Source: Antonospora locustae (taxonomy: Eukaryota; Microsporidia). Taken from it: 64,000 nt of DNA. The notes under the pieces are model-generated. The model had not been told where the DNA came from and did no database searches. It saw only the letters and a program-made list of their open reading frames with translations. The stretch spans positions 62,001 to 126,000 of the forward strand of contig CM017449.1 of NCBI GenBank assembly GCA_007674295.1. The letters are read 5' to 3'. Of the stretch, positions 1 through 64,000 are shown piece after piece. The number at the start of each line of letters is the position of its first letter. Positions within the stretch are counted from its first letter, which is position 1. A program made the position numbers and the translations under genes.

Positions 1-1195
1 TATTGTTATATTTTTATTTCATTAAAGTTCATATTTGAAAAGTTGTAAACAAAATTAACATTTAATCAAACATTACTTAAAATGCATGTTTCACTTTATA
101 TAACTTTTTTTATTAAATTATAATTGGATAAATAGTATAAATATACTTTAAGTTATTTTTAAATTACAAAGTAATTATTAATTAATTATATTAGTAATTA
201 TTATATCAAATGAATTATATTATAAATTAACATGTAAATTTTTGTTTATTTTTTACTTTAACTGTTTTTTTGATTAATTTATTATAATTCAGTATCTACT
301 TAACAAAATAAATTTTACATTAAGATAGTATTTAAAATTGTCAGATGTTTATAATATATTATATTTATAACTTAATACTAACTATTTAATATTGGAACTT
401 AACAATAATTTTATATACAGTAAAGTTGTATGGGGGTTTAGCAGAAAAATGTAAATTTTAATGCAAAAATTAATTCTTTCAATCTTATTCATATTTTATT
501 ATTTAAACTTTTATATCATGTAAACTTAGGTGTTTTGTGAATATTTGTACAAGAACAAAATAAAATATTGAATGTTAGTAAAAAAATTATATGTTACATA
601 ATATTGACCGATCATATGATCATTTTTAAACACTTAAAATGAATCATGCGCTAAAAAAGAATGTCAGATTCATATAAGTAAAGTTATTAATTAAAAAAAA
701 TTAAATGCAAACATACAATATAACTCATGTAAAATATTTTTTATTCTGTATAACATATACAAATTATAAGTTTATGTAGAAAAGAATTGTAAAAAGATAT
801 TACAATGTAAATAATAATAAATTTTCTGATAATTTTAAAATTGATATATAATATTTTGAACAATGATCTGAGTTAAATAAATTCATATAAAAATAATCTA
901 AATGAATATAATAAACATGATTACTTTATGTAAAACAAAATAATTTAATATTGAAACAGTTAAAGCACAGTAAAAATAGATTATTAAATAATGATATAGA
1001 TGGGCACCGGATAAAATATTACACAAAAAACTCAAACATATACTGTACTCTTTTTAAATTAAAAGTTTTATTAAAAAGTTATCTATTTGGGAACACATTT
1101 AAGATTTAGTCGGTTATAACATATTTTGTGGCAATATAACTTTTACTCACACGGTATTTTACACATTAGGAATCATAGAGAATCTTTTATGCCTG

Positions 1196-1250
1196 AAAAT
1201 GAGCACACAGAGATAGATGACTGTTACCACTGGAGTGCAAGCAGATAATC
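1196..1250 (+). repeat. Partial copy of dispersed degenerate repeat
   Basis: The stretch from 1201 aligns base by base with 18138-18176 (shared blocks GCACACAGA, GACTGTT and a final GTGCA) with small indels. The indels break the reading frame that is still open in the other copies, so this is a short decayed fragment of the family best seen at 5444-5653. Confidence 0.5.
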
Positions 1251-1600
1251 AGTATTTTTTACTCCTTCTAGAAGTATGCTTCTATTTTATTTACTTATAA
1301 ATAACAAATAATAGACTAAAAAGTTTAAAGATTTAAGTAATATGAACTCAAGGCTTATAAAACTCTCAAATTAAAACATTGTAGTATAATACAAAAATCT
1401 CAAACATACTAAAATTACATAATGTTGCATAATCACATAATATTTGAAATATAAAAATTAAGTGTTTTAAAAGTTGTTAATAGGATATTAATTCAATTTA
1501 TAATTAAAAATAGAGTATCTTATGATATTATAATTGTTATAAATAAATAAGAATGACAATTTTAATTTAATAACTATTTGTTTTTATATAACTATCCGAA

Positions 1601-1756
1601 AATATATTAAGATAAATAATTATATATAGGTTAATAAATATTAAGATAAATAATCATATATAGGTTAATAAATATTAAGATAAATAATTATATATAGGTT
1701 AATAAATATTAAGATAAATAATTATATATAGGTTAATAAATATTAAGATAAATAAT
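1601..1756 (+). repeat. 34-bp tandem repeat, about 4.6 copies
   Basis: A 34-base unit (starting TTAATAAATATTAAG and ending TATATATAGG) occurs as full copies at 1631-1664, 1665-1698 and 1699-1732, preceded by a partial copy from 1601 and followed by a partial copy to 1756. The copies are nearly identical; the 1631 copy differs by one base (TAATCATA in place of TAATTATA). There is no coding potential. The homogeneity suggests recent expansion or gene conversion. Confidence 0.9.
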
Positions 1757-4700
1757 GAGTTCTATTGAGTTTATTTTTAGTATAATTAATATAAGTAGTT
1801 TTAAATTTTTATCCTTTATCGTTAAATTCTATTTACTATTAAATGTGAAACAAAATTTCACAAACAATTTTTATTATGTTATCAAAGTAAATTAACAAAT
1901 GCCATTAGTCCTATTATATATAAGCGGAATAAAGGAGTATGATACAAGTAGAAATTAAAAAATATAAAATAATAATTTTAAAAGACATGTGAAGTTACTA
2001 CAAAACAGAGAGTATTAATTCTAATAATTTTTATAATAATAAAAACTTTGAGTAATATATAGCAATTATTATCTTTTTATAAAAAAATTTTATTGAAAAT
2101 AATTCCATGTGAAAAATAAAAAGTCTCATATAGGATCATTATGTTATTTTAACTTTATTTTATGAGATGTAAGTGTTATCTTTTAAATTAAGTAATGTAA
2201 TTTATTAAAGCATTAGACGACGTTGTTTTATTTAATTTAAACTATTTTAATTTCGCCTATTAGTAACTATTAAAATGTACAATCTATGATAATTTGTAGA
2301 TTAATACGCTAAAATTATATTATTCATTTTTGAACATATTTTTAAAATAACTATTATGTTATTTACTATTCTATATATTTTTGTATTCAGATATCATAAA
2401 TTACTATCAATATATCTAATAAATTATAGTGAAGAACAATGTTATTTTAGAATAAAAATGTATAAAATACAAGATATAATTGACTTTAATATTTTTTTAT
2501 TGTAAAAACTACGACTTATTTCTAAATGATAATAATGTAATAAGAAATATATAATGAACATACAAATGCCATATAATTAACAAAATATAAAAATAAAATG
2601 TTATTTTAATTTCTCTTATTTTTCAATAATATAAATAAAAAGTTTACTTGTAATTAAACATTTATAAATTAACAAATAGTATACAAAAAAATTATTTAGT
2701 AACTATAATTTCTTAATATTTATGATTCATAATATACATAATGTACATCAGCTAATGAAGATATTATTTGGGCTCATACTACAAGCAAATGCATTATTAA
2801 TTAAAAACATTACAAATATAGTTTTGTATGGAAAATTCACTATATTTATTTAATAATTCTATTAATAAATTCCAAAATTAAGAAATTCTCTATAAAACAT
2901 TAAAGTTGCTGTGATACACTATTTGCATGGCGTTTTAGTTCACAAACTAATGTTAATTGTAATTAATTTTTTATATAGTTATTTTATTGAAAATAAACAA
3001 TTTTATATTAAAATTTTTAATGTAACAAATTTTATTAAGCGAATCAGAGAAATTATGGTAAAAACATTCTTCTGATCTTAATTTTTCTTGTCTATTCGTT
3101 TAATTCACTATTTTTGGCCATAGTTAAATTCTTTACAAACAAAATTATATATTGTTGCAGTGTACATATATAAATATGATTCAATATAAATAACTCTAAT
3201 AAACCAGCTTTGTACAATGTATAATAATATTTATTAAATTTACTTAAATAAAATATATATAAACACGTCTAACAAATCGTTGTTAAAATATAAGTCGTAA
3301 AATAAAAAAATTGTTTTTAGTTACAAACCTCAAGTCCTAACTATACTATCTCATAATTTTTAAATTAAAAGTTAACATAATTAATGTGTTGAAATCATTT
3401 TTAAGTATATAGAATTACTGGTGGCTTTACCATATAATAATTTTAATTTTAAATAAGAGTTATGGTTGTTTATAAAGTAATCTGTTCTTCTAAATAATTA
3501 TAATCTAATTATAATCTAAATAAATTTAACCATTTTAATAACGTATGTTTTTATGTAAACAATTGTACAATGACTATAGCAACAGATGTTATGACTAAAA
3601 ACTGTGTCTTTTTATTATATATTGTAAAAACTAATTCTCTTTTATGGCAATTTTATGTACTCTTTTTGGAACAATTTAAATTTTTTATATAAATTAATAA
3701 CATTTATTAATTTTGTAAGACATATATATACTAGTATTAAATAGTTTAAGTAATTATAAAAATGAATATGACTTTGTGTTTTTAATATACAATACTTATA
3801 ATAAACATTCTTTATTTAAAGTTTATTGAAGAACTTAGTTAGTTTTTTCATTGAATATTAAAATTCCTATTATTAAGTTTAAAAAGGTGTTTATGCAATT
3901 AAAGTTGCCTGTAGTAGATTTATTGCTGCATCTAGTATCTATTAGGCACATTACTAGTTTATTAAAAACATTAATTTTTTGAGTTACATTATTTAATAAC
4001 TTTAAAAATAATTATCAAATAATCGAACATTATATGTACAATACAATAAACACATTTTTATAAAAAATATTATTTATAATATCGTATATTAAATAGACGA
4101 TAGATTTAAGTTTGTAAACATCGGATAGGTATTAACAATATTCTAAATGCATAATTTATATAAATATATCTATTTTCTTAAACTTATAAAAACACTAAAT
4201 TTTATATATTTAACAAATATTTTTCATGTGGTAGGTAAGCTCTTTATTAATAAAGCTATCTCGTCATATTAAAAATATGGATGTTAAATTATATCAAAAC
4301 AAACCATGATAGTACATATGAAAATAACCTGCATGATAAAACATTCATTGAATTAGATTATAGTGTTTTTAACTGATTTACTCAATTAAAATAATAATAA
4401 GTTTTTATTGATAAATAATTAGTTAGGGCTATCCATAAAGACAGAACTTTTTATATATAAAAAACCCCTAAATTATGACTTAAAATAAATTGTTAATAAG
4501 TGTTTTAAACAACTACATATTTATGCAGTAATAGTGTTTACTTTATTTTTGTATTCTTGTTATTAAGTTTTTGATATTGTATACAATTAGTTAAAGAACT
4601 TCTACCATATGTCTTAAATAAAAATAATAATTTTTTTAATATTATATAATTTAATTACTAAATGGAATTTTAGTATATAATATTGCATTTTGTTATATTC

Positions 4701-4986
4701 ATATTTTGATTAATACTATGAAGTTATTTATTATATTTCACAATAAAATAATTAAGTTATAAGTTAAAATACATGTTAATAACAAAACTCTATTTATAAA
4801 AACATTTTTATACACAATTGTTTTTTATTAATATAAGTTTACAATTATACATGTTATATAGAATTATACTTTATCATTATACATGTTCACTACACCGGAT
4901 AATTCATTAAAAGTTAGAATTTTTCCTTTATATAAATTCAAGAAGTTATGGGCAGTGGTTTAATAATACTGAAAAATTTACTATTT

Positions 4987-5043
4987 AATCTGTGTGTTAG
5001 TGCTCCTAGGAGGAAGGTAGTAAGCAGCAAGAATATCTTGTAA
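4987..5043 (+). repeat. Probable fragment of the dispersed degenerate repeat
   Basis: An open frame through this patch reads a short peptide containing APRRKVVSS and ends at TAA 5041-5043. It resembles the GHRKVVS segment of the minus-strand remnant at 17405-17602. The patch stands out as GC-richer than its surroundings. It is short, so the match is suggestive only. Confidence 0.35.
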
Positions 5044-5443
5044 ACAAAAGTAATGGCGCATTAACATATCTTGAAGCTTTCATTCACAGCATAATAATAA
5101 ACTAAATATTTCTGTGAACATGAGTGCGCAGCAAATGGTGAGACACAAATTTACAAAGACGTTTTACTAAGGATTTCGTGGCAAGATAATCGTAATAAAA
5201 TTTTACATAAAAAAGGATGATGATATGATATAACATATATGAATATCTATATAAATGGCATTATTACAGCAAAAAAAAACAAAAAGATGGTATTAAGCTT
5301 TTAGAAAGTTATGTTCTATATTTAGAGTATATTTTTTAAAGTTACACTTTATTAATGTTTCCATATTAGAAAAGTTCCCTAAGGCGTCCCGCCCAGCTGC
5401 AGCTTATTATTGTCATATATATTCATTACATTTAAGTTTATAG

Positions 5444-5653
5444 ATGATCTTGTACGATAGCCATACCCTGGTGTATGTTGCTCTTCGGGTAATAACTACA
5501 TGCAGGAGGATAGCTGTTGCCACCAATGTGTGTAGAAGATCAGCTGTATCCGCACTACCTATGAGCATTAACATCATAATGTGTGTTTTGGTATGTTATG
5601 GCTTTTGTATATCTATTAATAAAGATAAAAAATTATCCAAGAATACATATTAG
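5444..5653 (+). pseudogene. Remnant ORF of a dispersed coding repeat
   Basis: A 69-codon open frame with an ATG, in DNA of visibly higher GC than its flanks. Its centre (RVITTCRRIAVATNV) matches the reading frame at 18131 (RVITAHRKVTVAISV) and, on the minus strand, the frame at 17602-17405 (FRKIVGHRKVVSTIV). The nucleotide sequences align too, for example from GCCATACCC near 5460 to GATCAGCT near 5540. After the conserved part both this copy and the 18.1-kb copy run into a hydrophobic tail. I do not recognise the parent protein. Shared sequence with independent decay suggests fragments of an old multicopy gene or mobile element rather than a living gene. Confidence 0.55.
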
Positions 5654-8600
5654 CACGATAAAAACATGATATATATATTTTTATGATTAGATTTGACCAT
5701 GAGTACAATATAAAATTATTTATTATAATGAAAAATTGATAAGAAACTTATTTGTTAAATAAAATACAGTTAATATGTATTACATGTTTACAAACAAAAA
5801 ATATAAGTTAAATTATAAAATAGTTTAATGATAACTTCATGTTACTTAATAATCAATTAAGTAAATGACAAATCTATCTAAAATAATGATAAGAAGGTTT
5901 CTAAGATTTGTTATGTTTAGTTAAATTTATTATAAAATAAATTCAATTATCATTAATATGAATTCTAAATTTTTAAAGCTAACTGTTTTGTATTATTACT
6001 TTAAATATAAAATTTTATTAATAAATAAGTATTTTTACATATTTAATTGATTTAGGTAAATAAAATTTATCATTTTGATCAATACAATATGTAATCTAAA
6101 AGGTCTTTTTTCAACTCATGAACTCCATGTTAACTTAATAACACCAACATAACCCACAAGAATGTTCCTAACTATAATATAAATTGTACTTTAATAGCAA
6201 TATTCTTGATACTGTCTAATTTTAACAATTAATAAATAATAATGCTTCTAATTTAAAAAAATATTTATTTTTAGAAATAATTGTAAAGCAGGCACTATAA
6301 GAATACCTGTCCTGCGCTATAAGTAATGAATATCTATTTTTGTATTTAAATTCTGTTCCATAGATTTTGTAATCTTTAAAGTTGCTATTTAGATAGACCT
6401 TTATAATCTCAGAAATTTAGGTAATCATCTTATAGTGTTTTTTCTGACGGGAAGTAGTCTTGCTCAATTAGATAAAAAAGATTAAGATATGCACATTTTA
6501 AAGAACACGAACTCAAGCACAATGGAGACACGATGGATCACAACTATGAGATGCTTTAAGTAGGTTCCCTAATCTTTAATTATAAAGCTATTTCCATAAA
6601 AACACTACAGTAATAATTAATCAAAAATATCTTTAAATACTGGTTTATGCTTAAGGAATTATCTGAAAAATGTATACAGAATGTATCTTCTAGCAAATTT
6701 TGTGAAATTACAGATATTGAAACAGAAACAGGTTTTTAGAGTTGTAAATAAGTTTATAATGTATTTTTCTTTAAAATAAGTTTTTGATCAATCCAAGCAT
6801 ACAATAATCAAATGGCATTTGATGATACATTATCCCAGCGTATTCTATCTAAGTTTAAAATAACTTACCAGATACAAAATTTAAATCTTAAATTAGATAA
6901 TAAACAACATTATTTAATTGTACTAGATTAATCTGGTAATTCTGTTAAATATTGTAATCTAAACCCTTTAACACCATATGTGTATCATATTTCGTTTTTC
7001 TAATCTAATTTTTTATAATATATAGGTTTATTCTGGATTTTATCTGAACTATAAATTTTAAAAAGTCGACTTAAAACTATAAAAATTCGTTATAAAATTA
7101 AGATTAATTTAATATTAATACACTAATATAATTAATGTTTTTATGTAAATAATTATTTATAGATTTCAAAAACATTTTTAACATAAAAAATATATAGCTT
7201 AAAGATACTTGAAAGGTAGAATATTAATATAACTAAAAATTACTTTATAATAATTATGTTACAATTTACTTATTTTAATTCTTTACTTTATAACTTGAAA
7301 TAAAAATTAGAAAATGTTATACAAAAAATATTACGATGCGTATTTTGTAAATTACATATTCAAGTATTTTGATAATATTTATATTTACTTAAACATTAAA
7401 TCCTACTTAAATACTTTTAAGCAACAAAATATCTGTATAAGTATATTTTTGAGTTCCTGTAACACATTTCTTCATATAATATATATAGGTATTTACAATA
7501 TTAACTTTTTAGGGCAAATTATACTAACAAAATGTTTTTAAATTGTGGATAGACTTTATCAGATTGTTTATTCAAAAAAATTAATTAAATTATTAAACTA
7601 AAAAAACATAATACTTATTTTGTTATTAATCGTGTTTATGTTAAAAATATAAACCAAAATGTATGTTAGATGAATTTAAAAACTTACATTATTTTTTTAA
7701 CAAGGGTAAAAAATACAAAAGCAAATAATTGTATTGATATTAGACTACAACAATTCTTGTATAATATATAAAGTAAAACATTAGTTTAAATATATATGTA
7801 CTGTTTATAAATGTTATTCTGAAAACATTTTATAATTAATATTTATTTACAATTTATGTAAATACTATTAAGGTTTAGTATATCAATATAAACATATTGA
7901 TAGCAAATTAATTTAAAATAATAATTTTATTATACTATTTAAACATGTAATATACTACATTGTTATCTCTGACAATAGTTTTTGTTATAATATATATAAG
8001 CTACTTTAAGGTAAAATGTCATGAACATTGGTTACAACATATAATAATTTATTATTTTACCTTTAAAAGTTAAAAAATAAATCAAATGTGTTCATAAGTT
8101 AAAACAATAACAATTTATTATATTTAGTTAATAGTTATTTAATTCATATATACAAGTATATAATAAACATTATATAATATAAAGATATATGATTATTATT
8201 TAAAATTATAAAATTATAAATAACGCTTTAATTAATGTGTCATATTTATTAATATTATTTGATATTATTAAAACATGATTCAAATAATATATAAGTAAAT
8301 AATGTAACATAAACTAAGCCATTTTCGCTAATTTTATAGTTGTTACATACATCATTGTTTAATGTTAATATGTTTTTATCTTCTAATTCCAATGTCTCTA
8401 ACTTTTTTACCAAAAAAATATTGAATATAATCTATTATTTTAAATAGTTCTAATTTTTCTTATATTCAAAAAATGTTAAATATATATAATATTATCTCAA
8501 AAACATTTTTCTATTTTATTTATTGTATCAACCAATCATTAATAAAATGATTACAAAAATTTAAATATGTAGTTATTCATTAGAAGTTATAAATGTATAA

Positions 8601-11600
8601 TAAAACTTTTTATTAAGTATTTATACATTCTCTGCATTTTAATCAAAAGCATAATATATAAATTATAAAGACATCTATTTATATTTACACATAATGCATA
8701 AAAATGTAAAGTAAATGTAGTGTTTCTATATTTTTTGTTTGTTATAAAGCATATATAAATCAAAAACTATATTATTATTTAATGCCTATTTATGTAAATT
8801 TATAAAAACTACAAAAATTATTTTATTCATAATTATATATCAATATAACATTGAACTATATAAATTATTACATTTAATAAACGTATATAAGTATAAGCAA
8901 ATTTTACTTTGTATAAAGCTCTATTTGTTACAAAAAATATACATTATTATCATGTATTTTAGGAGAAGGTGGTATATGCATTTGATCAACTTTATGCACA
9001 CATTCCTTCCTATGCGTGGACACTCCTAATTAATAATAATGCTCAAATAAGTAGTCATTGTGTAAAATTTATCAAGAACCAGTGTAATTAACCGGGATAT
9101 TTTAGGTGGATTCTTTGATCAGGTAGTTTTAATAAATAAATTATTTTAAAAAAGTTGTTGTTGTATAGATAATATCATACAATTTTATAAATTCACTAAT
9201 AAAAATATAAAAACGTCAACTAAAGTATAATTGTGCATAAGATGAGTTGCAACCAGCAAGGACGACGTTTTAAGAAGCTTTCCTAAAATAGAGTGTTAAT
9301 AGATCTGTTACAAAAAAATTTAAATATAGAACGCGCATGTGTGCTAATAAACTCAACATAAAATTATTTATTTACTCATTTGTTTTATGACAACAATTTT
9401 ACTAACAAAATTCTATACTATGAAATTCTAGACAGAACCTTCTAAACAGTTATGGCTAATCATTTACATTTCTACTTAGTTTATATACCACAAGTTTTAT
9501 TTTCAGTAAAGAGCCCTATATTTAAAAAGCTTTTTATTACTATAAAAATTTATAAAAAAACTTTATAATGTGTAAATATAATTATTATTTAAAATCTGTA
9601 TTACTATGATAATATTGTACAAAAAATCCTATGGTTTAATAAATATTATTTATCAATTATTATTAAATTTTTTATTTTTTTTCTGGTTTTCATGCTTTTT
9701 ATAATTAATTTTTATATCTGTATTACAATTATTATAAAATTATTCATAAATAATAATCAATATTTAACAGTTTATCAGGTTAAGCAATAATATAATGACA
9801 GATGAGATGAGACTTTAAGTGATATTTATGTTTCAGTTTATTATTGATTTATAGTTAATAGTAACCTAACTTTATAAAAACAAGGTGATTTCAAATAACA
9901 TTTTTGATAGTAACAATTAAAATTAAATTTCATTTGTCTAAAAATGTTTCAAACAATTATTTTTATATATCGTTGACGACTAAAGAATTTATTTTTCATG
10001 ATTTTATTATTATTTACAAGTATTATAATACATAAATGTATAATAAAAATCAAAAAAGTTACTTAAATTATTAGTAAGACTGCAATAAGAATAAATACTA
10101 ATCAAGAAATGTTTAAGTATGTAATGAATGAATGTTGTAGTATTAAAAATTATTAGTTTACGATTATATATTTTGAAAACCATAATAATGAAATTACACT
10201 AACATTTATATATAAATATATAATACAACTAATAACAAATAAATATATTATAAAATGTAACATCAAATGAATTTATATGAACTATTTAATTTATAAAAAT
10301 ATGATTAAGAGATGAGTAACAATAAATCGTATAAATATTATAGAAAGTATTTTAATTCAAATAAAATTTAGCATTTATTTGTTAGTTTTCTTTTAAAATA
10401 ATAACAAACAAATTTAAATGCAAACTACAAAAAATAAAAAACTATATGTAGATTAAACTGTAAAGTATTGCATTTTTCATATAAAATATATTAAAATAAA
10501 CATACTAAAATTTACGATATTCCAAATTGTATATACAGTATAAGTATTATATAATATCTCGTTATTAGATATAATTTTTAGATAATTAAAATTTTATTAT
10601 ACAATTTTGGTATCTTTAAATATATTTATATCTTTTAAAAATTTTATATTGTCTTACATAACGTCGTTAGTTATGCAAAGAAGTCATACAAAATAAATAT
10701 GATACTTCTAACATTGGTAATTTTTGATTAAAATTTTGTATTCTTTATAAAAATCACAAATTAAGCCGTTAATAATTAATTATTTAAAGTTATTACTTAT
10801 GATAGTAATACACTTGATATCTGTCATAAAAAAATTATGTTTTTGTGGAAAAGTTAGCTAATCAGTAAAGCTGTGGCTTAAAATTGCGAATTAAAGCGTA
10901 ACTGCCATACGAATTCTTTAATCGGGAAATCTTAATAATATGTTACTTAAGAAGTAAATAATCACTAAATACATAAATGTTTTATTCTTTTTTCATCTGA
11001 CAATATAAAAATATAATAAATGATTAGATATATGTTTTCTTATTTTCTGTTATATTTAGATATTGTATCTTTGTCTTGTTGCGTTATTATCATAACTTAT
11101 TCCTGTTTTAACCATCAAAGACTTGTTATAATATGATATAGTAGTAATTTAATTATATACATAGAATTATGATAATATATAAAATAACAAATGAACTTAT
11201 GCGTAATATTTTTTTATAGTATATAAATATTGACTTGATATACTTATAAATTAATTTTATCAATTTTCACTGATAAAGGTTATTGTATTGTAAAAACTTT
11301 TAAAGTATACTAAACTCAAGAAATTTTAAAAGCTTACAAAATTTCGTGAATATATTAATAATATAGTTAGAAGTACCAAGAATACAGATATCATAAATTT
11401 AAAGTATAAAATGACTTTTTACAAAAAATGTATTTGCATAGTTAAATTATCTATTTTTGTATTTAAATTATAAAAGCATTAGACAAACAAAATACCATAA
11501 TGATTTTATAAAATGTCTAAATGTTTTACTTTTGGAAATAAATTTATATAAAGTTGGGTTTATATAAAGTCTAATGTATAATAAACTTAGAATCCAAAAC

Positions 11601-14600
11601 TATTTGTTATATTAGATTTTTCTGTAATATAACCTATATAAGTTCCCTTGATACAGAAAAGATAATTTTTTTATAATACATAGTAATAATAGACGTATAG
11701 TATGTTTGACTTTTACAAATTTATATTATACATATAAAATAGTTTATAAAAATCTTACAAAAAATTAATAACATATTTTTATTCAATATTTATGCACTTT
11801 GTAAAAAGACAAATAAAAGAATACATAACTTACAAACTAAAATATGTTATATTTAGAAAAGTGTATTGTAATAACATAGGTTTTATTATTCCAGTCATAC
11901 AGATTTCTTTGATGAATAAAAATCTTTTACAAAATAACATAAAGCATTTCGTAAAAAACAAGCATATAGATCATCTCTATAATCAAATTTTAGTTATTTT
12001 ATTAACTAAAAGTTTAAATAATATTATTATATGATCATTTCTACACATTAAGTATTTATAAAGTTAAAAAACACAATAAGCAAATGTAAATCATAAAACC
12101 ATAGAAATGTATATAAATTTACGAAATAAAAGGCATTTTTATTTTTACTATTTGATGTTGCTTAAAATTATGCAAAAAACTTATTATTAGCAATACTAAT
12201 AATAATAAATATGTATTATAGTATAATCTATATTTGCTTTTATAATATTATGTATTGTTCTTTAAATAATTATAATATTATAGTTATTATGATTCTTTAA
12301 GACAAAAATGTTTGTTTAGATTATAAAATGAAAAATGTATAGCGTTCTTATATAGTTAAGTAAATGTTTATGTATTATACTTGGCTTCTGGATTTATTTA
12401 TAAATAACATTTACATACACGCCCAAATGATTATTCTGAAAATCTTTTTAAAGACATTTACCAACATATGACTCAATAAATTTTGTAGTTTTAATATTAG
12501 CTTTTTCCTTGCTAAAGATTATTTGCATCGCATTGATATTAATCCTCAACTCGCAACCATTATTTAGATATTTCTGTAGTAATATATTATACTGAATTTA
12601 TACGTAGAATATTACAAAGCATTTAATAACAAAATTATTACTGGACAGTTTAACTAAAAATAGATATTTAAGATTTTATAGTTTATATATTATAAAAGGT
12701 ATAGACTATTATTATATTAATAAATATGTAGAAATATAATATTGTGAAGTTTGTGTAATGTAAATAACACATTCTGTATAAAAAAAAGTTACATATTATT
12801 AATATACAATAATTTAGGATATGTAAATTATAAAATTTTACAAAAATAAATTTGATTGTATGGACAACTTACTAAAATTATATAATTTTTGAAATTATTC
12901 ATGATATGACTATACTGTACAAAAGAAAATAAACCATTAATTTTTAAAATATATTTCGCAAAAAAAATATTTATGAGTAAGTAATAATACCGTTTATAAT
13001 ATTATTAGAAAAAGTCAATTAACATTTAAAAGTTTATGATAATTCTTTATTTATTATAAAGGGTTATTATTTAGTACATCCAGATTCTTATTGTATGATA
13101 ATGTACTAAATGCATAACCTACAAATTGAATCGCAATTGTTTAAGATTGATTATGTTTTTAAAGATAATAACTTTATTCACATTTATATTATGAAAATCT
13201 TTATAAATTGTCTCTGCTAATTAATGCCTATCATATGTACGTTGCACTTTGTTTTATGACAAGGATTTTTTCTATCAGTTATTCTCAATGAAAATTATCT
13301 AAGAAATCGTCGTTGTATGACAATTTTTTTATAATTATTCCAACACTAAACACAATAAAATTAAAAGGTAATGATGAGATCATGATATTTTTAAATATTA
13401 TAAAATGATATAGTAATTTTATTATTGTAGTCAAGTGTAATTACAAAATATTAAAATTAATTTATTATATAGATATTGTGTAATACAACATATAAGTATT
13501 CTGAATTAATAAAAACTATTGTGTATATATTCAAAAAAATTACATTTTCTCAAATTTTATGGTTATAAATAAAATAGAGCAAGTTTACAGAAATTCACAT
13601 GATATTCAAATTTATTCTATTTAACTTAGTATATAAAATAATTTGTGTTATAATCATTCAATTAAACAAAACTTTTTATATAAAAACATTTTAATAAATT
13701 TATACTAATATTCAAATACATTGTGAAAACAACATGTGTATGTTATTTATATTTTATGAGCTAAATAATTGATTTTTTCAATTATAATATTTTTATTTAA
13801 AAAGTATAAAATAATCAAGTGACTTGTTTACTTCTTTATGTGTGTAATAACTAATATAAAATTTAGTAGTACACTGTTATAATCAAACTTATTATTGTTC
13901 TACAAAAGAACTAATGAAATTATATATAAATAATTATTGCCATGAAAATAAAATTAAAAAATGAGTTATATTTGAAATAAAAAGTTATTAAGTTAATATT
14001 AATATATACATATTGAATAAAATTCTATATTTAAATCTAAATAAATTGCGTAATAACTAACAAATAATAAAATTGATTATCAAACAAAACGACACATGTT
14101 TTTTATTAGTTTATAAAAGATTTTTAAAAGACGTTATATAGTATATGAAATTTTTTGCTTTTTAATATATTATGCCATAAGTTAAGTTAAAAAATTTATT
14201 GAAAACGGCTTTTAATATGAATTATTAGAATAAATTAATTAGTTTTATTTTTTTTTTCAAAACAAAATATTTACTCTTAAACTAAAATTCTAAAAACATC
14301 ATGTGCATAAGATCAAGGTTTTCTTTGTTTTTCAGAAATTTCCTTAGTTGAATAGCGTTAATTAACAATAACTATTATGCTTTTAGTTAATGCTTTTATA
14401 ACAAAAATTCATTTATAAATCACAAATTCATAAGACATGTCACTGAAAAAAATAATGTCTAAATTAATTATAGTTTATATGTTGTTGATATCTCTATTTT
14501 ACTATTAAAAACATTTTTGTTCTTCTTTAATATTTCTGTATATTAACAAAGCATTACAGGGAGCTTTTTTTATGAGATAACTTCTATAACACTTACTACT

Positions 14601-16881
14601 AATTTGGAAAATAGATTTTATAACTTATTCATATTTTGTTTATAGTATTGATGCCTGCTTGACATTTGTTTTAACTTTTTATTGACTCATATACTCAAAG
14701 TCAAGAGTTATTAGACTTTTAATCGATATATAATATTTTAAAATCTAGAAACTTAAAGTTTTCATAAATTTAGAATATTGGTGGTAAATAAAAAGGGTTT
14801 ATAAAGAGCTATTTCGTTTTAATATTTTATATTTAGTAATAATCTTTATTTACCGGGTAAAAGTAAAAAGGATTTTTATAAATTTTTTTAAGCTTAAATA
14901 TTCAGTAATTAAAAACATGAATTTAAATCTTAATCCTACTTCTTGAATACACTTTATATAATTAAATATTATACTATATAATACTGTGAAATTGTTATTT
15001 TTAACTAATAAATAATAACTACAATATTTGCTGTATTCACTGTAATATAAAGGTTAAAAATAAGTGTTAATTAAATAAGTCTAATTTAATATAGATAATG
15101 TAAAAAATAGATATAACATATTAACATAAGTAAAGTTATTAGTTATATCAGAATATGTTAAAGCCTTTAACAATGAAAATTAAGGGTATGTTAATCTGCA
15201 TAAGTATAATAAGAGAACTTTCACACTTGTTAGGATTTAACTGTTACATTAAAAATATATAAACAGTAAGCTATAAAATAAAAAAATAGAAATACATGAC
15301 ATAATAACTAAGTAAACATAGTAATTATTTTTTACAAGATATTTAAAGTAAAAGGATATTATTTATAATAATAAGTTTTATATTTTTAATTTGATATTAT
15401 GTAAAAAGTACTGTTATATTATGCATTGAAGAACTGAAAGTGTATAGGTTTTGTTTAAATAATAAAATAAAAGTAAATCAATTGATACATAACATATAAT
15501 AATTAAAAACAAATGTTAAAAAAATAGGAGTTTGATAATATTCTTTTATTGATAAAAAATTACATTAAATAAACTTTACTAAAATGTTATTATTTATTTT
15601 GACAAATTTGTTTGTCTAAGTTTTGGTTTATAATGTAAAATAGTATATTTTCTATTTTTTCAGATGTAAATTTTTATAAATCTATTAAAGAGAACAAATG
15701 TTTTTGCTTGTTATATCTAACTTATCTTAAATACATTATTAATTCACATAATATTTTACAGTGCAGTGTTTATAATATTGTTCAACTTCTTATATATCAT
15801 CAAATGTAAAGCTAATCATTCTGCATATATGTATATAAATTATTTTCATTTTTTATTTTTCTAATAATATTGAATATATAAGTAATTCACAAAAATAAAG
15901 ATAAGGTATTCAATACAAGACTATACAAATATTTTTTTATGACAATACCATTTTATTAATTTACAATTCTAGTTATATCTACCTAAAATGAAATTGATTT
16001 TATTAACGTTATTCCTAAAATTAGAAAATTTCATATCAAAGCGTACTAGTCTATTCATCGTAAAGCTTGCATTTTTTCGTCGAAAGTGTAGTAATACATG
16101 ACACACTAGATTATAAAAGAAGAAATTGTAGTTATAGAGAGAAACTTGCTTTTTTCTTAGAGGTTTTATTAAAAAATACTTATGTTATATAAAAAACAGC
16201 TTTTCATTCTCCTGTGTACTGTCCTTTAGTTGTATAAGTACATTTAAGTAAAATTATTAGAAATGATTACTACTGCAAACCGAAATGCAACAAGCACAAG
16301 GTTGACCCTAACTCTGTGACATTTTAGAGGAAACATTTCTAAATAGAAATATAAAAAAAGTTGTTACATTAAAGAATTTTAATAAAGTTTTACGAAAAAA
16401 ATTATGTTGTTTTTATATTATGTTCAAAACATATATTCAGATTAATTTAGAACTCCACATAATTTAATGTTTTTTATATTAGTTAATTAAAAAATGGTAA
16501 AGATGTTCTTTTAATATTTATAGAAACTCTATTGGTTCTTAATTTAATTACTTGTAATATTGTGTTTTAATTAATTATTACGTAGTTACTATTTTGAACG
16601 TTTTTAATTACTATTTATTTTTCGTATTAATAATTCACTTATGTAAAAATTAATCATAATTTTGAAACTTATCTTTTTAATTAATCTCAAATGTTGCTAA
16701 ACAATTTATTTAAAATATTAAATTATATAATTATTTTATCAAAAACGTAATCTAGTTGCATCGGTAAATATAATAACTTCTTAAAAATAAAGTAATGTAT
16801 AAACAAAGGATGTGATTACGCTTCTTTTTTAAGGTAACAGTTTTATTAATATTTTCGTTTATGAATGCTTTTTAAGTAGTC

Positions 16882-17154
16882 CTAGCCGGTTGAGGCACAC
16901 TGTTTGCAACAGTTATTCTTATTTTGATGAAGTGAGAATGTGAAAGCCTTCAGATTCTTTAGAATTACGACCTCCTTCTGGTTTTTCTTATAGTACGGAG
17001 AAACCAGTTTGTCTTACGTTGTCACATAAAATCCATAGATACCTGTATATGTTGTTCTCTTCATCACAACAACAAGAGGCTTATACTTACGAAATTTCAA
17101 AATCTCAACTACTTGCAACTTCTCAAAGAAGTTACCCACACACACGATAGTCAT
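16882..17154 (-). pseudogene. Decayed ORF with one internal stop, unknown family
   Basis: Read on the minus strand from ATG at 17154, a frame of 90 sense-like codons runs to TAG at 16884-16882 and is interrupted by a single TAA at 17016-17014. Both halves have protein-like composition (Lys, Val, Phe, with a Cys-Cys pair near the end) quite unlike the random frames nearby, and the GC content is higher than the flanks. The last residues (CASTG, stop) recur as CAATD, stop on the minus strand near 22.2 kb. I do not recognise the family. A sequencing error or stop readthrough could also explain the single TAA. Confidence 0.55.
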
Positions 17155-17404
17155 TTAGTTAATTCCTTATCTTGCATATAAAAACATATGTAAACAAAAT
17201 ATTTTTAGAACTTAAATGTGAAATTAAAATCTAAAAAAGCGTTAAGATATTTATTAACAATTTTTACTTCCAATTTTCTGATGGAATATTTTATTATAAC
17301 GTAACGAATATCATATATAACTATTTTACAATTTCTTAATAGAAATTTTATTTTTGTAGTTTATTTATATAACAATTTTAAAATATTATAACTTATTACA
17401 TAAG

Positions 17405-17602
17405 TTATAATATTCTTAAAAAGGAGCTAAGTGTAGCTGATCCACTAGACACAATGGTTGAAACAACCTTCCTGTGTCCAACAATTTTTCGGAAGGCAAC
17501 AATACCATAAGGGATGGCCTCTTTATAAAAACATCTACAAATTAAGGTGTAAAGGGCACAAGGTAGGCCATAACCGTGTGATGCATTAGAAATCGTTTCC
17601 AA
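17405..17602 (-). pseudogene. Remnant of the dispersed coding repeat, no ATG
   Basis: The frame is open for 65 codons but has no ATG at its 5' end; the first codon is TTG. It contains YGIVAFRKIVGHRKVVS, which lines up with the frames at 5444-5653 and 18131-18253, and the nucleotide alignment extends about 100 bases. It lies just upstream, in the same orientation, of the decayed ORF at 16882-17154, so both may derive from one longer gene. The parent protein is not recognised. Confidence 0.5.
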
Positions 17603-20600
17603 AAGTGAAATATTAATAAAGCTGTTACTTTAAAAACCCCGTTGTAAGTGTAGTTGCGAGTCGAGGTTTATTAAATCTGATACTGTATACCATCTCCAAC
17701 TGGATTTTTCAAAATAAACACTTGAGTGTATAACAAAAACAAATATACTTTTTGAATAAAATACAATTAATATTCAATTTTATAGTTAAGAGCTGTATTG
17801 TACAATGTCATTAATAAAATATTGTTTTATAACAATATCATGTATTAAATAGCATTATTAACAAAACAAGATATAACACATAAAAAAAACAAGTATCCAT
17901 TAACAAGAAGCTACATCTAAATAGATATGGCTTTTAAAAATAAGATATATAGATTTATTTAAAACTAAATTTCTAAAAAACATATTTATTTGTCTATTTT
18001 TATGGAAATAGTTTTACTAAAATTAACCAAATGTTCTTAAAGTATTTCTGTGGTTACGTTTTATCATGTGTTGTGCACTTTTACTCATAAAAGACTTTAG
18101 ATTGACATTCACATGTAATTCGTTAATTACAGGGTAATAACTGCACACAGAAAAGTGACTGTTGCCATCAGTGTGCATAATGTGTCTGTCCTACAACCTC
18201 TTATGAATATATTTATTTATCCATTCTTTTGCTTCTTATTAAACCTTCTATAATAATTTACGATAAAATATTCAATTTAATTCATTATACATGAGAATTT
18301 ATTACAACTACTAACAACCAGTTTTTGTAATATAAAAAATCGCACTACACATTTTTTTACAATAAATTATTTTCTTTTTTAATAATAACAAAGTTTCTTA
18401 CTAACATATTTAATTAGAGAATTTTATGTATTTTTAAATTTATTTTAAATATATATGATATAACACTTTATGATAAAGACAAAAAATAGTATTTAAATTT
18501 AGTATCAAAAAAGTAGATAAAAATAAGTTATGCATATGTTTGTAACACAATATATTTTAGAATTTGAATAAGGTTCATGTAATAAAACTTTGATTTACTA
18601 TATTTATTTTAAAAAATTAATAGAAATTTTAGTTGATTTAAAAATAGTAAACTAAATTATTATACTAAAGTAATTTTCTGGTTAAAAACAAACATTGTTT
18701 TGATTTAATACACAATATTACCATAAATATGCAAGCTTATTAGTACTATAACTTTAAAATGTTTATGAAAACTTTAATTATTTTTTCATAGTATACATTT
18801 TTATCTATAGTATTAATATTTAAATTTATTGTTTAAAATAACAAATTTGACCCATTAATCATTTTTATGGTCCAAACTCTTATCTTCTCGGGAATCCCTT
18901 TTCGGTAATCTTTGGCCCAATCATATATGTACTCTCAGTAATTAAACATTAGTATTATATTATTCTTAAAGAATCTTTTATTTTAATTTAATACCGTATA
19001 AATTATTATTATAATCTGATAATAAAAATGTGACATTTGAAATACTTTAATAGAAATGCAATTTAAATATTTGAAATATATAAATATTTTTTGTAGATAA
19101 ATAAAGTTAATTCTGGTATAAATTTAAAAAAAAACTACTACCAATTTTTGTATCAAAAAATTTGTTTAAAGAATGATAAAAAAGATATGAATAAGGAACT
19201 CTTATTTATTTAGAAAGACCATTCTCATTATACTACAAAATGTTTATTGTTAAATATTCTGCTATTTAGTTAAAATAAATAACTGAAGACTTCAGAATAA
19301 ATTATTTTTATGCATTAATGTCAATATCATTGTTGATTCTTATTTCAACCTTAATTATTATTATATTATTGTTTTATAAAAAACAATAATTCCCATTATT
19401 AAAATGAACTAAAAACTTTAACAATATTAGATTCATGAATTATAAAATTAACAGTTTGATTCTAAATGAAAATAAACTAAAAATTTTACTAGTTAGGATA
19501 GTGGTATTTCTATTTTTCTCCTTTATGGTCTACATAAGATACATAATATCGAGAGAAGATTTTATCTAATAAAAATATATTTTTTAAAAGCTAACCCTAA
19601 CTGACATTTAATAACAATTAATTATGTCACGAGGAACACACAACTTGGAGAGATTTTCTAATTGAGTGTAAAGAGAAAGTTTAACCCTTGTTTGCCCGTG
19701 AAGACAAATAAAAAATAAAGAAATCCTCTTGTTTAATAACTAATAAAAGATTTCCCTTAATTAATATATAGAAATCTATTATGTAGAATGATTAAGTTTT
19801 AAATCTAAATTTACTTTACAAATAAATAATCTTAAGCACAAACAAGATTGTCTCCAACTAGCTTACTTAACAACAACCATTTTGGTGTATGGAGGGCAGT
19901 GTTCTTTAAAAATAAATATACATCTTAAGCACAAACAATTACAATTAAACAAGAAACATAAGTTATTTTATGCAAAACATGCAATATTAATTAAAGTTTA
20001 AAACTAGTTTTAATATAATGAAAATGAGTATGTCACTTTTATGAGAGTTACTTTCCAATGAGAAAAACAGGTAGTATTTTAATAATTATGAAATTATTCA
20101 AAAATAGGTCAAGCACTTTATTCTTTATTTAATTTCTGTATAAAGAAAGAAACAAGAACTATTTATAAAGCAAACCCTAACCTAACAAAACAATTAGAAT
20201 ATATCTAAATCGTATGATTATAAAAAAGATAAATTATAAGTAAAGTGATATTTCTTTGTCCCTATAAATATTTAAATTATTGATATATATTATGTTATTT
20301 TAACCACTACACTTTTTTATAACTGAAAAAGAGAGACTACTTAACTATTCATTATCTATTTTGTTTATGTATTTAAGTCATAAGGTCAATAACAACTTGA
20401 AATTTTCTTGGAGAAAATGTTTTGAATTTTTTATCTGATAATAATTTATTTAAAATATAGTAAAATAAAAATTTGGGAATTAGATATATTTTTCATTTTA
20501 ATTGGAATCGTTATTAGAAAGAAGAAAAAAGAGTTGGTTTTCTTAATAACTTAATTTTTCTAACAATTTATCTAAACTTGTGAGACTCTCATATTACTTT

Positions 20601-20666
20601 GTACAAAAAGTTTACAAATAAAGTGGAGAAATGTGAAAGGTTTCGCGTTTTTTTACTTATAATTTT
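17603..20666. other. AT-rich stretch without intact genes
   Basis: Same composition as 1-16881. It includes the 18.1-kb repeat copy and slightly richer patches near 17640-17700, 18870-18940 and 19840-19910. Short telomere-like words occur (CTAACCCTAAC at 19591-19601, CCCTAACCTAAC at 20175-20186) but never as an array. No gene can be supported. Confidence 0.7.
18131..18253 (+). repeat. Copy of the dispersed coding repeat
   Basis: Open for 40 codons to TAA at 18251-18253, reading RVITAHRKVTVAISV and then a hydrophobic tail. It has the same orientation as, and about 70% nucleotide identity by eye over 90 bases to, the copy at 5444-5653. An in-frame TAA lies a few codons upstream, so it cannot be a complete gene. 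Confidence 0.55.
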
Positions 20667-21066
20667 GTTTGTACTAAAAGTACAAACAAGAGCGGCTGAC
20701 TCTGCGAATGCAAAAGGTTCTCCTCCTACTAGAAGAGATAAAAATGAGAAGTGCTGTTTATTTTGACTTCGCCTACAGCCACCGAGTCAGGCTCTTCACA
20801 CCGGGACTTCCGTGTAGAGTGAGCATGATGCACGGAAGTCCACATGTGGGCGCTACTTAACCTGGGGGATTTTTCGCTGAATGGTTTCAGGGCAGACTCG
20901 GTGGCCGGCGTCCTTCTGGGCGGCTCTGAGGAAGCAGGCCCGCCGTTTTCAATGAACGTTTTTCAACGAATCACTGCTTTGGACAGCAGGGCATAGAACC
21001 CGGCATCAATCATAGTACAGAAGATCGTTTTACCGCTGGGTCCTACGCCCCAATTTATTTGGGCGA
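20667..21066 (+). ncRNA. Candidate structured non-coding RNA
   Basis: A block of about 50% GC surrounded by roughly 20% GC DNA, with no open frame. It is full of exact inverted repeats: a 9-bp hairpin at 20667-20687; an 11-bp stem pairing 20778-20788 with 20895-20905; inside it an 11-bp hairpin, 20804-20814 with 20831-20841; and a terminal hairpin 21046-21065 (CGCCC/GGGCG). 20691-20695 (AGCGG) can pair with 21033-21037. Two motifs hint at identity: 20918-20945 can fold as an SRP helix-8-like hairpin with AGCAG on its 3' side, and AGAACCCGGC at 20995-21004 resembles the CR-V core of RNase P RNA. The nested pairing fits SRP RNA slightly better, but neither is proven. The strand is inferred from those motifs. 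Confidence 0.6.
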
Positions 21067-23083
21067 GTGTATTTAAAACTGATTCAAGTGTAATCATTTA
21101 TTGTTTCATTTTTATAAATGAATTTTACGAATCAAAATACTTATTTGAATAAGCAAAATAACAATGAAATTTATTTAATGGGTCCTAAGATGCTTTAGAA
21201 AGGTTTCCAAACTGAAAATGTTAACATAAAAGCAGTTACCTAAAAAATAAAATTTATTTGTCTTAGTTAAAACGTTTTTATTAAAAAAAAAAGAATCCTA
21301 GGGATTCTAACTAGAACATTTACAAAGCAAAAATATATTTAGTTATCCTTTTTGAGTTAAAGTATTACTTTATATTGAGGCTGGAAAGAGTTCCATTATG
21401 AATTCTACAACTCTATGATGTATCACTACTGTATTACATAACACATTTTTATTTTTAAATAGCATTCACATTTCGACTTCAAAGTCTTTTTTTCTTTTGT
21501 GTCTCATTGCCTGAATATTTTTTATACGTTATTTTTACCAAACTATCAATGATAAACATGAGGGGGGTGTTCTACTCATTTAATGATATCCAAATATACA
21601 TTTTTAATTATGATAATCTATAAAGCAAATATCATAGTATGTATAAATGTAATTTTAATAATATGAGATAAAGATGTCTTTTGATGAACATGTATTTTTT
21701 ATTTATGACTTCTCTTAAGATTTCTTAATAAAACATTGCATAAAATTGTTAACGAATCAGTGCACTACCAATGCAAATTAACTAGAAAATATAAAAAGGG
21801 TGTTTTCTTCATTAAGTAGTATAATATTGTTACAAAGACAGAAAAGGTGTTTTTATTTAATGTGGTACCAGTTAGAGAAAGCTTTCATAATCAGGCTCAA
21901 ATAAAATTTCTAGGCTCTGCACTTATCTCCTCGCTTCGGCCAACTCCTACTAATTTTCATAAAAACCAAGCTTACATTAATATTTTTAATATTATTATAT
22001 AATTTAAATAAAAAACATAATCTTGTATTCTATTAGAATGTAATGTCAATAAAATAACAATTAACATTTTAAATATAATTTAAATAATATGTTTTTAGTT
22101 GCTGTTTTAATATTATAAAGAAACATACTTTTCATAGTAACAATTTAATTGACAAATGTCTTAATCGGTTGCAGCACACCATGTGTTGTTGTGCACATAT
22201 AGATTTATAGTAAATAAGCTCTAAAAATATTTTATGTTAGTGCATAAAAAAGCATAAATAAAATATTTTTAGAGTGTGAAGGTTATAAATCAAATTAAGT
22301 CTCTAACACGTATTCTACACAAGCAATCATTACTTTTGTAGAATCACTTAATTCTTGAAAATTCTTTCCATTGGTGGCATAGAGATATGTCTTTTTATTG
22401 TGAAATAACATTTATTGAAGGAAATAAAAGTAAATACAATTTACCAGTAAAAAGTTTCGTGCGGAAACTAGAAACCCTCACAAATGAAAATAACAATTAG
22501 CTTCATCGTAGAGCAAAACATTTATAGAATTAAATAGCATCCTGACAAAAGGGCTTCACAGAGAATCCTTTCTATAAAACGGCCAAGACAATATATTTAT
22601 CTACTAATCATATTTTATTAATGAAAACGTTTTTGTAGTAACTCGTGTCATTTACAAATTTTGATTTAGGATTCTAGTTTAACTTGTGAAAATGACACGT
22701 ATTATATATTCTAGTTAATTCATCTTTATTCACTATACGGGAACTCGTTTATAGCTAAAAAAAATCAGGTTGGTTACGACTTAAACTGCTTGTTCAATGC
22801 GTTGGTCTTTCTGTTTTCGTTAATTTTATTTATTTGATATTAGCACAAGCTGGATGTTGTAAAAAGGAGCTGTGCACGATGATGGAGAGATTTGAGTCTG
22901 ATGCTGAAGAAGGTGTCCATAATGCTTTTCATGTTTAAATGGATTTAACGAGAATTTTCTTTTTTAAACAAAACTGGATTAAGAGGGCGAGAAACACACT
23001 TTGTGGTGAATGACAAATACTTTTTGGAATGAAGCACATCTCCTAAAATGTGAAACCAAGAAGACCAGTGCACCTTTCCGAGA
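21067..23083. other. Transition zone, no convincing gene
   Basis: AT-rich sequence grading into the gene-dense core. It holds the short remnant near 22.2 kb and a 19-codon ATG frame at 22879-22938 in more balanced sequence just upstream of the first real gene. That frame is too short to call. Nothing else is recognisable. Confidence 0.6.
22150..22200 (-). repeat. Possible tail-end remnant related to 16882-17154
   Basis: The minus strand reads NNTW, CAATD and then a stop, in step with the last codons of the decayed ORF at 16882-17154 (NNCCKQ, CASTG, stop). The shared plus-strand words are CGGTTG and GCACAC. The match is too short to be conclusive. Confidence 0.3.
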
Positions 23084-23950
23084 ATGAAAAGACTTGAAAC
23101 TATACAAAGCAAGAGAATGTGGATTCTCTGGAAAAAAAATATGAATGTTAGTATTTCAGAATTCTGGGCTTCCTGCCCAGCGCACTTTGTGCGCGTACTC
23201 TGCATACAGGGACCTAGTGGGTCCGGAAAGACCACACTTGCATTACGCGTGGAGGACATTTTTAGAAAAGCGAGATCATGCTTCTTCACTTTGCACATGG
23301 ACGACTACTACAAGTCACTACCACAATCAGTAAATGAAGAAGGCTACGACTTTGACAATCCTGGAGCCCTTGATTGGGGCAAAATATTCAGAGTTATTGA
23401 TGGAATTCACGAAGAAGACGAAAATTTGGAACTTTTTGAGTATTCATTCATAACTGGAAATTCTAGCGGGCCAATTTTCTGTAGAAACCCGAAACCAAAA
23501 TACTTTATAATTGAGGGAATTTACTCGTTCTTCATATTCTCGGAAAGATTCTTTGATCTTGCACAATACGACCCGAAGAAGAGAAACGAGGAGAATACAG
23601 AAGCGTTTATCAAAAACGCTCATACGTATCCTCGCTTCGGAGTATTCAAAGTTCTTCTGACGACCTGTAAAGAGAAAATGCTCGAAATCAGAATACAAAG
23701 GGACGTTGTGGAGAGGGGAAAGAGCGTGCAGAGTATTCAAAAGCAAGTAACGGAAAACGTCTGGCCAGCTACTTTGAGACGAGTATACAGCAGAGAAACA
23801 CCTTCACATTTTGTCATTGACCACGGCACACTTAACGAGAAGAGAACGGCGGAACTGATTCGTGACTTAGAAATGCATGTGCTTAATTTGCATTCCACGA
23901 GCACATGCAAGAAAAGCTACATCTGTGAGTTTTGCGGGCTCAAACAGTAA
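23084..23950 (+). CDS. Uridine/cytidine kinase-like protein
   Basis: A 288-residue P-loop kinase. Visible motifs are the Walker A loop GPSGSGKTT (43-51), DDYY (73-76) in the nucleoside-binding region, DFDNPGALDW (89-98), IIEGIYSF (142-149) and the lid RDVVERG (206-212) with its arginines. Together these are typical of uridine-cytidine kinases, which phosphorylate uridine and cytidine in pyrimidine salvage. That fits a parasite expected to lack de novo pyrimidine synthesis. The C-terminus ends in CKKSYICEFCGLKQ, a small CxxC tail that is not part of the usual kinase. In-frame ATGs at 23117 and 23141 are alternative starts; none has a clear CCC run. This is the first intact gene after the AT-rich arm. 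Confidence 0.8.
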   Translation: MKRLETIQSKRMWILWKKNMNVSISEFWASCPAHFVRVLCIQGPSGSGKTTLALRVEDIFRKARSCFFTLHMDDYYKSLPQSVNEEGYDFDNPGALDWGKIFRVIDGIHEEDENLELFEYSFITGNSSGPIFCRNPKPKYFIIEGIYSFFIFSERFFDLAQYDPKKRNEENTEAFIKNAHTYPRFGVFKVLLTTCKEKMLEIRIQRDVVERGKSVQSIQKQVTENVWPATLRRVYSRETPSHFVIDHGTLNEKRTAELIRDLEMHVLNLHSTSTCKKSYICEFCGLKQ

Positions 23951-24166
23951 CGAAAAACATAACGCGTTTATTGAAAAACGAAACTTGATTCGTTTTGGTA
24001 GAAAGTTGCGATGGACGTTAGCAGCCTGTGATGCAATAAGTTTTTATTCTTGAAGAGAGCTTTTCATGCGTAGAGGAGGCTGCATTGGATATCGAACTTC
24101 GTGCAATTTTGTTTAGAAACCTGAGTTTGTTCAAAGTAAGCGAGAACTACTTAAATAAGTACGTTT

Positions 24167-24427
24167 TCATTCTGATACAAAACAACACTCCATGTTTCCG
24201 ACCTTTCCGCATAGAAAAAGAGACGCATGCACATCGAACTTGCGCTTTTTATCATTGATCGCTATTTCAACGCTGTTTTTGCTACAAATGACTTCATAAA
24301 TCGTGGAGAGAAGAAAGTGACCTCCAAACTGTTTGATGCGAGAAATTACGAAGTCGCGAAGTTTTTCGTCGTCGACAATCGTCTTTTCTGACTTGAAGAC
24401 CGCTTTGTATTTCAAAATAGTTTTCAT
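24167..24427 (-). CDS. Small protein, possibly Rpp14-like RNase P/MRP subunit
   Basis: An 86-residue protein starting at ATG 24427; the frame is open further upstream but without an ATG. In the minus strand a CCCC run lies 8 bases before this ATG, which supports the start. The order and spacing of VISRIKQFGG, then VEIAIN, then the HASLFLCG and CCF segments resembles the fold core of Rpp14/Pop5-type subunits of RNase P and MRP as I remember them. The similarity is weak and from memory, so treat the function as a suggestion. It lies downstream of, and in the same direction as, the coiled-coil gene at 24529-24852. Confidence 0.45.
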   Translation of the reverse strand: MKTILKYKAVFKSEKTIVDDEKLRDFVISRIKQFGGHFLLSTIYEVICSKNSVEIAINDKKRKFDVHASLFLCGKVGNMECCFVSE

Positions 24428-24528
24428 TTCGAAACGGGGCCTTCGCAAAGAGAACGTGTCTTTCCTCGTGCAAACAGTTAGAAAAGAGTGGAAATCACTA
24501 AGAAAGGAGATTTTGTATTATTTACGAT

Positions 24529-24852
24529 TTAATTTTGAAAAGCACCACTTCCTTGCTCAATCTTCTCTCTTAGTTCTGCATTTTCTAAAACGAGATCGCA
24601 CTTCTCAGCAAATAGCACCTCGCGCTCTTCGTAAACTCGCACAAACTCCTCCTTCAGCTCTGCCATCTCTTGGTTTTCCTGACCTGAAATTATTTCTAGG
24701 CAGCGAAGAAGGTCGTATTTCAGAGAGTGGTCCTTTGTTGTGTTGGAGACGTCCTGAAGAAAAGAAATTACTTGTTCCTTATCGCTTCTTGTCTTCTCTT
24801 TCGTCATTTCTTGTATCCTGATGTTTGTTGCTTCTGCAAGCGGTCTTCGCAT
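24529..24852 (-). CDS. Hypothetical coiled-coil protein
   Basis: A 107-residue, Glu/Lys-rich protein with long predicted helices. The second half (roughly 65-102, KEEFVRVYEEREVLF through ELREKIEQ) has clear heptad-like spacing of a coiled coil. The opposite strand also holds an open frame (24333-24821), but that one is Ser/Leu/Arg-rich and looks like a shadow. No family is recognised; a small structural subunit of a larger complex would fit but is a guess. Confidence 0.5.
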   Translation of the reverse strand: MRRPLAEATNIRIQEMTKEKTRSDKEQVISFLQDVSNTTKDHSLKYDLLRCLEIISGQENQEMAELKEEFVRVYEEREVLFAEKCDLVLENAELREKIEQGSGAFQN

Positions 24853-24894
24853 GAAGGCCCCGCGCTTTTTTGTTTTTTTTTTTCGAGACCCGCG

Positions 24895-25371
24895 CTACCC
24901 GCGCAAGTCGGAATAAAACGGAAGGGAATCTCCGTCTTCGTCTCCAGGCAGAGAAAGTCTGTTGAAAGAGTTTAGCATATCCTGAAGAACAATAAAGAAT
25001 ACGTTACGCTGAGAATCACCAAAGCTCAGGTATAGCGAGTGTACAAACGTACCGTGTACAAAATCAATTGTGTGATCTTCGCCAATCGCTGCAATTTCCC
25101 GAAGCGGAATGCAGAACGAACGGAAACTATTTTCCAAATCGGACACCTTGTAGATCAAGCGGTACTGTGTGACGAAAATGTATCCGCTTGCTGATTTGTA
25201 GATCTCAGTCTCTACTGGAACGCCGTTTCCCATGCGCAAGTAGAATTGTGTCTCGCTATTGAAGTAAAAGATTTCTTCATCGTCCGAAAGCTGAAACGGG
25301 ACGCTGTTTTCGGTAAAGAGCGTGTTGTTGAAGTAGACACAGCCCATCAAAGATTGTTTACACCGGGGCAT
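24895..25371 (-). CDS. GRAM/PH-like domain protein (WBP2-like)
   Basis: A 158-residue protein from ATG 25371. An ATG at 25347, 17 bases after a CCCC run, is an equally good start; the frame further upstream has no ATG. The centre (YKSASGYIFVTQYRLIYKV, then SFCIPLREIAAIGE) matches the GRAM/PH-type pattern in which a strand, a T-x-Y-R-L-I strand and an I-P-L turn follow each other. GRAM domains bind membranes or phosphoinositides, and WBP2-type proteins are the simplest of this kind. No membrane segment is visible. The exact partner and role are unknown. Confidence 0.55.
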   Translation of the reverse strand: MPRCKQSLMGCVYFNNTLFTENSVPFQLSDDEEIFYFNSETQFYLRMGNGVPVETEIYKSASGYIFVTQYRLIYKVSDLENSFRSFCIPLREIAAIGEDHTIDFVHGTFVHSLYLSFGDSQRNVFFIVLQDMLNSFNRLSLPGDEDGDSLPFYSDLRG

Positions 25372-25492
25372 ATGCAGCAGAAAGATTAACCCCTTGTTGG
25401 TGCGTTGCAGAAAGTCCTTGCTTGTCTGCTTCAATACCAACGCACATTAATCGGCGGCCACACTTGGCCAGGCATTTTCTTCTAATTTTATG

Positions 25493-27130
25493 TCAGAATT
25501 CGAGAAAGTATTTGAGACTTCCCAGAAACTTCTCGTATGTCTCCGAGTTGTCGAAGATCATCTCGAAGACGCTACTCTTAAGCACAAGCTTGACGTAGTT
25601 CCGGAGCGTAGCCGGGTCTCCGCTCTCCGTAGAGAAGTCGGTTATTTGTGTCATGTTTAATTCTCCAAAGGACGCACCGCTGTGCTCGTTATGCACAGTC
25701 AGATGGATTCCCTGCCACTTCACAAGCCTACGCTTCCAGAGCTGCGTGGTCGCCCCGCCTTCGCCCCGGACATTTACAAAACCTCGAAACCACACGTACG
25801 GAGACACCTTCCGGACCTTCAGCCAATCAAGGAGCGTATCGATGCATCTCGGCTCGGGCGCCTCCACGTGCTCCAGCTCGTCTTCTGCAATGTAGGACAG
25901 AAAGAGATCCGCACTGCTTGTCGTTGCTTTGCTGCCAATGAACATTCTCCTGAGCATCTGGAGCAGAGTGCTGTGGTATGTGCTGTAGACGATGCCGCAC
26001 TCCATCTTCACCACTGCGTTGTGGCATCTTCCAAGAATTCCCGGATTCAGAGCGACACGAAATCCACCAATCCGCTTGTTTTTTACAGACGAAATGCCAA
26101 GAATCCCGCCAAAACCTCCTCGAACGCTCTGCCTAACACAAATATCAACGGAAATTTCGTTTGTGTCTCTAAAAATTGGAACGGTAACGATTTCCCTGAG
26201 CTCGACACACGCACTTGCCTCGTGGCTACTTGTCGTTGCGAGCCATGATGAGCACCTCACCACAAGAAAAATGCTTTCGACACCTGGATTTGCACACTCA
26301 AGTCCCAAAATTCTGTCAAATATCACGTAGAGCCTTCCCGGGTAGCGCTTGATGCACACTTCTTCTATTGGAAGGTCCCCCACACATTTTGTTCTCAGGT
26401 TGCTTGTGCAGAATCTGTATGCGCCACTTACATCTCCAAGACCCGTCTTTGCTCTTTTTTTTAGAAACCGGAGCGGCACGAATCCAGTCATTGTGTCATC
26501 TACACTTGCAGCATCACCAGCTGCGCTCTCGCAAACGTTGAGTTTGTAAAAATCAATTGCAGGCTTTTTGTCTGCAAATGACAGCTCTTGCGACGAGCTG
26601 CTGTCAACCGTCTTTTTCGCCTTCTTCACAGTTTCGAAGAACCGTGAAGTGGAGTACTTGCTCTGATACTTCCGCATGTAACCTCTCAGTAGACACCTTG
26701 TGTGTGGGTTGGTGCAGATCGCATACGCCAGGACACCTTCGAAATTCCGTGCAACTTTCACTTTTTTCACCACCAGAATTTCCATCGCCTCGTAGTTGCC
26801 CAGAAGCGCGCAGTAATGAAGCAGCGTGTTTCCCTTTGAGTCTTCATGCTCTAGCACAGACAGAGACGCCCGCTTCAGCACAGCAACAAGCGCATCTTTG
26901 TAATGCTCGGCCTGTGCACTACATTCCGGGTCTTCGTCTCTCTGGTACAGCGCATCCGCGCGAGACACTAGGTACTGCGGAACGTTCAGGTTGCTCACAC
27001 GTCCAAGCTTTCGTACAACAAGCTCCTCCTTGAGCAGCGTGCTCAGAAATGCGTCAATGTTGCTTCTCTCCGCCTCCAACCGCTCCTCTATTTTCAACAC
27101 ATTCTCCTCGAATATATCGTAGAAATTCAT
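25493..27130 (-). CDS. Ankyrin, C2-like and PH domain protein, anillin-like
   Basis: A 545-residue protein. Residues 1-40 are a charged helix. Residues 99-128 hold one good ankyrin repeat (GNTLLHYCALLGNYEAMEIL). The middle (about 240-360) is rich in beta strands and reads like a C2-type domain (GRLYVIFDRILGLE onward). The C-terminal 115 residues look like a PH domain, with the WKRRLVKWQGIHLTV strand pair. C2 followed by PH at the C-terminus is the layout of the anillin/Bud4 homology region, which organises septins and the cytokinetic ring. That assignment is inference from layout, not a clear family match. The ATG at 27130 has no CCC run. Confidence 0.5.
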   Translation of the reverse strand: MNFYDIFEENVLKIEERLEAERSNIDAFLSTLLKEELVVRKLGRVSNLNVPQYLVSRADALYQRDEDPECSAQAEHYKDALVAVLKRASLSVLEHEDSKGNTLLHYCALLGNYEAMEILVVKKVKVARNFEGVLAYAICTNPHTRCLLRGYMRKYQSKYSTSRFFETVKKAKKTVDSSSSQELSFADKKPAIDFYKLNVCESAAGDAASVDDTMTGFVPLRFLKKRAKTGLGDVSGAYRFCTSNLRTKCVGDLPIEEVCIKRYPGRLYVIFDRILGLECANPGVESIFLVVRCSSWLATTSSHEASACVELREIVTVPIFRDTNEISVDICVRQSVRGGFGGILGISSVKNKRIGGFRVALNPGILGRCHNAVVKMECGIVYSTYHSTLLQMLRRMFIGSKATTSSADLFLSYIAEDELEHVEAPEPRCIDTLLDWLKVRKVSPYVWFRGFVNVRGEGGATTQLWKRRLVKWQGIHLTVHNEHSGASFGELNMTQITDFSTESGDPATLRNYVKLVLKSSVFEMIFDNSETYEKFLGSLKYFLEF

Positions 27131-27248
27131 GTTTTGTTTTTTTTTTGTTTCTATTTAAAGCGAGAAATGTGACACACAGGCATCACTAAACAAATGAAGC
27201 TTTATTCTGGCAGTCGAACGCAGTGCTTTCGATGTCAAAGAAGGAGTT

Positions 27249-27899
27249 TCAGAGTCCGAGACGCGGTGCACTGCCACATGCAGACAAGGAGTCGCCATGC
27301 GCATGCTCATGCAGAAACACAACGCCCGTGTCGTTGATCACAAAACACCACGACGGTTTGTCGCCTGTAACAGAAATCAGTGTCTCGCAGACACGCCTGC
27401 CGGGTGTCCTCCTTACGAGAATCCTTGTATTGACCAAGTAGGACCACGAAAGACCGAGGCTCCACTCGCCTGCGCCCACTTTTCTGCTTGGCTGCCATGA
27501 GTTGAGAATCAGCACACGGATTCCGCGTGCGTGCACGAGATTCTTGAGAACTCGCACGATTTCAACGAGCATCTCGTAGAGCTCCTTGCGCCTCTCCTCC
27601 GTCTGAAGCAGGTGATCCAGCGAGTCAACAACTACAAGCTCTACCGCCTCGTCCGCAACGCATTCGCTTAGTTTGTGTCTCACAAGAAACCACAAGTCCC
27701 GTGTCGAGTGGGGCTCTGCGACGAGAAGCTTCTTGTCGCAAGCACTTGCATGCATACGCATTTGCAGATACCGCCTGATCGGAAAGGACACAGACGAAAT
27801 GTAGAGCGTGTTGTGCATGCAGCTCTCGTAGAGCGCAAGATTTGTCCTTCCGCTTCCCTTCCTCCCGCACAACTCGCTAATTCCCCTCAAATTCATCAT
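27249..27899 (-). CDS. RecA/RAD51-like protein with altered Walker A
   Basis: A 216-residue protein beginning directly in a RecA core (ISELCGRKGSGRTNLAL), without the N-terminal helix-hairpin-helix domain of Rad51. Walker A is present at residues 12-19, but the invariant Lys is Arg (G-x4-G-R-T). Walker B is the hydrophobic strand ending VVVDS. The size and layout resemble short Rad51 paralogs such as XRCC3-type or RadB-type proteins, which assist recombination rather than exchange strands. The start ATG at 27899 overlaps the stop of the AP endonuclease gene as ATGA, so the two are very tightly linked. Another in-frame ATG follows directly at 27896. Confidence 0.6.
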   Translation of the reverse strand: MMNLRGISELCGRKGSGRTNLALYESCMHNTLYISSVSFPIRRYLQMRMHASACDKKLLVAEPHSTRDLWFLVRHKLSECVADEAVELVVVDSLDHLLQTEERRKELYEMLVEIVRVLKNLVHARGIRVLILNSWQPSRKVGAGEWSLGLSWSYLVNTRILVRRTPGRRVCETLISVTGDKPSWCFVINDTGVVFLHEHAHGDSLSACGSAPRLGL

Positions 27900-28900
27900 G
27901 GATTCCTCAGTCCCCGTTTTGAGTCGCACTCAGCACCTTCTCTCAAAAATGCGAAGATGCCGTCCCTTCTGGAGACAACATCACGTCGCTCTTCAACGCC
28001 AAGCTCCACGTCCACATACATCGGGCAGTGGTCGCTTCCCATGACTTCCGACATTATTTGAGACCCGACAACTTTCACATCTCCCGGCACCAGCACGAGG
28101 TCGATTCTCGTGCCAAGATTGCGCGGACGCAGCCCAAGCATCGTGTTCCAGCACGTGTAGAGCCGTGACCCTCCGTTGCAGACTCGAAACCCATCTACAT
28201 GCGTGCCCCTGGCCAGAAAGTCCCGCAACCAGCGCCTCTGTGGCGCCTCGAACAGAAAGCTTTCCAGATCTTCCACGTCAAAGAACTCAAAAGGAAGCGT
28301 CGTGGGACACGGAAACGGCCTTTCGTTCCGCCGGGGCGGCTTGCCGTGAAAACGGTATCCCGCAATCTTCGTCCGCTCATTTTCAAACTGGTAGTGGTCG
28401 CGTATCTCGTAGACTGTGTTGAAGTCCCCGCAGATCACCAGCCGCTCTTTTCCGTGCACGTAGTCTCCAACGCTTCTGTAGAACTCCATGGCACGCGTCT
28501 TCTTTGCCTCGTAGTCGTCTCCCCCGCGGCTGCACTCACCGACGTACGGGAAGTACAGATTCAGCACAGAAAACGAACCGTGGCGCGTCTCCAGCGCCCT
28601 TCCGTGGCCCCGCTCCAAAACCTCGTCACAGCTGTCGCAGCGCAGCCAGCGTCTTACAAATGTCGCCACGCCACAGTAACTCTTTCTGTGCGTGCAATGC
28701 GCGCAGAACATCGCATAATCTCTGAGCTGCCCGAACTCGGCGAGGGTGGCTTCTGTACCCTTTGTCTCCTGCACGCAAAGCACATCTGCCCCGATTCTTG
28801 TAAGCAGAAAGTCGTTGAACGACAGACGGTAGTTCGTCGCCACGTACTTTGAGAAAGAGCGCAAGCCATTCACGTTGAACGTTGCTACTCGGATCGCCAT
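27896..28900 (-). CDS. APN2: AP endonuclease of the Apn2/ExoIII family
   Basis: A 334-residue member of the endonuclease/exonuclease/phosphatase fold. Visible catalytic elements are FNVNGLR (8-14), VQETKG with the metal-binding Glu45, CGDFN, the YTCWNT segment followed by NLGTRIDLVL that is typical of Apn2, and GSDHCP (288-293). It cleaves DNA 5' to abasic sites in base excision repair. It is shorter than yeast Apn2 and lacks the C-terminal GRF zinc finger. The ATG at 28900 is directly preceded by CCC in its own strand. Its stop codon overlaps the next gene's start, linking it to the RecA-like gene. Confidence 0.85.
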   Translation of the reverse strand: MAIRVATFNVNGLRSFSKYVATNYRLSFNDFLLTRIGADVLCVQETKGTEATLAEFGQLRDYAMFCAHCTHRKSYCGVATFVRRWLRCDSCDEVLERGHGRALETRHGSFSVLNLYFPYVGECSRGGDDYEAKKTRAMEFYRSVGDYVHGKERLVICGDFNTVYEIRDHYQFENERTKIAGYRFHGKPPRRNERPFPCPTTLPFEFFDVEDLESFLFEAPQRRWLRDFLARGTHVDGFRVCNGGSRLYTCWNTMLGLRPRNLGTRIDLVLVPGDVKVVGSQIMSEVMGSDHCPMYVDVELGVEERRDVVSRRDGIFAFLREGAECDSKRGLRNP

Positions 28901-28947
28901 GGGCGCTACATTTATTCAAACAAGCAGGGAGGTACGCTGTCGCACCG

Positions 28948-30411
28948 CTACTGCAGAAGCTCCTCCATCACACCAGCTGGGATTCCGCTGTCGCGATAGA
29001 ACTTCACAACAACAAGAGCATCCCCAACAGCCCTTCTCCGCGTCTTCTCGTCACCTGTCATTCTTTGTCGCAGTCCATCCCGAATGACTTCGCAGAGCAT
29101 CTCGGCGACAAGCGGCTCGACACCGTGCAACTCACGGACCAGCGCTTGTCCCACGTCACCATCTCGCTTGCATATTTTGACGATAGCAGCTTTTTTTGCC
29201 TGAAATACATTCTGCTCCGCACGTTTCACAAATTTCTCAGCAGCGCTCTCACAATTCCAGCGATGCGACTCGAAAAGCGGGTCTCTGCTCTTTAGTTGCT
29301 CTATATCTTGTCGGATTCTCTCCACAACGTCGGGCACTGCCTGCTTGTCGAGAACAACATCCTCTACCCTTCCCAGATTCAGGTTTTCCAGACGATCCTC
29401 CACGCTTCCTACGTTCTGCTCAAGAGCAGCAAGTTTTCTGCAGAAGAACGTGTCTATCGTCTCAGCCTGCTCCTCGATGTACCCCGCCTCGCGACACGCA
29501 TCCACATACTCAGCAACACTTGTCTCCAGAAGATGTTCGTTTCTCCTCAGAATTTCCATGCACATGCTCCTCTCCGCATCCTCAATCTCATGGTAACACG
29601 TCCCCATTTTATCAAAAAGTCTTCTTACAAGCCTCACCTGCGAAACGTTCATAGCACGGTAATCGGGGCCGCGGACGACGATGCCCTTCTCCTTGATAAA
29701 TGCAAGGCTGAGTGCAAAGCTGAGCATCTCCTCTGTTGTGTCGAAGCGCTCTGGAAAGGGGCTCGCGCCGAAGTTGAACTCGCGTGATACATACAGCGGC
29801 ACAAGCACTCTTGAAAGACAAAGCATCGGCCGTATATCGTACATTGCGTTAAATATCACAGACACCTGTGCCCTCTTTTTGTCAAGACGCTCCATTATCT
29901 TGCAGAAGATACTTCTGCTGGTGGCCCTTATAACGCCCTGCCAGGCCTCGATCTCGCTTTCTACTCTTTTCGAGAGTAGGACCAGCCGACTCTTGTATAC
30001 GCGGTCCACCACGTTGTAGAACTTGTTTTGTCTGAACTGCAACCTTCTCTCCTTCACAAACATCAGCTTCCCCATCATCTCGTAGAGGTCCCCGCTGCTC
30101 TCTGCAAGCGCACGGACGATTTCAAGAAGTAGCGATACCTGCTGCACAACCTCGTGGGCCTTAGAAAGCATTTGCTCGTTGCTCCGCAGCGCATCATCGC
30201 CGCCCGTGATGCGAAGCGCAATCTCCTTCACACGCGCAATGTTTGTCTCGAAGTTGTACTCCTTTATCAGCTTGCACCTGCTGATTATCGACAGGTACCT
30301 CTCGGAAACCGCCTCCAGAAGCGCCTTTCTGCGCTGCTCAAGCACCTCCGCAAGTGCCTGTGGCGTACTCGTTCTGAGTACCTCCCGGTCCTTGTCCGAA
30401 AAGCAAAGCAT
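28948..30411 (-). CDS. Large helical protein of unknown function
   Basis: A 487-residue, almost entirely helical and highly charged protein with no membrane segment or catalytic motif. The ATG at 30411 follows a CCC run two bases away, supporting expression and start. The composition (repeated Glu/Arg/Leu helices, for example 330-400) would fit a rod-like tethering subunit such as an exocyst or COG component, or a structural coiled-coil protein. I see no diagnostic sequence for any of them. Confidence 0.7.
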   Translation of the reverse strand: MLCFSDKDREVLRTSTPQALAEVLEQRRKALLEAVSERYLSIISRCKLIKEYNFETNIARVKEIALRITGGDDALRSNEQMLSKAHEVVQQVSLLLEIVRALAESSGDLYEMMGKLMFVKERRLQFRQNKFYNVVDRVYKSRLVLLSKRVESEIEAWQGVIRATSRSIFCKIMERLDKKRAQVSVIFNAMYDIRPMLCLSRVLVPLYVSREFNFGASPFPERFDTTEEMLSFALSLAFIKEKGIVVRGPDYRAMNVSQVRLVRRLFDKMGTCYHEIEDAERSMCMEILRRNEHLLETSVAEYVDACREAGYIEEQAETIDTFFCRKLAALEQNVGSVEDRLENLNLGRVEDVVLDKQAVPDVVERIRQDIEQLKSRDPLFESHRWNCESAAEKFVKRAEQNVFQAKKAAIVKICKRDGDVGQALVRELHGVEPLVAEMLCEVIRDGLRQRMTGDEKTRRRAVGDALVVVKFYRDSGIPAGVMEELLQ

Positions 30412-30458
30412 CAGGGCTGGGCAGCTTCGGAACGTTGCTGGCAGGCGAAGTCTTCTGC

Positions 30459-30911
30459 TCAGATCTGTCTGACCAGCATTGAAATCACAAAAGAGAAAAC
30501 TAAAATGATCTCGACAACCGTCACTGTCAGGAAGAAAAGAAGGAAGAAGCGTCGCTCCACAGCAAGCATCGGAAATGACATCTTGCAGACGACGCCCATT
30601 GCATCTCCGCTGAAGTAGGATGCCAGGCCATACACAAAGCAGGCCACAAAGTTCGATACTCCGCGCGCAAGTGTCATCTCCTTCTCAAGGCTCGTGATGA
30701 CGATGCAGCTTACGATGAATCCGAGCAGGAAGATCGTTGTTGAGAACGACGACGTGATGTACGACGCAACAAGGACGTTTCGCTTGCGTGCGTGCATCGT
30801 TGTGGACGTGATGATGACTGTGGACGCGTCTGCGGTTCCCCGTATCGAGAGCACGGCCACGATCGCCAGCCCGGCCATCGACACAATGTAGCTGAGCACG
30901 TTCTCGTTCAT
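30459..30911 (-). CDS. V-type ATPase proteolipid subunit
   Basis: A 150-residue membrane protein with four hydrophobic segments (about 8-28, 50-70, 86-106 and 120-146). The last segment carries a single buried Glu (VVEIILVFSFVIS), the position of the proton-carrying Glu in V-ATPase subunit c (Vma3-type). Together with the size and four-helix layout this identifies a rotor-ring proteolipid, although the sequence is very diverged and the Gly-rich packing of helix 1 is mostly lost. The ATG at 30911 follows CCCC three bases away; longer upstream sequence is open but has a poor start context. It shares a 65-bp promoter with the COPI beta gene. Confidence 0.6.
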   Translation of the reverse strand: MNENVLSYIVSMAGLAIVAVLSIRGTADASTVIITSTTMHARKRNVLVASYITSSFSTTIFLLGFIVSCIVITSLEKEMTLARGVSNFVACFVYGLASYFSGDAMGVVCKMSFPMLAVERRFFLLFFLTVTVVEIILVFSFVISMLVRQI

Positions 30912-30976
30912 TTTGGGGATCGCGCCCGTAAACAGAAGCTGCGAAAACCCCGCATTGGCACATACAAAACACCCCC
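30912..30976. promoter_or_regulatory. Divergent promoter, V-ATPase proteolipid / COPI beta
   Basis: A 65-bp spacer between two divergent ATGs. It has CCCCC at 30972-30976 touching the plus-strand ATG, and GGGG at 30915-30918 (CCCC in the minus strand) three bases from the minus-strand ATG. This is the microsporidian CCC-type start signal in both directions. Confidence 0.6.
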
Positions 30977-33400
30977 ATGGCAACGCTTTACATCGACGTG
31001 CCAACGCGGACGAAGCAGGAGATTCTCCGATGCGTCGAGAGCAGGGACGAGCAGAACATATGTACAGGCATTGAACAAGTGATTGTGCAGCAAATCGATG
31101 GAACAAGCTACGTGGACGTGACACACAGCATCGTGCGTGCAGTAAGCCTGAATGCCAAAAGCAAGGCGCTCAAAAAGCTTTTCTTCTACTTCATCGAGAC
31201 GTTTCCAAAGCTGGATGCAGACGGAAACCTTGTCCAGGAAGCACTCGTGTTCTGCAACTTTCTGCGGCAGCAGCTTGAGCATCCAAACGAGTTCGTACGC
31301 GGAAGGGCGATCGGGCTTCTTGCAAAACTGGACTCGCTTGAGATGGTGGAGCTTCTCTACAAGCCGCTGAAGGACAATCTCTACCACTTCAGCTCGTATG
31401 TGCGCAGAAACGTGTACGCTGCGCTCGGTGCAGTCTACACGCAGTACCGCTTCGAGGAGATTCCGCATCTCCTCTACGAGTGCTTTTCCAACGAGACAGA
31501 CACGCCGAGTCAGCTGCAGCTGTTTTCCACTCTCCACACAATCAACACAGACCTTGCCGAGCGATACTTGCGGAACTGCGACGTCCAGGAGATGTCCCCC
31601 GAACTGCTGCAGCACGTCCTGTTCTTCTTCAGGGACGACGACTTTTCGCGACACTGCGTCCTGCTTAGCGACCGTGCAGTCAGATTCCAGGCAGCAATGA
31701 ACCTTGTTGAGAGCTTTGCAGTGTCTGCTCCACAGAGAGACGTTTCCGACAACGCTGCACTTAGAAACAACATTGACACGATTCTCGAGATCATCAAGGA
31801 CGATGAGCTCGCGGGGCTGCGTCGCCCCGCCCTGCAGCTTTTCCGCGAAATATACCAGAGGGGCGTCTTTAGCTTCAAGGACTACGCAGTAGAGATTCTT
31901 GGGCTCTGCGACGAGAGCGACTGCGAGCTCTCGAGAGACGTCTTTAGCTTTGCTTTTGAGGTTTCAGAGCCACATGAGTTCATTCAGGTCTCTGACCTGC
32001 TTCTGGGCGTCTTCAGAAGAACCGTCTCTCTCAACGAGAGGAAGCTGCAGTACAAGACAATGCTCCTGATATCGATGGCAGATCTCGTTGAGATGTACGG
32101 AATGTACGAGGACGCGATGCTTGACGAGACTGTCCCCTGCCTTGCGGACAGCAGCCCCGAGCTGCAGTTTGCTGCGTTCCAGTTTTTGTCTGCAGTCTCA
32201 AGACTCGCAAGAGAGCGTGTGGTCCACATCGTGCTTCGGAGCCTTAGACAAATCAAGTTTGGGAAGATCTTCCGCTATGCACTGAACATTCTGCGGCGGA
32301 GCGCGGGCCCTGCATACGTGTGTGAGCTCGTGGCAGAGCTGGAGATGCTTGCTGCAGACACAGCGCTCTCTTACAGAGTGGAGTCGTCTAATATCATGTA
32401 CATGGCAATTGTCCTCACTGAGGTTGTCCTTGAAAACAAAGACGCCGTCGGACACAGCGTCGTTGAGCGTGCGGTTGCGCTGCTGCTGGCGCTGAGTACG
32501 CACGACATCGACCTGTGTACGAAGTCTACAGTCAATTCGTGCATCAGGCTGTTGATTGGTGGAGAGCCGATCCGCGCTGCTAGCGACGATACCATACTGT
32601 GCGGTGACAACGTCCTAAGTCCACTTGTGTTCAGCCTGATTCCGGTGAAAAAAGCGGCTGCATTTCCGATTTCCGCAAAGCGCGAGGACAGGGTGGACGT
32701 CGTGCAGCTGACGTCGCTGTCGGACCCTCTGTACTGCGAGGCAAACGTGCAGATAATGAATAGTGAGGTTCTTGTCGACGTCCTGTGCATCAACCAGACT
32801 GAGTTCGACCTGCACAACGTCCTGTTTGACTTTACGTTTTCCAGCAACCTTGCAATCAAGACGCTGATCTCGCCGTTTCAGATGTCGCCACACGCTGCGC
32901 GCGAGCAGCAGTTTGTCTTCAGAATCAGTGAGGCGATGAACAGCTTTGTGCTGGGCCGTGTTACGTTCAGCTACCCCGACGAGCGCAAGCGATTCAACGC
33001 AACCGAGATGCACACGAACCTGGGCGAAATCAAGTTAAGTGTACTGGACTTTCTGAGGCCGCAGAGGATGAGTGCCGAGCATTTTCGCCGAGAATGGCCG
33101 AAGCTTGAGTGGGAGAACGTTTACTCGCTGAAGTTCCACGTCCGGGAGAGCTCGGCGGACATCGCACGCATAGCGGCGCAGAAGATGAACAGTTTTGTTG
33201 TCAATGTGGAGACCGGCGACGACTTCCACATTGTGAACGTGAGCTGCGTCACAGAACAGGGCACAGTCATCCTGGGAAATGTCTGTGTGAGAAAGGCCGA
33301 AGCAGTCCACTTCGAGGCGCGCATTCGAAGCAGAAGCGAGGATATTGTCAAGTCGCTCAGCGCAGTGCTTGGCGAGACACTTCGAGGTCTCAAGGACTGA
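30977..33400 (+). CDS. SEC26: Coatomer subunit beta (COPI)
   Basis: An 807-residue protein, shorter than the usual 950 or so. The N-terminal helical-repeat half contains the beta-COP signatures LRQQLEHPNEFVRGRAIG (97-114) and SYVRRNVYAALGAVYTQYR (140 onward). The C-terminal part, from about 600, is the beta-sandwich appendage region, ending with ILGNVCV and a basic segment. COPI coats vesicles moving from the Golgi back to the ER. The ATG at 30977 is directly preceded by CCCCC. The length loss is spread over the protein, as is usual in microsporidia. Confidence 0.88.
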   Translation: MATLYIDVPTRTKQEILRCVESRDEQNICTGIEQVIVQQIDGTSYVDVTHSIVRAVSLNAKSKALKKLFFYFIETFPKLDADGNLVQEALVFCNFLRQQLEHPNEFVRGRAIGLLAKLDSLEMVELLYKPLKDNLYHFSSYVRRNVYAALGAVYTQYRFEEIPHLLYECFSNETDTPSQLQLFSTLHTINTDLAERYLRNCDVQEMSPELLQHVLFFFRDDDFSRHCVLLSDRAVRFQAAMNLVESFAVSAPQRDVSDNAALRNNIDTILEIIKDDELAGLRRPALQLFREIYQRGVFSFKDYAVEILGLCDESDCELSRDVFSFAFEVSEPHEFIQVSDLLLGVFRRTVSLNERKLQYKTMLLISMADLVEMYGMYEDAMLDETVPCLADSSPELQFAAFQFLSAVSRLARERVVHIVLRSLRQIKFGKIFRYALNILRRSAGPAYVCELVAELEMLAADTALSYRVESSNIMYMAIVLTEVVLENKDAVGHSVVERAVALLLALSTHDIDLCTKSTVNSCIRLLIGGEPIRAASDDTILCGDNVLSPLVFSLIPVKKAAAFPISAKREDRVDVVQLTSLSDPLYCEANVQIMNSEVLVDVLCINQTEFDLHNVLFDFTFSSNLAIKTLISPFQMSPHAAREQQFVFRISEAMNSFVLGRVTFSYPDERKRFNATEMHTNLGEIKLSVLDFLRPQRMSAEHFRREWPKLEWENVYSLKFHVRESSADIARIAAQKMNSFVVNVETGDDFHIVNVSCVTEQGTVILGNVCVRKAEAVHFEARIRSRSEDIVKSLSAVLGETLRGLKD

Positions 33401-33438
33401 GCCGCAGGCTTCGGGTGCTCCAAAATTTTTACCCTCGA

Positions 33439-34431
33439 ATGACCACAACTGCAAGACTTAACGAGGTTGCGACCTTCTCGGGGCACAAGGACGCGGTCAT
33501 GGCGCTTGGGACGTGCGAGACGCCGGATGCAAAGTTGTTGTTTTCTGCATCCCGCGACAGGCGCGTGCTTGGCTGGTCCCTCGGCGAGGGCGCGATGTTT
33601 GGCAGAATCGTGAAGGAGTTTACAAAGCACGGACACAGCGTCAACGATGTGGCGGTTGCAAGGTCGGGCAGCTTCGTTGTCTCTGCGGGTTGCGATGGGC
33701 TTGGGCGCATCATCGACGTCCAGAGCGGCGAGAGAACGCTGCTGCGGGGACACGAGTCCGATCTCACCTGCGCTGCAATAAACTGCCAGGAAAACAAGAT
33801 TGTGACGGGGTCCGTGGACAAGACACTCAGGCTCTGGAACATGTGCGGCGAGCTTCAGCATACATTTGACGCTGCGATTGAGTGTGCGCACGAGGACTGG
33901 GTGATGTGTGCTGAGTTTCGGCCGCTCGACGAGAACGAGGTAGTCAGCGGCTCTGTGGACGGGACGGTGAAGGTCTGGGACATTGACGCAAGGGTGGTGA
34001 AGAGCACGTTCTTTGACGGGTGCCTGATACAGAGCTGCGCAGAAGGCAGTGAGTACAGGACGAGACCCGTTGCAGATGGGTCTTTTGCTGTCCGTGCGCT
34101 TGCGCTCAGCGCAGACGGAAGCTGCTGCGCGTACGGCGGCAGCAACTGCAAGACATACATTCTGAATCTTGCTGAGAGCGAGGCCATTGCGGCGTTTGAG
34201 ACAGACACGCCGGTCTCTGCGCTGGCATTTGGACTTACAGATGTGATTCTTGCGTGCGGCACACAAGACAAGATCTACATCTGGGACGTTGTGAGCAACT
34301 GTCTTCTTGCAGTTGCAGACCTCTCAGCGCACGGCAAACGTGTCAGATGCAGGTCCCTCGTGTGGACAACAAGCAACCTGATTGCCGGCCTCGGAAACGG
34401 CAAGATCCTCGTCTTCGAGTTCGTTCGCTAA
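33439..34431 (+). CDS. RACK1: RACK1/Asc1-like WD40 protein
   Basis: A 330-residue seven-blade beta-propeller starting with GHKDAV near residue 15. WD/GH repeats are visible throughout, for example SASRDRRVLGWSL, SVDKTLRLWNM, SGSVDGTVKVWDI and CGTQDKIYIWDV. Length, repeat order and the SASRDR start match RACK1 (317 residues in animals), the 40S ribosome-bound scaffold. The ATG at 33439 lies a few bases after ACCC (33431-33434), 38 bases past the COPI beta stop. An upstream open extension overlaps the COPI beta gene in another frame and is ignored. Another small WD40 protein is the main alternative. Confidence 0.8.
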   Translation: MTTTARLNEVATFSGHKDAVMALGTCETPDAKLLFSASRDRRVLGWSLGEGAMFGRIVKEFTKHGHSVNDVAVARSGSFVVSAGCDGLGRIIDVQSGERTLLRGHESDLTCAAINCQENKIVTGSVDKTLRLWNMCGELQHTFDAAIECAHEDWVMCAEFRPLDENEVVSGSVDGTVKVWDIDARVVKSTFFDGCLIQSCAEGSEYRTRPVADGSFAVRALALSADGSCCAYGGSNCKTYILNLAESEAIAAFETDTPVSALAFGLTDVILACGTQDKIYIWDVVSNCLLAVADLSAHGKRVRCRSLVWTTSNLIAGLGNGKILVFEFVR

Positions 34432-34476
34432 TGTGCCCTGTGGCCGACAGGCTTGTTTGCGAATTTTCAAGCCCCA

Positions 34477-34899
34477 ATGCCGAGCAAGCACGTCCTGGAG
34501 GACAGAAGACCAAAAATCCGTTCGACGTGCGGTGTGCAGGTGGGGACCCGGATAGCATGCGCAGACAACACGGGAGCAAAGATAATGCAGATAATCGGTG
34601 TAAAGGGCGTCCGCGGGCGACTCAACAGGCTGCCTGCGGCGTCTGTGGGCGACGTTGTACTCTGCTCGGTTAAGAAGGGCCGGCCAGACATGCGCAAGAA
34701 GATCGTCCTGTGCGTTGTCATCAGGCAGAAGAAGGCGTGGAGACGACGCGACGGGTCGCACATCTGCTTTGAGGACAACGCGGCGGTTGTTATAACAAAC
34801 AAAGGCGACCCTAAGGGCACACAGATTGCAGGCCCTGTGCCCCGTGAGGTCGCCGACATATGGCCCAAGATATCATCGAACGCACCGGCAATCATTTAA
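34477..34899 (+). CDS. RPL23: 60S ribosomal protein uL14 (Rpl23)
   Basis: A 140-residue protein with the complete uL14 pattern: VGTRIACADNTGAK, then GRLNRLPAASVGDVV, then KKGRPDMRKKIV, VIRQKKAWRRRDG, FEDNAAVVI and a C-terminus ending GPVPREVADIWPKISSNAP. It sits at the intersubunit face near the factor-binding site. The ATG at 34477 follows CCCC (34472-34475) by one base. The stop codon overlaps an AATAAA polyadenylation signal. No intron is seen. Confidence 0.96.
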   Translation: MPSKHVLEDRRPKIRSTCGVQVGTRIACADNTGAKIMQIIGVKGVRGRLNRLPAASVGDVVLCSVKKGRPDMRKKIVLCVVIRQKKAWRRRDGSHICFEDNAAVVITNKGDPKGTQIAGPVPREVADIWPKISSNAPAII

Positions 34900-34927
34900 T
34901 AAAAGAGCATCTGCGCCCTCTCTGCCA

Positions 34928-35806
34928 CTAGTCGCGCCTTTTTCTCCCGAGCGCAAGCGAGCGAATGCTCATCGCCCGCTGGTAGAACATCTGCCCTGCG
35001 AGAAAGCTGGGCACCATTCCGAGGGCAACGTAGGAGAGCAGATGCGGCAGGTACGGCACAGAGATCCTGTTCGTCCCGCACGAGCGCAAAACACACTCTG
35101 CAAATGTCCTTGCTGTCGGTGCCATGAGCGACGGGCGGCGTACCTTGCTCATCTTCGTGCACACAAGCCCCGGAATCACGCACTCCACGTGCACGCCGTG
35201 CGGACGCATCTCGTAGTAGAGCGATGAGGACCACGCCTTGACCATCGCCTTTGTTGCGCCGTACGTGGCAAGAAGCGGCGTGGGACATTCAGAAAGCACC
35301 GATCCGATGTTCAGCACGTATCCGAACCTGTTCCGCGCCATCTTCTCGAGCACAGACTGTGTGATCAGCAGCGGTGTGCTGACGTTGACGGCGACGATCT
35401 GCATCAGAGTGTCCTCATAGACATACGACGGGTGCGCACTGCTGCATCCTGCGTTGTTGATGAGCATTCCCAGGTCGTAGCCCGCGAAGATGTCGCCTTC
35501 AGGCATGCGCTCAAAGTCGGTAACGATCACCCTGCACTCGGCAGCACATGCAAGCACCTCCTTGCGTACAGCCTCAAGCTTCTCTCTGCTTCTTCCAACG
35601 AGAATGACTTTCTGGTGTCTTCTTGCAAGGCCGATCGCAAGCTCCCGTCCAATCCCATCACTTGCGCCAGTGACTGCGATCCACTTTCCATCGATTCGTT
35701 GCCAGAAGGCGCGGTTCATGATGATGCCGCGCACATGCACTGCCAGCGCCCACACGGTCCGCACACATGCAACAAGAAGCATGCACTTCAGGGCAAGCGC
35801 AATCAT
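34928..35806 (-). CDS. Short-chain dehydrogenase, likely 3-ketoacyl-CoA reductase
   Basis: A 292-residue membrane-anchored SDR. An N-terminal hydrophobic segment (about 3-30) is followed by the NAD(P)-binding TGASDGIGR (46-54), the INNAG motif, a catalytic Ser in the IGSVLSE segment and Tyr/Lys in the YGATK motif. The family layout matches 17-beta-HSD12/Ifa38-type reductases, which act in the second step of very-long-chain fatty acid elongation at the ER. The basic C-terminus (GRKRRD) could serve ER retention. The ATG at 35806 has CCCC three bases upstream in its own strand; the longer frame lacks an ATG. Confidence 0.8.
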   Translation of the reverse strand: MIALALKCMLLVACVRTVWALAVHVRGIIMNRAFWQRIDGKWIAVTGASDGIGRELAIGLARRHQKVILVGRSREKLEAVRKEVLACAAECRVIVTDFERMPEGDIFAGYDLGMLINNAGCSSAHPSYVYEDTLMQIVAVNVSTPLLITQSVLEKMARNRFGYVLNIGSVLSECPTPLLATYGATKAMVKAWSSSLYYEMRPHGVHVECVIPGLVCTKMSKVRRPSLMAPTARTFAECVLRSCGTNRISVPYLPHLLSYVALGMVPSFLAGQMFYQRAMSIRSLALGRKRRD

Positions 35807-35877
35807 TGAGGGGCTTCTTTTCAGCAACGTCCCCTGCGCCAGGTCCGCACCCAAAAGCGAAAAGACGCCCCGTCCAG
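35807..35877. promoter_or_regulatory. Divergent promoter, SDR / Chl1 helicase
   Basis: A 71-bp spacer with GGGG at 35810-35813 (CCCC for the minus-strand gene) and CCCC at 35868-35871 for the plus-strand gene, one next to each start codon. Confidence 0.55.
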
Positions 35878-37782
35878 ATGGAACACGGGCTGGACATTGA
35901 GCTCTACGACATACAGAAGAGGTTCATCAAGGAGGCCCGCAGCGTGATCGACACAGGCGGCGTTGGTATTTTCTCATCACCCACGGGCACTGGGAAGACG
36001 CTTTCGCTGCTGTGCTCGGTGCACGCATACCTCGAAACGCAGCGCACAGGGGATGCAGAACACGCGGGGCTCACCGACGAAAACATCAGGCTCACGCAAA
36101 TTCTGTTTGACGGCGCGCCACAGCGCACAGCCGTCTTCTATTGCTCGCGGACGCATAGCCAGCTGCAGCAGGCAGTCGGCGAGCTGAGGCGTCTTGGCTG
36201 GAAGGTGAACGCGACGGTTGTCGGGTCGCGGAGAGGCCTCTGCGTGAACAGCAGAGTGAATACACGGAGTCGCAGCCTGGAGGAGGTCAACGAGCTGTGC
36301 AGAGAGTTCGTGGATGGGAGCAAGTGCGTACAATACGAGAACACAGACAGCAGAAAGGTGCACGGCATTGTGGATGTCGAGGATTTGCTGAGAATGGGCT
36401 CCGAGCGGCGCATGTGCCCTTACTTTCTCGCAAAGCGGTATGCAAGTGCCTGCGAGATTGTCTTTGTGCCGTACTCGCTGCTCTTTTCGCGGACAGGGCG
36501 GATGAGCGCAAACATCGACGTTGACAACGCAATCGTGATCGTCGACGAGGCGCACAACATCTATGAGGCCGTCATCAGCATGAACACGGTCACCGTTCAC
36601 CGCACAGTGCTCCGGAGGTGTGCATCTGCGTTACAGAAACTTGAAACTCTGCACGGTGCACAGACTCCATGGAGAACGCGGAAGCAGACGCTTTTTCTTG
36701 CACGTGTTTTCGAACAGCTGGACGCCTTTCTCGAAAAGCACTGCACAGCAGGCGGAACAGGCAGTGCGGATGACGAGGAGGCCATTGCCGTCTGCGACTT
36801 TCTGTGCAGAACAGGCCTGGAGAGCCACAACTTCCTCGGAATCGACGAGTGCGTCCGAGAGTGCCGGATCGCAGAGAGGCTCGAGACTGCTGGCGCAGGG
36901 CTGCGTCTGCAGCTGCTCAACATCGTTAGCTTTCTCCTTCTGCTGACGCTCAGCGACGACAGCGGACGTGTCTTCTTCACGCGCAAAAGGTTGCGCTTCA
37001 CACCGCTGGACCCAGCGCTCTACTTTAGAGACGTGCTTGCGTGCCGCGCACTGATCCTCGCAGGCGGGACGATGGAGCCGTGCGATCACCTCGTGCGTGT
37101 CTTTCGCGGAAGAGAGTGCAGGTACTTCTCGTTTGACGCCGTGTGCAGCAATTTCAAGGCATTCGCTGTTGCACATGGGCCAACGCGACGGGAGCTGCGC
37201 GTCACCTTCGAGAACAGGGTGTCGCTGCTGCCTGAACTGTGCGCTGCAGTGCGCGAGCTTGCTGGTGCAGTTTCGCGCGGCGGCGTCGTGTGCTTTCTGC
37301 CGTCCCGAGCCTTTCTTGACGCAGTGCGCGAGCAGGCATTCGACTTTGGTAGGGAGGTCTTCTACGAAGACTCGCGCTTCTTCCGATGCAATCTGCGCAC
37401 GCAGTCTGCGGTCCTGATGGCGGTTGTTGGCGGACGGCTCAGCGAGGGCATCAACTTCTCGGACGAGCTCTGCAGACTCCTGATTGTTGTAGGTGTGCCG
37501 TACCCGCTGATGACTGCCGAGATGCGTGAGCGCATCAAGCACCATGGCAACGACTACCCGATGCACGTTGCCATGAGGGCTGTGAATCAAGCAATTGGGC
37601 GAGCGCTACGCCACGCAGGCGACCATGCTGCGATCGTGCTGCTTGACACGCGGTACGGCAGCCTGGCAGCGCGGCTGAGCCCGTGGGTCTCTGCGGGGCT
37701 GAATAGCCTCGGATTTACGGAGACGCTAGCAGCGGTGCGAGGATTTCTGGAGTGCGCAGGAGGCGGTGATGCTGCTGAATAA
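35878..37782 (+). CDS. CHL1: Fe-S DNA helicase, Chl1/DDX11-like
   Basis: A 634-residue superfamily 2 helicase of the XPD group. The Q-region YDIQKRFI is followed by Walker A SPTGTGKT (34-41), four cysteines at 122, 141, 150 and 180 spaced as a 4Fe-4S domain, the VDEAHN box (222-227), and helicase motifs V and VI (GGRLSEGINFSDE; QAIGRALRH). Among the group, the GVGIFSSPTGTGKTLSLLCS start resembles Chl1/DDX11, which acts in sister-chromatid cohesion, more than XPD or RTEL1. The ATG at 35878 has CCCC upstream; the longer frame would overlap the divergent gene. Its stop forms part of an AATAAA at 37778-37783. Confidence 0.8.
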   Translation: MEHGLDIELYDIQKRFIKEARSVIDTGGVGIFSSPTGTGKTLSLLCSVHAYLETQRTGDAEHAGLTDENIRLTQILFDGAPQRTAVFYCSRTHSQLQQAVGELRRLGWKVNATVVGSRRGLCVNSRVNTRSRSLEEVNELCREFVDGSKCVQYENTDSRKVHGIVDVEDLLRMGSERRMCPYFLAKRYASACEIVFVPYSLLFSRTGRMSANIDVDNAIVIVDEAHNIYEAVISMNTVTVHRTVLRRCASALQKLETLHGAQTPWRTRKQTLFLARVFEQLDAFLEKHCTAGGTGSADDEEAIAVCDFLCRTGLESHNFLGIDECVRECRIAERLETAGAGLRLQLLNIVSFLLLLTLSDDSGRVFFTRKRLRFTPLDPALYFRDVLACRALILAGGTMEPCDHLVRVFRGRECRYFSFDAVCSNFKAFAVAHGPTRRELRVTFENRVSLLPELCAAVRELAGAVSRGGVVCFLPSRAFLDAVREQAFDFGREVFYEDSRFFRCNLRTQSAVLMAVVGGRLSEGINFSDELCRLLIVVGVPYPLMTAEMRERIKHHGNDYPMHVAMRAVNQAIGRALRHAGDHAAIVLLDTRYGSLAARLSPWVSAGLNSLGFTETLAAVRGFLECAGGGDAAE

Positions 37783-37819
37783 ATGCTTGCGAATGGTTTA
37801 TTGTGCAGTGTGCACTGCG

Positions 37820-38179
37820 CTAATCGTGCAGAAACCGGACGATTCTGTCTGTAATCGGGTACTCGGTGCTGCACGTGCCACAGGTGAGCGTTCCGGCCTC
37901 GATCTCGTTGCCGAGCAGAAAGCGGTTCAGGTCGTCTGCACTGCAACGGGAAGCGGCGGCCTCGTCGATGAGATGGAAGTCGCCCTCTGCGCAGCGGAAC
38001 GCACGGACAGCTGCAAGCAGATTCTCGCCACCGTTGTCTGTGAAGTACCCGGCGCGTGATGCAATGAAATTTGTATCGCCGGGTGCGTCTGTCTTTGACG
38101 CCCTTGCAACGGTGGCGCGAAGATGCGCAGGGAAGTCGCAGCGAGGACACTTGAGGATGCTCAGGAGAAACGGCTTCAT
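37820..38179 (-). CDS. TRM112: Trm112-like methyltransferase activator
   Basis: A 119-residue zinc-binding protein: CPRC at 11-14 and CGTC at 100-103 form the paired knuckles, and the ends (MKPFLLSILKCPRC; YPITDRIVRFL) are typical of Trm112. Trm112 stabilises and activates the methyltransferases Mtq2 (eRF1), Bud23 (18S rRNA), Trm9 and Trm11. It is convergent with Chl1 and divergent from the WD40 gene. CCC lies two bases before its ATG. Confidence 0.85.
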   Translation of the reverse strand: MKPFLLSILKCPRCDFPAHLRATVARASKTDAPGDTNFIASRAGYFTDNGGENLLAAVRAFRCAEGDFHLIDEAAASRCSADDLNRFLLGNEIEAGTLTCGTCSTEYPITDRIVRFLHD

Positions 38180-38233
38180 GTGGGCGATAATTTCGGTGTG
38201 TTGCAGCTCGAGACATAAAAAAGACGCCCCTCA
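38180..38233. promoter_or_regulatory. Divergent promoter, Trm112 / BRWD-like
   Basis: A 54-bp spacer with GGG at 38182-38184 (CCC for the minus gene) and CCCC at 38227-38230, three bases before the plus-strand ATG. Confidence 0.55.
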
Positions 38234-41149
38234 ATGCACATGGGCGACGAGGACATCGAGGCTGCGCTCCAGATGGTCTGTGCGGGAGACTCGGTCAGCA
38301 GGGATGATGTCCACGCGTTCTTTGCTGCTGTGCGGAAGAAGATGGGCGTGGCAAGCCTTGTGGAGCATCTGCGTAAGTTCAAGTTCGAGAGAATTGTGAG
38401 GATGCGGGTGAGCGAGGCCCTGTTGTCGGGGCCTGTGCCCTACTTTCCGTTCACGGACATGCGTCCGCTCTCCGAGTATGCCGCAGGTGTTCCGCCGGGG
38501 GGTGACATGGAGAGGGTGCCCGGCTTCACGCGCTTTCCATACAGAAGGGGGGCAGAGGTGCTGGGCCACGTGTCGCAGGTGGTGAGGATCTCGTTTGACC
38601 GCACAGACAGGTTCTTTTTCACAGGGAGCGACGACGGGATGCTGAAACTCTGGGAGGCTGCGACTGGGCTTCTTGTGCACAGCTTCATTGGACACAAGTT
38701 CTGTATCAACGACATCTGCACGAGCAGCGACAACCGGATTCTGTGTTCAGTGGACACGCTTGGACTGCTCAACGTCTGGAGTCTTGTGGACTTCTCGCAG
38801 TGCTTCTCGATGGATGTTGGCCAGGAAGTGGACTTCATTGAGTTTGTGCGCATGGTGGACTGCCCAGAGACACAGGCAGGTGGGGACGGTGTGTACCAGA
38901 TTGTCCTTGTCGAGAGGCGGGGTGTCATCCGCGTTGTGACGTTCACGCTGGACAACATCATTTCAGACCACGAGAACAGCACGATCAACGAGTTTGCAGG
39001 GGACAACCCGATTCAGACCGTCTGCATCACAGAGGGCGGGCGCTTTCTGCTGTGCGGCGGGCAGTATCCCTTTCTTCTTGTGTTTGACCTGCATCACGTG
39101 CGGGACAACCTGCTTGTTATCGAGACAGAGGGCTACTCGATCACGTTTGTCATTGCAAGCAGAACGAATCTGAAGTTTGCTGCGGCCACAGGCTTTGAGA
39201 TTGTGCTTGTGTGGGAGTTTCTGCCCGATGCGCTGTTTCGAAGCGGAAACTTCAAGCGGAAGTCCCGATTCGATGGATGCTGGCGCAAGACAACGGTCGA
39301 CCTGCGTTGTGCAGAGCGGCGCCTGCAGCGAGTGACCGAGGAACTCTGCTGTGAACAGATGTGCTTTCTTGCAGACGACAGGTATCTGGTGTGCATGTGC
39401 TCGGACGCAAGAATCCGCATCTACCTCAACGGAGTGCTACACAATGTTGTCGAGCACAGCATCGGCGGGCTCACACCGCACCCTGTGGAGAACTCGTTTG
39501 TTGTGTGCAACGAAAGGATCGCGATTCTGAGCCTGGACTCGGTGCTGCTTGACGACAGCCTTACGTTCAGCGTTATGGACAGTCAGTTCTCCAGCGACGG
39601 GCAGTATCTTGTGCTCTGCGACGAGATCGGGCGAGTCCGCATATATGCGGTGGACCTGCTTGGATACGCATCGACGCCCGCAGAGCAGTTCTTTGCATCG
39701 GACTTTGTGCACCTGGGTAGCAGCTATGCATCAAGCTATTATGTCGAATGTGTGGGCGAGAGGACGTTTGACTACGCTCGGAACGAAAATGTAGGCTGGC
39801 ACGCCGTGCAGTTCGAGCCGGGCACCGTGGTACGCGACCAACGGTGTTCAGAGCTTGAGGCGTTAGGCTACGAGCATCTGCGCGATGACTTTCTGACGGT
39901 GCGGTCATTCAAGAAGAAATACTTTGTGATTGACGAGAAGGAGGAGACGCAGAGCGTGTCCACGCTGCACTCAAACGAGATTCTGTCGAGCGACGACTGC
40001 TTCTCTGTGCTGAGCACAGAGACCATAGAGGCGGAGTCTGAGAGCGACATTGTGCAGGTGCGGCAGCTCCACATGCCGCGCGCTGCAGAGAGTGCGGCAG
40101 AGGATGCATGTTCGCTGGGCACAAGCTTCTCGTTCAGCTCTTCGCTTCCGACATCTACAGATTCCGAGGAGAGAATATCGAGACGGCGAAGGCAGAGGCG
40201 GCGGGCTGCAGACGCAGCAGCAAGCTCTGTGGGGAACAGCACAAAGCGAAGGCGGATACAGGATGTGCAGGACACGTCTGGCAGCGCAGCTGTCGACGAC
40301 ACGGTGCGTGAGCGTGTGCGGAGCTGGATGCTGTGCACAGAAAGCCACTGGTACCTTCCGCAGATAGATGACAAGGTGAGGTTTCTCGCAGAGAGGTACC
40401 GTGCGTTTCTGGAGATGGAGACGCGGGACGCGTTTGAGTGCAACCACCCACTGGAGGACAGCGACCTGGTCATCGTTGACATGGTCTTTGTGAAGTACGA
40501 GCCCTGTTATGTTGTGCTTGACTTGAAAAGCACAGAGACTAATGCGCTGTACCAAGTGAAGTACTACGAGACAGGGCGCCTGCAGCCGGTCTTTGTCCTT
40601 CTCGAGTGCTACACCGCGCTGCTGGGCACGAAGTTCGTTGTTGGTGCCGAGTACACATACGCAGAGGCAGACAGACTGCTACGCGGAAGGTGCACAAGGG
40701 TGCTGCGGAACTGCGTCGAGCTGCAGCTGCCGCCTGCACACGGCGACACGCGCGGGAAGACAGTGCGCGTTGCAAAGACAGACCTGCATCTGGAGAGTGG
40801 TGTGGAGCTGCCCAAGAAGAGCGAACTGATTTGCATTCTTGAGCAGAATAAGCGCAACAAGATGATCTACACGCACATCCGCAGAAACTCAAACATCAGC
40901 TACGACGAGAACGTGTCCTACCCTCTCAACTTCAGCGTGATACTGCAGCGAATCAGAAACAACGTCTACCGGCGCGTGGCAAGCCTTCGCTACGACCTGG
41001 AGACGATGCGGGGCAACTCGCGCTATCTCCCGCGAGGCTACGAGGAATGCGTCCGTGCGATTCTCTATGAGATATACGGGCTGCTCGACATAGAGTATGT
41101 GCACAGATACAGCAGACGCCGGCGACAAACGTTCACAAGTTCGCGCTAG
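38234..41149 (+). CDS. BRWD/PHIP-type WD40 protein with partial bromodomain
   Basis: A 971-residue protein. After a helical N-terminus, a WD40 propeller starts near residue 108 with [25 protein letters not shown], close to the BRWD/PHIP family, and runs to about 480. A Ser/Glu-rich and basic linker (about 580-690) follows, then the BRWD-specific region ([19 protein letters not shown]). Residues from about 890 ([23 protein letters not shown]) match the second half of the BRWD bromodomain, but the first helix is weak and the acetyl-lysine-binding Asn loop is replaced (RYLPRG). BRWD proteins are chromatin-bound and link to CUL4 ligases. The start follows CCCC by three bases; an ATG at 38240 is an alternative. 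Confidence 0.75.
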
Positions 41150-41156
41150 GAAACCC

Positions 41157-42818
41157 ATGTCGGACTTCATACTTGCGTGCAACGAGATATCTGCGGAGGT
41201 GATCAGGACACTGTCTGCCACACAAACGCCAAACATCGCTGCAATATGCGCACGCGTGGCAAAACGCAACGGGCTGAAGAGGACACCGCGGCTGACAGAG
41301 ATTCTGAGCGTCACACCGCCCGAGTACCGCTACCTCTTCAAGTCGCGTCCCGTGCGCACTGCGTCTGGCGTTGCAGTCGTTGCTGTGATGTGCAAGCCGC
41401 ACAGGTGCCCCCACATTGCCCTGACAGGGAACATCTGCGTGTACTGCCCGGGCGGCCCTGACTCGGACTTTGAGTACAGCACGCAGTCGTACACAGGCTA
41501 CGAGCCAACATCGATGCGTGCGATCAGGCACCGCTACGACCCAAGCCAGCAGGTGCGGGCGCGCATCGCGCAGCTCCGCGCGCTGGGGCACTGTGTAGAC
41601 AAGGTGGAGTTCATTGTGATGGGCGGGACATTCACATCGCTTGCAAGCGACTACAAGCGCGCGTTCATTCAGGGGCTCTATGACGCGCTGACAGGGAATT
41701 TCAGCTCGTCGCTTGAGGAGGCGATGCACGCCGCAGAGTCCTCGCGAGCCAAATGCGTTGCAATCACGATCGAGACGCGTCCCGACTACTGCTTCCGCCC
41801 CCACATCGCACAGCTGCTCAGCTATGGGTGCACGCGCATCGAGATCGGCGTCCAGTCGCTCTACGAGGACGTTGCAAGAGACACAAACAGAGGGCACACT
41901 GTCGAGGCTGTTGTGCATTCGCTGTCTCTTGCAAAGGACTCGGGCTACAAGGTTGTCACACACATGATGCCCAATCTCCCAAACGTCGACTACATCAGAG
42001 ACATCGAGCAATTTGAGGAGTACTTCGCAAGCCCAAGGTTCAGGGGCGACGGCCTGAAGATATACCCGACGATGGTCATCAGAGGCACGGGGCTCTATGA
42101 GTTGTGGAGGCGGGGCATCTACAGAAGCTATTCCATCGACAGGCTTGTCGAGCTGCTTGCGTGTGTCTTTGACATGGTTCCGCCGTGGACGAGGATATAC
42201 AGGGTGCAGAGGGACATTCCGATGCCGCTTGTCTCCTCGGGCGTTGAGCATGCAAACATACGCGAAATGGCACTGGGTAAGATGCGCGACCTTGGCAAGA
42301 GATGCAGGGACGTGAGAACCAGAGAGGTCGGAATCAGAGAGGTCCATGGCGGCGTGCGCCCCGAAGAGATTGTTCTTGTGCGGCGCGACTACGCTGCAAA
42401 CAAGGGGTGGGAGACGTTTTTGTCCTACGAGGACCTGAAGAGAGACTTGCTTGTCGGCCTCCTCCGCCTGCGGAAGTGCAGCGGAGACACGTTCAGAGAG
42501 GAGCTCGTTGTGAGTGTTGACACCGCAGACGCTCGCAGCACAACATGGCGCGAATGCAGCGCAGCAAGAAACGGCTTTGCATCCGTCGTCCGCGAGCTCC
42601 ACGTGTACGGGGCTGCAGTGCCTATGGATTGCAGAGATACCACACAGTTTCAGCACAAGGGATTTGGTGCAATGCTGATAGCAGAGGCAGAGCGCATCGC
42701 AAGGGAGGAGCACTGCTCGCAGAAGATTGCAATAATCTCCGGCGTTGGAACGCGCAACTACTACAGAAAGTTTGGCTACACACTCGAGGGTGCGTACATG
42801 GTGAAGAGCCTACAGTAG
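41157..42818 (+). CDS. ELP3: Elongator subunit Elp3
   Basis: A 553-residue, essentially full-length protein. The radical-SAM Fe-S cysteines are C84, C94 and C97 ([17 protein letters not shown]), followed by the near-invariant [19 protein letters not shown] block. The C-terminus is a GNAT acetyltransferase domain ([30 protein letters not shown]). Elp3 makes the cm5 modification on wobble uridine of tRNAs. The spacer to the preceding stop is only 7 bases and contains the CCC (41154-41156) that touches the ATG. The longest frame overlaps the BRWD gene and is rejected. Confidence 0.96.
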
Positions 42819-42870
42819 CAGGCGCAAAGAGAAACACAGGCACCGCTCTTTATTGATGTTTGTAGACGAG

Positions 42871-45800
42871 TCAAATAAACTGCTTTTCTACAACAGAGTC
42901 GCCCCTGGCGTTTCTCCTCAGCTTGTAGTACATGTCGCAGCTGGTGCACAGCAGCCTCACAAAGTGCTCGTCGTGCGTGATCACAATCAGCTGAAACCCG
43001 CTCTCTCTTTTCCGCTCAATTAGACTCGTGAGCGTCGCCGCCAAGCTCTCGATGTTCTCCTGGTCGAGGTTCGTTGTTGGCTCGTCCAGTGCCATGAACG
43101 AGCAGTTTCCCGTGAACGTCTCTGCGAGCGCAAGGCGGATGAGAATCGATGCGACAACCTTCTGTCCAGCACTCGATCGACTGCGCATGTCGAGCTCGCA
43201 GCCGTTCTTCACCATGCAGACCCGGTAGTTGTACGATCGCGTGTCAGACGTGTCCGCCTGAATCTCAATGTAGTCGATGTCGTTTCCCCTGTACGTTGTT
43301 GTCCAGAGATCCCTGAGCACCGTGTTTATCTCATCGAGCTTCCTGGAGTGGAACTCGACGATCGACTTGTCGATCGCCCCGATTCCAGCATCCACGTCGC
43401 ACAGAACAGCCTCCATTGTCTTCACCTCTGCAAAGGTCCTGCTATACTTTGCATCGCAGTCCCCAAACGCGGTCTTTAGCTCCTGTGCAAGCTGCGCCCT
43501 TTGCCTGTCCAGCTGGACCTTCTCGCCAGCCAGCGCTGCCCTGCGGCTCTGCGCCGCCTGCCTTCTTGCATCCAGGTCACCGCAACTTGCCCTTGTTCTG
43601 TCCAGCCTCTCGAAGACCGTGCCGTCGTATCTCTTCTCGAGCTCGCACAGCTTGTCTCGCACTTCAACCAGCTTTCTGTTCTCGTCCAGTGTCTTCAACC
43701 TCATTTCCAGGTCGTTCGCAGCCTCCCTCTCTCTGTGGTAGCAGTCCCAGGATTCCTGCGCCCTCTGTCTCAGCACCTCGATGCAGCGTGCATCGGGCAC
43801 GGACGTCATTTTCTCTTTCAGCGCTAGCGCGTCACGCAGTTCCCTATCGCGCGCGCGTGCACTCTCGATCTCGTCACTTGCTGCAGAGATGCTGCTTGAG
43901 ATCACAAAATTCTCTCTCCACGCCTCCTCCAGCTGCGTCCTGAGCCTCTGCTCCCTCTCACTGGCGAGCCTGGCCTTTTCGCCGCACTGCTGCGCCAGCG
44001 CATCCGCCTGCTCGCCCTCTGCCTCCAGTGCGCGCAGCCTTTCGCCGGTCTCTGCTGGCTGCTGTGCATTCTGGCTGTTTTCCTTCTGTGCACCTGTCCT
44101 GCGGAGGCCGTCCAGCCTGGTCTGAAGCACATCGATCTCGGTGCTCAGTAGACTTGCGTGGCTCTCAGCGTGCCCGTCTGCCACTGCGTCGTGCAGCTGG
44201 TTTGCCCGCGCTGCATTGACCAGCGCCATCCCCTTCAGCATCTTGCAGAGCCGCTTTGCCTTTACAGCAAGGTTCTGGTGCGCGTCGCAGTGCGCAGCAC
44301 GCGGCTCCGCAGCCGCAACCAGCATCTCCTCCGTGCTGGTGGATGGCACAAGCGGCCTCATCTCGTCCAGATACTCGTTGAGTCTGCGGACCTCCGCGTT
44401 CTTCTCGTCTCGCGCTGCATTCGCCCGCTCCGCTTCTCTGATTTTCTTCTCCACAGTCTCCTTCTTGTGCTCCAGCTCACTCAGAATCTGTGGAATTGCA
44501 TCAATCACCTCCTCCAGCTTTCCAACAAACAAGCTCTTCTCAGAGCCGAAGAAGGGCTTCTTGCATACAGGACAACTGTTATTCTTGATTCCAAGCTTCT
44601 GCAGGTTTTTGTATATGACCTGCGCATTTGCAGACGATATGATGTTCGTGTTTAGCTTCTCCAGCTCCTTGTGCAGCTCGCCAACATCGGTTCTGGCGAC
44701 AATCTTGGTGCCGCTCTCGAGGCCGTGCTTCTCTGAGACTGCCCTTACTCGTTCCAGATGCACTCGCAGGCGCTCCTTGAAGAACACCATCGCGCAGCCT
44801 GTTTCCCCCGCTGCCCTGCACACCTCAGCGCACAAGTCCTCCACCTCCTCGAAAGTTCTTTTGCAGTCTGCCTCAAGTGCAGAGACACACAGGCCCCCGT
44901 GTACATCCTGAAGGTGTGGATACTCGGTGCACAGGGCTGACATCTCCTCTGCAACCCTGCTGCGCTCGCTTTCTCCTGCGCACATCTCCCTTGCAAGGTT
45001 GCGTATGCTTTCTAGATATCCCTGCTTCCTGGCAATCTCCCGCTCGCATGCGATAATCTCTGCTTTGCTCGGTGCCACGTCCTCGCTATGTTTGTCTGTG
45101 TGTCTCTGCAGGTACTCAAGCTCTACATCAACCTTGCTTCTCTGCGCAACGTGCCTCCGAAGGGCCTCCTCATGCCGCAGTCTCTCTTTTGCAGCCTCCC
45201 CCGCTCTGGACTCGATTGCTCTCAGTACTGCCTCTGCTGCGTCCCTGAGGACACCAAAGCTGCGCGAAATGTCGTTGACCTGCAACACATCGCCGTCGCA
45301 CACATCGCTGGGCACGTCGATCTCTATTAACCCGCAGTGCCTCTCCACGAACTGTCTGTAGTTCGCGAGCCGCAGGCTGCAGTCTGCAAGCAGCTTGTCG
45401 AGTCTGCTCTTGTTCTCAGACAGCTGTAACTCAAGCGCCCTGCGGGTGTCCTGTAAGCTCATGTGGACATCTCTCTCCTGCACCCTGGTGTCCAGCTCTC
45501 TCTGGTGCAGGTCAGCGGTTGTCCTCAGCTTCAAAACCCTCCTGTGCAAAGCATCTCTGTCTGCCTCCTCGAGCTCCTGCATCTCTTCACGCGAAAGAAC
45601 CGGCCAGTTGAAACCACTCACGTACAGACTCAGCCCTCGGATCTCCGCCTGCGTCCTAGCAGCTTCGCCTGCGCGCGCCTCGAGATCCTCCTTCTCGCTG
45701 CCGAGCCTACCCTGCTCTGCACAGAGCTTCTCCAGCTCCATGTCGAGGTGCGAAATACGGTCTGCGACGCACGTCGCCTGCTTTTCTGTCTCCTGTATTC

Positions 45801-46473
45801 TGGCCTCCAGCGCCTCCTTCTTGCTCTTCTGCTGCGCAAGAAAGATGAGTGCCTGTCTCTTCAGTCTCAGCTCCACGTGCTGGTCCCGCTTGAGGACCTT
45901 CAGCGCCTGCAGTGCTCTTGTGTACTTTGTTGACTCAAAGATCTCATCCATCTTCTTCTTAACAACACCGGGCTCGCTGAGCGGCCATGTACTCTCCTCC
46001 TGGTGGCAGAACACAACATTGTCCAGAATTGCGGGACTGACGCCCAGATGGTAGGGAACCTCCTTGTCGATCTCTGCACACCTCCCGCTGATCGACACCT
46101 GTTCGCCCTGCTCGTTCAGTGTCCACAGCACACTCTCAAGCGTCTTCTGCTCAACCTTGGACTTTTTCTGCGTGAGCTGGAGCGACCTTGTGCAGACCAT
46201 CAGCTGGCCGCGCGTGTTGTAGAACTTCAGCTTGATCTGCGCCTTAGTCTCGGCCTCCCTAGCCAGCTTTGGGTCGTAGATGAATGCACCGCCCTTTGTG
46301 TTAGGCGGCATGTTGCCCGTTGTTGCATACTTGAGCGCTTCGATGATCGTTGTCTTTCCAGACCCGTTCTGCCCGACGATGATAGTCAGCGGCGGGTGGA
46401 ACTCGACTATGTTTGCCACCGACGGGTTAAACGAACGCACACCGCGCACGACAAGCTTCTCGATATGCGACAT
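42871..46473 (-). CDS. RAD50: DNA repair ATPase Rad50
   Basis: A 1200-residue SMC-like protein. Walker A GQNGSGKTT lies at 34-42, long coiled coils flank the zinc hook CPVC at 634-637 exactly mid-protein, the ABC signature region (RSSAGQKVVASILIRLALAETF) starts near 1099 and Walker B (FMALDEPTTNLD) near 1126. With Mre11, Rad50 tethers and processes DNA double-strand breaks. The ATG at 46473 is preceded directly by CCCC in its own strand. It is convergent with Elp3, and a minus-strand AATAAA sits just after the stop. Slightly shorter than the 1312 residues of yeast Rad50. Confidence 0.95.
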   Translation of the reverse strand: MSHIEKLVVRGVRSFNPSVANIVEFHPPLTIIVGQNGSGKTTIIEALKYATTGNMPPNTKGGAFIYDPKLAREAETKAQIKLKFYNTRGQLMVCTRSLQLTQKKSKVEQKTLESVLWTLNEQGEQVSISGRCAEIDKEVPYHLGVSPAILDNVVFCHQEESTWPLSEPGVVKKKMDEIFESTKYTRALQALKVLKRDQHVELRLKRQALIFLAQQKSKKEALEARIQETEKQATCVADRISHLDMELEKLCAEQGRLGSEKEDLEARAGEAARTQAEIRGLSLYVSGFNWPVLSREEMQELEEADRDALHRRVLKLRTTADLHQRELDTRVQERDVHMSLQDTRRALELQLSENKSRLDKLLADCSLRLANYRQFVERHCGLIEIDVPSDVCDGDVLQVNDISRSFGVLRDAAEAVLRAIESRAGEAAKERLRHEEALRRHVAQRSKVDVELEYLQRHTDKHSEDVAPSKAEIIACEREIARKQGYLESIRNLAREMCAGESERSRVAEEMSALCTEYPHLQDVHGGLCVSALEADCKRTFEEVEDLCAEVCRAAGETGCAMVFFKERLRVHLERVRAVSEKHGLESGTKIVARTDVGELHKELEKLNTNIISSANAQVIYKNLQKLGIKNNSCPVCKKPFFGSEKSLFVGKLEEVIDAIPQILSELEHKKETVEKKIREAERANAARDEKNAEVRRLNEYLDEMRPLVPSTSTEEMLVAAAEPRAAHCDAHQNLAVKAKRLCKMLKGMALVNAARANQLHDAVADGHAESHASLLSTEIDVLQTRLDGLRRTGAQKENSQNAQQPAETGERLRALEAEGEQADALAQQCGEKARLASEREQRLRTQLEEAWRENFVISSSISAASDEIESARARDRELRDALALKEKMTSVPDARCIEVLRQRAQESWDCYHREREAANDLEMRLKTLDENRKLVEVRDKLCELEKRYDGTVFERLDRTRASCGDLDARRQAAQSRRAALAGEKVQLDRQRAQLAQELKTAFGDCDAKYSRTFAEVKTMEAVLCDVDAGIGAIDKSIVEFHSRKLDEINTVLRDLWTTTYRGNDIDYIEIQADTSDTRSYNYRVCMVKNGCELDMRSRSSAGQKVVASILIRLALAETFTGNCSFMALDEPTTNLDQENIESLAATLTSLIERKRESGFQLIVITHDEHFVRLLCTSCDMYYKLRRNARGDSVVEKQFI

Positions 46474-46510
46474 GGGGTGTTTGGGCTGCCCAAAAAGCAT
46501 CTGCCCCTTT

Positions 46511-48079
46511 CTACATGAACCCGCGTCTCCTCTGCTCTGACGGGTTGTACTTTCTGATGGCAAGCCTTTCATCGCTGTCTGCTATCTCTGCTTCCTGTTT
46601 TGCGCAGTACAGGCTGTGGTAGTCCTCTTCGACGAGTGAAAACAGAGCATGCTTGTCATGCACCACGGGCACAACATATTCTCTTGCAGTGCATGTGTCC
46701 AGGGTCTTGCGCTCGTGCTTGAGTAGCATATCGTCGTGCATTCTTTCCAGCACGTCCAGGTCTGCCCTCAGCTCGCACACAACCCTCTTCGGTGCGCGCT
46801 TCCTTGTACGGTGCAGGCTCGTCTCCACCACACTGCCTCTGCGTACGCCCCTGGCAGCTCTCTCCAGGTACGCACGCTTGCTGTTCTCGCCCGCATCTGT
46901 GTCTGCAGGCACTCCACAAGCTCTCTCGCTGCCCTCAGACACGTCGTCACTGTAGTCCGCCTTTGTGTACGCAGCTTTCAGCTTGTAGTACCCGCCCGCT
47001 CGGAAGAGCTTGCTTGCATACTCCCAGCCGCTATTCATGTGGAACACGTACTTCCTTCTGTTTACAATTGTCAAATCGTCACTGACGAACGCCAAGACAT
47101 CGCCGTTACAGCCAAACGCACTGAAGTCTGCTTGCATGCTGCATGACCGCCTCAGGTCCTTGGACAGAAACACAAGCGTCTGTAGACGGGTAAGTATGAC
47201 ATAGTTCCTTGACACCTTCATTCTGAACTCGCGGTAAAGCCTGACTGTCCTGGTCCTCAGCGTCTGCATGTACAAAAGCGTGAGCCTGCATGGGCTCAGC
47301 ACGTACAGCATCTCAGGGTTGTCCGCGTGGTCTGTTGTCTCGAGGGCACTCTGCACCGTCTTCTCGTCGGAGATGCTAGTGCGAATGTCGGGCGCGGCCT
47401 CGTAAAGGTCCTCGTTGTATACGCCGAGCCCGCTCCTATCATAGGCAACGTCCATCACGTGGCTGCGGACGTGAGCCAGATGCCTTGTTCTCCTTCGAAC
47501 AAGGTCTACAAGAAACACATCGTGTCTCGTTGCAAGTACAACGGTGTGCGAGCTTGCGGTGGACCTTATGAGCAGAGCACCATCAACATCGATGCCGAAC
47601 ACCTCCTTTCTATCCGAGTATATCTCAACCGTCTTGCCTCTGAGTATGTACAGTGCCTGCGGCGTGTGGTCGATGTCGACAAATTTAGTAGTCACAAAGT
47701 GCCCGGGCAGAAAGTAGATGGTATGTCTTGTCGCACAGACAAGCTGGCTTCCAACAAAAAAGGCCTTGTACAGCGGCTCGGGAGTCCAGAACGAAAACCC
47801 CGGAACCAGCGTATGGTATCGCCTGCGTGAGATCAGAATGTGCTTTGGAAAGACAAAGAGTGACGTGTACGTCCTGTGAGACTGGTCGCTGATGCCGAAG
47901 CTGCTCATCAAGAGCGGAACGCGGAGCGTGCGGTTCTCAAACACAAACGGACATCCTTTTCTGTTTTTGGATTGCTGACCCGTATGGAGATAGGTGTAGG
48001 CTGGGGATCCCATGAAGCACAAGTCCGTGCAGTCTGTTGGCACTGTGTCTTCATCGCAAAAAAGCGTCCCGGGCTTCAT
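46511..48079 (-). CDS. Unknown protein, possibly Rrn6/TAF1C-like
   Basis: A 522-residue protein whose first 370 residues are strand-rich with propeller-like repeats (ALYILRGKTVEIYSD; VVLATRHDVFLVDLVRRRT; VLAFVSDDLTIVNRRKY), followed by a charged helical tail ending RRRGFM. A divergent propeller with a helical tail and a basic G-F end recalls Rrn6/TAF1C, the Pol I core-factor subunit, but this is a remembered resemblance and not a motif match. The ATG at 48079 has CCC directly upstream in its strand. The long 5' extension of the frame overlaps the divergent gene and is Cys/His-rich noise. Confidence 0.55.
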   Translation of the reverse strand: MKPGTLFCDEDTVPTDCTDLCFMGSPAYTYLHTGQQSKNRKGCPFVFENRTLRVPLLMSSFGISDQSHRTYTSLFVFPKHILISRRRYHTLVPGFSFWTPEPLYKAFFVGSQLVCATRHTIYFLPGHFVTTKFVDIDHTPQALYILRGKTVEIYSDRKEVFGIDVDGALLIRSTASSHTVVLATRHDVFLVDLVRRRTRHLAHVRSHVMDVAYDRSGLGVYNEDLYEAAPDIRTSISDEKTVQSALETTDHADNPEMLYVLSPCRLTLLYMQTLRTRTVRLYREFRMKVSRNYVILTRLQTLVFLSKDLRRSCSMQADFSAFGCNGDVLAFVSDDLTIVNRRKYVFHMNSGWEYASKLFRAGGYYKLKAAYTKADYSDDVSEGSERACGVPADTDAGENSKRAYLERAARGVRRGSVVETSLHRTRKRAPKRVVCELRADLDVLERMHDDMLLKHERKTLDTCTAREYVVPVVHDKHALFSLVEEDYHSLYCAKQEAEIADSDERLAIRKYNPSEQRRRGFM

Positions 48080-48135
48080 GGGCACTGTGTCTCTGTGGAT
48101 GTGCACTGCGCATCGGCGTTGACAGCAGCAAGTAA
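48080..48135. promoter_or_regulatory. Divergent promoter, unknown gene / E(z)-like
   Basis: A 56-bp spacer. GGG at 48080-48082 (CCC in the minus strand) touches the minus-strand ATG. The plus-strand gene has GGGGG at 48147-48151, just before its third in-frame ATG. Confidence 0.45.
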
Positions 48136-49725
48136 ATGTGGTGCATGGGGGCCATGTTTGACGATGTGCTGAGAAGGGTCGACAGAGAGTACAGGCGCAG
48201 GGTGCTTCTGGTTTTGTCTGAAAATGCGGAGTACATGCGCCGCCACCACAGCTTTGCTGCTGCAGACTGCAGTGCAAAGTGGGACACAAAGTACAGGAGA
48301 ATTGTGGTTCCGCAGGTGCTGAGAATGCCCAGATACAGGTTCTACGTCCACACAGACACAGTGATGCCGTCGCAGGACGACCCGATTCTGAGATACGTGC
48401 CGCTGATACAGAACAACACTGAGTACGAGGACGTCCTGTACTTTGAGAGCACAGACCTGGCCGAAAGGCCTCTCTGCAGAGAGGATGGCGTGCGAGAGAT
48501 GCTTATGAAAAGGATCTTCGGCCTCTACAGCGATCTCGAGCTGTTCAACCTCAAGACAGACATCGCAGCGGAAGGGCCTGGCGGTGGCGTTCCTAGTCCG
48601 CGGTTCTCCCTACTGGTCGATCTGTCCGAGTATCTGCAAACACCTCTCCACAAGCTGCTCCGTGTGTGGGAGGAGATGTTTGATAAGAAGAGAAGGACAC
48701 TGTACTTTGACGAAAATGCACTGGACTTCTACTTCTGCAACATCTGTTACGTCTTTGACTGCTGCATGCACGACTCAATCCACATCAGAAACAAGATCAG
48801 AAGAGCCTCGCCAGAGAGCGGTTCTGCAGGCAAAAGGAGAATGGGCAGCCTACACAGGGTATTTTGCACACGCGGAGACAGCGCGCAGACAGAGCATGCA
48901 CACGAGACAGAGAGTTCGTTTGTCGCCAGGTGCTACAGCGCAAGTCCCTGTGTGTCAAGCCTGTTTCTCTACTTTGCGACGCAGGCCAAGGTGCCCTGCA
49001 GACAGCTCAGAGGCCCTAGGAAGCGCTTTGTCCTGAAAAGGGAGACGAGCCCGCAAAGACACAAGGCTATCCGGCACGAGGTGTTCTACTCGCAGTGCCA
49101 CCATGCTGGTGTGTGCTTTGGAAACAGTAAGTGCCTGTGCTGGAAGGGCATGACGTACTGCGAGGACATGTGCTTTTGCGAGTGCTGCGACAACTACTTT
49201 CCAGGGTGTGCCTGTAGAGTCTGCGACACGAAGTGCATGTGTATGGTAGTTGCCCGGGAGTGCACTGCAAGATGCACATGCAGGAGGTGTCTGAACCAGT
49301 TTCTGGCTGCAGGCGAGGAAAAGAAGACGTACGTTGGGAAGAGCCTCATAAGCGGCTTTGGCTTGTTTGCTGGGGAGAACATAAGGGCAGAAAGCCTCAT
49401 AGTGGAGTACACTGGTGAGATCATAACGAACGTCGAGGCAGAGCGAAGGGGCCACTTCTACGAGAAGATGCAGGTGTCGTACCTCTTTGATGTTTCGGTC
49501 AAGAACAACAACGTTCACCATACCATCGACGCCATGACAATGGGGAATAATTCGAGGTTTGCCAACCACTCGAGTAGGCCAAACGCACGTGCAAGGTCTG
49601 TGCAGGTGAACGGTGTCAAGAGAATCGGCATATACGCATTGGAGGACATCAGAAAACACACTGAAATTGTGTTTGACTACCAGTACAGCGACGAGCACAA
49701 GAGAAAGTATAAAATTCAGGAGTAG
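48136..49725 (+). CDS. EZH2: E(z)/EZH2-type SET histone methyltransferase
   Basis: A 529-residue protein with a pre-SET CXC domain (about 321-385, more than 15 cysteines in CxC and CxxxxCxC patterns) directly followed by a SET domain (396-529). The SET domain has SGFGLFAGENI, EYTGEII, the substrate/SAM motif RFANHSSRPNA (474 onward) and the FDYQYSDE end. CXC plus SET at the C-terminus is the hallmark of Enhancer of zeste, the PRC2 subunit that methylates H3 Lys27. The N-terminal 300 residues are diverged and I cannot place the SANT or EED-binding parts. In-frame ATGs at 48145 and 48154 are possible starts; the last follows a GGGGG run. Confidence 0.82.
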   Translation: MWCMGAMFDDVLRRVDREYRRRVLLVLSENAEYMRRHHSFAAADCSAKWDTKYRRIVVPQVLRMPRYRFYVHTDTVMPSQDDPILRYVPLIQNNTEYEDVLYFESTDLAERPLCREDGVREMLMKRIFGLYSDLELFNLKTDIAAEGPGGGVPSPRFSLLVDLSEYLQTPLHKLLRVWEEMFDKKRRTLYFDENALDFYFCNICYVFDCCMHDSIHIRNKIRRASPESGSAGKRRMGSLHRVFCTRGDSAQTEHAHETESSFVARCYSASPCVSSLFLYFATQAKVPCRQLRGPRKRFVLKRETSPQRHKAIRHEVFYSQCHHAGVCFGNSKCLCWKGMTYCEDMCFCECCDNYFPGCACRVCDTKCMCMVVARECTARCTCRRCLNQFLAAGEEKKTYVGKSLISGFGLFAGENIRAESLIVEYTGEIITNVEAERRGHFYEKMQVSYLFDVSVKNNNVHHTIDAMTMGNNSRFANHSSRPNARARSVQVNGVKRIGIYALEDIRKHTEIVFDYQYSDEHKRKYKIQE

Positions 49726-49902
49726 TTGCACTACCGGTGTGCAGGCGAACGGTGCTCCTGAAGGCAGACACAAGCGATGCATCACTCATGAGAATGAAAA
49801 CCAGCACTTGGAAACAACATGCACGCAGGCAAAGAACGGAAATATGCGGGCATGGCTCTCACTAAATTATCGTTTTATTTACCTACCCAAACTTGTCTTT
49901 CG

Positions 49903-51066
49903 ATGTGCGAGGAAAAGATTAAGCTGGCCATTGCAACAAACAAGAGCGAGCTGCTCTCCGAAACTCCCCTCGATTTTGAGTTCAGCGACGGAACACAGAT
50001 TTTGCACTGGGCAGCGTTTTTTGGAAACAGGCTGCTGGTGAAACACCTGGTGGATTCAAATGCTGATGTGGAGAAAAAAGGCGGAAAGTACATGAGCACG
50101 CCAATGTTCTTTGCTGCATACAACAGAAACCACTCTGTGATGAGGCTGTTGGCAGAAAGACACGCAGATGTCAATTGCAGAAACACACTGCAATGGACTC
50201 CGCTGCACGTCTGTGCATACAACAACGATGCGCTTGGCTTCATTCTGCTTCTTTGCCATGGTGCCGACGCAAACGCCCTGGACAGCAAGAAAAGAACGCC
50301 ATTTGCAATTGCAAGAAGTAGAAATAGCAAGAAGGTTGTCGCGTTTGAAAGACTGCACGACCGACAAAGAGGTACTGAACGGGAAAGTGCAATGAGAAGC
50401 ATGGGGTTTTCTGCGATGCTTCTGTTGCACTTCGCCGTGCTCTACTCTCGCTCCATCATTCTGGTGCTCATTTACATGTTCATTCTTTCAAGGGTCCTGA
50501 TACACTATAAGCTCATGGCGGTTCTCAATGCAATGTTCTTTGCCACACTGGTTTTTGCAGTCGACAAAGCGAACGGACAACTTCTCTACCTGGTTTACAG
50601 GTACACTGTCCTCTATTGGCACATAAAAAGCAAAAGACTCAGACCCAGGCGCAGAGGCACCCTCAAGGAGGCCAAGCACCTTGTGTCTCGTCTGCTGAGC
50701 GAAAATAACTATAACGAAAAAGCGTTTTGCTACACATGCATGGCACAGAAGGACAATGCAACAAGGCATTGCAGCATGTGCAACGCCTGCGTAGACAGAG
50801 CATCCTACCATTGCCTGTTTTTTGAGAGATGTGTCGGAAAAAAAGACAGCATGGACCTGCTTGTATTCGCTATACTTACAGCATACATGTTCTTTGCTAT
50901 CAAAAGGGAAACCAGGTACAACAGGTTCCTTTGCTCGATCATGAGCATAGTAGTTGTTCTTGCGAGCATGCTTGCGCTAAGCATTGTGTGCAAACACTTG
51001 AGCTTTTGTCGTGTGGCAGCGAGCTGTACTGCTGAAAGCGGTGACGGGCAGAGAAGTTATGTATAG
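49903..51066 (+). CDS. Ankyrin-repeat protein with DHHC-like domain (Akr1/ZDHHC17-like)
   Basis: A 387-residue protein starting at an ATG that follows a CCC by about 14 bases; ATGs at 49819 and 49852 would lengthen it to 415. Residues 30-140 hold four ankyrin-type repeats (GTQILHWAAFFGNRLLVKHL; WTPLHVCAYNNDAL). Hydrophobic segments follow near 165-230, then a Cys-rich loop CSMCNACVDRASYHCLFFERCVG and two more membrane segments. This is the layout of Akr1/ZDHHC17 palmitoyltransferases. The catalytic motif is S-Y-H-C (301-304) instead of D-H-H-C: the Cys is kept, but the Asp and first His are replaced. Activity is therefore doubtful. Confidence 0.75.
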   Translation: MCEEKIKLAIATNKSELLSETPLDFEFSDGTQILHWAAFFGNRLLVKHLVDSNADVEKKGGKYMSTPMFFAAYNRNHSVMRLLAERHADVNCRNTLQWTPLHVCAYNNDALGFILLLCHGADANALDSKKRTPFAIARSRNSKKVVAFERLHDRQRGTERESAMRSMGFSAMLLLHFAVLYSRSIILVLIYMFILSRVLIHYKLMAVLNAMFFATLVFAVDKANGQLLYLVYRYTVLYWHIKSKRLRPRRRGTLKEAKHLVSRLLSENNYNEKAFCYTCMAQKDNATRHCSMCNACVDRASYHCLFFERCVGKKDSMDLLVFAILTAYMFFAIKRETRYNRFLCSIMSIVVVLASMLALSIVCKHLSFCRVAASCTAESGDGQRSYV

Positions 51067-51191
51067 CGGGACGTTTCTTCTACACCACTGCAGGCTTTGT
51101 GGAGGCCAGAGCCAAAAGCCAGTGTGCAGGCAGAACAGGTCTCTTTGCAGCATTCCACCTCCGCACTTAAGCTGCATTTCGAACCCATGCT

Positions 51192-51659
51192 ATGTCTGCA
51201 GTAACGCTGGCTAAGCGCCGTCTCATGAAAGACTTGAAGGCTCTAAAGGAGATGAGAGACGAGACAATCTATGCCACGCCATTTGAGGACAACATACTCA
51301 CATGGTGTGCCGTCATCATCGGCCCAAAGGATACGTTTTTCGAGGATGGCACCTTCAGTCTGATTCTGAGCTTCAAGGAAAGCTACCCACAAAGCCCGCC
51401 CGAGGTAAAGTTTGTTTCAAAAGTGTTCCATCCCAATGTGTATGCCAGCGGCGACCTCTGTCTGGACATTCTGAAAAATAGATGGTCTCCTACATATGAT
51501 GTTTATGGTGTTCTTATGTGCATTCAGTCGCTGCTAAACGACCCAAACGTGAATTCCCCTGCCAATTTAGAAGCAGCAATTCTTTTCAAAAACAATGTTG
51601 AGAAGTACATAGAAAAGGTAAGAGAGAGTGTCGAATTAAGCTGGAACACATTAAGATAA
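51192..51659 (+). CDS. RAD6: Ubiquitin-conjugating enzyme Rad6/Ubc2-like
   Basis: A 155-residue E2. HPN (80-82), catalytic Cys90 and the long matches [36 protein letters not shown] and [13 protein letters not shown] are those of Rad6/UBE2A rather than Ubc4 or Ubc13. Rad6 attaches ubiquitin to PCNA (with Rad18), H2B (with Bre1) and N-end-rule substrates. There is no acidic tail, unlike budding-yeast Rad6. The ATG at 51192 lies five bases after a CCC; an out-of-frame ATG at 51187 sits between. Confidence 0.9.
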
Positions 51660-51914
51660 TAGGCTGTCATGCAACCTCTTGATAGTCTCTCAAAGGCCTA
51701 TTTTTCAAAAAATAATTAACGAGAAGTGCGTTTATTGCAACATCTCATAAAGTACTATTAAGTGACGTTGAACTGTCGTCAAACGACCTCCTAGCAAGCC
51801 ATAGGCTGTATGCATTATTTTACCAGGCCGTGTATTCGGCTAGACCAGAGAGTCTCCTTTTCTACACCGTTTCACATCTTAGTGTAAGGATCAAGAACCT
51901 TTCTGTCAAAAACA

Positions 51915-51988
51915 TGTGCCGTCCCGGGATCGAACCGGGGCCCTCTCGCGTGTTAAGCGAACGTGATAACCACTACACTAACAGCACT
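51915..51988 (-). tRNA. tRNA-Val (AAC)
   Basis: The minus strand folds as a complete cloverleaf: acceptor GTGCTGT/ACGGCAC with one G-U pair and discriminator A, D arm GTG/CAC, anticodon stem TTCGC/GCGAG with loop TTAACAC (anticodon AAC), a 5-base variable loop, and T arm CCCGG/CCGGG with TTCGATC. It closely resembles other eukaryotic tRNA-Val(AAC). No intron. It has 74 bases, with one extra T between the D stem and anticodon stem. CCA is not encoded. Confidence 0.95.
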
Positions 51989-52061
51989 GCATACAGTGCA
52001 TGGAAAAAATATGTAAAACATAGCTTCACATCATGCACAATGTAGAAAGCAGGCCCCTCTT

Positions 52062-52538
52062 ATGGACGATGGATGCAATGGAGGTGGGTGGAGACCAATA
52101 CGAGACCTGATAAGCTTTTTCGAGAGTGCATCGGGGGGACACTGGATACAGGGGGGTGTGTGCGATAATTCTCTGCGTGCAAGCAAGGCGGTGCTAGAGG
52201 AGACATTTCCGTCGGTGTCTGCACACGGAAGACGCCTTCTCTTTGAGGAAAAGGTGCGGAAGTTTAGAAGCGAGATTCTGGATGCGAAGGTTGGCTCCAC
52301 ACAGGGCTCTAAAGACGCTGTATGTGCGGAAAGGTCACAGAGGCAGCGGATTCTGCAGCAAAGGCGGGACGCAGGACGTAACAAAACGATTGTCACAAGC
52401 CACATCTCAATGCTGCTTCGTGGCAGAGAGAGGGACGACAGTGTTCTGAGGCCAAGCATGCTGGACACAAAGGGTGGCGCTGTGTGCCTGGAGAAAGGCA
52501 CACTCACAGAAAATGAGCGCCCTGGTCTTGATGCGTGA
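52062..52538 (+). CDS. Hypothetical protein
   Basis: A 158-residue soluble, charged protein of no recognised family. CCCC at 52054-52057 lies four bases before its ATG, the same start signal as its neighbours, and an AATAAA follows about 15 bases after the stop, so I consider it real. The N-terminus is Gly/Trp-containing, and the middle (70-125) is helical and Arg-rich. An opposite-strand open frame (52031-52555) is Ser/Arg/Pro-rich and looks like a shadow. Confidence 0.6.
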   Translation: MDDGCNGGGWRPIRDLISFFESASGGHWIQGGVCDNSLRASKAVLEETFPSVSAHGRRLLFEEKVRKFRSEILDAKVGSTQGSKDAVCAERSQRQRILQQRRDAGRNKTIVTSHISMLLRGRERDDSVLRPSMLDTKGGAVCLEKGTLTENERPGLDA

Positions 52539-52680
52539 CGTCTGGTCTGCAGCAAATAAAACAGAAAGCTGTGCTTAAGAATCTGTGTTTATAAAAGGCA
52601 GAGAAATGCTGCAGTCATTCTGCGCAGGGCAGGCGGCAGACATCGTGCACTCTGCCTACACCAAAATTCTCTTTACCGGC

Positions 52681-54240
52681 TCACCACCGTCTGCCGCCGT
52701 AGCCACGTGATCTATTGTAGCCGCCGTACCTAGAGAACCGCCGCGAGTCACCGTCTGCAGAAGACATATCGCGGAGCTCCCTTGGCACGTCCTGCTTTGC
52801 GTCGCTGAGAATCCTGACCAGGTCCCGTGCGTTGTTTCTGTCCATATCGGTGAAGAACGTCACTGCAGTGCCCTCTGCAGTGTTGCCGCGCGCTGTTCTT
52901 CCGATACGGTGCACGTAATCCTCGCAGCTTCCTGGAAAGTCGTAGTTCACAACCATCTTGACGTCCTTCACGTCCAGGCCACGTGCAGCAACGTCTGTTG
53001 CGATCAGAATCGGGCGCCTGCCGCTCTTGAAGTCTCCAATCACACGGTCGCGCATGGCCTGTGTCTTGTCGCCATGAATTGCCGCAGCAGGCATCCTTTC
53101 CTGGAGAAGGGTGTACTCAATGTCGTCGCATGTTCTCTTCATGTTGCAGAACACGATGACTCGCCCCTCGACATCCCGCAACACACGCAGGAGAGACTCC
53201 TGCTTCTCACGCGGGCTGATTACCTCGACACGCTGCAGAATGCGTGTGTTGGACGTCAGGTCGTCGCTGCCGATGTTTACCTGGATGTAGTTTGTCATGT
53301 AGCTTTGCGCAAGGTCGCGCACCTCCCTCGGCCACGTTGCGCTCCACATCAGCGTCTGCCTCCCCTCGTTTGTCTGCGGAATGATCTTACGCAACTGCGG
53401 CTCAAAGCCCATGTCCAGCATTCTGTCTGCCTCGTCCAGCACCATGAACGTCACCCTCTTCAGCGGCACAAAGCCCTGGTCGTGCAGGTCAATAAGCCGT
53501 CCGGGCGTGGCAACAAGCACCTCAACGCCGCGCAGAAGAGCCTGTTTCTGTGGCTGCGACGAGACGCCGCCATACACAGCAGCTGTGGAAAGACCAAAGA
53601 AGCGGGAGTATGTGTCGATCTCTTCCTGAATCTGCAGACAGAGCTCCCTTGTCGGTGCAAGCACAAGCACAATGGGCCCGTCGCCCTTTCTAAGCGGCTC
53701 CTGTTTCTGTGCGTGAACGAGTGCAGGCAGCGCAAACGATATCGTCTTTCCAGACCCTGTCTGTGCAATTCCAACCATGTCGCGACCCGAAAATGCCATG
53801 GGCCATCCCTGCGCTTGAATGGGCGTGGGCCCCGTGTACTTCCGCAGCTCGAACTCCTTCAGCACTGCGTCCGGAAAGTCGATATCACTGAACTGCGCAA
53901 TCGGCTTTGGCACGTCTGTGCCCCGAACTCGCATGTCGTTTCTGCGGCGAAACTCCTTCACATCCTCTTCTGACATGCTTGCAATGTGCGCCTTCTCCTG
54001 GTAGAAGTTCTTCTCGAAGGGCACCGGCGGCAAGTCCACGTCAATCGGACGCAGCCCCCAGGAGCCGCCCGCACCCTGTCTCTGCTTTCCCGCTCCACGG
54101 TATCCGTCAAAACCACCATACCGACTGTGCGAGCCTCGATCTCCGGTCCTCCATCCCCTGTCGCTATCCCGAGATGCAGAGCGCCACGTGTCGCTGCCTG
54201 TGTCTCTTGGGCCTCTTCTGCTTCCAAACTGATTCGACAT
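52681..54240 (-). CDS. DBP2: DEAD-box RNA helicase Dbp2/DDX5-like
   Basis: A 519-residue helicase. The N-terminal 60 residues are Gly/Arg-rich; then come the Q motif (PTPIQAQGWP), Walker A AQTGSGKT (159-166), APTREL, ATPGR, DEAD (269-272), SAT (300-302), ATDVAARGLD, HRIGRTAR and a short RGG-like Tyr/Gly/Arg tail. ELRKYTGPTPIQAQGWPMAFSG marks the Dbp2/p68 group, which acts in mRNP remodelling, nonsense-mediated decay and rRNA processing. The ATG at 54240 has CCCC one base upstream. Confidence 0.93.
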   Translation of the reverse strand: MSNQFGSRRGPRDTGSDTWRSASRDSDRGWRTGDRGSHSRYGGFDGYRGAGKQRQGAGGSWGLRPIDVDLPPVPFEKNFYQEKAHIASMSEEDVKEFRRRNDMRVRGTDVPKPIAQFSDIDFPDAVLKEFELRKYTGPTPIQAQGWPMAFSGRDMVGIAQTGSGKTISFALPALVHAQKQEPLRKGDGPIVLVLAPTRELCLQIQEEIDTYSRFFGLSTAAVYGGVSSQPQKQALLRGVEVLVATPGRLIDLHDQGFVPLKRVTFMVLDEADRMLDMGFEPQLRKIIPQTNEGRQTLMWSATWPREVRDLAQSYMTNYIQVNIGSDDLTSNTRILQRVEVISPREKQESLLRVLRDVEGRVIVFCNMKRTCDDIEYTLLQERMPAAAIHGDKTQAMRDRVIGDFKSGRRPILIATDVAARGLDVKDVKMVVNYDFPGSCEDYVHRIGRTARGNTAEGTAVTFFTDMDRNNARDLVRILSDAKQDVPRELRDMSSADGDSRRFSRYGGYNRSRGYGGRRW

Positions 54241-54284
54241 TGGGGCTGAAAAAAATTGAGTTTAAGAGGGCGACTGCTGGCACC

Positions 54285-54686
54285 TCATATTGCACGGCCG
54301 TCCTTGTAGCAGAAGCTGTATCGATCTACATTTCCGCAGTGCTTGTAGTACTCCAGCTGTCCTATGTCAAACGCATACTCGTCTGCGCTCTCAGTGCTGC
54401 GTGTTGACTCCTCACGGAAGACCGCATGGGCCTCGCGCGTCATACCGGCATCATCGGCATCTTGCGGACTGCTACCAACGCCGACTAAAACTTCACGCGC
54501 CTCGTGCTCTGCCCGCGCAAGGTCCACGCCGTCAAGGAGCGCCCTCACCGCTCTCTTGCCGCTTATAACGTCGTCGAACTCGGCAAGCACGCCAAGCTTC
54601 TCCGCAACCGTCCTCACTACGCGCAGGACGTCTGCCTCCTGCAGGAGCCCTTTGCTGTCACCGTGTTTCTGTGGCCCCTCGCCCAT
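54285..54686 (-). CDS. Hypothetical acidic protein
   Basis: A 133-residue protein, helical in the first 80 residues and acidic later, ending with a Tyr-rich segment (LEYYKHCGNVDRYSFCYKDG). There is no CCC run at its ATG (54686), and no family is recognised. I prefer this strand because the composition is protein-like and the opposite frame (54364-54837) is Ser/Pro-rich and overlaps the uS15 gene. The spacer to the divergent uS15 gene is 56 bp. Confidence 0.5.
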   Translation of the reverse strand: MGEGPQKHGDSKGLLQEADVLRVVRTVAEKLGVLAEFDDVISGKRAVRALLDGVDLARAEHEAREVLVGVGSSPQDADDAGMTREAHAVFREESTRSTESADEYAFDIGQLEYYKHCGNVDRYSFCYKDGRAI

Positions 54687-54742
54687 GCGGATGCAGCAGG
54701 TGAAAATTTATGATTCTTATTGCAGAAAACACACGCCCCCAA
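54687..54742. promoter_or_regulatory. Promoter region upstream of uS15
   Basis: A 56-bp spacer between divergent ATGs. CCCCC at 54736-54740 lies two bases before the uS15 ATG. No CCC run serves the minus-strand gene. Confidence 0.5.
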
Positions 54743-55183
54743 ATGGCACGGATGCACAGCAAGGGCAGAGGTGTGAGCGAGTCGACAGTGCCCTACAACA
54801 GAGTAAGGCCCCACTGGGTGACACAGTCGAAGGATGAGGTTGTAGGGACGATCCTGAGTCTGAGCAGAAAGGGGCTCAAGCCGTCCGAGATCGGCAAGAT
54901 CATGAGGGACGAGTATGCAATTGGCCACGTCCGAAATGTGACTGGAATGAACATTCTTCAAATTCTGCGTGCACACGGCCTTGCGCCGGCCATCCCGGAG
55001 GACCTTTGCGCACTTCTTGACAAGCGTGCAGGAATTCTCAGCCACCTTAACACGTTTCGAAACGACAAGAGCGCGCGCTACAGGTTGAATCTTGTCGAGT
55101 CCCGCATGTACCGCCTTGCGCGGTACTACAAGAGGACAATGGTCCTCCCCGCGACGTGGAAGCCGCACGCTGCCTCTAAATAA
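54743..55183 (+). CDS. RPS13: 40S ribosomal protein uS15 (Rps13)
   Basis: A 146-residue protein beginning MARMHSKGRG, the usual Rps13 start, followed by GLKPSEIGKIMRDEY, VTGMNILQILRAHGLAP and the ESRMYRLARYYKRTMVLPATW end. It binds helix 22 of 18S rRNA in the platform. The ATG at 54743 follows CCCCC by two bases; a further ATG upstream at 54710 is unlikely. The stop TAA is embedded in an AATAAA signal (55179-55184). Confidence 0.96.
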   Translation: MARMHSKGRGVSESTVPYNRVRPHWVTQSKDEVVGTILSLSRKGLKPSEIGKIMRDEYAIGHVRNVTGMNILQILRAHGLAPAIPEDLCALLDKRAGILSHLNTFRNDKSARYRLNLVESRMYRLARYYKRTMVLPATWKPHAASK

Positions 55184-55201
55184 ATCACTCAGAGACCTAC
55201 T

Positions 55202-56887
55202 TTATTCTGCTGCAGCAAGACCACGCCCGCTGCAAACCGCGTCTACACAGCGGCTCACAAACCCATAGTAGGGACGCATGCGCGTCTCGCACCCACGAAA
55301 CTCGGCCACGATGCTGCTTGTGTTCTCCACGCGGAACACAAGCGCAGCGTCTGCAAGCATAACCTCAACGCAGAGCACGCCGCCTCTGTCCGAGACTGTG
55401 ACACTGTGCTGGGCTTCAACAAGGCGCAGGTCTTTCAGAAATGCCCTCGCCTCTGTGTATGTTTTGAGCACGGCTGCAACAGCCTCCGTGAGCAGCATGC
55501 CGCGGAGTTCGTGCTCTCTGGGAAACATGCTGTACACAAGCCTCTCGGGGACGTCACGCACGTCGACAGAGATGTCTCGGACACGCATCGGGTCGCCGTC
55601 GACGCCGAAGCTGCATATGTACTCCCCTGCACGCATTCTGAACAGGCCCTGCTGCAGCGCAAGGACCTCGACATCAAATGCAGAGACTGTGTCTGCATAT
55701 GCGCTGCGTGCTGTGTCGAGCTCAGCCTCTCCAACGCACCTGCCTGCAATTGATGCCTCGAGCGCCTGCACTTCATTCTCGAGCACCTGCCTCTGCGCAG
55801 TCTGCGCGTCAAGCTCTGCCTGCATGCCCCGTTCGATGCCAAGAAGGTCGGAAAGTTCGCTGCGGCACGAGGCAATCACCATTTTCTGCTCTTGGATTAT
55901 TCTTTCTGCAGTCTCGGGCGGCGTCTCAGGCACGCCGCTGCCCAGGCACGCACGCAGGTCCTGCAGCCGTATCTCCTGCTCCCTGCACTGCTCCCGTACC
56001 ACCCTGACCTGCTCAAGTACTGCCACGTTCTGTGTCTCTAGCGCATTGAATTCCTCAACCATTCTGTTTTTGTTCCCCGTGATCACCGAGCCCAAGCCCA
56101 GCTCGCGTGCCTTGCGGATCTCGTACCACCGGATCTTTGCCTTTGCTCTGCACATCTGTTTCAGCGCCTTGAGCCTGGTGCCAATCCCATCTTCCCGAAA
56201 CATGGCCAGGTCGATGAACTGCTCCTGCACCCTTGTGCTCTCGTCCTCCTCTGCCATTCTCTGCTCCAGAAAGCTCGTGAACTCACTGAAGTACGCAATC
56301 TGCTCGTGTAGAAAGTTTCTGTAATAGAGCACCATGTCCGGCGCTGGGCGTGTTGCGGACTTCGAGACTGTGTCGCGCCGCCTGTTGCCCACTGCCGCCT
56401 GGTAGTAGAACCTGACACCATGCCGCGCTAGCTCCTCGTCAAGCCTGATGCACTCTCGCGCATCGCAGACCATCCTCCGGACGTCCGCAGTGTCGATTGC
56501 ATCCTCTGCTGCGCAGTCTCCCGCATGCTTCTGCTGTGCAGTGCCGTCCGTACCATCCTGGTTTCCCTCGTTCTCCTTCTCCGTCTCACAGAGCACACCG
56601 TCCCTGCATTCGCCCAGGATCGCCGCCATGTTCATGTCAAAGAGGTTCCTGTCGAACTCCTGCTCCAGCTCCCTCTGAATCGCCTCCTCGTCGTCAGTGC
56701 TTGGGCACTTCACAGTGTCACCGCACGGCCTGCTGCAGTCGAGAATATCAACAGTATCCGAGCAGTCCAGCCCTGCGCATGTGTCCTCCGCCGCAGCCTG
56801 CCTCTCCGCAGCGGAGTAGAAGTACTTAATGTCTGTAGTGCCCCACGACACGCGCTTTCTGGGCTCCTGGCTCTCCTTTCTGTCCAT
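55202..56887 (-). CDS. SPC105: Kinetochore protein KNL1/Spc105-like
   Basis: A 561-residue protein. Its N-terminus RKRVSWGTTDIKYF (10-23) matches the KNL1 PP1-docking block RVSF-A-x-T-I-K-x-F, with Trp in place of the Phe, which PP1 motifs tolerate. An acidic region is followed by helices and a long coiled coil (about 275-400), then a compact C-terminal domain (410-560) like the tandem-RWD Mis12-binding end of KNL1/Spc7. KNL1 scaffolds spindle checkpoint proteins at the outer kinetochore. No MELT arrays are visible. CCCC lies one base before the ATG; the stop is embedded in AATAAA. The INCENP-like gene lies just upstream on the same strand. Confidence 0.7.
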   Translation of the reverse strand: MDRKESQEPRKRVSWGTTDIKYFYSAAERQAAAEDTCAGLDCSDTVDILDCSRPCGDTVKCPSTDDEEAIQRELEQEFDRNLFDMNMAAILGECRDGVLCETEKENEGNQDGTDGTAQQKHAGDCAAEDAIDTADVRRMVCDARECIRLDEELARHGVRFYYQAAVGNRRRDTVSKSATRPAPDMVLYYRNFLHEQIAYFSEFTSFLEQRMAEEDESTRVQEQFIDLAMFREDGIGTRLKALKQMCRAKAKIRWYEIRKARELGLGSVITGNKNRMVEEFNALETQNVAVLEQVRVVREQCREQEIRLQDLRACLGSGVPETPPETAERIIQEQKMVIASCRSELSDLLGIERGMQAELDAQTAQRQVLENEVQALEASIAGRCVGEAELDTARSAYADTVSAFDVEVLALQQGLFRMRAGEYICSFGVDGDPMRVRDISVDVRDVPERLVYSMFPREHELRGMLLTEAVAAVLKTYTEARAFLKDLRLVEAQHSVTVSDRGGVLCVEVMLADAALVFRVENTSSIVAEFRGCETRMRPYYGFVSRCVDAVCSGRGLAAAE

Positions 56888-56910
56888 CGGGGCCTACACA
56901 CACAAAGTTT

Positions 56911-57720
56911 TTACTCCGGCGGCTGTGCCGCGCACCCGAGCCGGCCTCGCTGCTCCCCTGCGTCCCATCTGTTGGGGCTGTCGTTTGCCGCGTCTCGCAC
57001 ACCCGGAAACATCATGTGCATGTTGATGGGCTCTGAGTTTCTGAAGTACTGCGCCAACTCTTCGTGCGACTGCGCCCGGACTCTCTCGTTGATGCGGGGA
57101 TCCTTTGCCCACAGCGGCGTGCAGAACCCAACGTCCATCCCCACCTCGTCGTCGGAGTCGATCGCAGGAACAACCGTCCTCGGCTTATAGTTCCCCGGGT
57201 TGAAGCCCTGTGTGCGGAAGGGCGACCTCCGGAGGCTGTTGATCACCGCTGCGCGGTACAGGTTCTTCTCCCTGAACAGGGCCTCGCCGCCTGTGCACAC
57301 AGCAAGCTGCGACTTGAGCTGTAGAAACGCGGCATTCAGCTTCAGGTTCTCGTCGGTGCATGCTTCTTGCACTGGCTCCTGCATAGACACTCCTGTGTCT
57401 GGTGACTCTGCGCATGCAGGTGTTGCTTTCGCTGTCGACGCCATTGTGTTGTGCATGTTCTCGCGCTCGTTGCAGGGCACATCGTTGCATGCGTCCAGCA
57501 CTGTAGGCACCGTCTTCTCCCGCTGTACTTGCTTCTTCCATACGATCGGCCTGCGTTTTCGGATCCTTGCCACGGGTCTTTCCCCACACACACCCGCCGT
57601 GGGCGCGCTGTCCTTGCAGGCGTGCAGCCTTGCGGCCTCGTCCACACGCGCAAGAAACTCACTCTCGACCTCCTTGACAAGCCGCTGCCACTTCTCAAGC
57701 ATCCTCCTTTCTAGCATCAT
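56911..57720 (-). CDS. SLI15: INCENP/Sli15-like chromosomal passenger protein
   Basis: A 269-residue protein. The N-terminus is a long helix (RRMLEKWQRLVKEVESEFLARV), as in the survivin/borealin-binding CEN box. The C-terminal 69 residues read like an IN-box: PLWAKDPRINERVR, then a QYF segment, then MMFPG, a basic/acidic stretch and a final Trp252 (SPNRWD). The IN-box activates Aurora B. The central single alpha-helix region of animal INCENP is missing, so the protein is very short. The ATG at 57720 has GGGGG upstream in its strand, not CCC. Open frame further upstream has other ATGs but overlaps the divergent gene. Confidence 0.6.
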   Translation of the reverse strand: MMLERRMLEKWQRLVKEVESEFLARVDEAARLHACKDSAPTAGVCGERPVARIRKRRPIVWKKQVQREKTVPTVLDACNDVPCNERENMHNTMASTAKATPACAESPDTGVSMQEPVQEACTDENLKLNAAFLQLKSQLAVCTGGEALFREKNLYRAAVINSLRRSPFRTQGFNPGNYKPRTVVPAIDSDDEVGMDVGFCTPLWAKDPRINERVRAQSHEELAQYFRNSEPINMHMMFPGVRDAANDSPNRWDAGEQRGRLGCAAQPPE

Positions 57721-57799
57721 GCCCCCGTGCAGAACACCTATTTCTGCGACAAGGCAATTGGTGCGGAAAAAGGGACATATAGGACATGCAGCACGCGCC
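57721..57799. promoter_or_regulatory. Divergent promoter, INCENP-like / arrestin-like
   Basis: A 79-bp spacer with CCCCC at 57722-57726, which reads GGGGG for the minus-strand gene. No CCC run adjoins the plus-strand ATG. Confidence 0.4.
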
Positions 57800-58756
57800 A
57801 TGGGTACGGGGCTTGTTCTGCGCATACAGCAGGAGCGCAGCATGCACGGCCCGGGGGATGTTGTGTCTGGACACGTCAGCATCAAGACCCTGCAGCCGCT
57901 GTACATATACGGTGTCGAGCTGAGGGTGTGCAAGAGGTTTGAGGCAGCGTGCACACCGCTGCCCCCCGGCACCGAGCACGCATGCGAGCACGCTGTCTAC
58001 GACAGGACATTCACGCTGTACAGAAACCCGTTTGAATTCGAGGAGTTGTCGAGCGGGCACCATGTGTTTCCCTTCGGAGTCCACCTGCGGGAGACCGATG
58101 GCGCGTCTGTCGACGCATGCATTGCCTTTGTGTCAGGCTGCTATACACTCCGGAACCAGTACTTCCTGGAAGCTGCAGTGCACCATCGAGAGCAGGGTGT
58201 TCTGCACACGGCGCGCAGACGCGACAGGGTTTGCGTCGCAGAACGTGTGCGCGCAAGAGGCCGTAGCCCAGCGCATATAGACTTCTCATACTGCCTCTGC
58301 CTGCTCAGCACAAGCTGCATAGTCGAAACCGCGCTGGACAAAGAAGTGTACTTTTCGGGCGACGTGGCGAGGCTGAGCGCAGCTGTACAAGAGCGCGCGG
58401 GTCTCAGAATCAGCGCACTGTCTGCAGAGCTCTACCAGTGCATGGAGGTTGATATGGGCGGGAAGCGGATGCGCGAGAGAAAGCTTGTGTCAAAGACAAA
58501 AGGATACCGCGACGCGGCGACCGGATGCTTTCTTGCAGACGTGCGTATTCCATCCACGGTGCCTTCAAACGTGTTTGAGCAGTACCTGCGCCTTGGAAAC
58601 GTGCTCTGCGTTATTGTAGCGTTTGACATGTCGCTTCCTGTGCGCATTCAGCGGCGCATCTGTGTTGTGAAGACGGTGCGTGCGCCGCTCGACGCGGAGG
58701 AGGATGTGGATGTCATTGAAGCGACGACGCAGCAGACACGTGTATTCCGCGTTTGA
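57800..58756 (+). CDS. Arrestin-fold protein
   Basis: A 318-residue, strand-rich protein with two arrestin-like halves. The N-terminal part has the typical HGPGDVVSGHVSIKTLQPLYIYGVELRV pattern (proline-glycine turn, then strand pair), and a C-terminal half begins near VETALDKEVYFSGDVARLSAAV. Arrestin-related proteins recruit ubiquitin ligases to membrane proteins or act in retromer (Vps26). No PY motif is evident. The ATG at 57800 has no CCC run; the long upstream frame overlaps the minus-strand gene and is rejected. An AATAAA follows the stop. Confidence 0.65.
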   Translation: MGTGLVLRIQQERSMHGPGDVVSGHVSIKTLQPLYIYGVELRVCKRFEAACTPLPPGTEHACEHAVYDRTFTLYRNPFEFEELSSGHHVFPFGVHLRETDGASVDACIAFVSGCYTLRNQYFLEAAVHHREQGVLHTARRRDRVCVAERVRARGRSPAHIDFSYCLCLLSTSCIVETALDKEVYFSGDVARLSAAVQERAGLRISALSAELYQCMEVDMGGKRMRERKLVSKTKGYRDAATGCFLADVRIPSTVPSNVFEQYLRLGNVLCVIVAFDMSLPVRIQRRICVVKTVRAPLDAEEDVDVIEATTQQTRVFRV

Positions 58757-58795
58757 GCATAAATAAAGCATATTTATCTCTTTTCGTGCATAAAC

Positions 58796-61150
58796 ATGGA
58801 GTACAGTGGCGACACAAACAGGCGGTTCATAGGGTGTGTTGCGCTCAGCCGCGGTAAGGTCCCGCTGGTTGGGCTCAGTGTGTACGACACGGTGACGTAT
58901 GCGCTGGACGTCTACGAGTTCACCGACACGCTACTATTCACAGACCTCAGAAGGCATGTGCTCGCCAGGGAGATCTCGGTGCTCTTGGTTCCGGAGACGC
59001 AGGTACGGATCTTCGGGGACACGGTCTGCGGCATGGAGACTTGTCTGTGCGAGGTACCCAGGGCCCACTACGATGCAGCCGCTGGCGAAGCGCTTGTGAG
59101 CAGCATGATGAGCGAGGACTTTGTGCTGAAGTTCAAGAACGAGGAGAAGTACTTTGGACTGAGCTCAGTAGCAGCCCTTGCTGCTCACCTGACGGGAAAT
59201 CTCGGCCTGAGCACAAGGACACATCTCTCGAGCGTGAATTTTCTGCGCTCGGAGGCAAGGCTCTTCATGTCGCAGAAGACAATCGAGGACCTTGAGCTTG
59301 TGGACAGCATTACAAAGGGCGGGCCGAGCTTGTTCAGCGTGCTGAGGGCCACAAAGACAAGAATGGGGACAAGGCTCCTGCGGAGGAACATCATGGAGCC
59401 GTCCTGCGACGTGGACGAGATATGCACGCGCTACGAGCTTGTGCGGCTCCTGAAAGAGAATCCGCGCGAGGCTGACATGCTTGAGAAGTGCCTTGACGGC
59501 TTTGTCGACACAGACCAGCTCTTCTCAAAGATGTCAAAGTGCACTGCCCCGGGCAACGGGCACGAGGCTATTTTGGCTGTTGCAGAGCTGTGCTCCCTCG
59601 TCTACTCGGCGAGGAGCCTTGCGGAGACGCTCGACGCGTGCAGCTGCCTCGCAGAGAGCAGGATCCTTGCTGAGCTACGGCAGTGCCTTGGTGACACGAA
59701 GATCGGACATGTTGAGACGCGGCTGCGAGAGTGTGTTGAGGAGAGGTTCTTTGGCCCCAAAAGCGTGCTGAACAGCAGCCAGCACATGTACTCCCTGAGA
59801 CAGGGTCTAAACCCAATTCTCGACCTCTCCCGCAAGATATACTTTGAAAACCTTGAGGACCTTGAGAGGACCGTGCTGGAGGACTACCCCGAGAGAGTCC
59901 ACCTCCACCACGACCCGAAAAAGGGATACATTCTGAAGACGCGCGAGCTGAGCATTGCAAGAGACATAACACTGAGGAGGAGTACAAGCAGGCCGAGGAG
60001 CAGCACTCCCTCGCAGACACCGCCTCGTGCCTCTTCCGTGCTGCCTGGGGCCTCCTCAGGGGCTGCAGCGTGCGGTATGGGCTCGGCAGACACGGACTGC
60101 AGCGGGCTGCGCTGCAAACGTGCTTTTTCCGATGCGGTCTACCTGTTCAAGAGAAACGACACGCTCTTCTTCACGACTTTGGAGATACAGAAGATCAACA
60201 ACAGGCTCAGCGATGCAAACGACAAGATTGTGGAGATCTCGGCAGGGATATGCGCCGCAGTGCTGCAGGATGTGGGCGAGGCGTGCAACGCGCTGAGAGT
60301 GCTGAGCGAAAGGATTGCCCTGCTTGACATGCTTTTTTCCTTCTACACGTTCTCGCAGAGGCACGAGACAACTATTCCGACGTTTGGAGACACGTTTATC
60401 TTCACAGACTCGCCGAGCATGTTTCTCAAGAAGCAGAAGGTCAGAAAGAACAGCTTCTATGCATGCGGCCTCCTGAACTTCAACATTGTTACCGGAAGCA
60501 ACATGTCCGGAAAGACCACATACACAAAGCAGGCTGCATACAACGCCATTATGGCCCAGATTGGATGCCCTGTGAGCGCGAAGTTTGCTACGACCCGGGT
60601 GTTCAGGCACATTCTGACAAGACTCAGCAACGAGGACGACGTCAGCCGCAGGCTGTCGACCTTTGGTGTGGAGCTCTCCGACACAAAGCTTATTCTGGAC
60701 TATGCAGACGGCGATAGCCTTGTTCTGATCGACGAGCTCGGACGCGGCACAAACAGCGCAGACGGAATGGCCTTCGCCCTTGCTGTGTCCGAGTGCCTCA
60801 TCGAGAAGAGGTCCTACGTCTACTTCATCACGCACTTTCGAGAACTTGTTGCGCATCTTGAGCACCACTCCTGCGTCAATGTGCTGCAGTCCTCCGGGTT
60901 CAGCATCTTCTCGGGTGTGTGTAGGGCCACGAACGGCATCGAGATGGCCTCTGAGTTTGTGCCAAAGCTCTACATAGACGACGCACTGCGCTTTCGGAGA
61001 GTGCTTGCCATGCGCCACGGGCCGGCGAGCATAGAGTTTGACAACGCGTACGTGCAGCTCGCTGTGCGCATCGCAAACAGCAGGGACAACGAGGAGAGAC
61101 GATGCCTGCGCAGGGAGATTGCGGTCCTCCTTGGCTTTGGAGGCTGCTAG
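58796..61150 (+). CDS. MSH4: MutS homolog MSH4
   Basis: A 784-residue MutS-family protein without the mismatch-binding domain I. The connector/lever region holds LFMSQKTIEDLELVD and SLFSVLRATKTRMGTRLLRRNIMEPS, a match to MSH4. Walker A GSNMSGKTT starts at 567 and Walker B (VLIDELGRGTN) near 643. A Ser/Pro/Arg-rich insertion (about 393-440) interrupts the clamp. MSH4 with MSH5 stabilises meiotic crossover intermediates and has no mismatch-repair role. There is no CCC at the ATG. The spacer to the arrestin gene is 39 bp; AATAAA lies at 61171-61176. Confidence 0.85.
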   Translation: MEYSGDTNRRFIGCVALSRGKVPLVGLSVYDTVTYALDVYEFTDTLLFTDLRRHVLAREISVLLVPETQVRIFGDTVCGMETCLCEVPRAHYDAAAGEALVSSMMSEDFVLKFKNEEKYFGLSSVAALAAHLTGNLGLSTRTHLSSVNFLRSEARLFMSQKTIEDLELVDSITKGGPSLFSVLRATKTRMGTRLLRRNIMEPSCDVDEICTRYELVRLLKENPREADMLEKCLDGFVDTDQLFSKMSKCTAPGNGHEAILAVAELCSLVYSARSLAETLDACSCLAESRILAELRQCLGDTKIGHVETRLRECVEERFFGPKSVLNSSQHMYSLRQGLNPILDLSRKIYFENLEDLERTVLEDYPERVHLHHDPKKGYILKTRELSIARDITLRRSTSRPRSSTPSQTPPRASSVLPGASSGAAACGMGSADTDCSGLRCKRAFSDAVYLFKRNDTLFFTTLEIQKINNRLSDANDKIVEISAGICAAVLQDVGEACNALRVLSERIALLDMLFSFYTFSQRHETTIPTFGDTFIFTDSPSMFLKKQKVRKNSFYACGLLNFNIVTGSNMSGKTTYTKQAAYNAIMAQIGCPVSAKFATTRVFRHILTRLSNEDDVSRRLSTFGVELSDTKLILDYADGDSLVLIDELGRGTNSADGMAFALAVSECLIEKRSYVYFITHFRELVAHLEHHSCVNVLQSSGFSIFSGVCRATNGIEMASEFVPKLYIDDALRFRRVLAMRHGPASIEFDNAYVQLAVRIANSRDNEERRCLRREIAVLLGFGGC

Positions 61151-61202
61151 CTGCTGCCGCACATGATGAAAATAAAATTGGCGGGAGGGGCGGGATTTTT
61201 GC

Positions 61203-61865
61203 ATGGTGGAGGACAGTAGAGCGGAAAAGGAGCGGGGACGCCCTGCAGGGCCAGTTTGCAGTGACATACCCCCCGGCAGCAGCTGCGGGGCAGACGCGCA
61301 CACCGGCACACATGCAGAGAGCAGCAGGCACGGCGGAAACAATCTAGATAGCATCTCGCAGATAATAGACAGAAGAAACAGGCTTCTCAATCACATTCGC
61401 AGGGAGCAGTTTCTGATATGCTTTCCAAGTACCCTGCCTTTCCAGAACGAGCACCATGCCCTTGAGTCTCTGCTACCCTACCACCTCTTTGCAGGCGGAA
61501 CGCTTGAGGACTTTCTCTTTGCAAACACAGTGTCTGTAGAAAGGAGCCTCGACGTCGATGCGGTTGTCAGGCATGTCAGCGAGAGCATCTGCGCAACAGA
61601 GAGGAGCTTCGCGGGAAATCGCAACATGATCCTGGATTTGATGGACCTTGAGGCACACAGGTTTATTCTGAACAAGTATGCAGCACGTGCAGACAGCACT
61701 GCACCAAGTGCCTGTGGACCCCGCAGACAGGCTGCTGCGCCGCAGCGGGGCACAGAGAAAAAGCGTAGCGCAGTTGTTCGCCTCCGGCTCAGCCGCGAGG
61801 AGCTAGAGTCGCACAGATATGTCCGCGCAGTGAACGAGAAACTGTTCTTCAGGAGAGAGCAGTAG
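61203..61865 (+). CDS. GLTSCR1-domain-like protein
   Basis: A 220-residue protein. Residues 1-48 are low-complexity; 50-150 are helical with FPSTLPF, then a spacer, then ESLLPYHLF (79-97). The PF-x(n)-LLPYH pattern is the core of the GLTSCR1/BICRA domain of non-canonical SWI/SNF (ncBAF) remodellers. The C-terminus is basic (KKRSAVVRLRLSREEL). The domain call rests on this one motif, remembered rather than searched. The ATG at 61203 lies in a G-rich context rather than after CCC. AATAAA follows the stop by about ten bases. Confidence 0.5.
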   Translation: MVEDSRAEKERGRPAGPVCSDIPPGSSCGADAHTGTHAESSRHGGNNLDSISQIIDRRNRLLNHIRREQFLICFPSTLPFQNEHHALESLLPYHLFAGGTLEDFLFANTVSVERSLDVDAVVRHVSESICATERSFAGNRNMILDLMDLEAHRFILNKYAARADSTAPSACGPRRQAAAPQRGTEKKRSAVVRLRLSREELESHRYVRAVNEKLFFRREQ

Positions 61866-61893
61866 CTCTCAATAAATTGCACATATGTCCGCA

Positions 61894-62235
61894 TCACAGC
61901 TCATGTTCGGGCGTGTCTGTACCCACAGGCCCGCACATTGCGCCAAGAAGGGCGTCATATCTTCGAAGTGCACCGCAGAGCTCGTCAAGTCGTGCAACCA
62001 GGTTTTCCGCATCGAAACTTTCCTTTTTCAACACCTCAAAAAATGCCTCCGCCCTGTTCAGAACATCCTGCTGCACACTAATTGACTTGAGCATACATTT
62101 AGGGTTGTCCGGCATCTTTGCGCTGACAATGTGCTCGACAACCTCGTTTATGACGTCTGCATACGTCTCGAGTGCGCGCACATGGCTACCAGACCTGATT
62201 GCCTCGCAGAGCTCACCGTACCTTTCCTCCCTCAT
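61894..62235 (-). CDS. Hypothetical helical protein
   Basis: A 113-residue, wholly helical protein with no recognised family. The ATG at 62235 has CCCCC seven bases upstream in its own strand, whereas the longer frame lacks an ATG, so I use the shorter form. It is convergent with the GLTSCR1-like gene and lies downstream of, and parallel to, the eS25 gene with a 60-bp gap. Confidence 0.55.
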   Translation of the reverse strand: MREERYGELCEAIRSGSHVRALETYADVINEVVEHIVSAKMPDNPKCMLKSISVQQDVLNRAEAFFEVLKKESFDAENLVARLDELCGALRRYDALLGAMCGPVGTDTPEHEL

Positions 62236-62295
62236 GCGTTCCGGGGGCCTGCACGGAAAAGCTTTTGCAACAGAAACAACCAATGGCTGGAAAGT

Positions 62296-62676
62296 TTATT
62301 CAGTCTGCGCAGGAGCTTCTGCTGCAGGCAGTGTCGTGTCTGCAGGCCTTGCGCCCACTTTCTGCGCCCGCGAGTAGAGCCTGAGCCGCGAGTTGCGCGA
62401 CAGACAGCACAGCACGCCACCTGCGCAGAGGTGCTCGAGAATCTTCTGCGCAACGCCGACATTCAAGTTGAACTTCTCTGCAACCGACGGCGCAGTCACC
62501 AGAGAGGCCTTTGCTACATCCCGCTCGATCTTCGAGAACACATCAGCTTCAACTGTGACCGACCTCCTTACTGCCTCCCTGGTCTTGCCCTGTGTCCACT
62601 TCTTCTTCTCTTTGTTTGAAGTGCTTGCTATCTTTGCAGCCTTCTTCTCCTTCGACTCAAGCACCTTCTTGACCAT
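62296..62676 (-). CDS. RPS25: 40S ribosomal protein eS25 (Rps25)
   Basis: A 126-residue protein. The Lys-rich N-terminus (KKVLESKEKKAAK; KEKKKWTQGK) is followed by the winged-helix core VFSKIERDVAKASLVTAPSVAEKFNLNVGVAQKILEHL, the eS25 pattern. It has a longer, Ala/Pro-rich C-terminal tail than usual. eS25 lies at the 40S head near the E site. CCCC touches the ATG. Confidence 0.93.
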   Translation of the reverse strand: MVKKVLESKEKKAAKIASTSNKEKKKWTQGKTREAVRRSVTVEADVFSKIERDVAKASLVTAPSVAEKFNLNVGVAQKILEHLCAGGVLCCLSRNSRLRLYSRAQKVGARPADTTLPAAEAPAQTE

Positions 62677-62732
62677 GGGGTGAAATTCTGCCCGCCCAGC
62701 ACACGCCGCTTACCGACAGTCGCACCCTGCCC
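62677..62732. promoter_or_regulatory. Divergent promoter, eS25 / Med18-like
   Basis: A 56-bp spacer. GGGG at 62677-62680 (CCCC in the minus strand) touches the eS25 ATG and CCC at 62730-62732 touches the plus-strand ATG, so both genes carry the signal directly at the start codon. Confidence 0.6.
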
Positions 62733-63278
62733 ATGATCGAGTGCTCGCTGTTCTCTACAAAAAAGTGTGTCCGGCGACTCAGAGCATACTTGGAAGCGCG
62801 AAGGTGGCGTTCTAGAGTTCTCGCGGAGACTGAGAGCGTATATGTAGGTGGCTGGTCGCGAGTATACGTCCTTGAGTCGCGCTCAAGAATCGTGCAGCGG
62901 TCAAGATACGATTACAACAAGGAGAGGAGGTGCGTGTGCTGCGCAGTGTCTGAGTCTGCTGTGCTTGGCTGCGACGACATGGACAGCATGATGCATGCCC
63001 TGGGGTTCAGAAAAGAAAAGACCCTGCGTGTGGACGGCTTCTTCTACACACACAGCGGCGTATGTCTTGAAATCACAAGGACCGGTTCTGGAGGGCACGG
63101 AGACTGCGGCGAATGGCTGCTGGTGCTCTACAGCAGGGCAGAAACAGCTGCAGAGGGCGAGCGACTGGTGCTTGAAGCAAACGCCTGCCTGCGGCCGTAT
63201 GCTGTGTTCACAAAGCCAAGCGTCGAGTGGTTCAACCGCGGGCTTGCTGGCGGTGTGCAAAGTACGCCCGGCGCCTAG
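62733..63278 (+). CDS. Hypothetical protein, possibly Mediator Med18-like
   Basis: A 181-residue strand-rich protein. The order of segments LGFRKEKTLRVDGFFY, VCLEITRTGSGG, EWLLVLYSRAE and ACLRPYAVFTKPS resembles the Med18 (Srb5) barrel, in which a late helix is followed by L-x-P-x-V/A-x-x-x-K. It is a remembered resemblance with no decisive motif. CCC touches the ATG. The gene ends 34 bases before the DnaJ gene. Confidence 0.5.
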   Translation: MIECSLFSTKKCVRRLRAYLEARRWRSRVLAETESVYVGGWSRVYVLESRSRIVQRSRYDYNKERRCVCCAVSESAVLGCDDMDSMMHALGFRKEKTLRVDGFFYTHSGVCLEITRTGSGGHGDCGEWLLVLYSRAETAAEGERLVLEANACLRPYAVFTKPSVEWFNRGLAGGVQSTPGA

Positions 63279-63312
63279 CCTGCGCTCTGCAGAACCCATC
63301 CCCAGCATTTCA

Positions 63313-63951
63313 ATGGAAGAAGCGAGCAAGCATCTGGAGCAGCGAGATTACAAGAGATACTTTGAGTGTGTCCAGCAGATGTACAGGCAGAATGAGACGC
63401 CTGCAAACAGAGATCTGTACAACAGCGCGCGGAGAATGTACGAGTCGCACAAGAGCGTTGTGGAGTTCAAAAAGAAGGACATGAGCGACCTGTATGGTCT
63501 TCTGGGTGTAGACAGAGGCGCCACGCAGGAAGAGATAAAGCATGCATACCGGCAACTGGTGCTGAAGTTCCACCCCGACCGCTCGCTGATTCCCGAGTCC
63601 GGCGAGGTTATGCAGATTGTAATGGATGCATACAACACGCTTGTCGACGTAGACAGAAGAGCACGCTATGACAGAAGCCGAGAGTGTAGAGTGCCCTTCG
63701 AGAGAGCTTCCGGCACCGGCCTTCATGATGTCGGCCCCTTCGTCTTCTACAGGCAGCGCTGCCACGTGTGGGTGCCCGAGGACGAGTTTGACGTGTACAG
63801 CTTCATTCACAGCATGGAGGATGCATTCAGTGCCAGGAGCTTGTACAGACGCAGAGTGCACAGAAACACATCAGACGCTCTTGATGCTGGATACATAAAG
63901 ACGCTCCTGGCTTTTTTGGTTCTTGTTCTTATTGTTTCACTACTCAGCTAG
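63313..63951 (+). CDS. Tail-anchored DnaJ (J-domain) protein
   Basis: A 212-residue protein: an N-terminal helical repeat-like region (1-55), a J domain from about 58 with LYGLLGVDRGATQEEIKHAYR and HPD at 87-89, then a linker and one C-terminal membrane segment (195-212). The layout resembles DNAJB12/DNAJB14 or Hlj1, ER-membrane co-chaperones that stimulate Hsp70 in protein quality control, but lacks their DUF1977 tail. The ATG at 63313 is nine bases after CCCC. Longer upstream frame overlaps the preceding gene. After the stop only 49 bases remain in the window. Confidence 0.85.
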   Translation: MEEASKHLEQRDYKRYFECVQQMYRQNETPANRDLYNSARRMYESHKSVVEFKKKDMSDLYGLLGVDRGATQEEIKHAYRQLVLKFHPDRSLIPESGEVMQIVMDAYNTLVDVDRRARYDRSRECRVPFERASGTGLHDVGPFVFYRQRCHVWVPEDEFDVYSFIHSMEDAFSARSLYRRRVHRNTSDALDAGYIKTLLAFLVLVLIVSLLS

Positions 63952-64000
63952 CACGCTGTACTTGGACAGTACGCGGCGGGTAACTGGTGGTGAGACATGG

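Follow-up and report, generated by a model that had tools for sequence, protein, structure and literature searches.

What kind of sequence forms a compact GC-rich island in AT-rich DNA that holds no recognizable gene? We examined such an island in a 64,000-nucleotide stretch of Antonospora locustae DNA (the window; positions 62001 to 126000 of contig C3 in a genome of 3,170,203 bases on 17 contigs). The GC content of positions 20667 to 21066 was 0.505, compared with 0.212 to the left (18667 to 20666) and 0.261 to the right (21067 to 22900), which bears out the near-50% GC and AT-rich surroundings described in the original prediction. In gene regions elsewhere in the window, a GC content of 0.5 to 0.55 is normal. 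The predicted exact inverted repeats are also present: GCCACCGAGTC pairs 20778 to 20788 with 20895 to 20905 over 11 bp, GGACTTCCGTG pairs 20804 to 20814 with 20831 to 20841 over another 11 bp, and GTTTGTACT forms the 9-bp arms of a terminal hairpin (20667 to 20675 and 20679 to 20687). Dinucleotide shuffles contained a mean of 0.013 stems of at least 11 bp, and none of 1,000 reached the two observed.

The island belongs to a 452-bp unit in which the longest stop-to-stop runs are 60 codons on the plus strand and 77 on the minus strand; therefore, the unit has no convincing frame, as had been claimed. The description of the surroundings as a gene desert held equally well, as no open reading frame (ORF) of at least 100 amino acids was found in C3 from 57.9 to 84.9 kb, including window positions 1 to 22,944. 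Our preferred reading, in which we place slightly better than even confidence, is that the island is an orphan, lineage-specific structural-RNA gene of about 310 nt, read from the minus strand and present as two identical copies in candidate centromeres.

Strand and fold of the island

We folded both strands in equal windows and compared the energies with those of shuffled sequences. For the whole 452-bp unit, the energy was -158.0 on the minus strand (z = -7.5) and -151.5 on the plus strand (z = -3.7). Across three windows, the minus strand gave z values of -7.5, -5.8, and -6.0, with 0 of 200 shuffles as stable in each, and the plus strand gave -3.7, -2.3, and -3.0 (as stable in 0, 0, and 1 of 200 shuffles). 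The island thus folds more stably than its shuffles, as is expected of structural noncoding RNAs, and the RNA-like folding suggested by the original prediction is supported. The energy difference between the strands (minus less plus) was -6.5 for the whole unit, against a shuffle mean of +12.1; no shuffle of 200 reached the observed difference, either here or in two further windows. For the 313-nt core, a window picked for the minus strand, 1 of 150 shuffles equaled the difference, and the z values for 20741 to 21052 were -6.06 (minus) and -3.33 (plus). The G-U pair count, at 9 of 91 pairs on each strand, has no power to tell the strands apart. Judging from these folding models, the minus strand is most likely the island's strand. 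That the plus strand also beats nearly all shuffles is a weak point of the RNA reading, as is a weak RNA polymerase III (Pol III) signature. None of the nine other GC peaks in this desert and a similar one on contig C8 (150-nt windows above 36% GC) had a comparable fold on either strand (z from +0.5 to -1.8).

The predicted RNA is arranged as a 5′ hairpin followed by a closed domain (Table 1). The nested TGCTGT/ACAGCA pairing noted in the original prediction proved real, with five of its six pairs making up the closing helix of the minus-strand fold. The closing pairs are nevertheless provisional because a longer-window fold gives a different closing helix. Both known copies are identical, and no diverged homologue was found in which covariation could be read.

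Table 1. Features of the island and its surroundings (window positions unless a contig is named)
Feature	Position	Strand	Basis
Ultra-AT-rich gene desert, candidate regional centromere	1-22900; C3 ~57.9-84.9 kb		GC and ORF scans
452-bp unit	20664-21115 (C3:82664-83115)	-	100% identity to C8:91574-92025, inverted; abrupt stop at both ends
Proposed RNA, ~313 nt	21052 to 20740; 5′ end uncertain, 21051-21068	-	Strand z tests, pair probabilities
TATA-like TTTTAAAT at -27	21071-21078	-	Chance expectation in such AT-rich DNA
5′ hairpin: outer helix of 14 bp (three G-U) and two inner helices	20988-21051	-	Outer pairs 0.71-1.0, mostly 1.0
Closed domain, 5-bp helix 20987-20983/20757-20753	20753-20987	-	Pair probability 0.72-0.83
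Hairpin within closed domain	20950-20976	-	Pair probability 0.95-1.0
GC-rich hairpin; complement is the AGCAG SRP helix 8 look-alike	20919-20944	-	Pair probability 0.79-0.95
Long stem with exact 11-bp repeat 20895-20905/20778-20788	20770-20910	-	Fold, repeat test
Inner hairpin: 5 bp, 2x2 internal loop, exact 11-bp stem, 16-nt loop	20797-20848	-	Fold, repeat test
T5 run past folded domain, possible Pol III terminator	20740-20744	-	Sequence
Terminal hairpin, 9-bp core (11 bp by eye), extreme end of duplicated unit	20664-20690		Sequence

Known RNA families and transcription signals

We searched Rfam with cmscan, using the whole 64-kb window at gathering scores and positions 20000 to 22000 at E values up to 10. 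At gathering scores, no Rfam family matched anywhere in the window. In 20000 to 22000, none of the SRP, RNase P, RNase MRP, or U3 classes matched at E values up to 10, and the best of the eight matches was to mir-74 (E = 0.16). The original prediction had proposed this check for SRP, RNase P, and MRP, and its outcome removes both named candidates. The prediction had leaned toward SRP RNA, which is countered by the missing match, by the better fold on the opposite strand, and by an SRP S domain with helix 8 elsewhere (RF00017; C14:104328-104437; 36.9 bits; E = 7.0e-8 to 8.7e-7; curated score, 70). Its RNase P alternative fails on the missing match and on a full-length nuclear RNase P RNA located on C13 (RF00009; C13:92307-92539; 81.5 bits; E = 1.6e-23; over the curated score). 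We therefore ruled out SRP and RNase P. The plus-strand motifs behind these suggestions, an AGCAG hairpin and AGAACCCGGC, are present in the letters but belong to the less stably folding strand. What is left standing of the earlier proposals is that the island could equally be a new RNA. The microsporidian origin that the prediction presumed also agrees with the data.

Elsewhere in the genome, RNase MRP RNA (RF00030) was found at C1:119073-119229 (77.4 bits; E = 1.2e-21) and a U6 gene was found on C3 at 143 kb, both over their curated scores. A U3 snoRNA candidate (RF00012) lies at C8:130787-130939 (32.3 bits; E = 2.2e-5; gathering score, 34), with a second, weaker match at C1:241253 (26 bits). 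Matches below the cutoff at E values up to 1 also occurred in control genomes, in 9 of 14 for SRP and in 5 of 14 for U3. The other loci are firm for RNase P and MRP; those for SRP and U3 are below their curated scores. The U3 candidate is followed by a T8 run, as if it were a Pol III product. We also ruled out RNase MRP and U3 for the island, given the missing matches, the MRP RNA on C1, and the U3 candidate on C8. Two further candidates were rejected. The snR30/U17 motif, AAACCAU, has a single occurrence on the minus strand; it lies in a small hairpin rather than an internal loop, and there is no Rfam match. The 5′ hairpin vaguely resembles tRNA A and B boxes; the sole tRNA that ARAGORN finds in the window is a tRNA-Val at 51915.

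To evaluate the transcription signals, we used the genome's own small-RNA genes for comparison. The minus strand of the island has a run of at least four T residues after the putative gene and none inside it; an equally long T4-free run occurred in 601 of 2,000 shuffles. An all-AT octamer or TTTTTAAG lies near -25 to -30 in the RNase P, MRP, U3, and U6 genes, and these four of the five comparison genes also have CCCC just before the mapped start, at most about 7 nt away. Unlike these genes, the island start lacks CCCC. A T run lies a few bases at most from the ends of the RNase P, MRP, U3, and tRNA genes, and U6 ends about 5 nt before one. The order of TATA-like element, fold, and T5 run at the island (Table 1) resembles that of the RNase P, MRP, and U3 genes, though not beyond chance. 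Pol III transcription of the island is therefore a guess, as neither the T4-free run nor the octamer exceeds chance and CCCC is absent.

The duplicated unit and its AT-rich setting

A genome search at E values up to 10 returned the inverted C8 copy (Table 1) as the sole other match to the unit, apart from the short terminal hairpin matching itself. When 126 kb of C3 was compared with 70 kb of C8, the 452 bp formed the single shared stretch at an E value of 1e-5, and the flanks of the two copies had no similarity at that threshold. We also modeled the long stem by covariance; run against 385,920 bases from 38 sources, this model found the two copies and their weak reverse matches only. Exact 16-mers of the unit in viral contigs (12 stretches) and genome contigs (14) were judged to be chance; the 38 sources took in 9 of these 26 loci. 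Copying of the unit thus appears to have taken place at the DNA level and to have taken in the upstream region; the unit would be either young or homogenized between the contigs. Both copies are located approximately 1.5 to 2 kb inside the right edge of their AT-rich block, in opposite orientations relative to that near edge.

The C8 desert extends from 70.0 to ∼93.7 kb and has no ORF of at least 90 amino acids. Both deserts span 24 to 27 kb, have mostly 18 to 25% GC, and are gene free, as is expected of regional centromeres. On the 15 other contigs, we sampled GC at 120 spots (mean, 40.2%), mostly each 20 to 25 kb, a spacing at which short blocks may escape. A GC content of 25% or less was measured at 18 spots, which formed exactly one run in 15 of 15 contigs, an arrangement that 3 of 100,000 label shuffles did equally well; the weakest contig was C9, with a single spot of 24% GC. 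One AT-rich block per chromosome, another expectation for regional centromeres, was therefore found in all 15 sampled contigs and, as one block each, in the parts of C3 and C8 that were read. The genome encodes a CENP-C cupin protein (C4:203336; E = 1.3e-7), and the window contains a weak Spc7 match below the curated score; together, these make a conventional kinetochore plausible.

The A. locustae genome described in 2020 by Chen and colleagues is reported to comprise 3,170,203 nt on 17 chromosomes, with a 25-kb ultra-low-GC region said to occur on 16 of the 17. The accessible text of PMC13174016 gives 18 scaffolds with a mean GC content of 41.6% for this species, proposes centromere-like loci for Microsporidia sp. 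MB, and mentions "similar regions in A. locustae," meaning local GC reductions as in fungal centromeres. With this likening of A. locustae low-GC regions to centromeres already in print, the desert counts as known, and we rejected it as a new discovery. The available portions of other studies report no GC-defined centromeres among the microsporidia studied (PMC12449221) and suspect subtelomeres as centromeres in Encephalitozoon (PMC10158259). No mention of the folded unit was found in the literature searched, which was accessible in part and did not cover the A. locustae genome paper.

The window has several other features. To the right of the island are coatomer, Rad50-like, SET, and DEAD-box genes. 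A MutS homologue in the window shares 90% and 88% identity with two contig proteins and 81% identity with a protein in a Menopon gallinae assembly, where it is flagged as contamination. Degenerate repeat relics occupy 16800 to 18210 and 5330 to 5610 in the C3 desert. Pieces of the former match C10:46375 and C6:119688 (76 to 86%); by eye, they have words in common with the latter and with C8:88430. At 1604 to 1756, the desert has a tandem repeat of 34 bp (4.5 copies; 98%).

Alternative explanations and related systems

Several other origins could be proposed for the island. It may be nonautonomous mobile or selfish DNA, SINE-like or hairpin ended, that was inserted in two deserts and lacks a host function, a reading to which we give a minor but real chance. 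The identity is sharply bounded at 452 bp within unrelated flanks, the abrupt end of the unit at a hairpin is compatible with a mobile unit too, and the C3 desert carries the degenerate repeat whose pieces recur on C10 and C6. However, there are only two copies in 3.17 Mb, and target-site duplications, terminal inverted repeats, and a poly(A) tail are all absent by eye; the unit thus did not show the multiplicity and the target-site duplications or terminal repeats that mark transposable elements. The folding also exceeds the expectation for a passive unit. It is unlikely that the fold is a by-product of an element acting at the DNA level, either a cruciform or a boundary bound by protein, close to where a centromere-like block ends. 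The similar distance of both copies from the right edge would suit such an element, as would the finding that both strands are more stable than shuffles, but a strand bias of folding is an RNA-like signature that is unexpected for a DNA palindrome. Moreover, the copies face opposite ways relative to the near edge, and the genome search places the unit in two blocks only. A recent gain of foreign GC-rich DNA or its misassembly into the contigs, as the contrast in composition and the identical copies might suggest, seems very unlikely given that the island's GC content is ordinary for the window's gene regions and that the C3 and C8 sites differ in flanks and orientation.

The least credible alternative is that the island encodes the organism's missing telomerase RNA. 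A telomerase reverse transcriptase gene is present (C2:199857-200231; E = 2.8e-22), and therefore, a template RNA should exist; the island RNA would be suitable in size. In a telomerase RNA, the template can pair with no fewer than about 1.25 repeats of the telomere. Against the repeats TTAGG, TTAGGG, TTAG, and TTAGGC, the longest template match in the unit was 5 nt for the minus strand and 6 nt for the plus strand, although the organism's actual repeat may differ from these four. No array of four TTAGG units was found, with a pattern that misses TTAGGG, and no telomere repeat was found at the 27 of 34 contig ends examined. Telomere-like AACCCTAAC words occur near the island at window positions 20171 to 20185 and, by eye, 19593 to 19601, and similar words occur on C10 (two), C11, and C12. 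The telomere-like motif CTAACCCTAACCTAA, allowing up to two mismatches, had five matches, compared with three for a reversed control, and was not taken as evidence.

Returning to the structural-RNA gene, we propose that the region from about 21052 to 20740 would be transcribed from the minus strand, possibly by Pol III. In the product, the 14-bp 5′ hairpin would stand apart from the closed domain, which would comprise two hairpins along with a long, branched stem, and the RNA would probably be protein bound. The two identical copies, housed in ultra-low-GC, gene-free, centromere-like blocks of C3 and C8, may have been born by DNA-level duplication of the 452-bp unit, which includes approximately 63 bp of upstream sequence, and their identity may reflect a young duplication or gene conversion. 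There is also a slim chance of a more specific role, namely, that of a centromere-resident structured RNA on two chromosomes, homogenized by centromere clustering, that would support the chromatin of centromeres or the assembly of kinetochores. If transcribed, the island would add a sizeable structured RNA without a known family to a eukaryotic genome that ranks among the most reduced, and two perfect copies in so reduced a genome would be unlikely to be idle. Their site inside centromere-like deserts could provide a handle on the location of microsporidian centromeres and on whether transcription takes place in them.

The putative RNA shares features with several known systems. Like the island, the RNase P and MRP RNAs of this genome (233 and 157 nt as matched here) are folded and have a T run after them, but both are on other contigs. 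A T run likewise follows this genome's U3 candidate, which sits elsewhere on C8. SRP RNA is of the same size class, and the island's plus strand allows an AGCAG hairpin to be drawn, whereas the island's fold is on the other strand. Pol III RNAs of the 7SK type have about 310 to 330 nt, a 5′ hairpin, and a U-rich 3′ end. The island is similar to them in its length, 5′ hairpin, and U-rich 3′ end, although cmscan gave no match and homology is not shown. The setting, in turn, is comparable to the AT-rich regional centromeres of fungi and to the A. locustae low-GC regions in the accessible text of PMC13174016, which likewise are low-GC, gene-free blocks of approximately 25 kb, one per contig.
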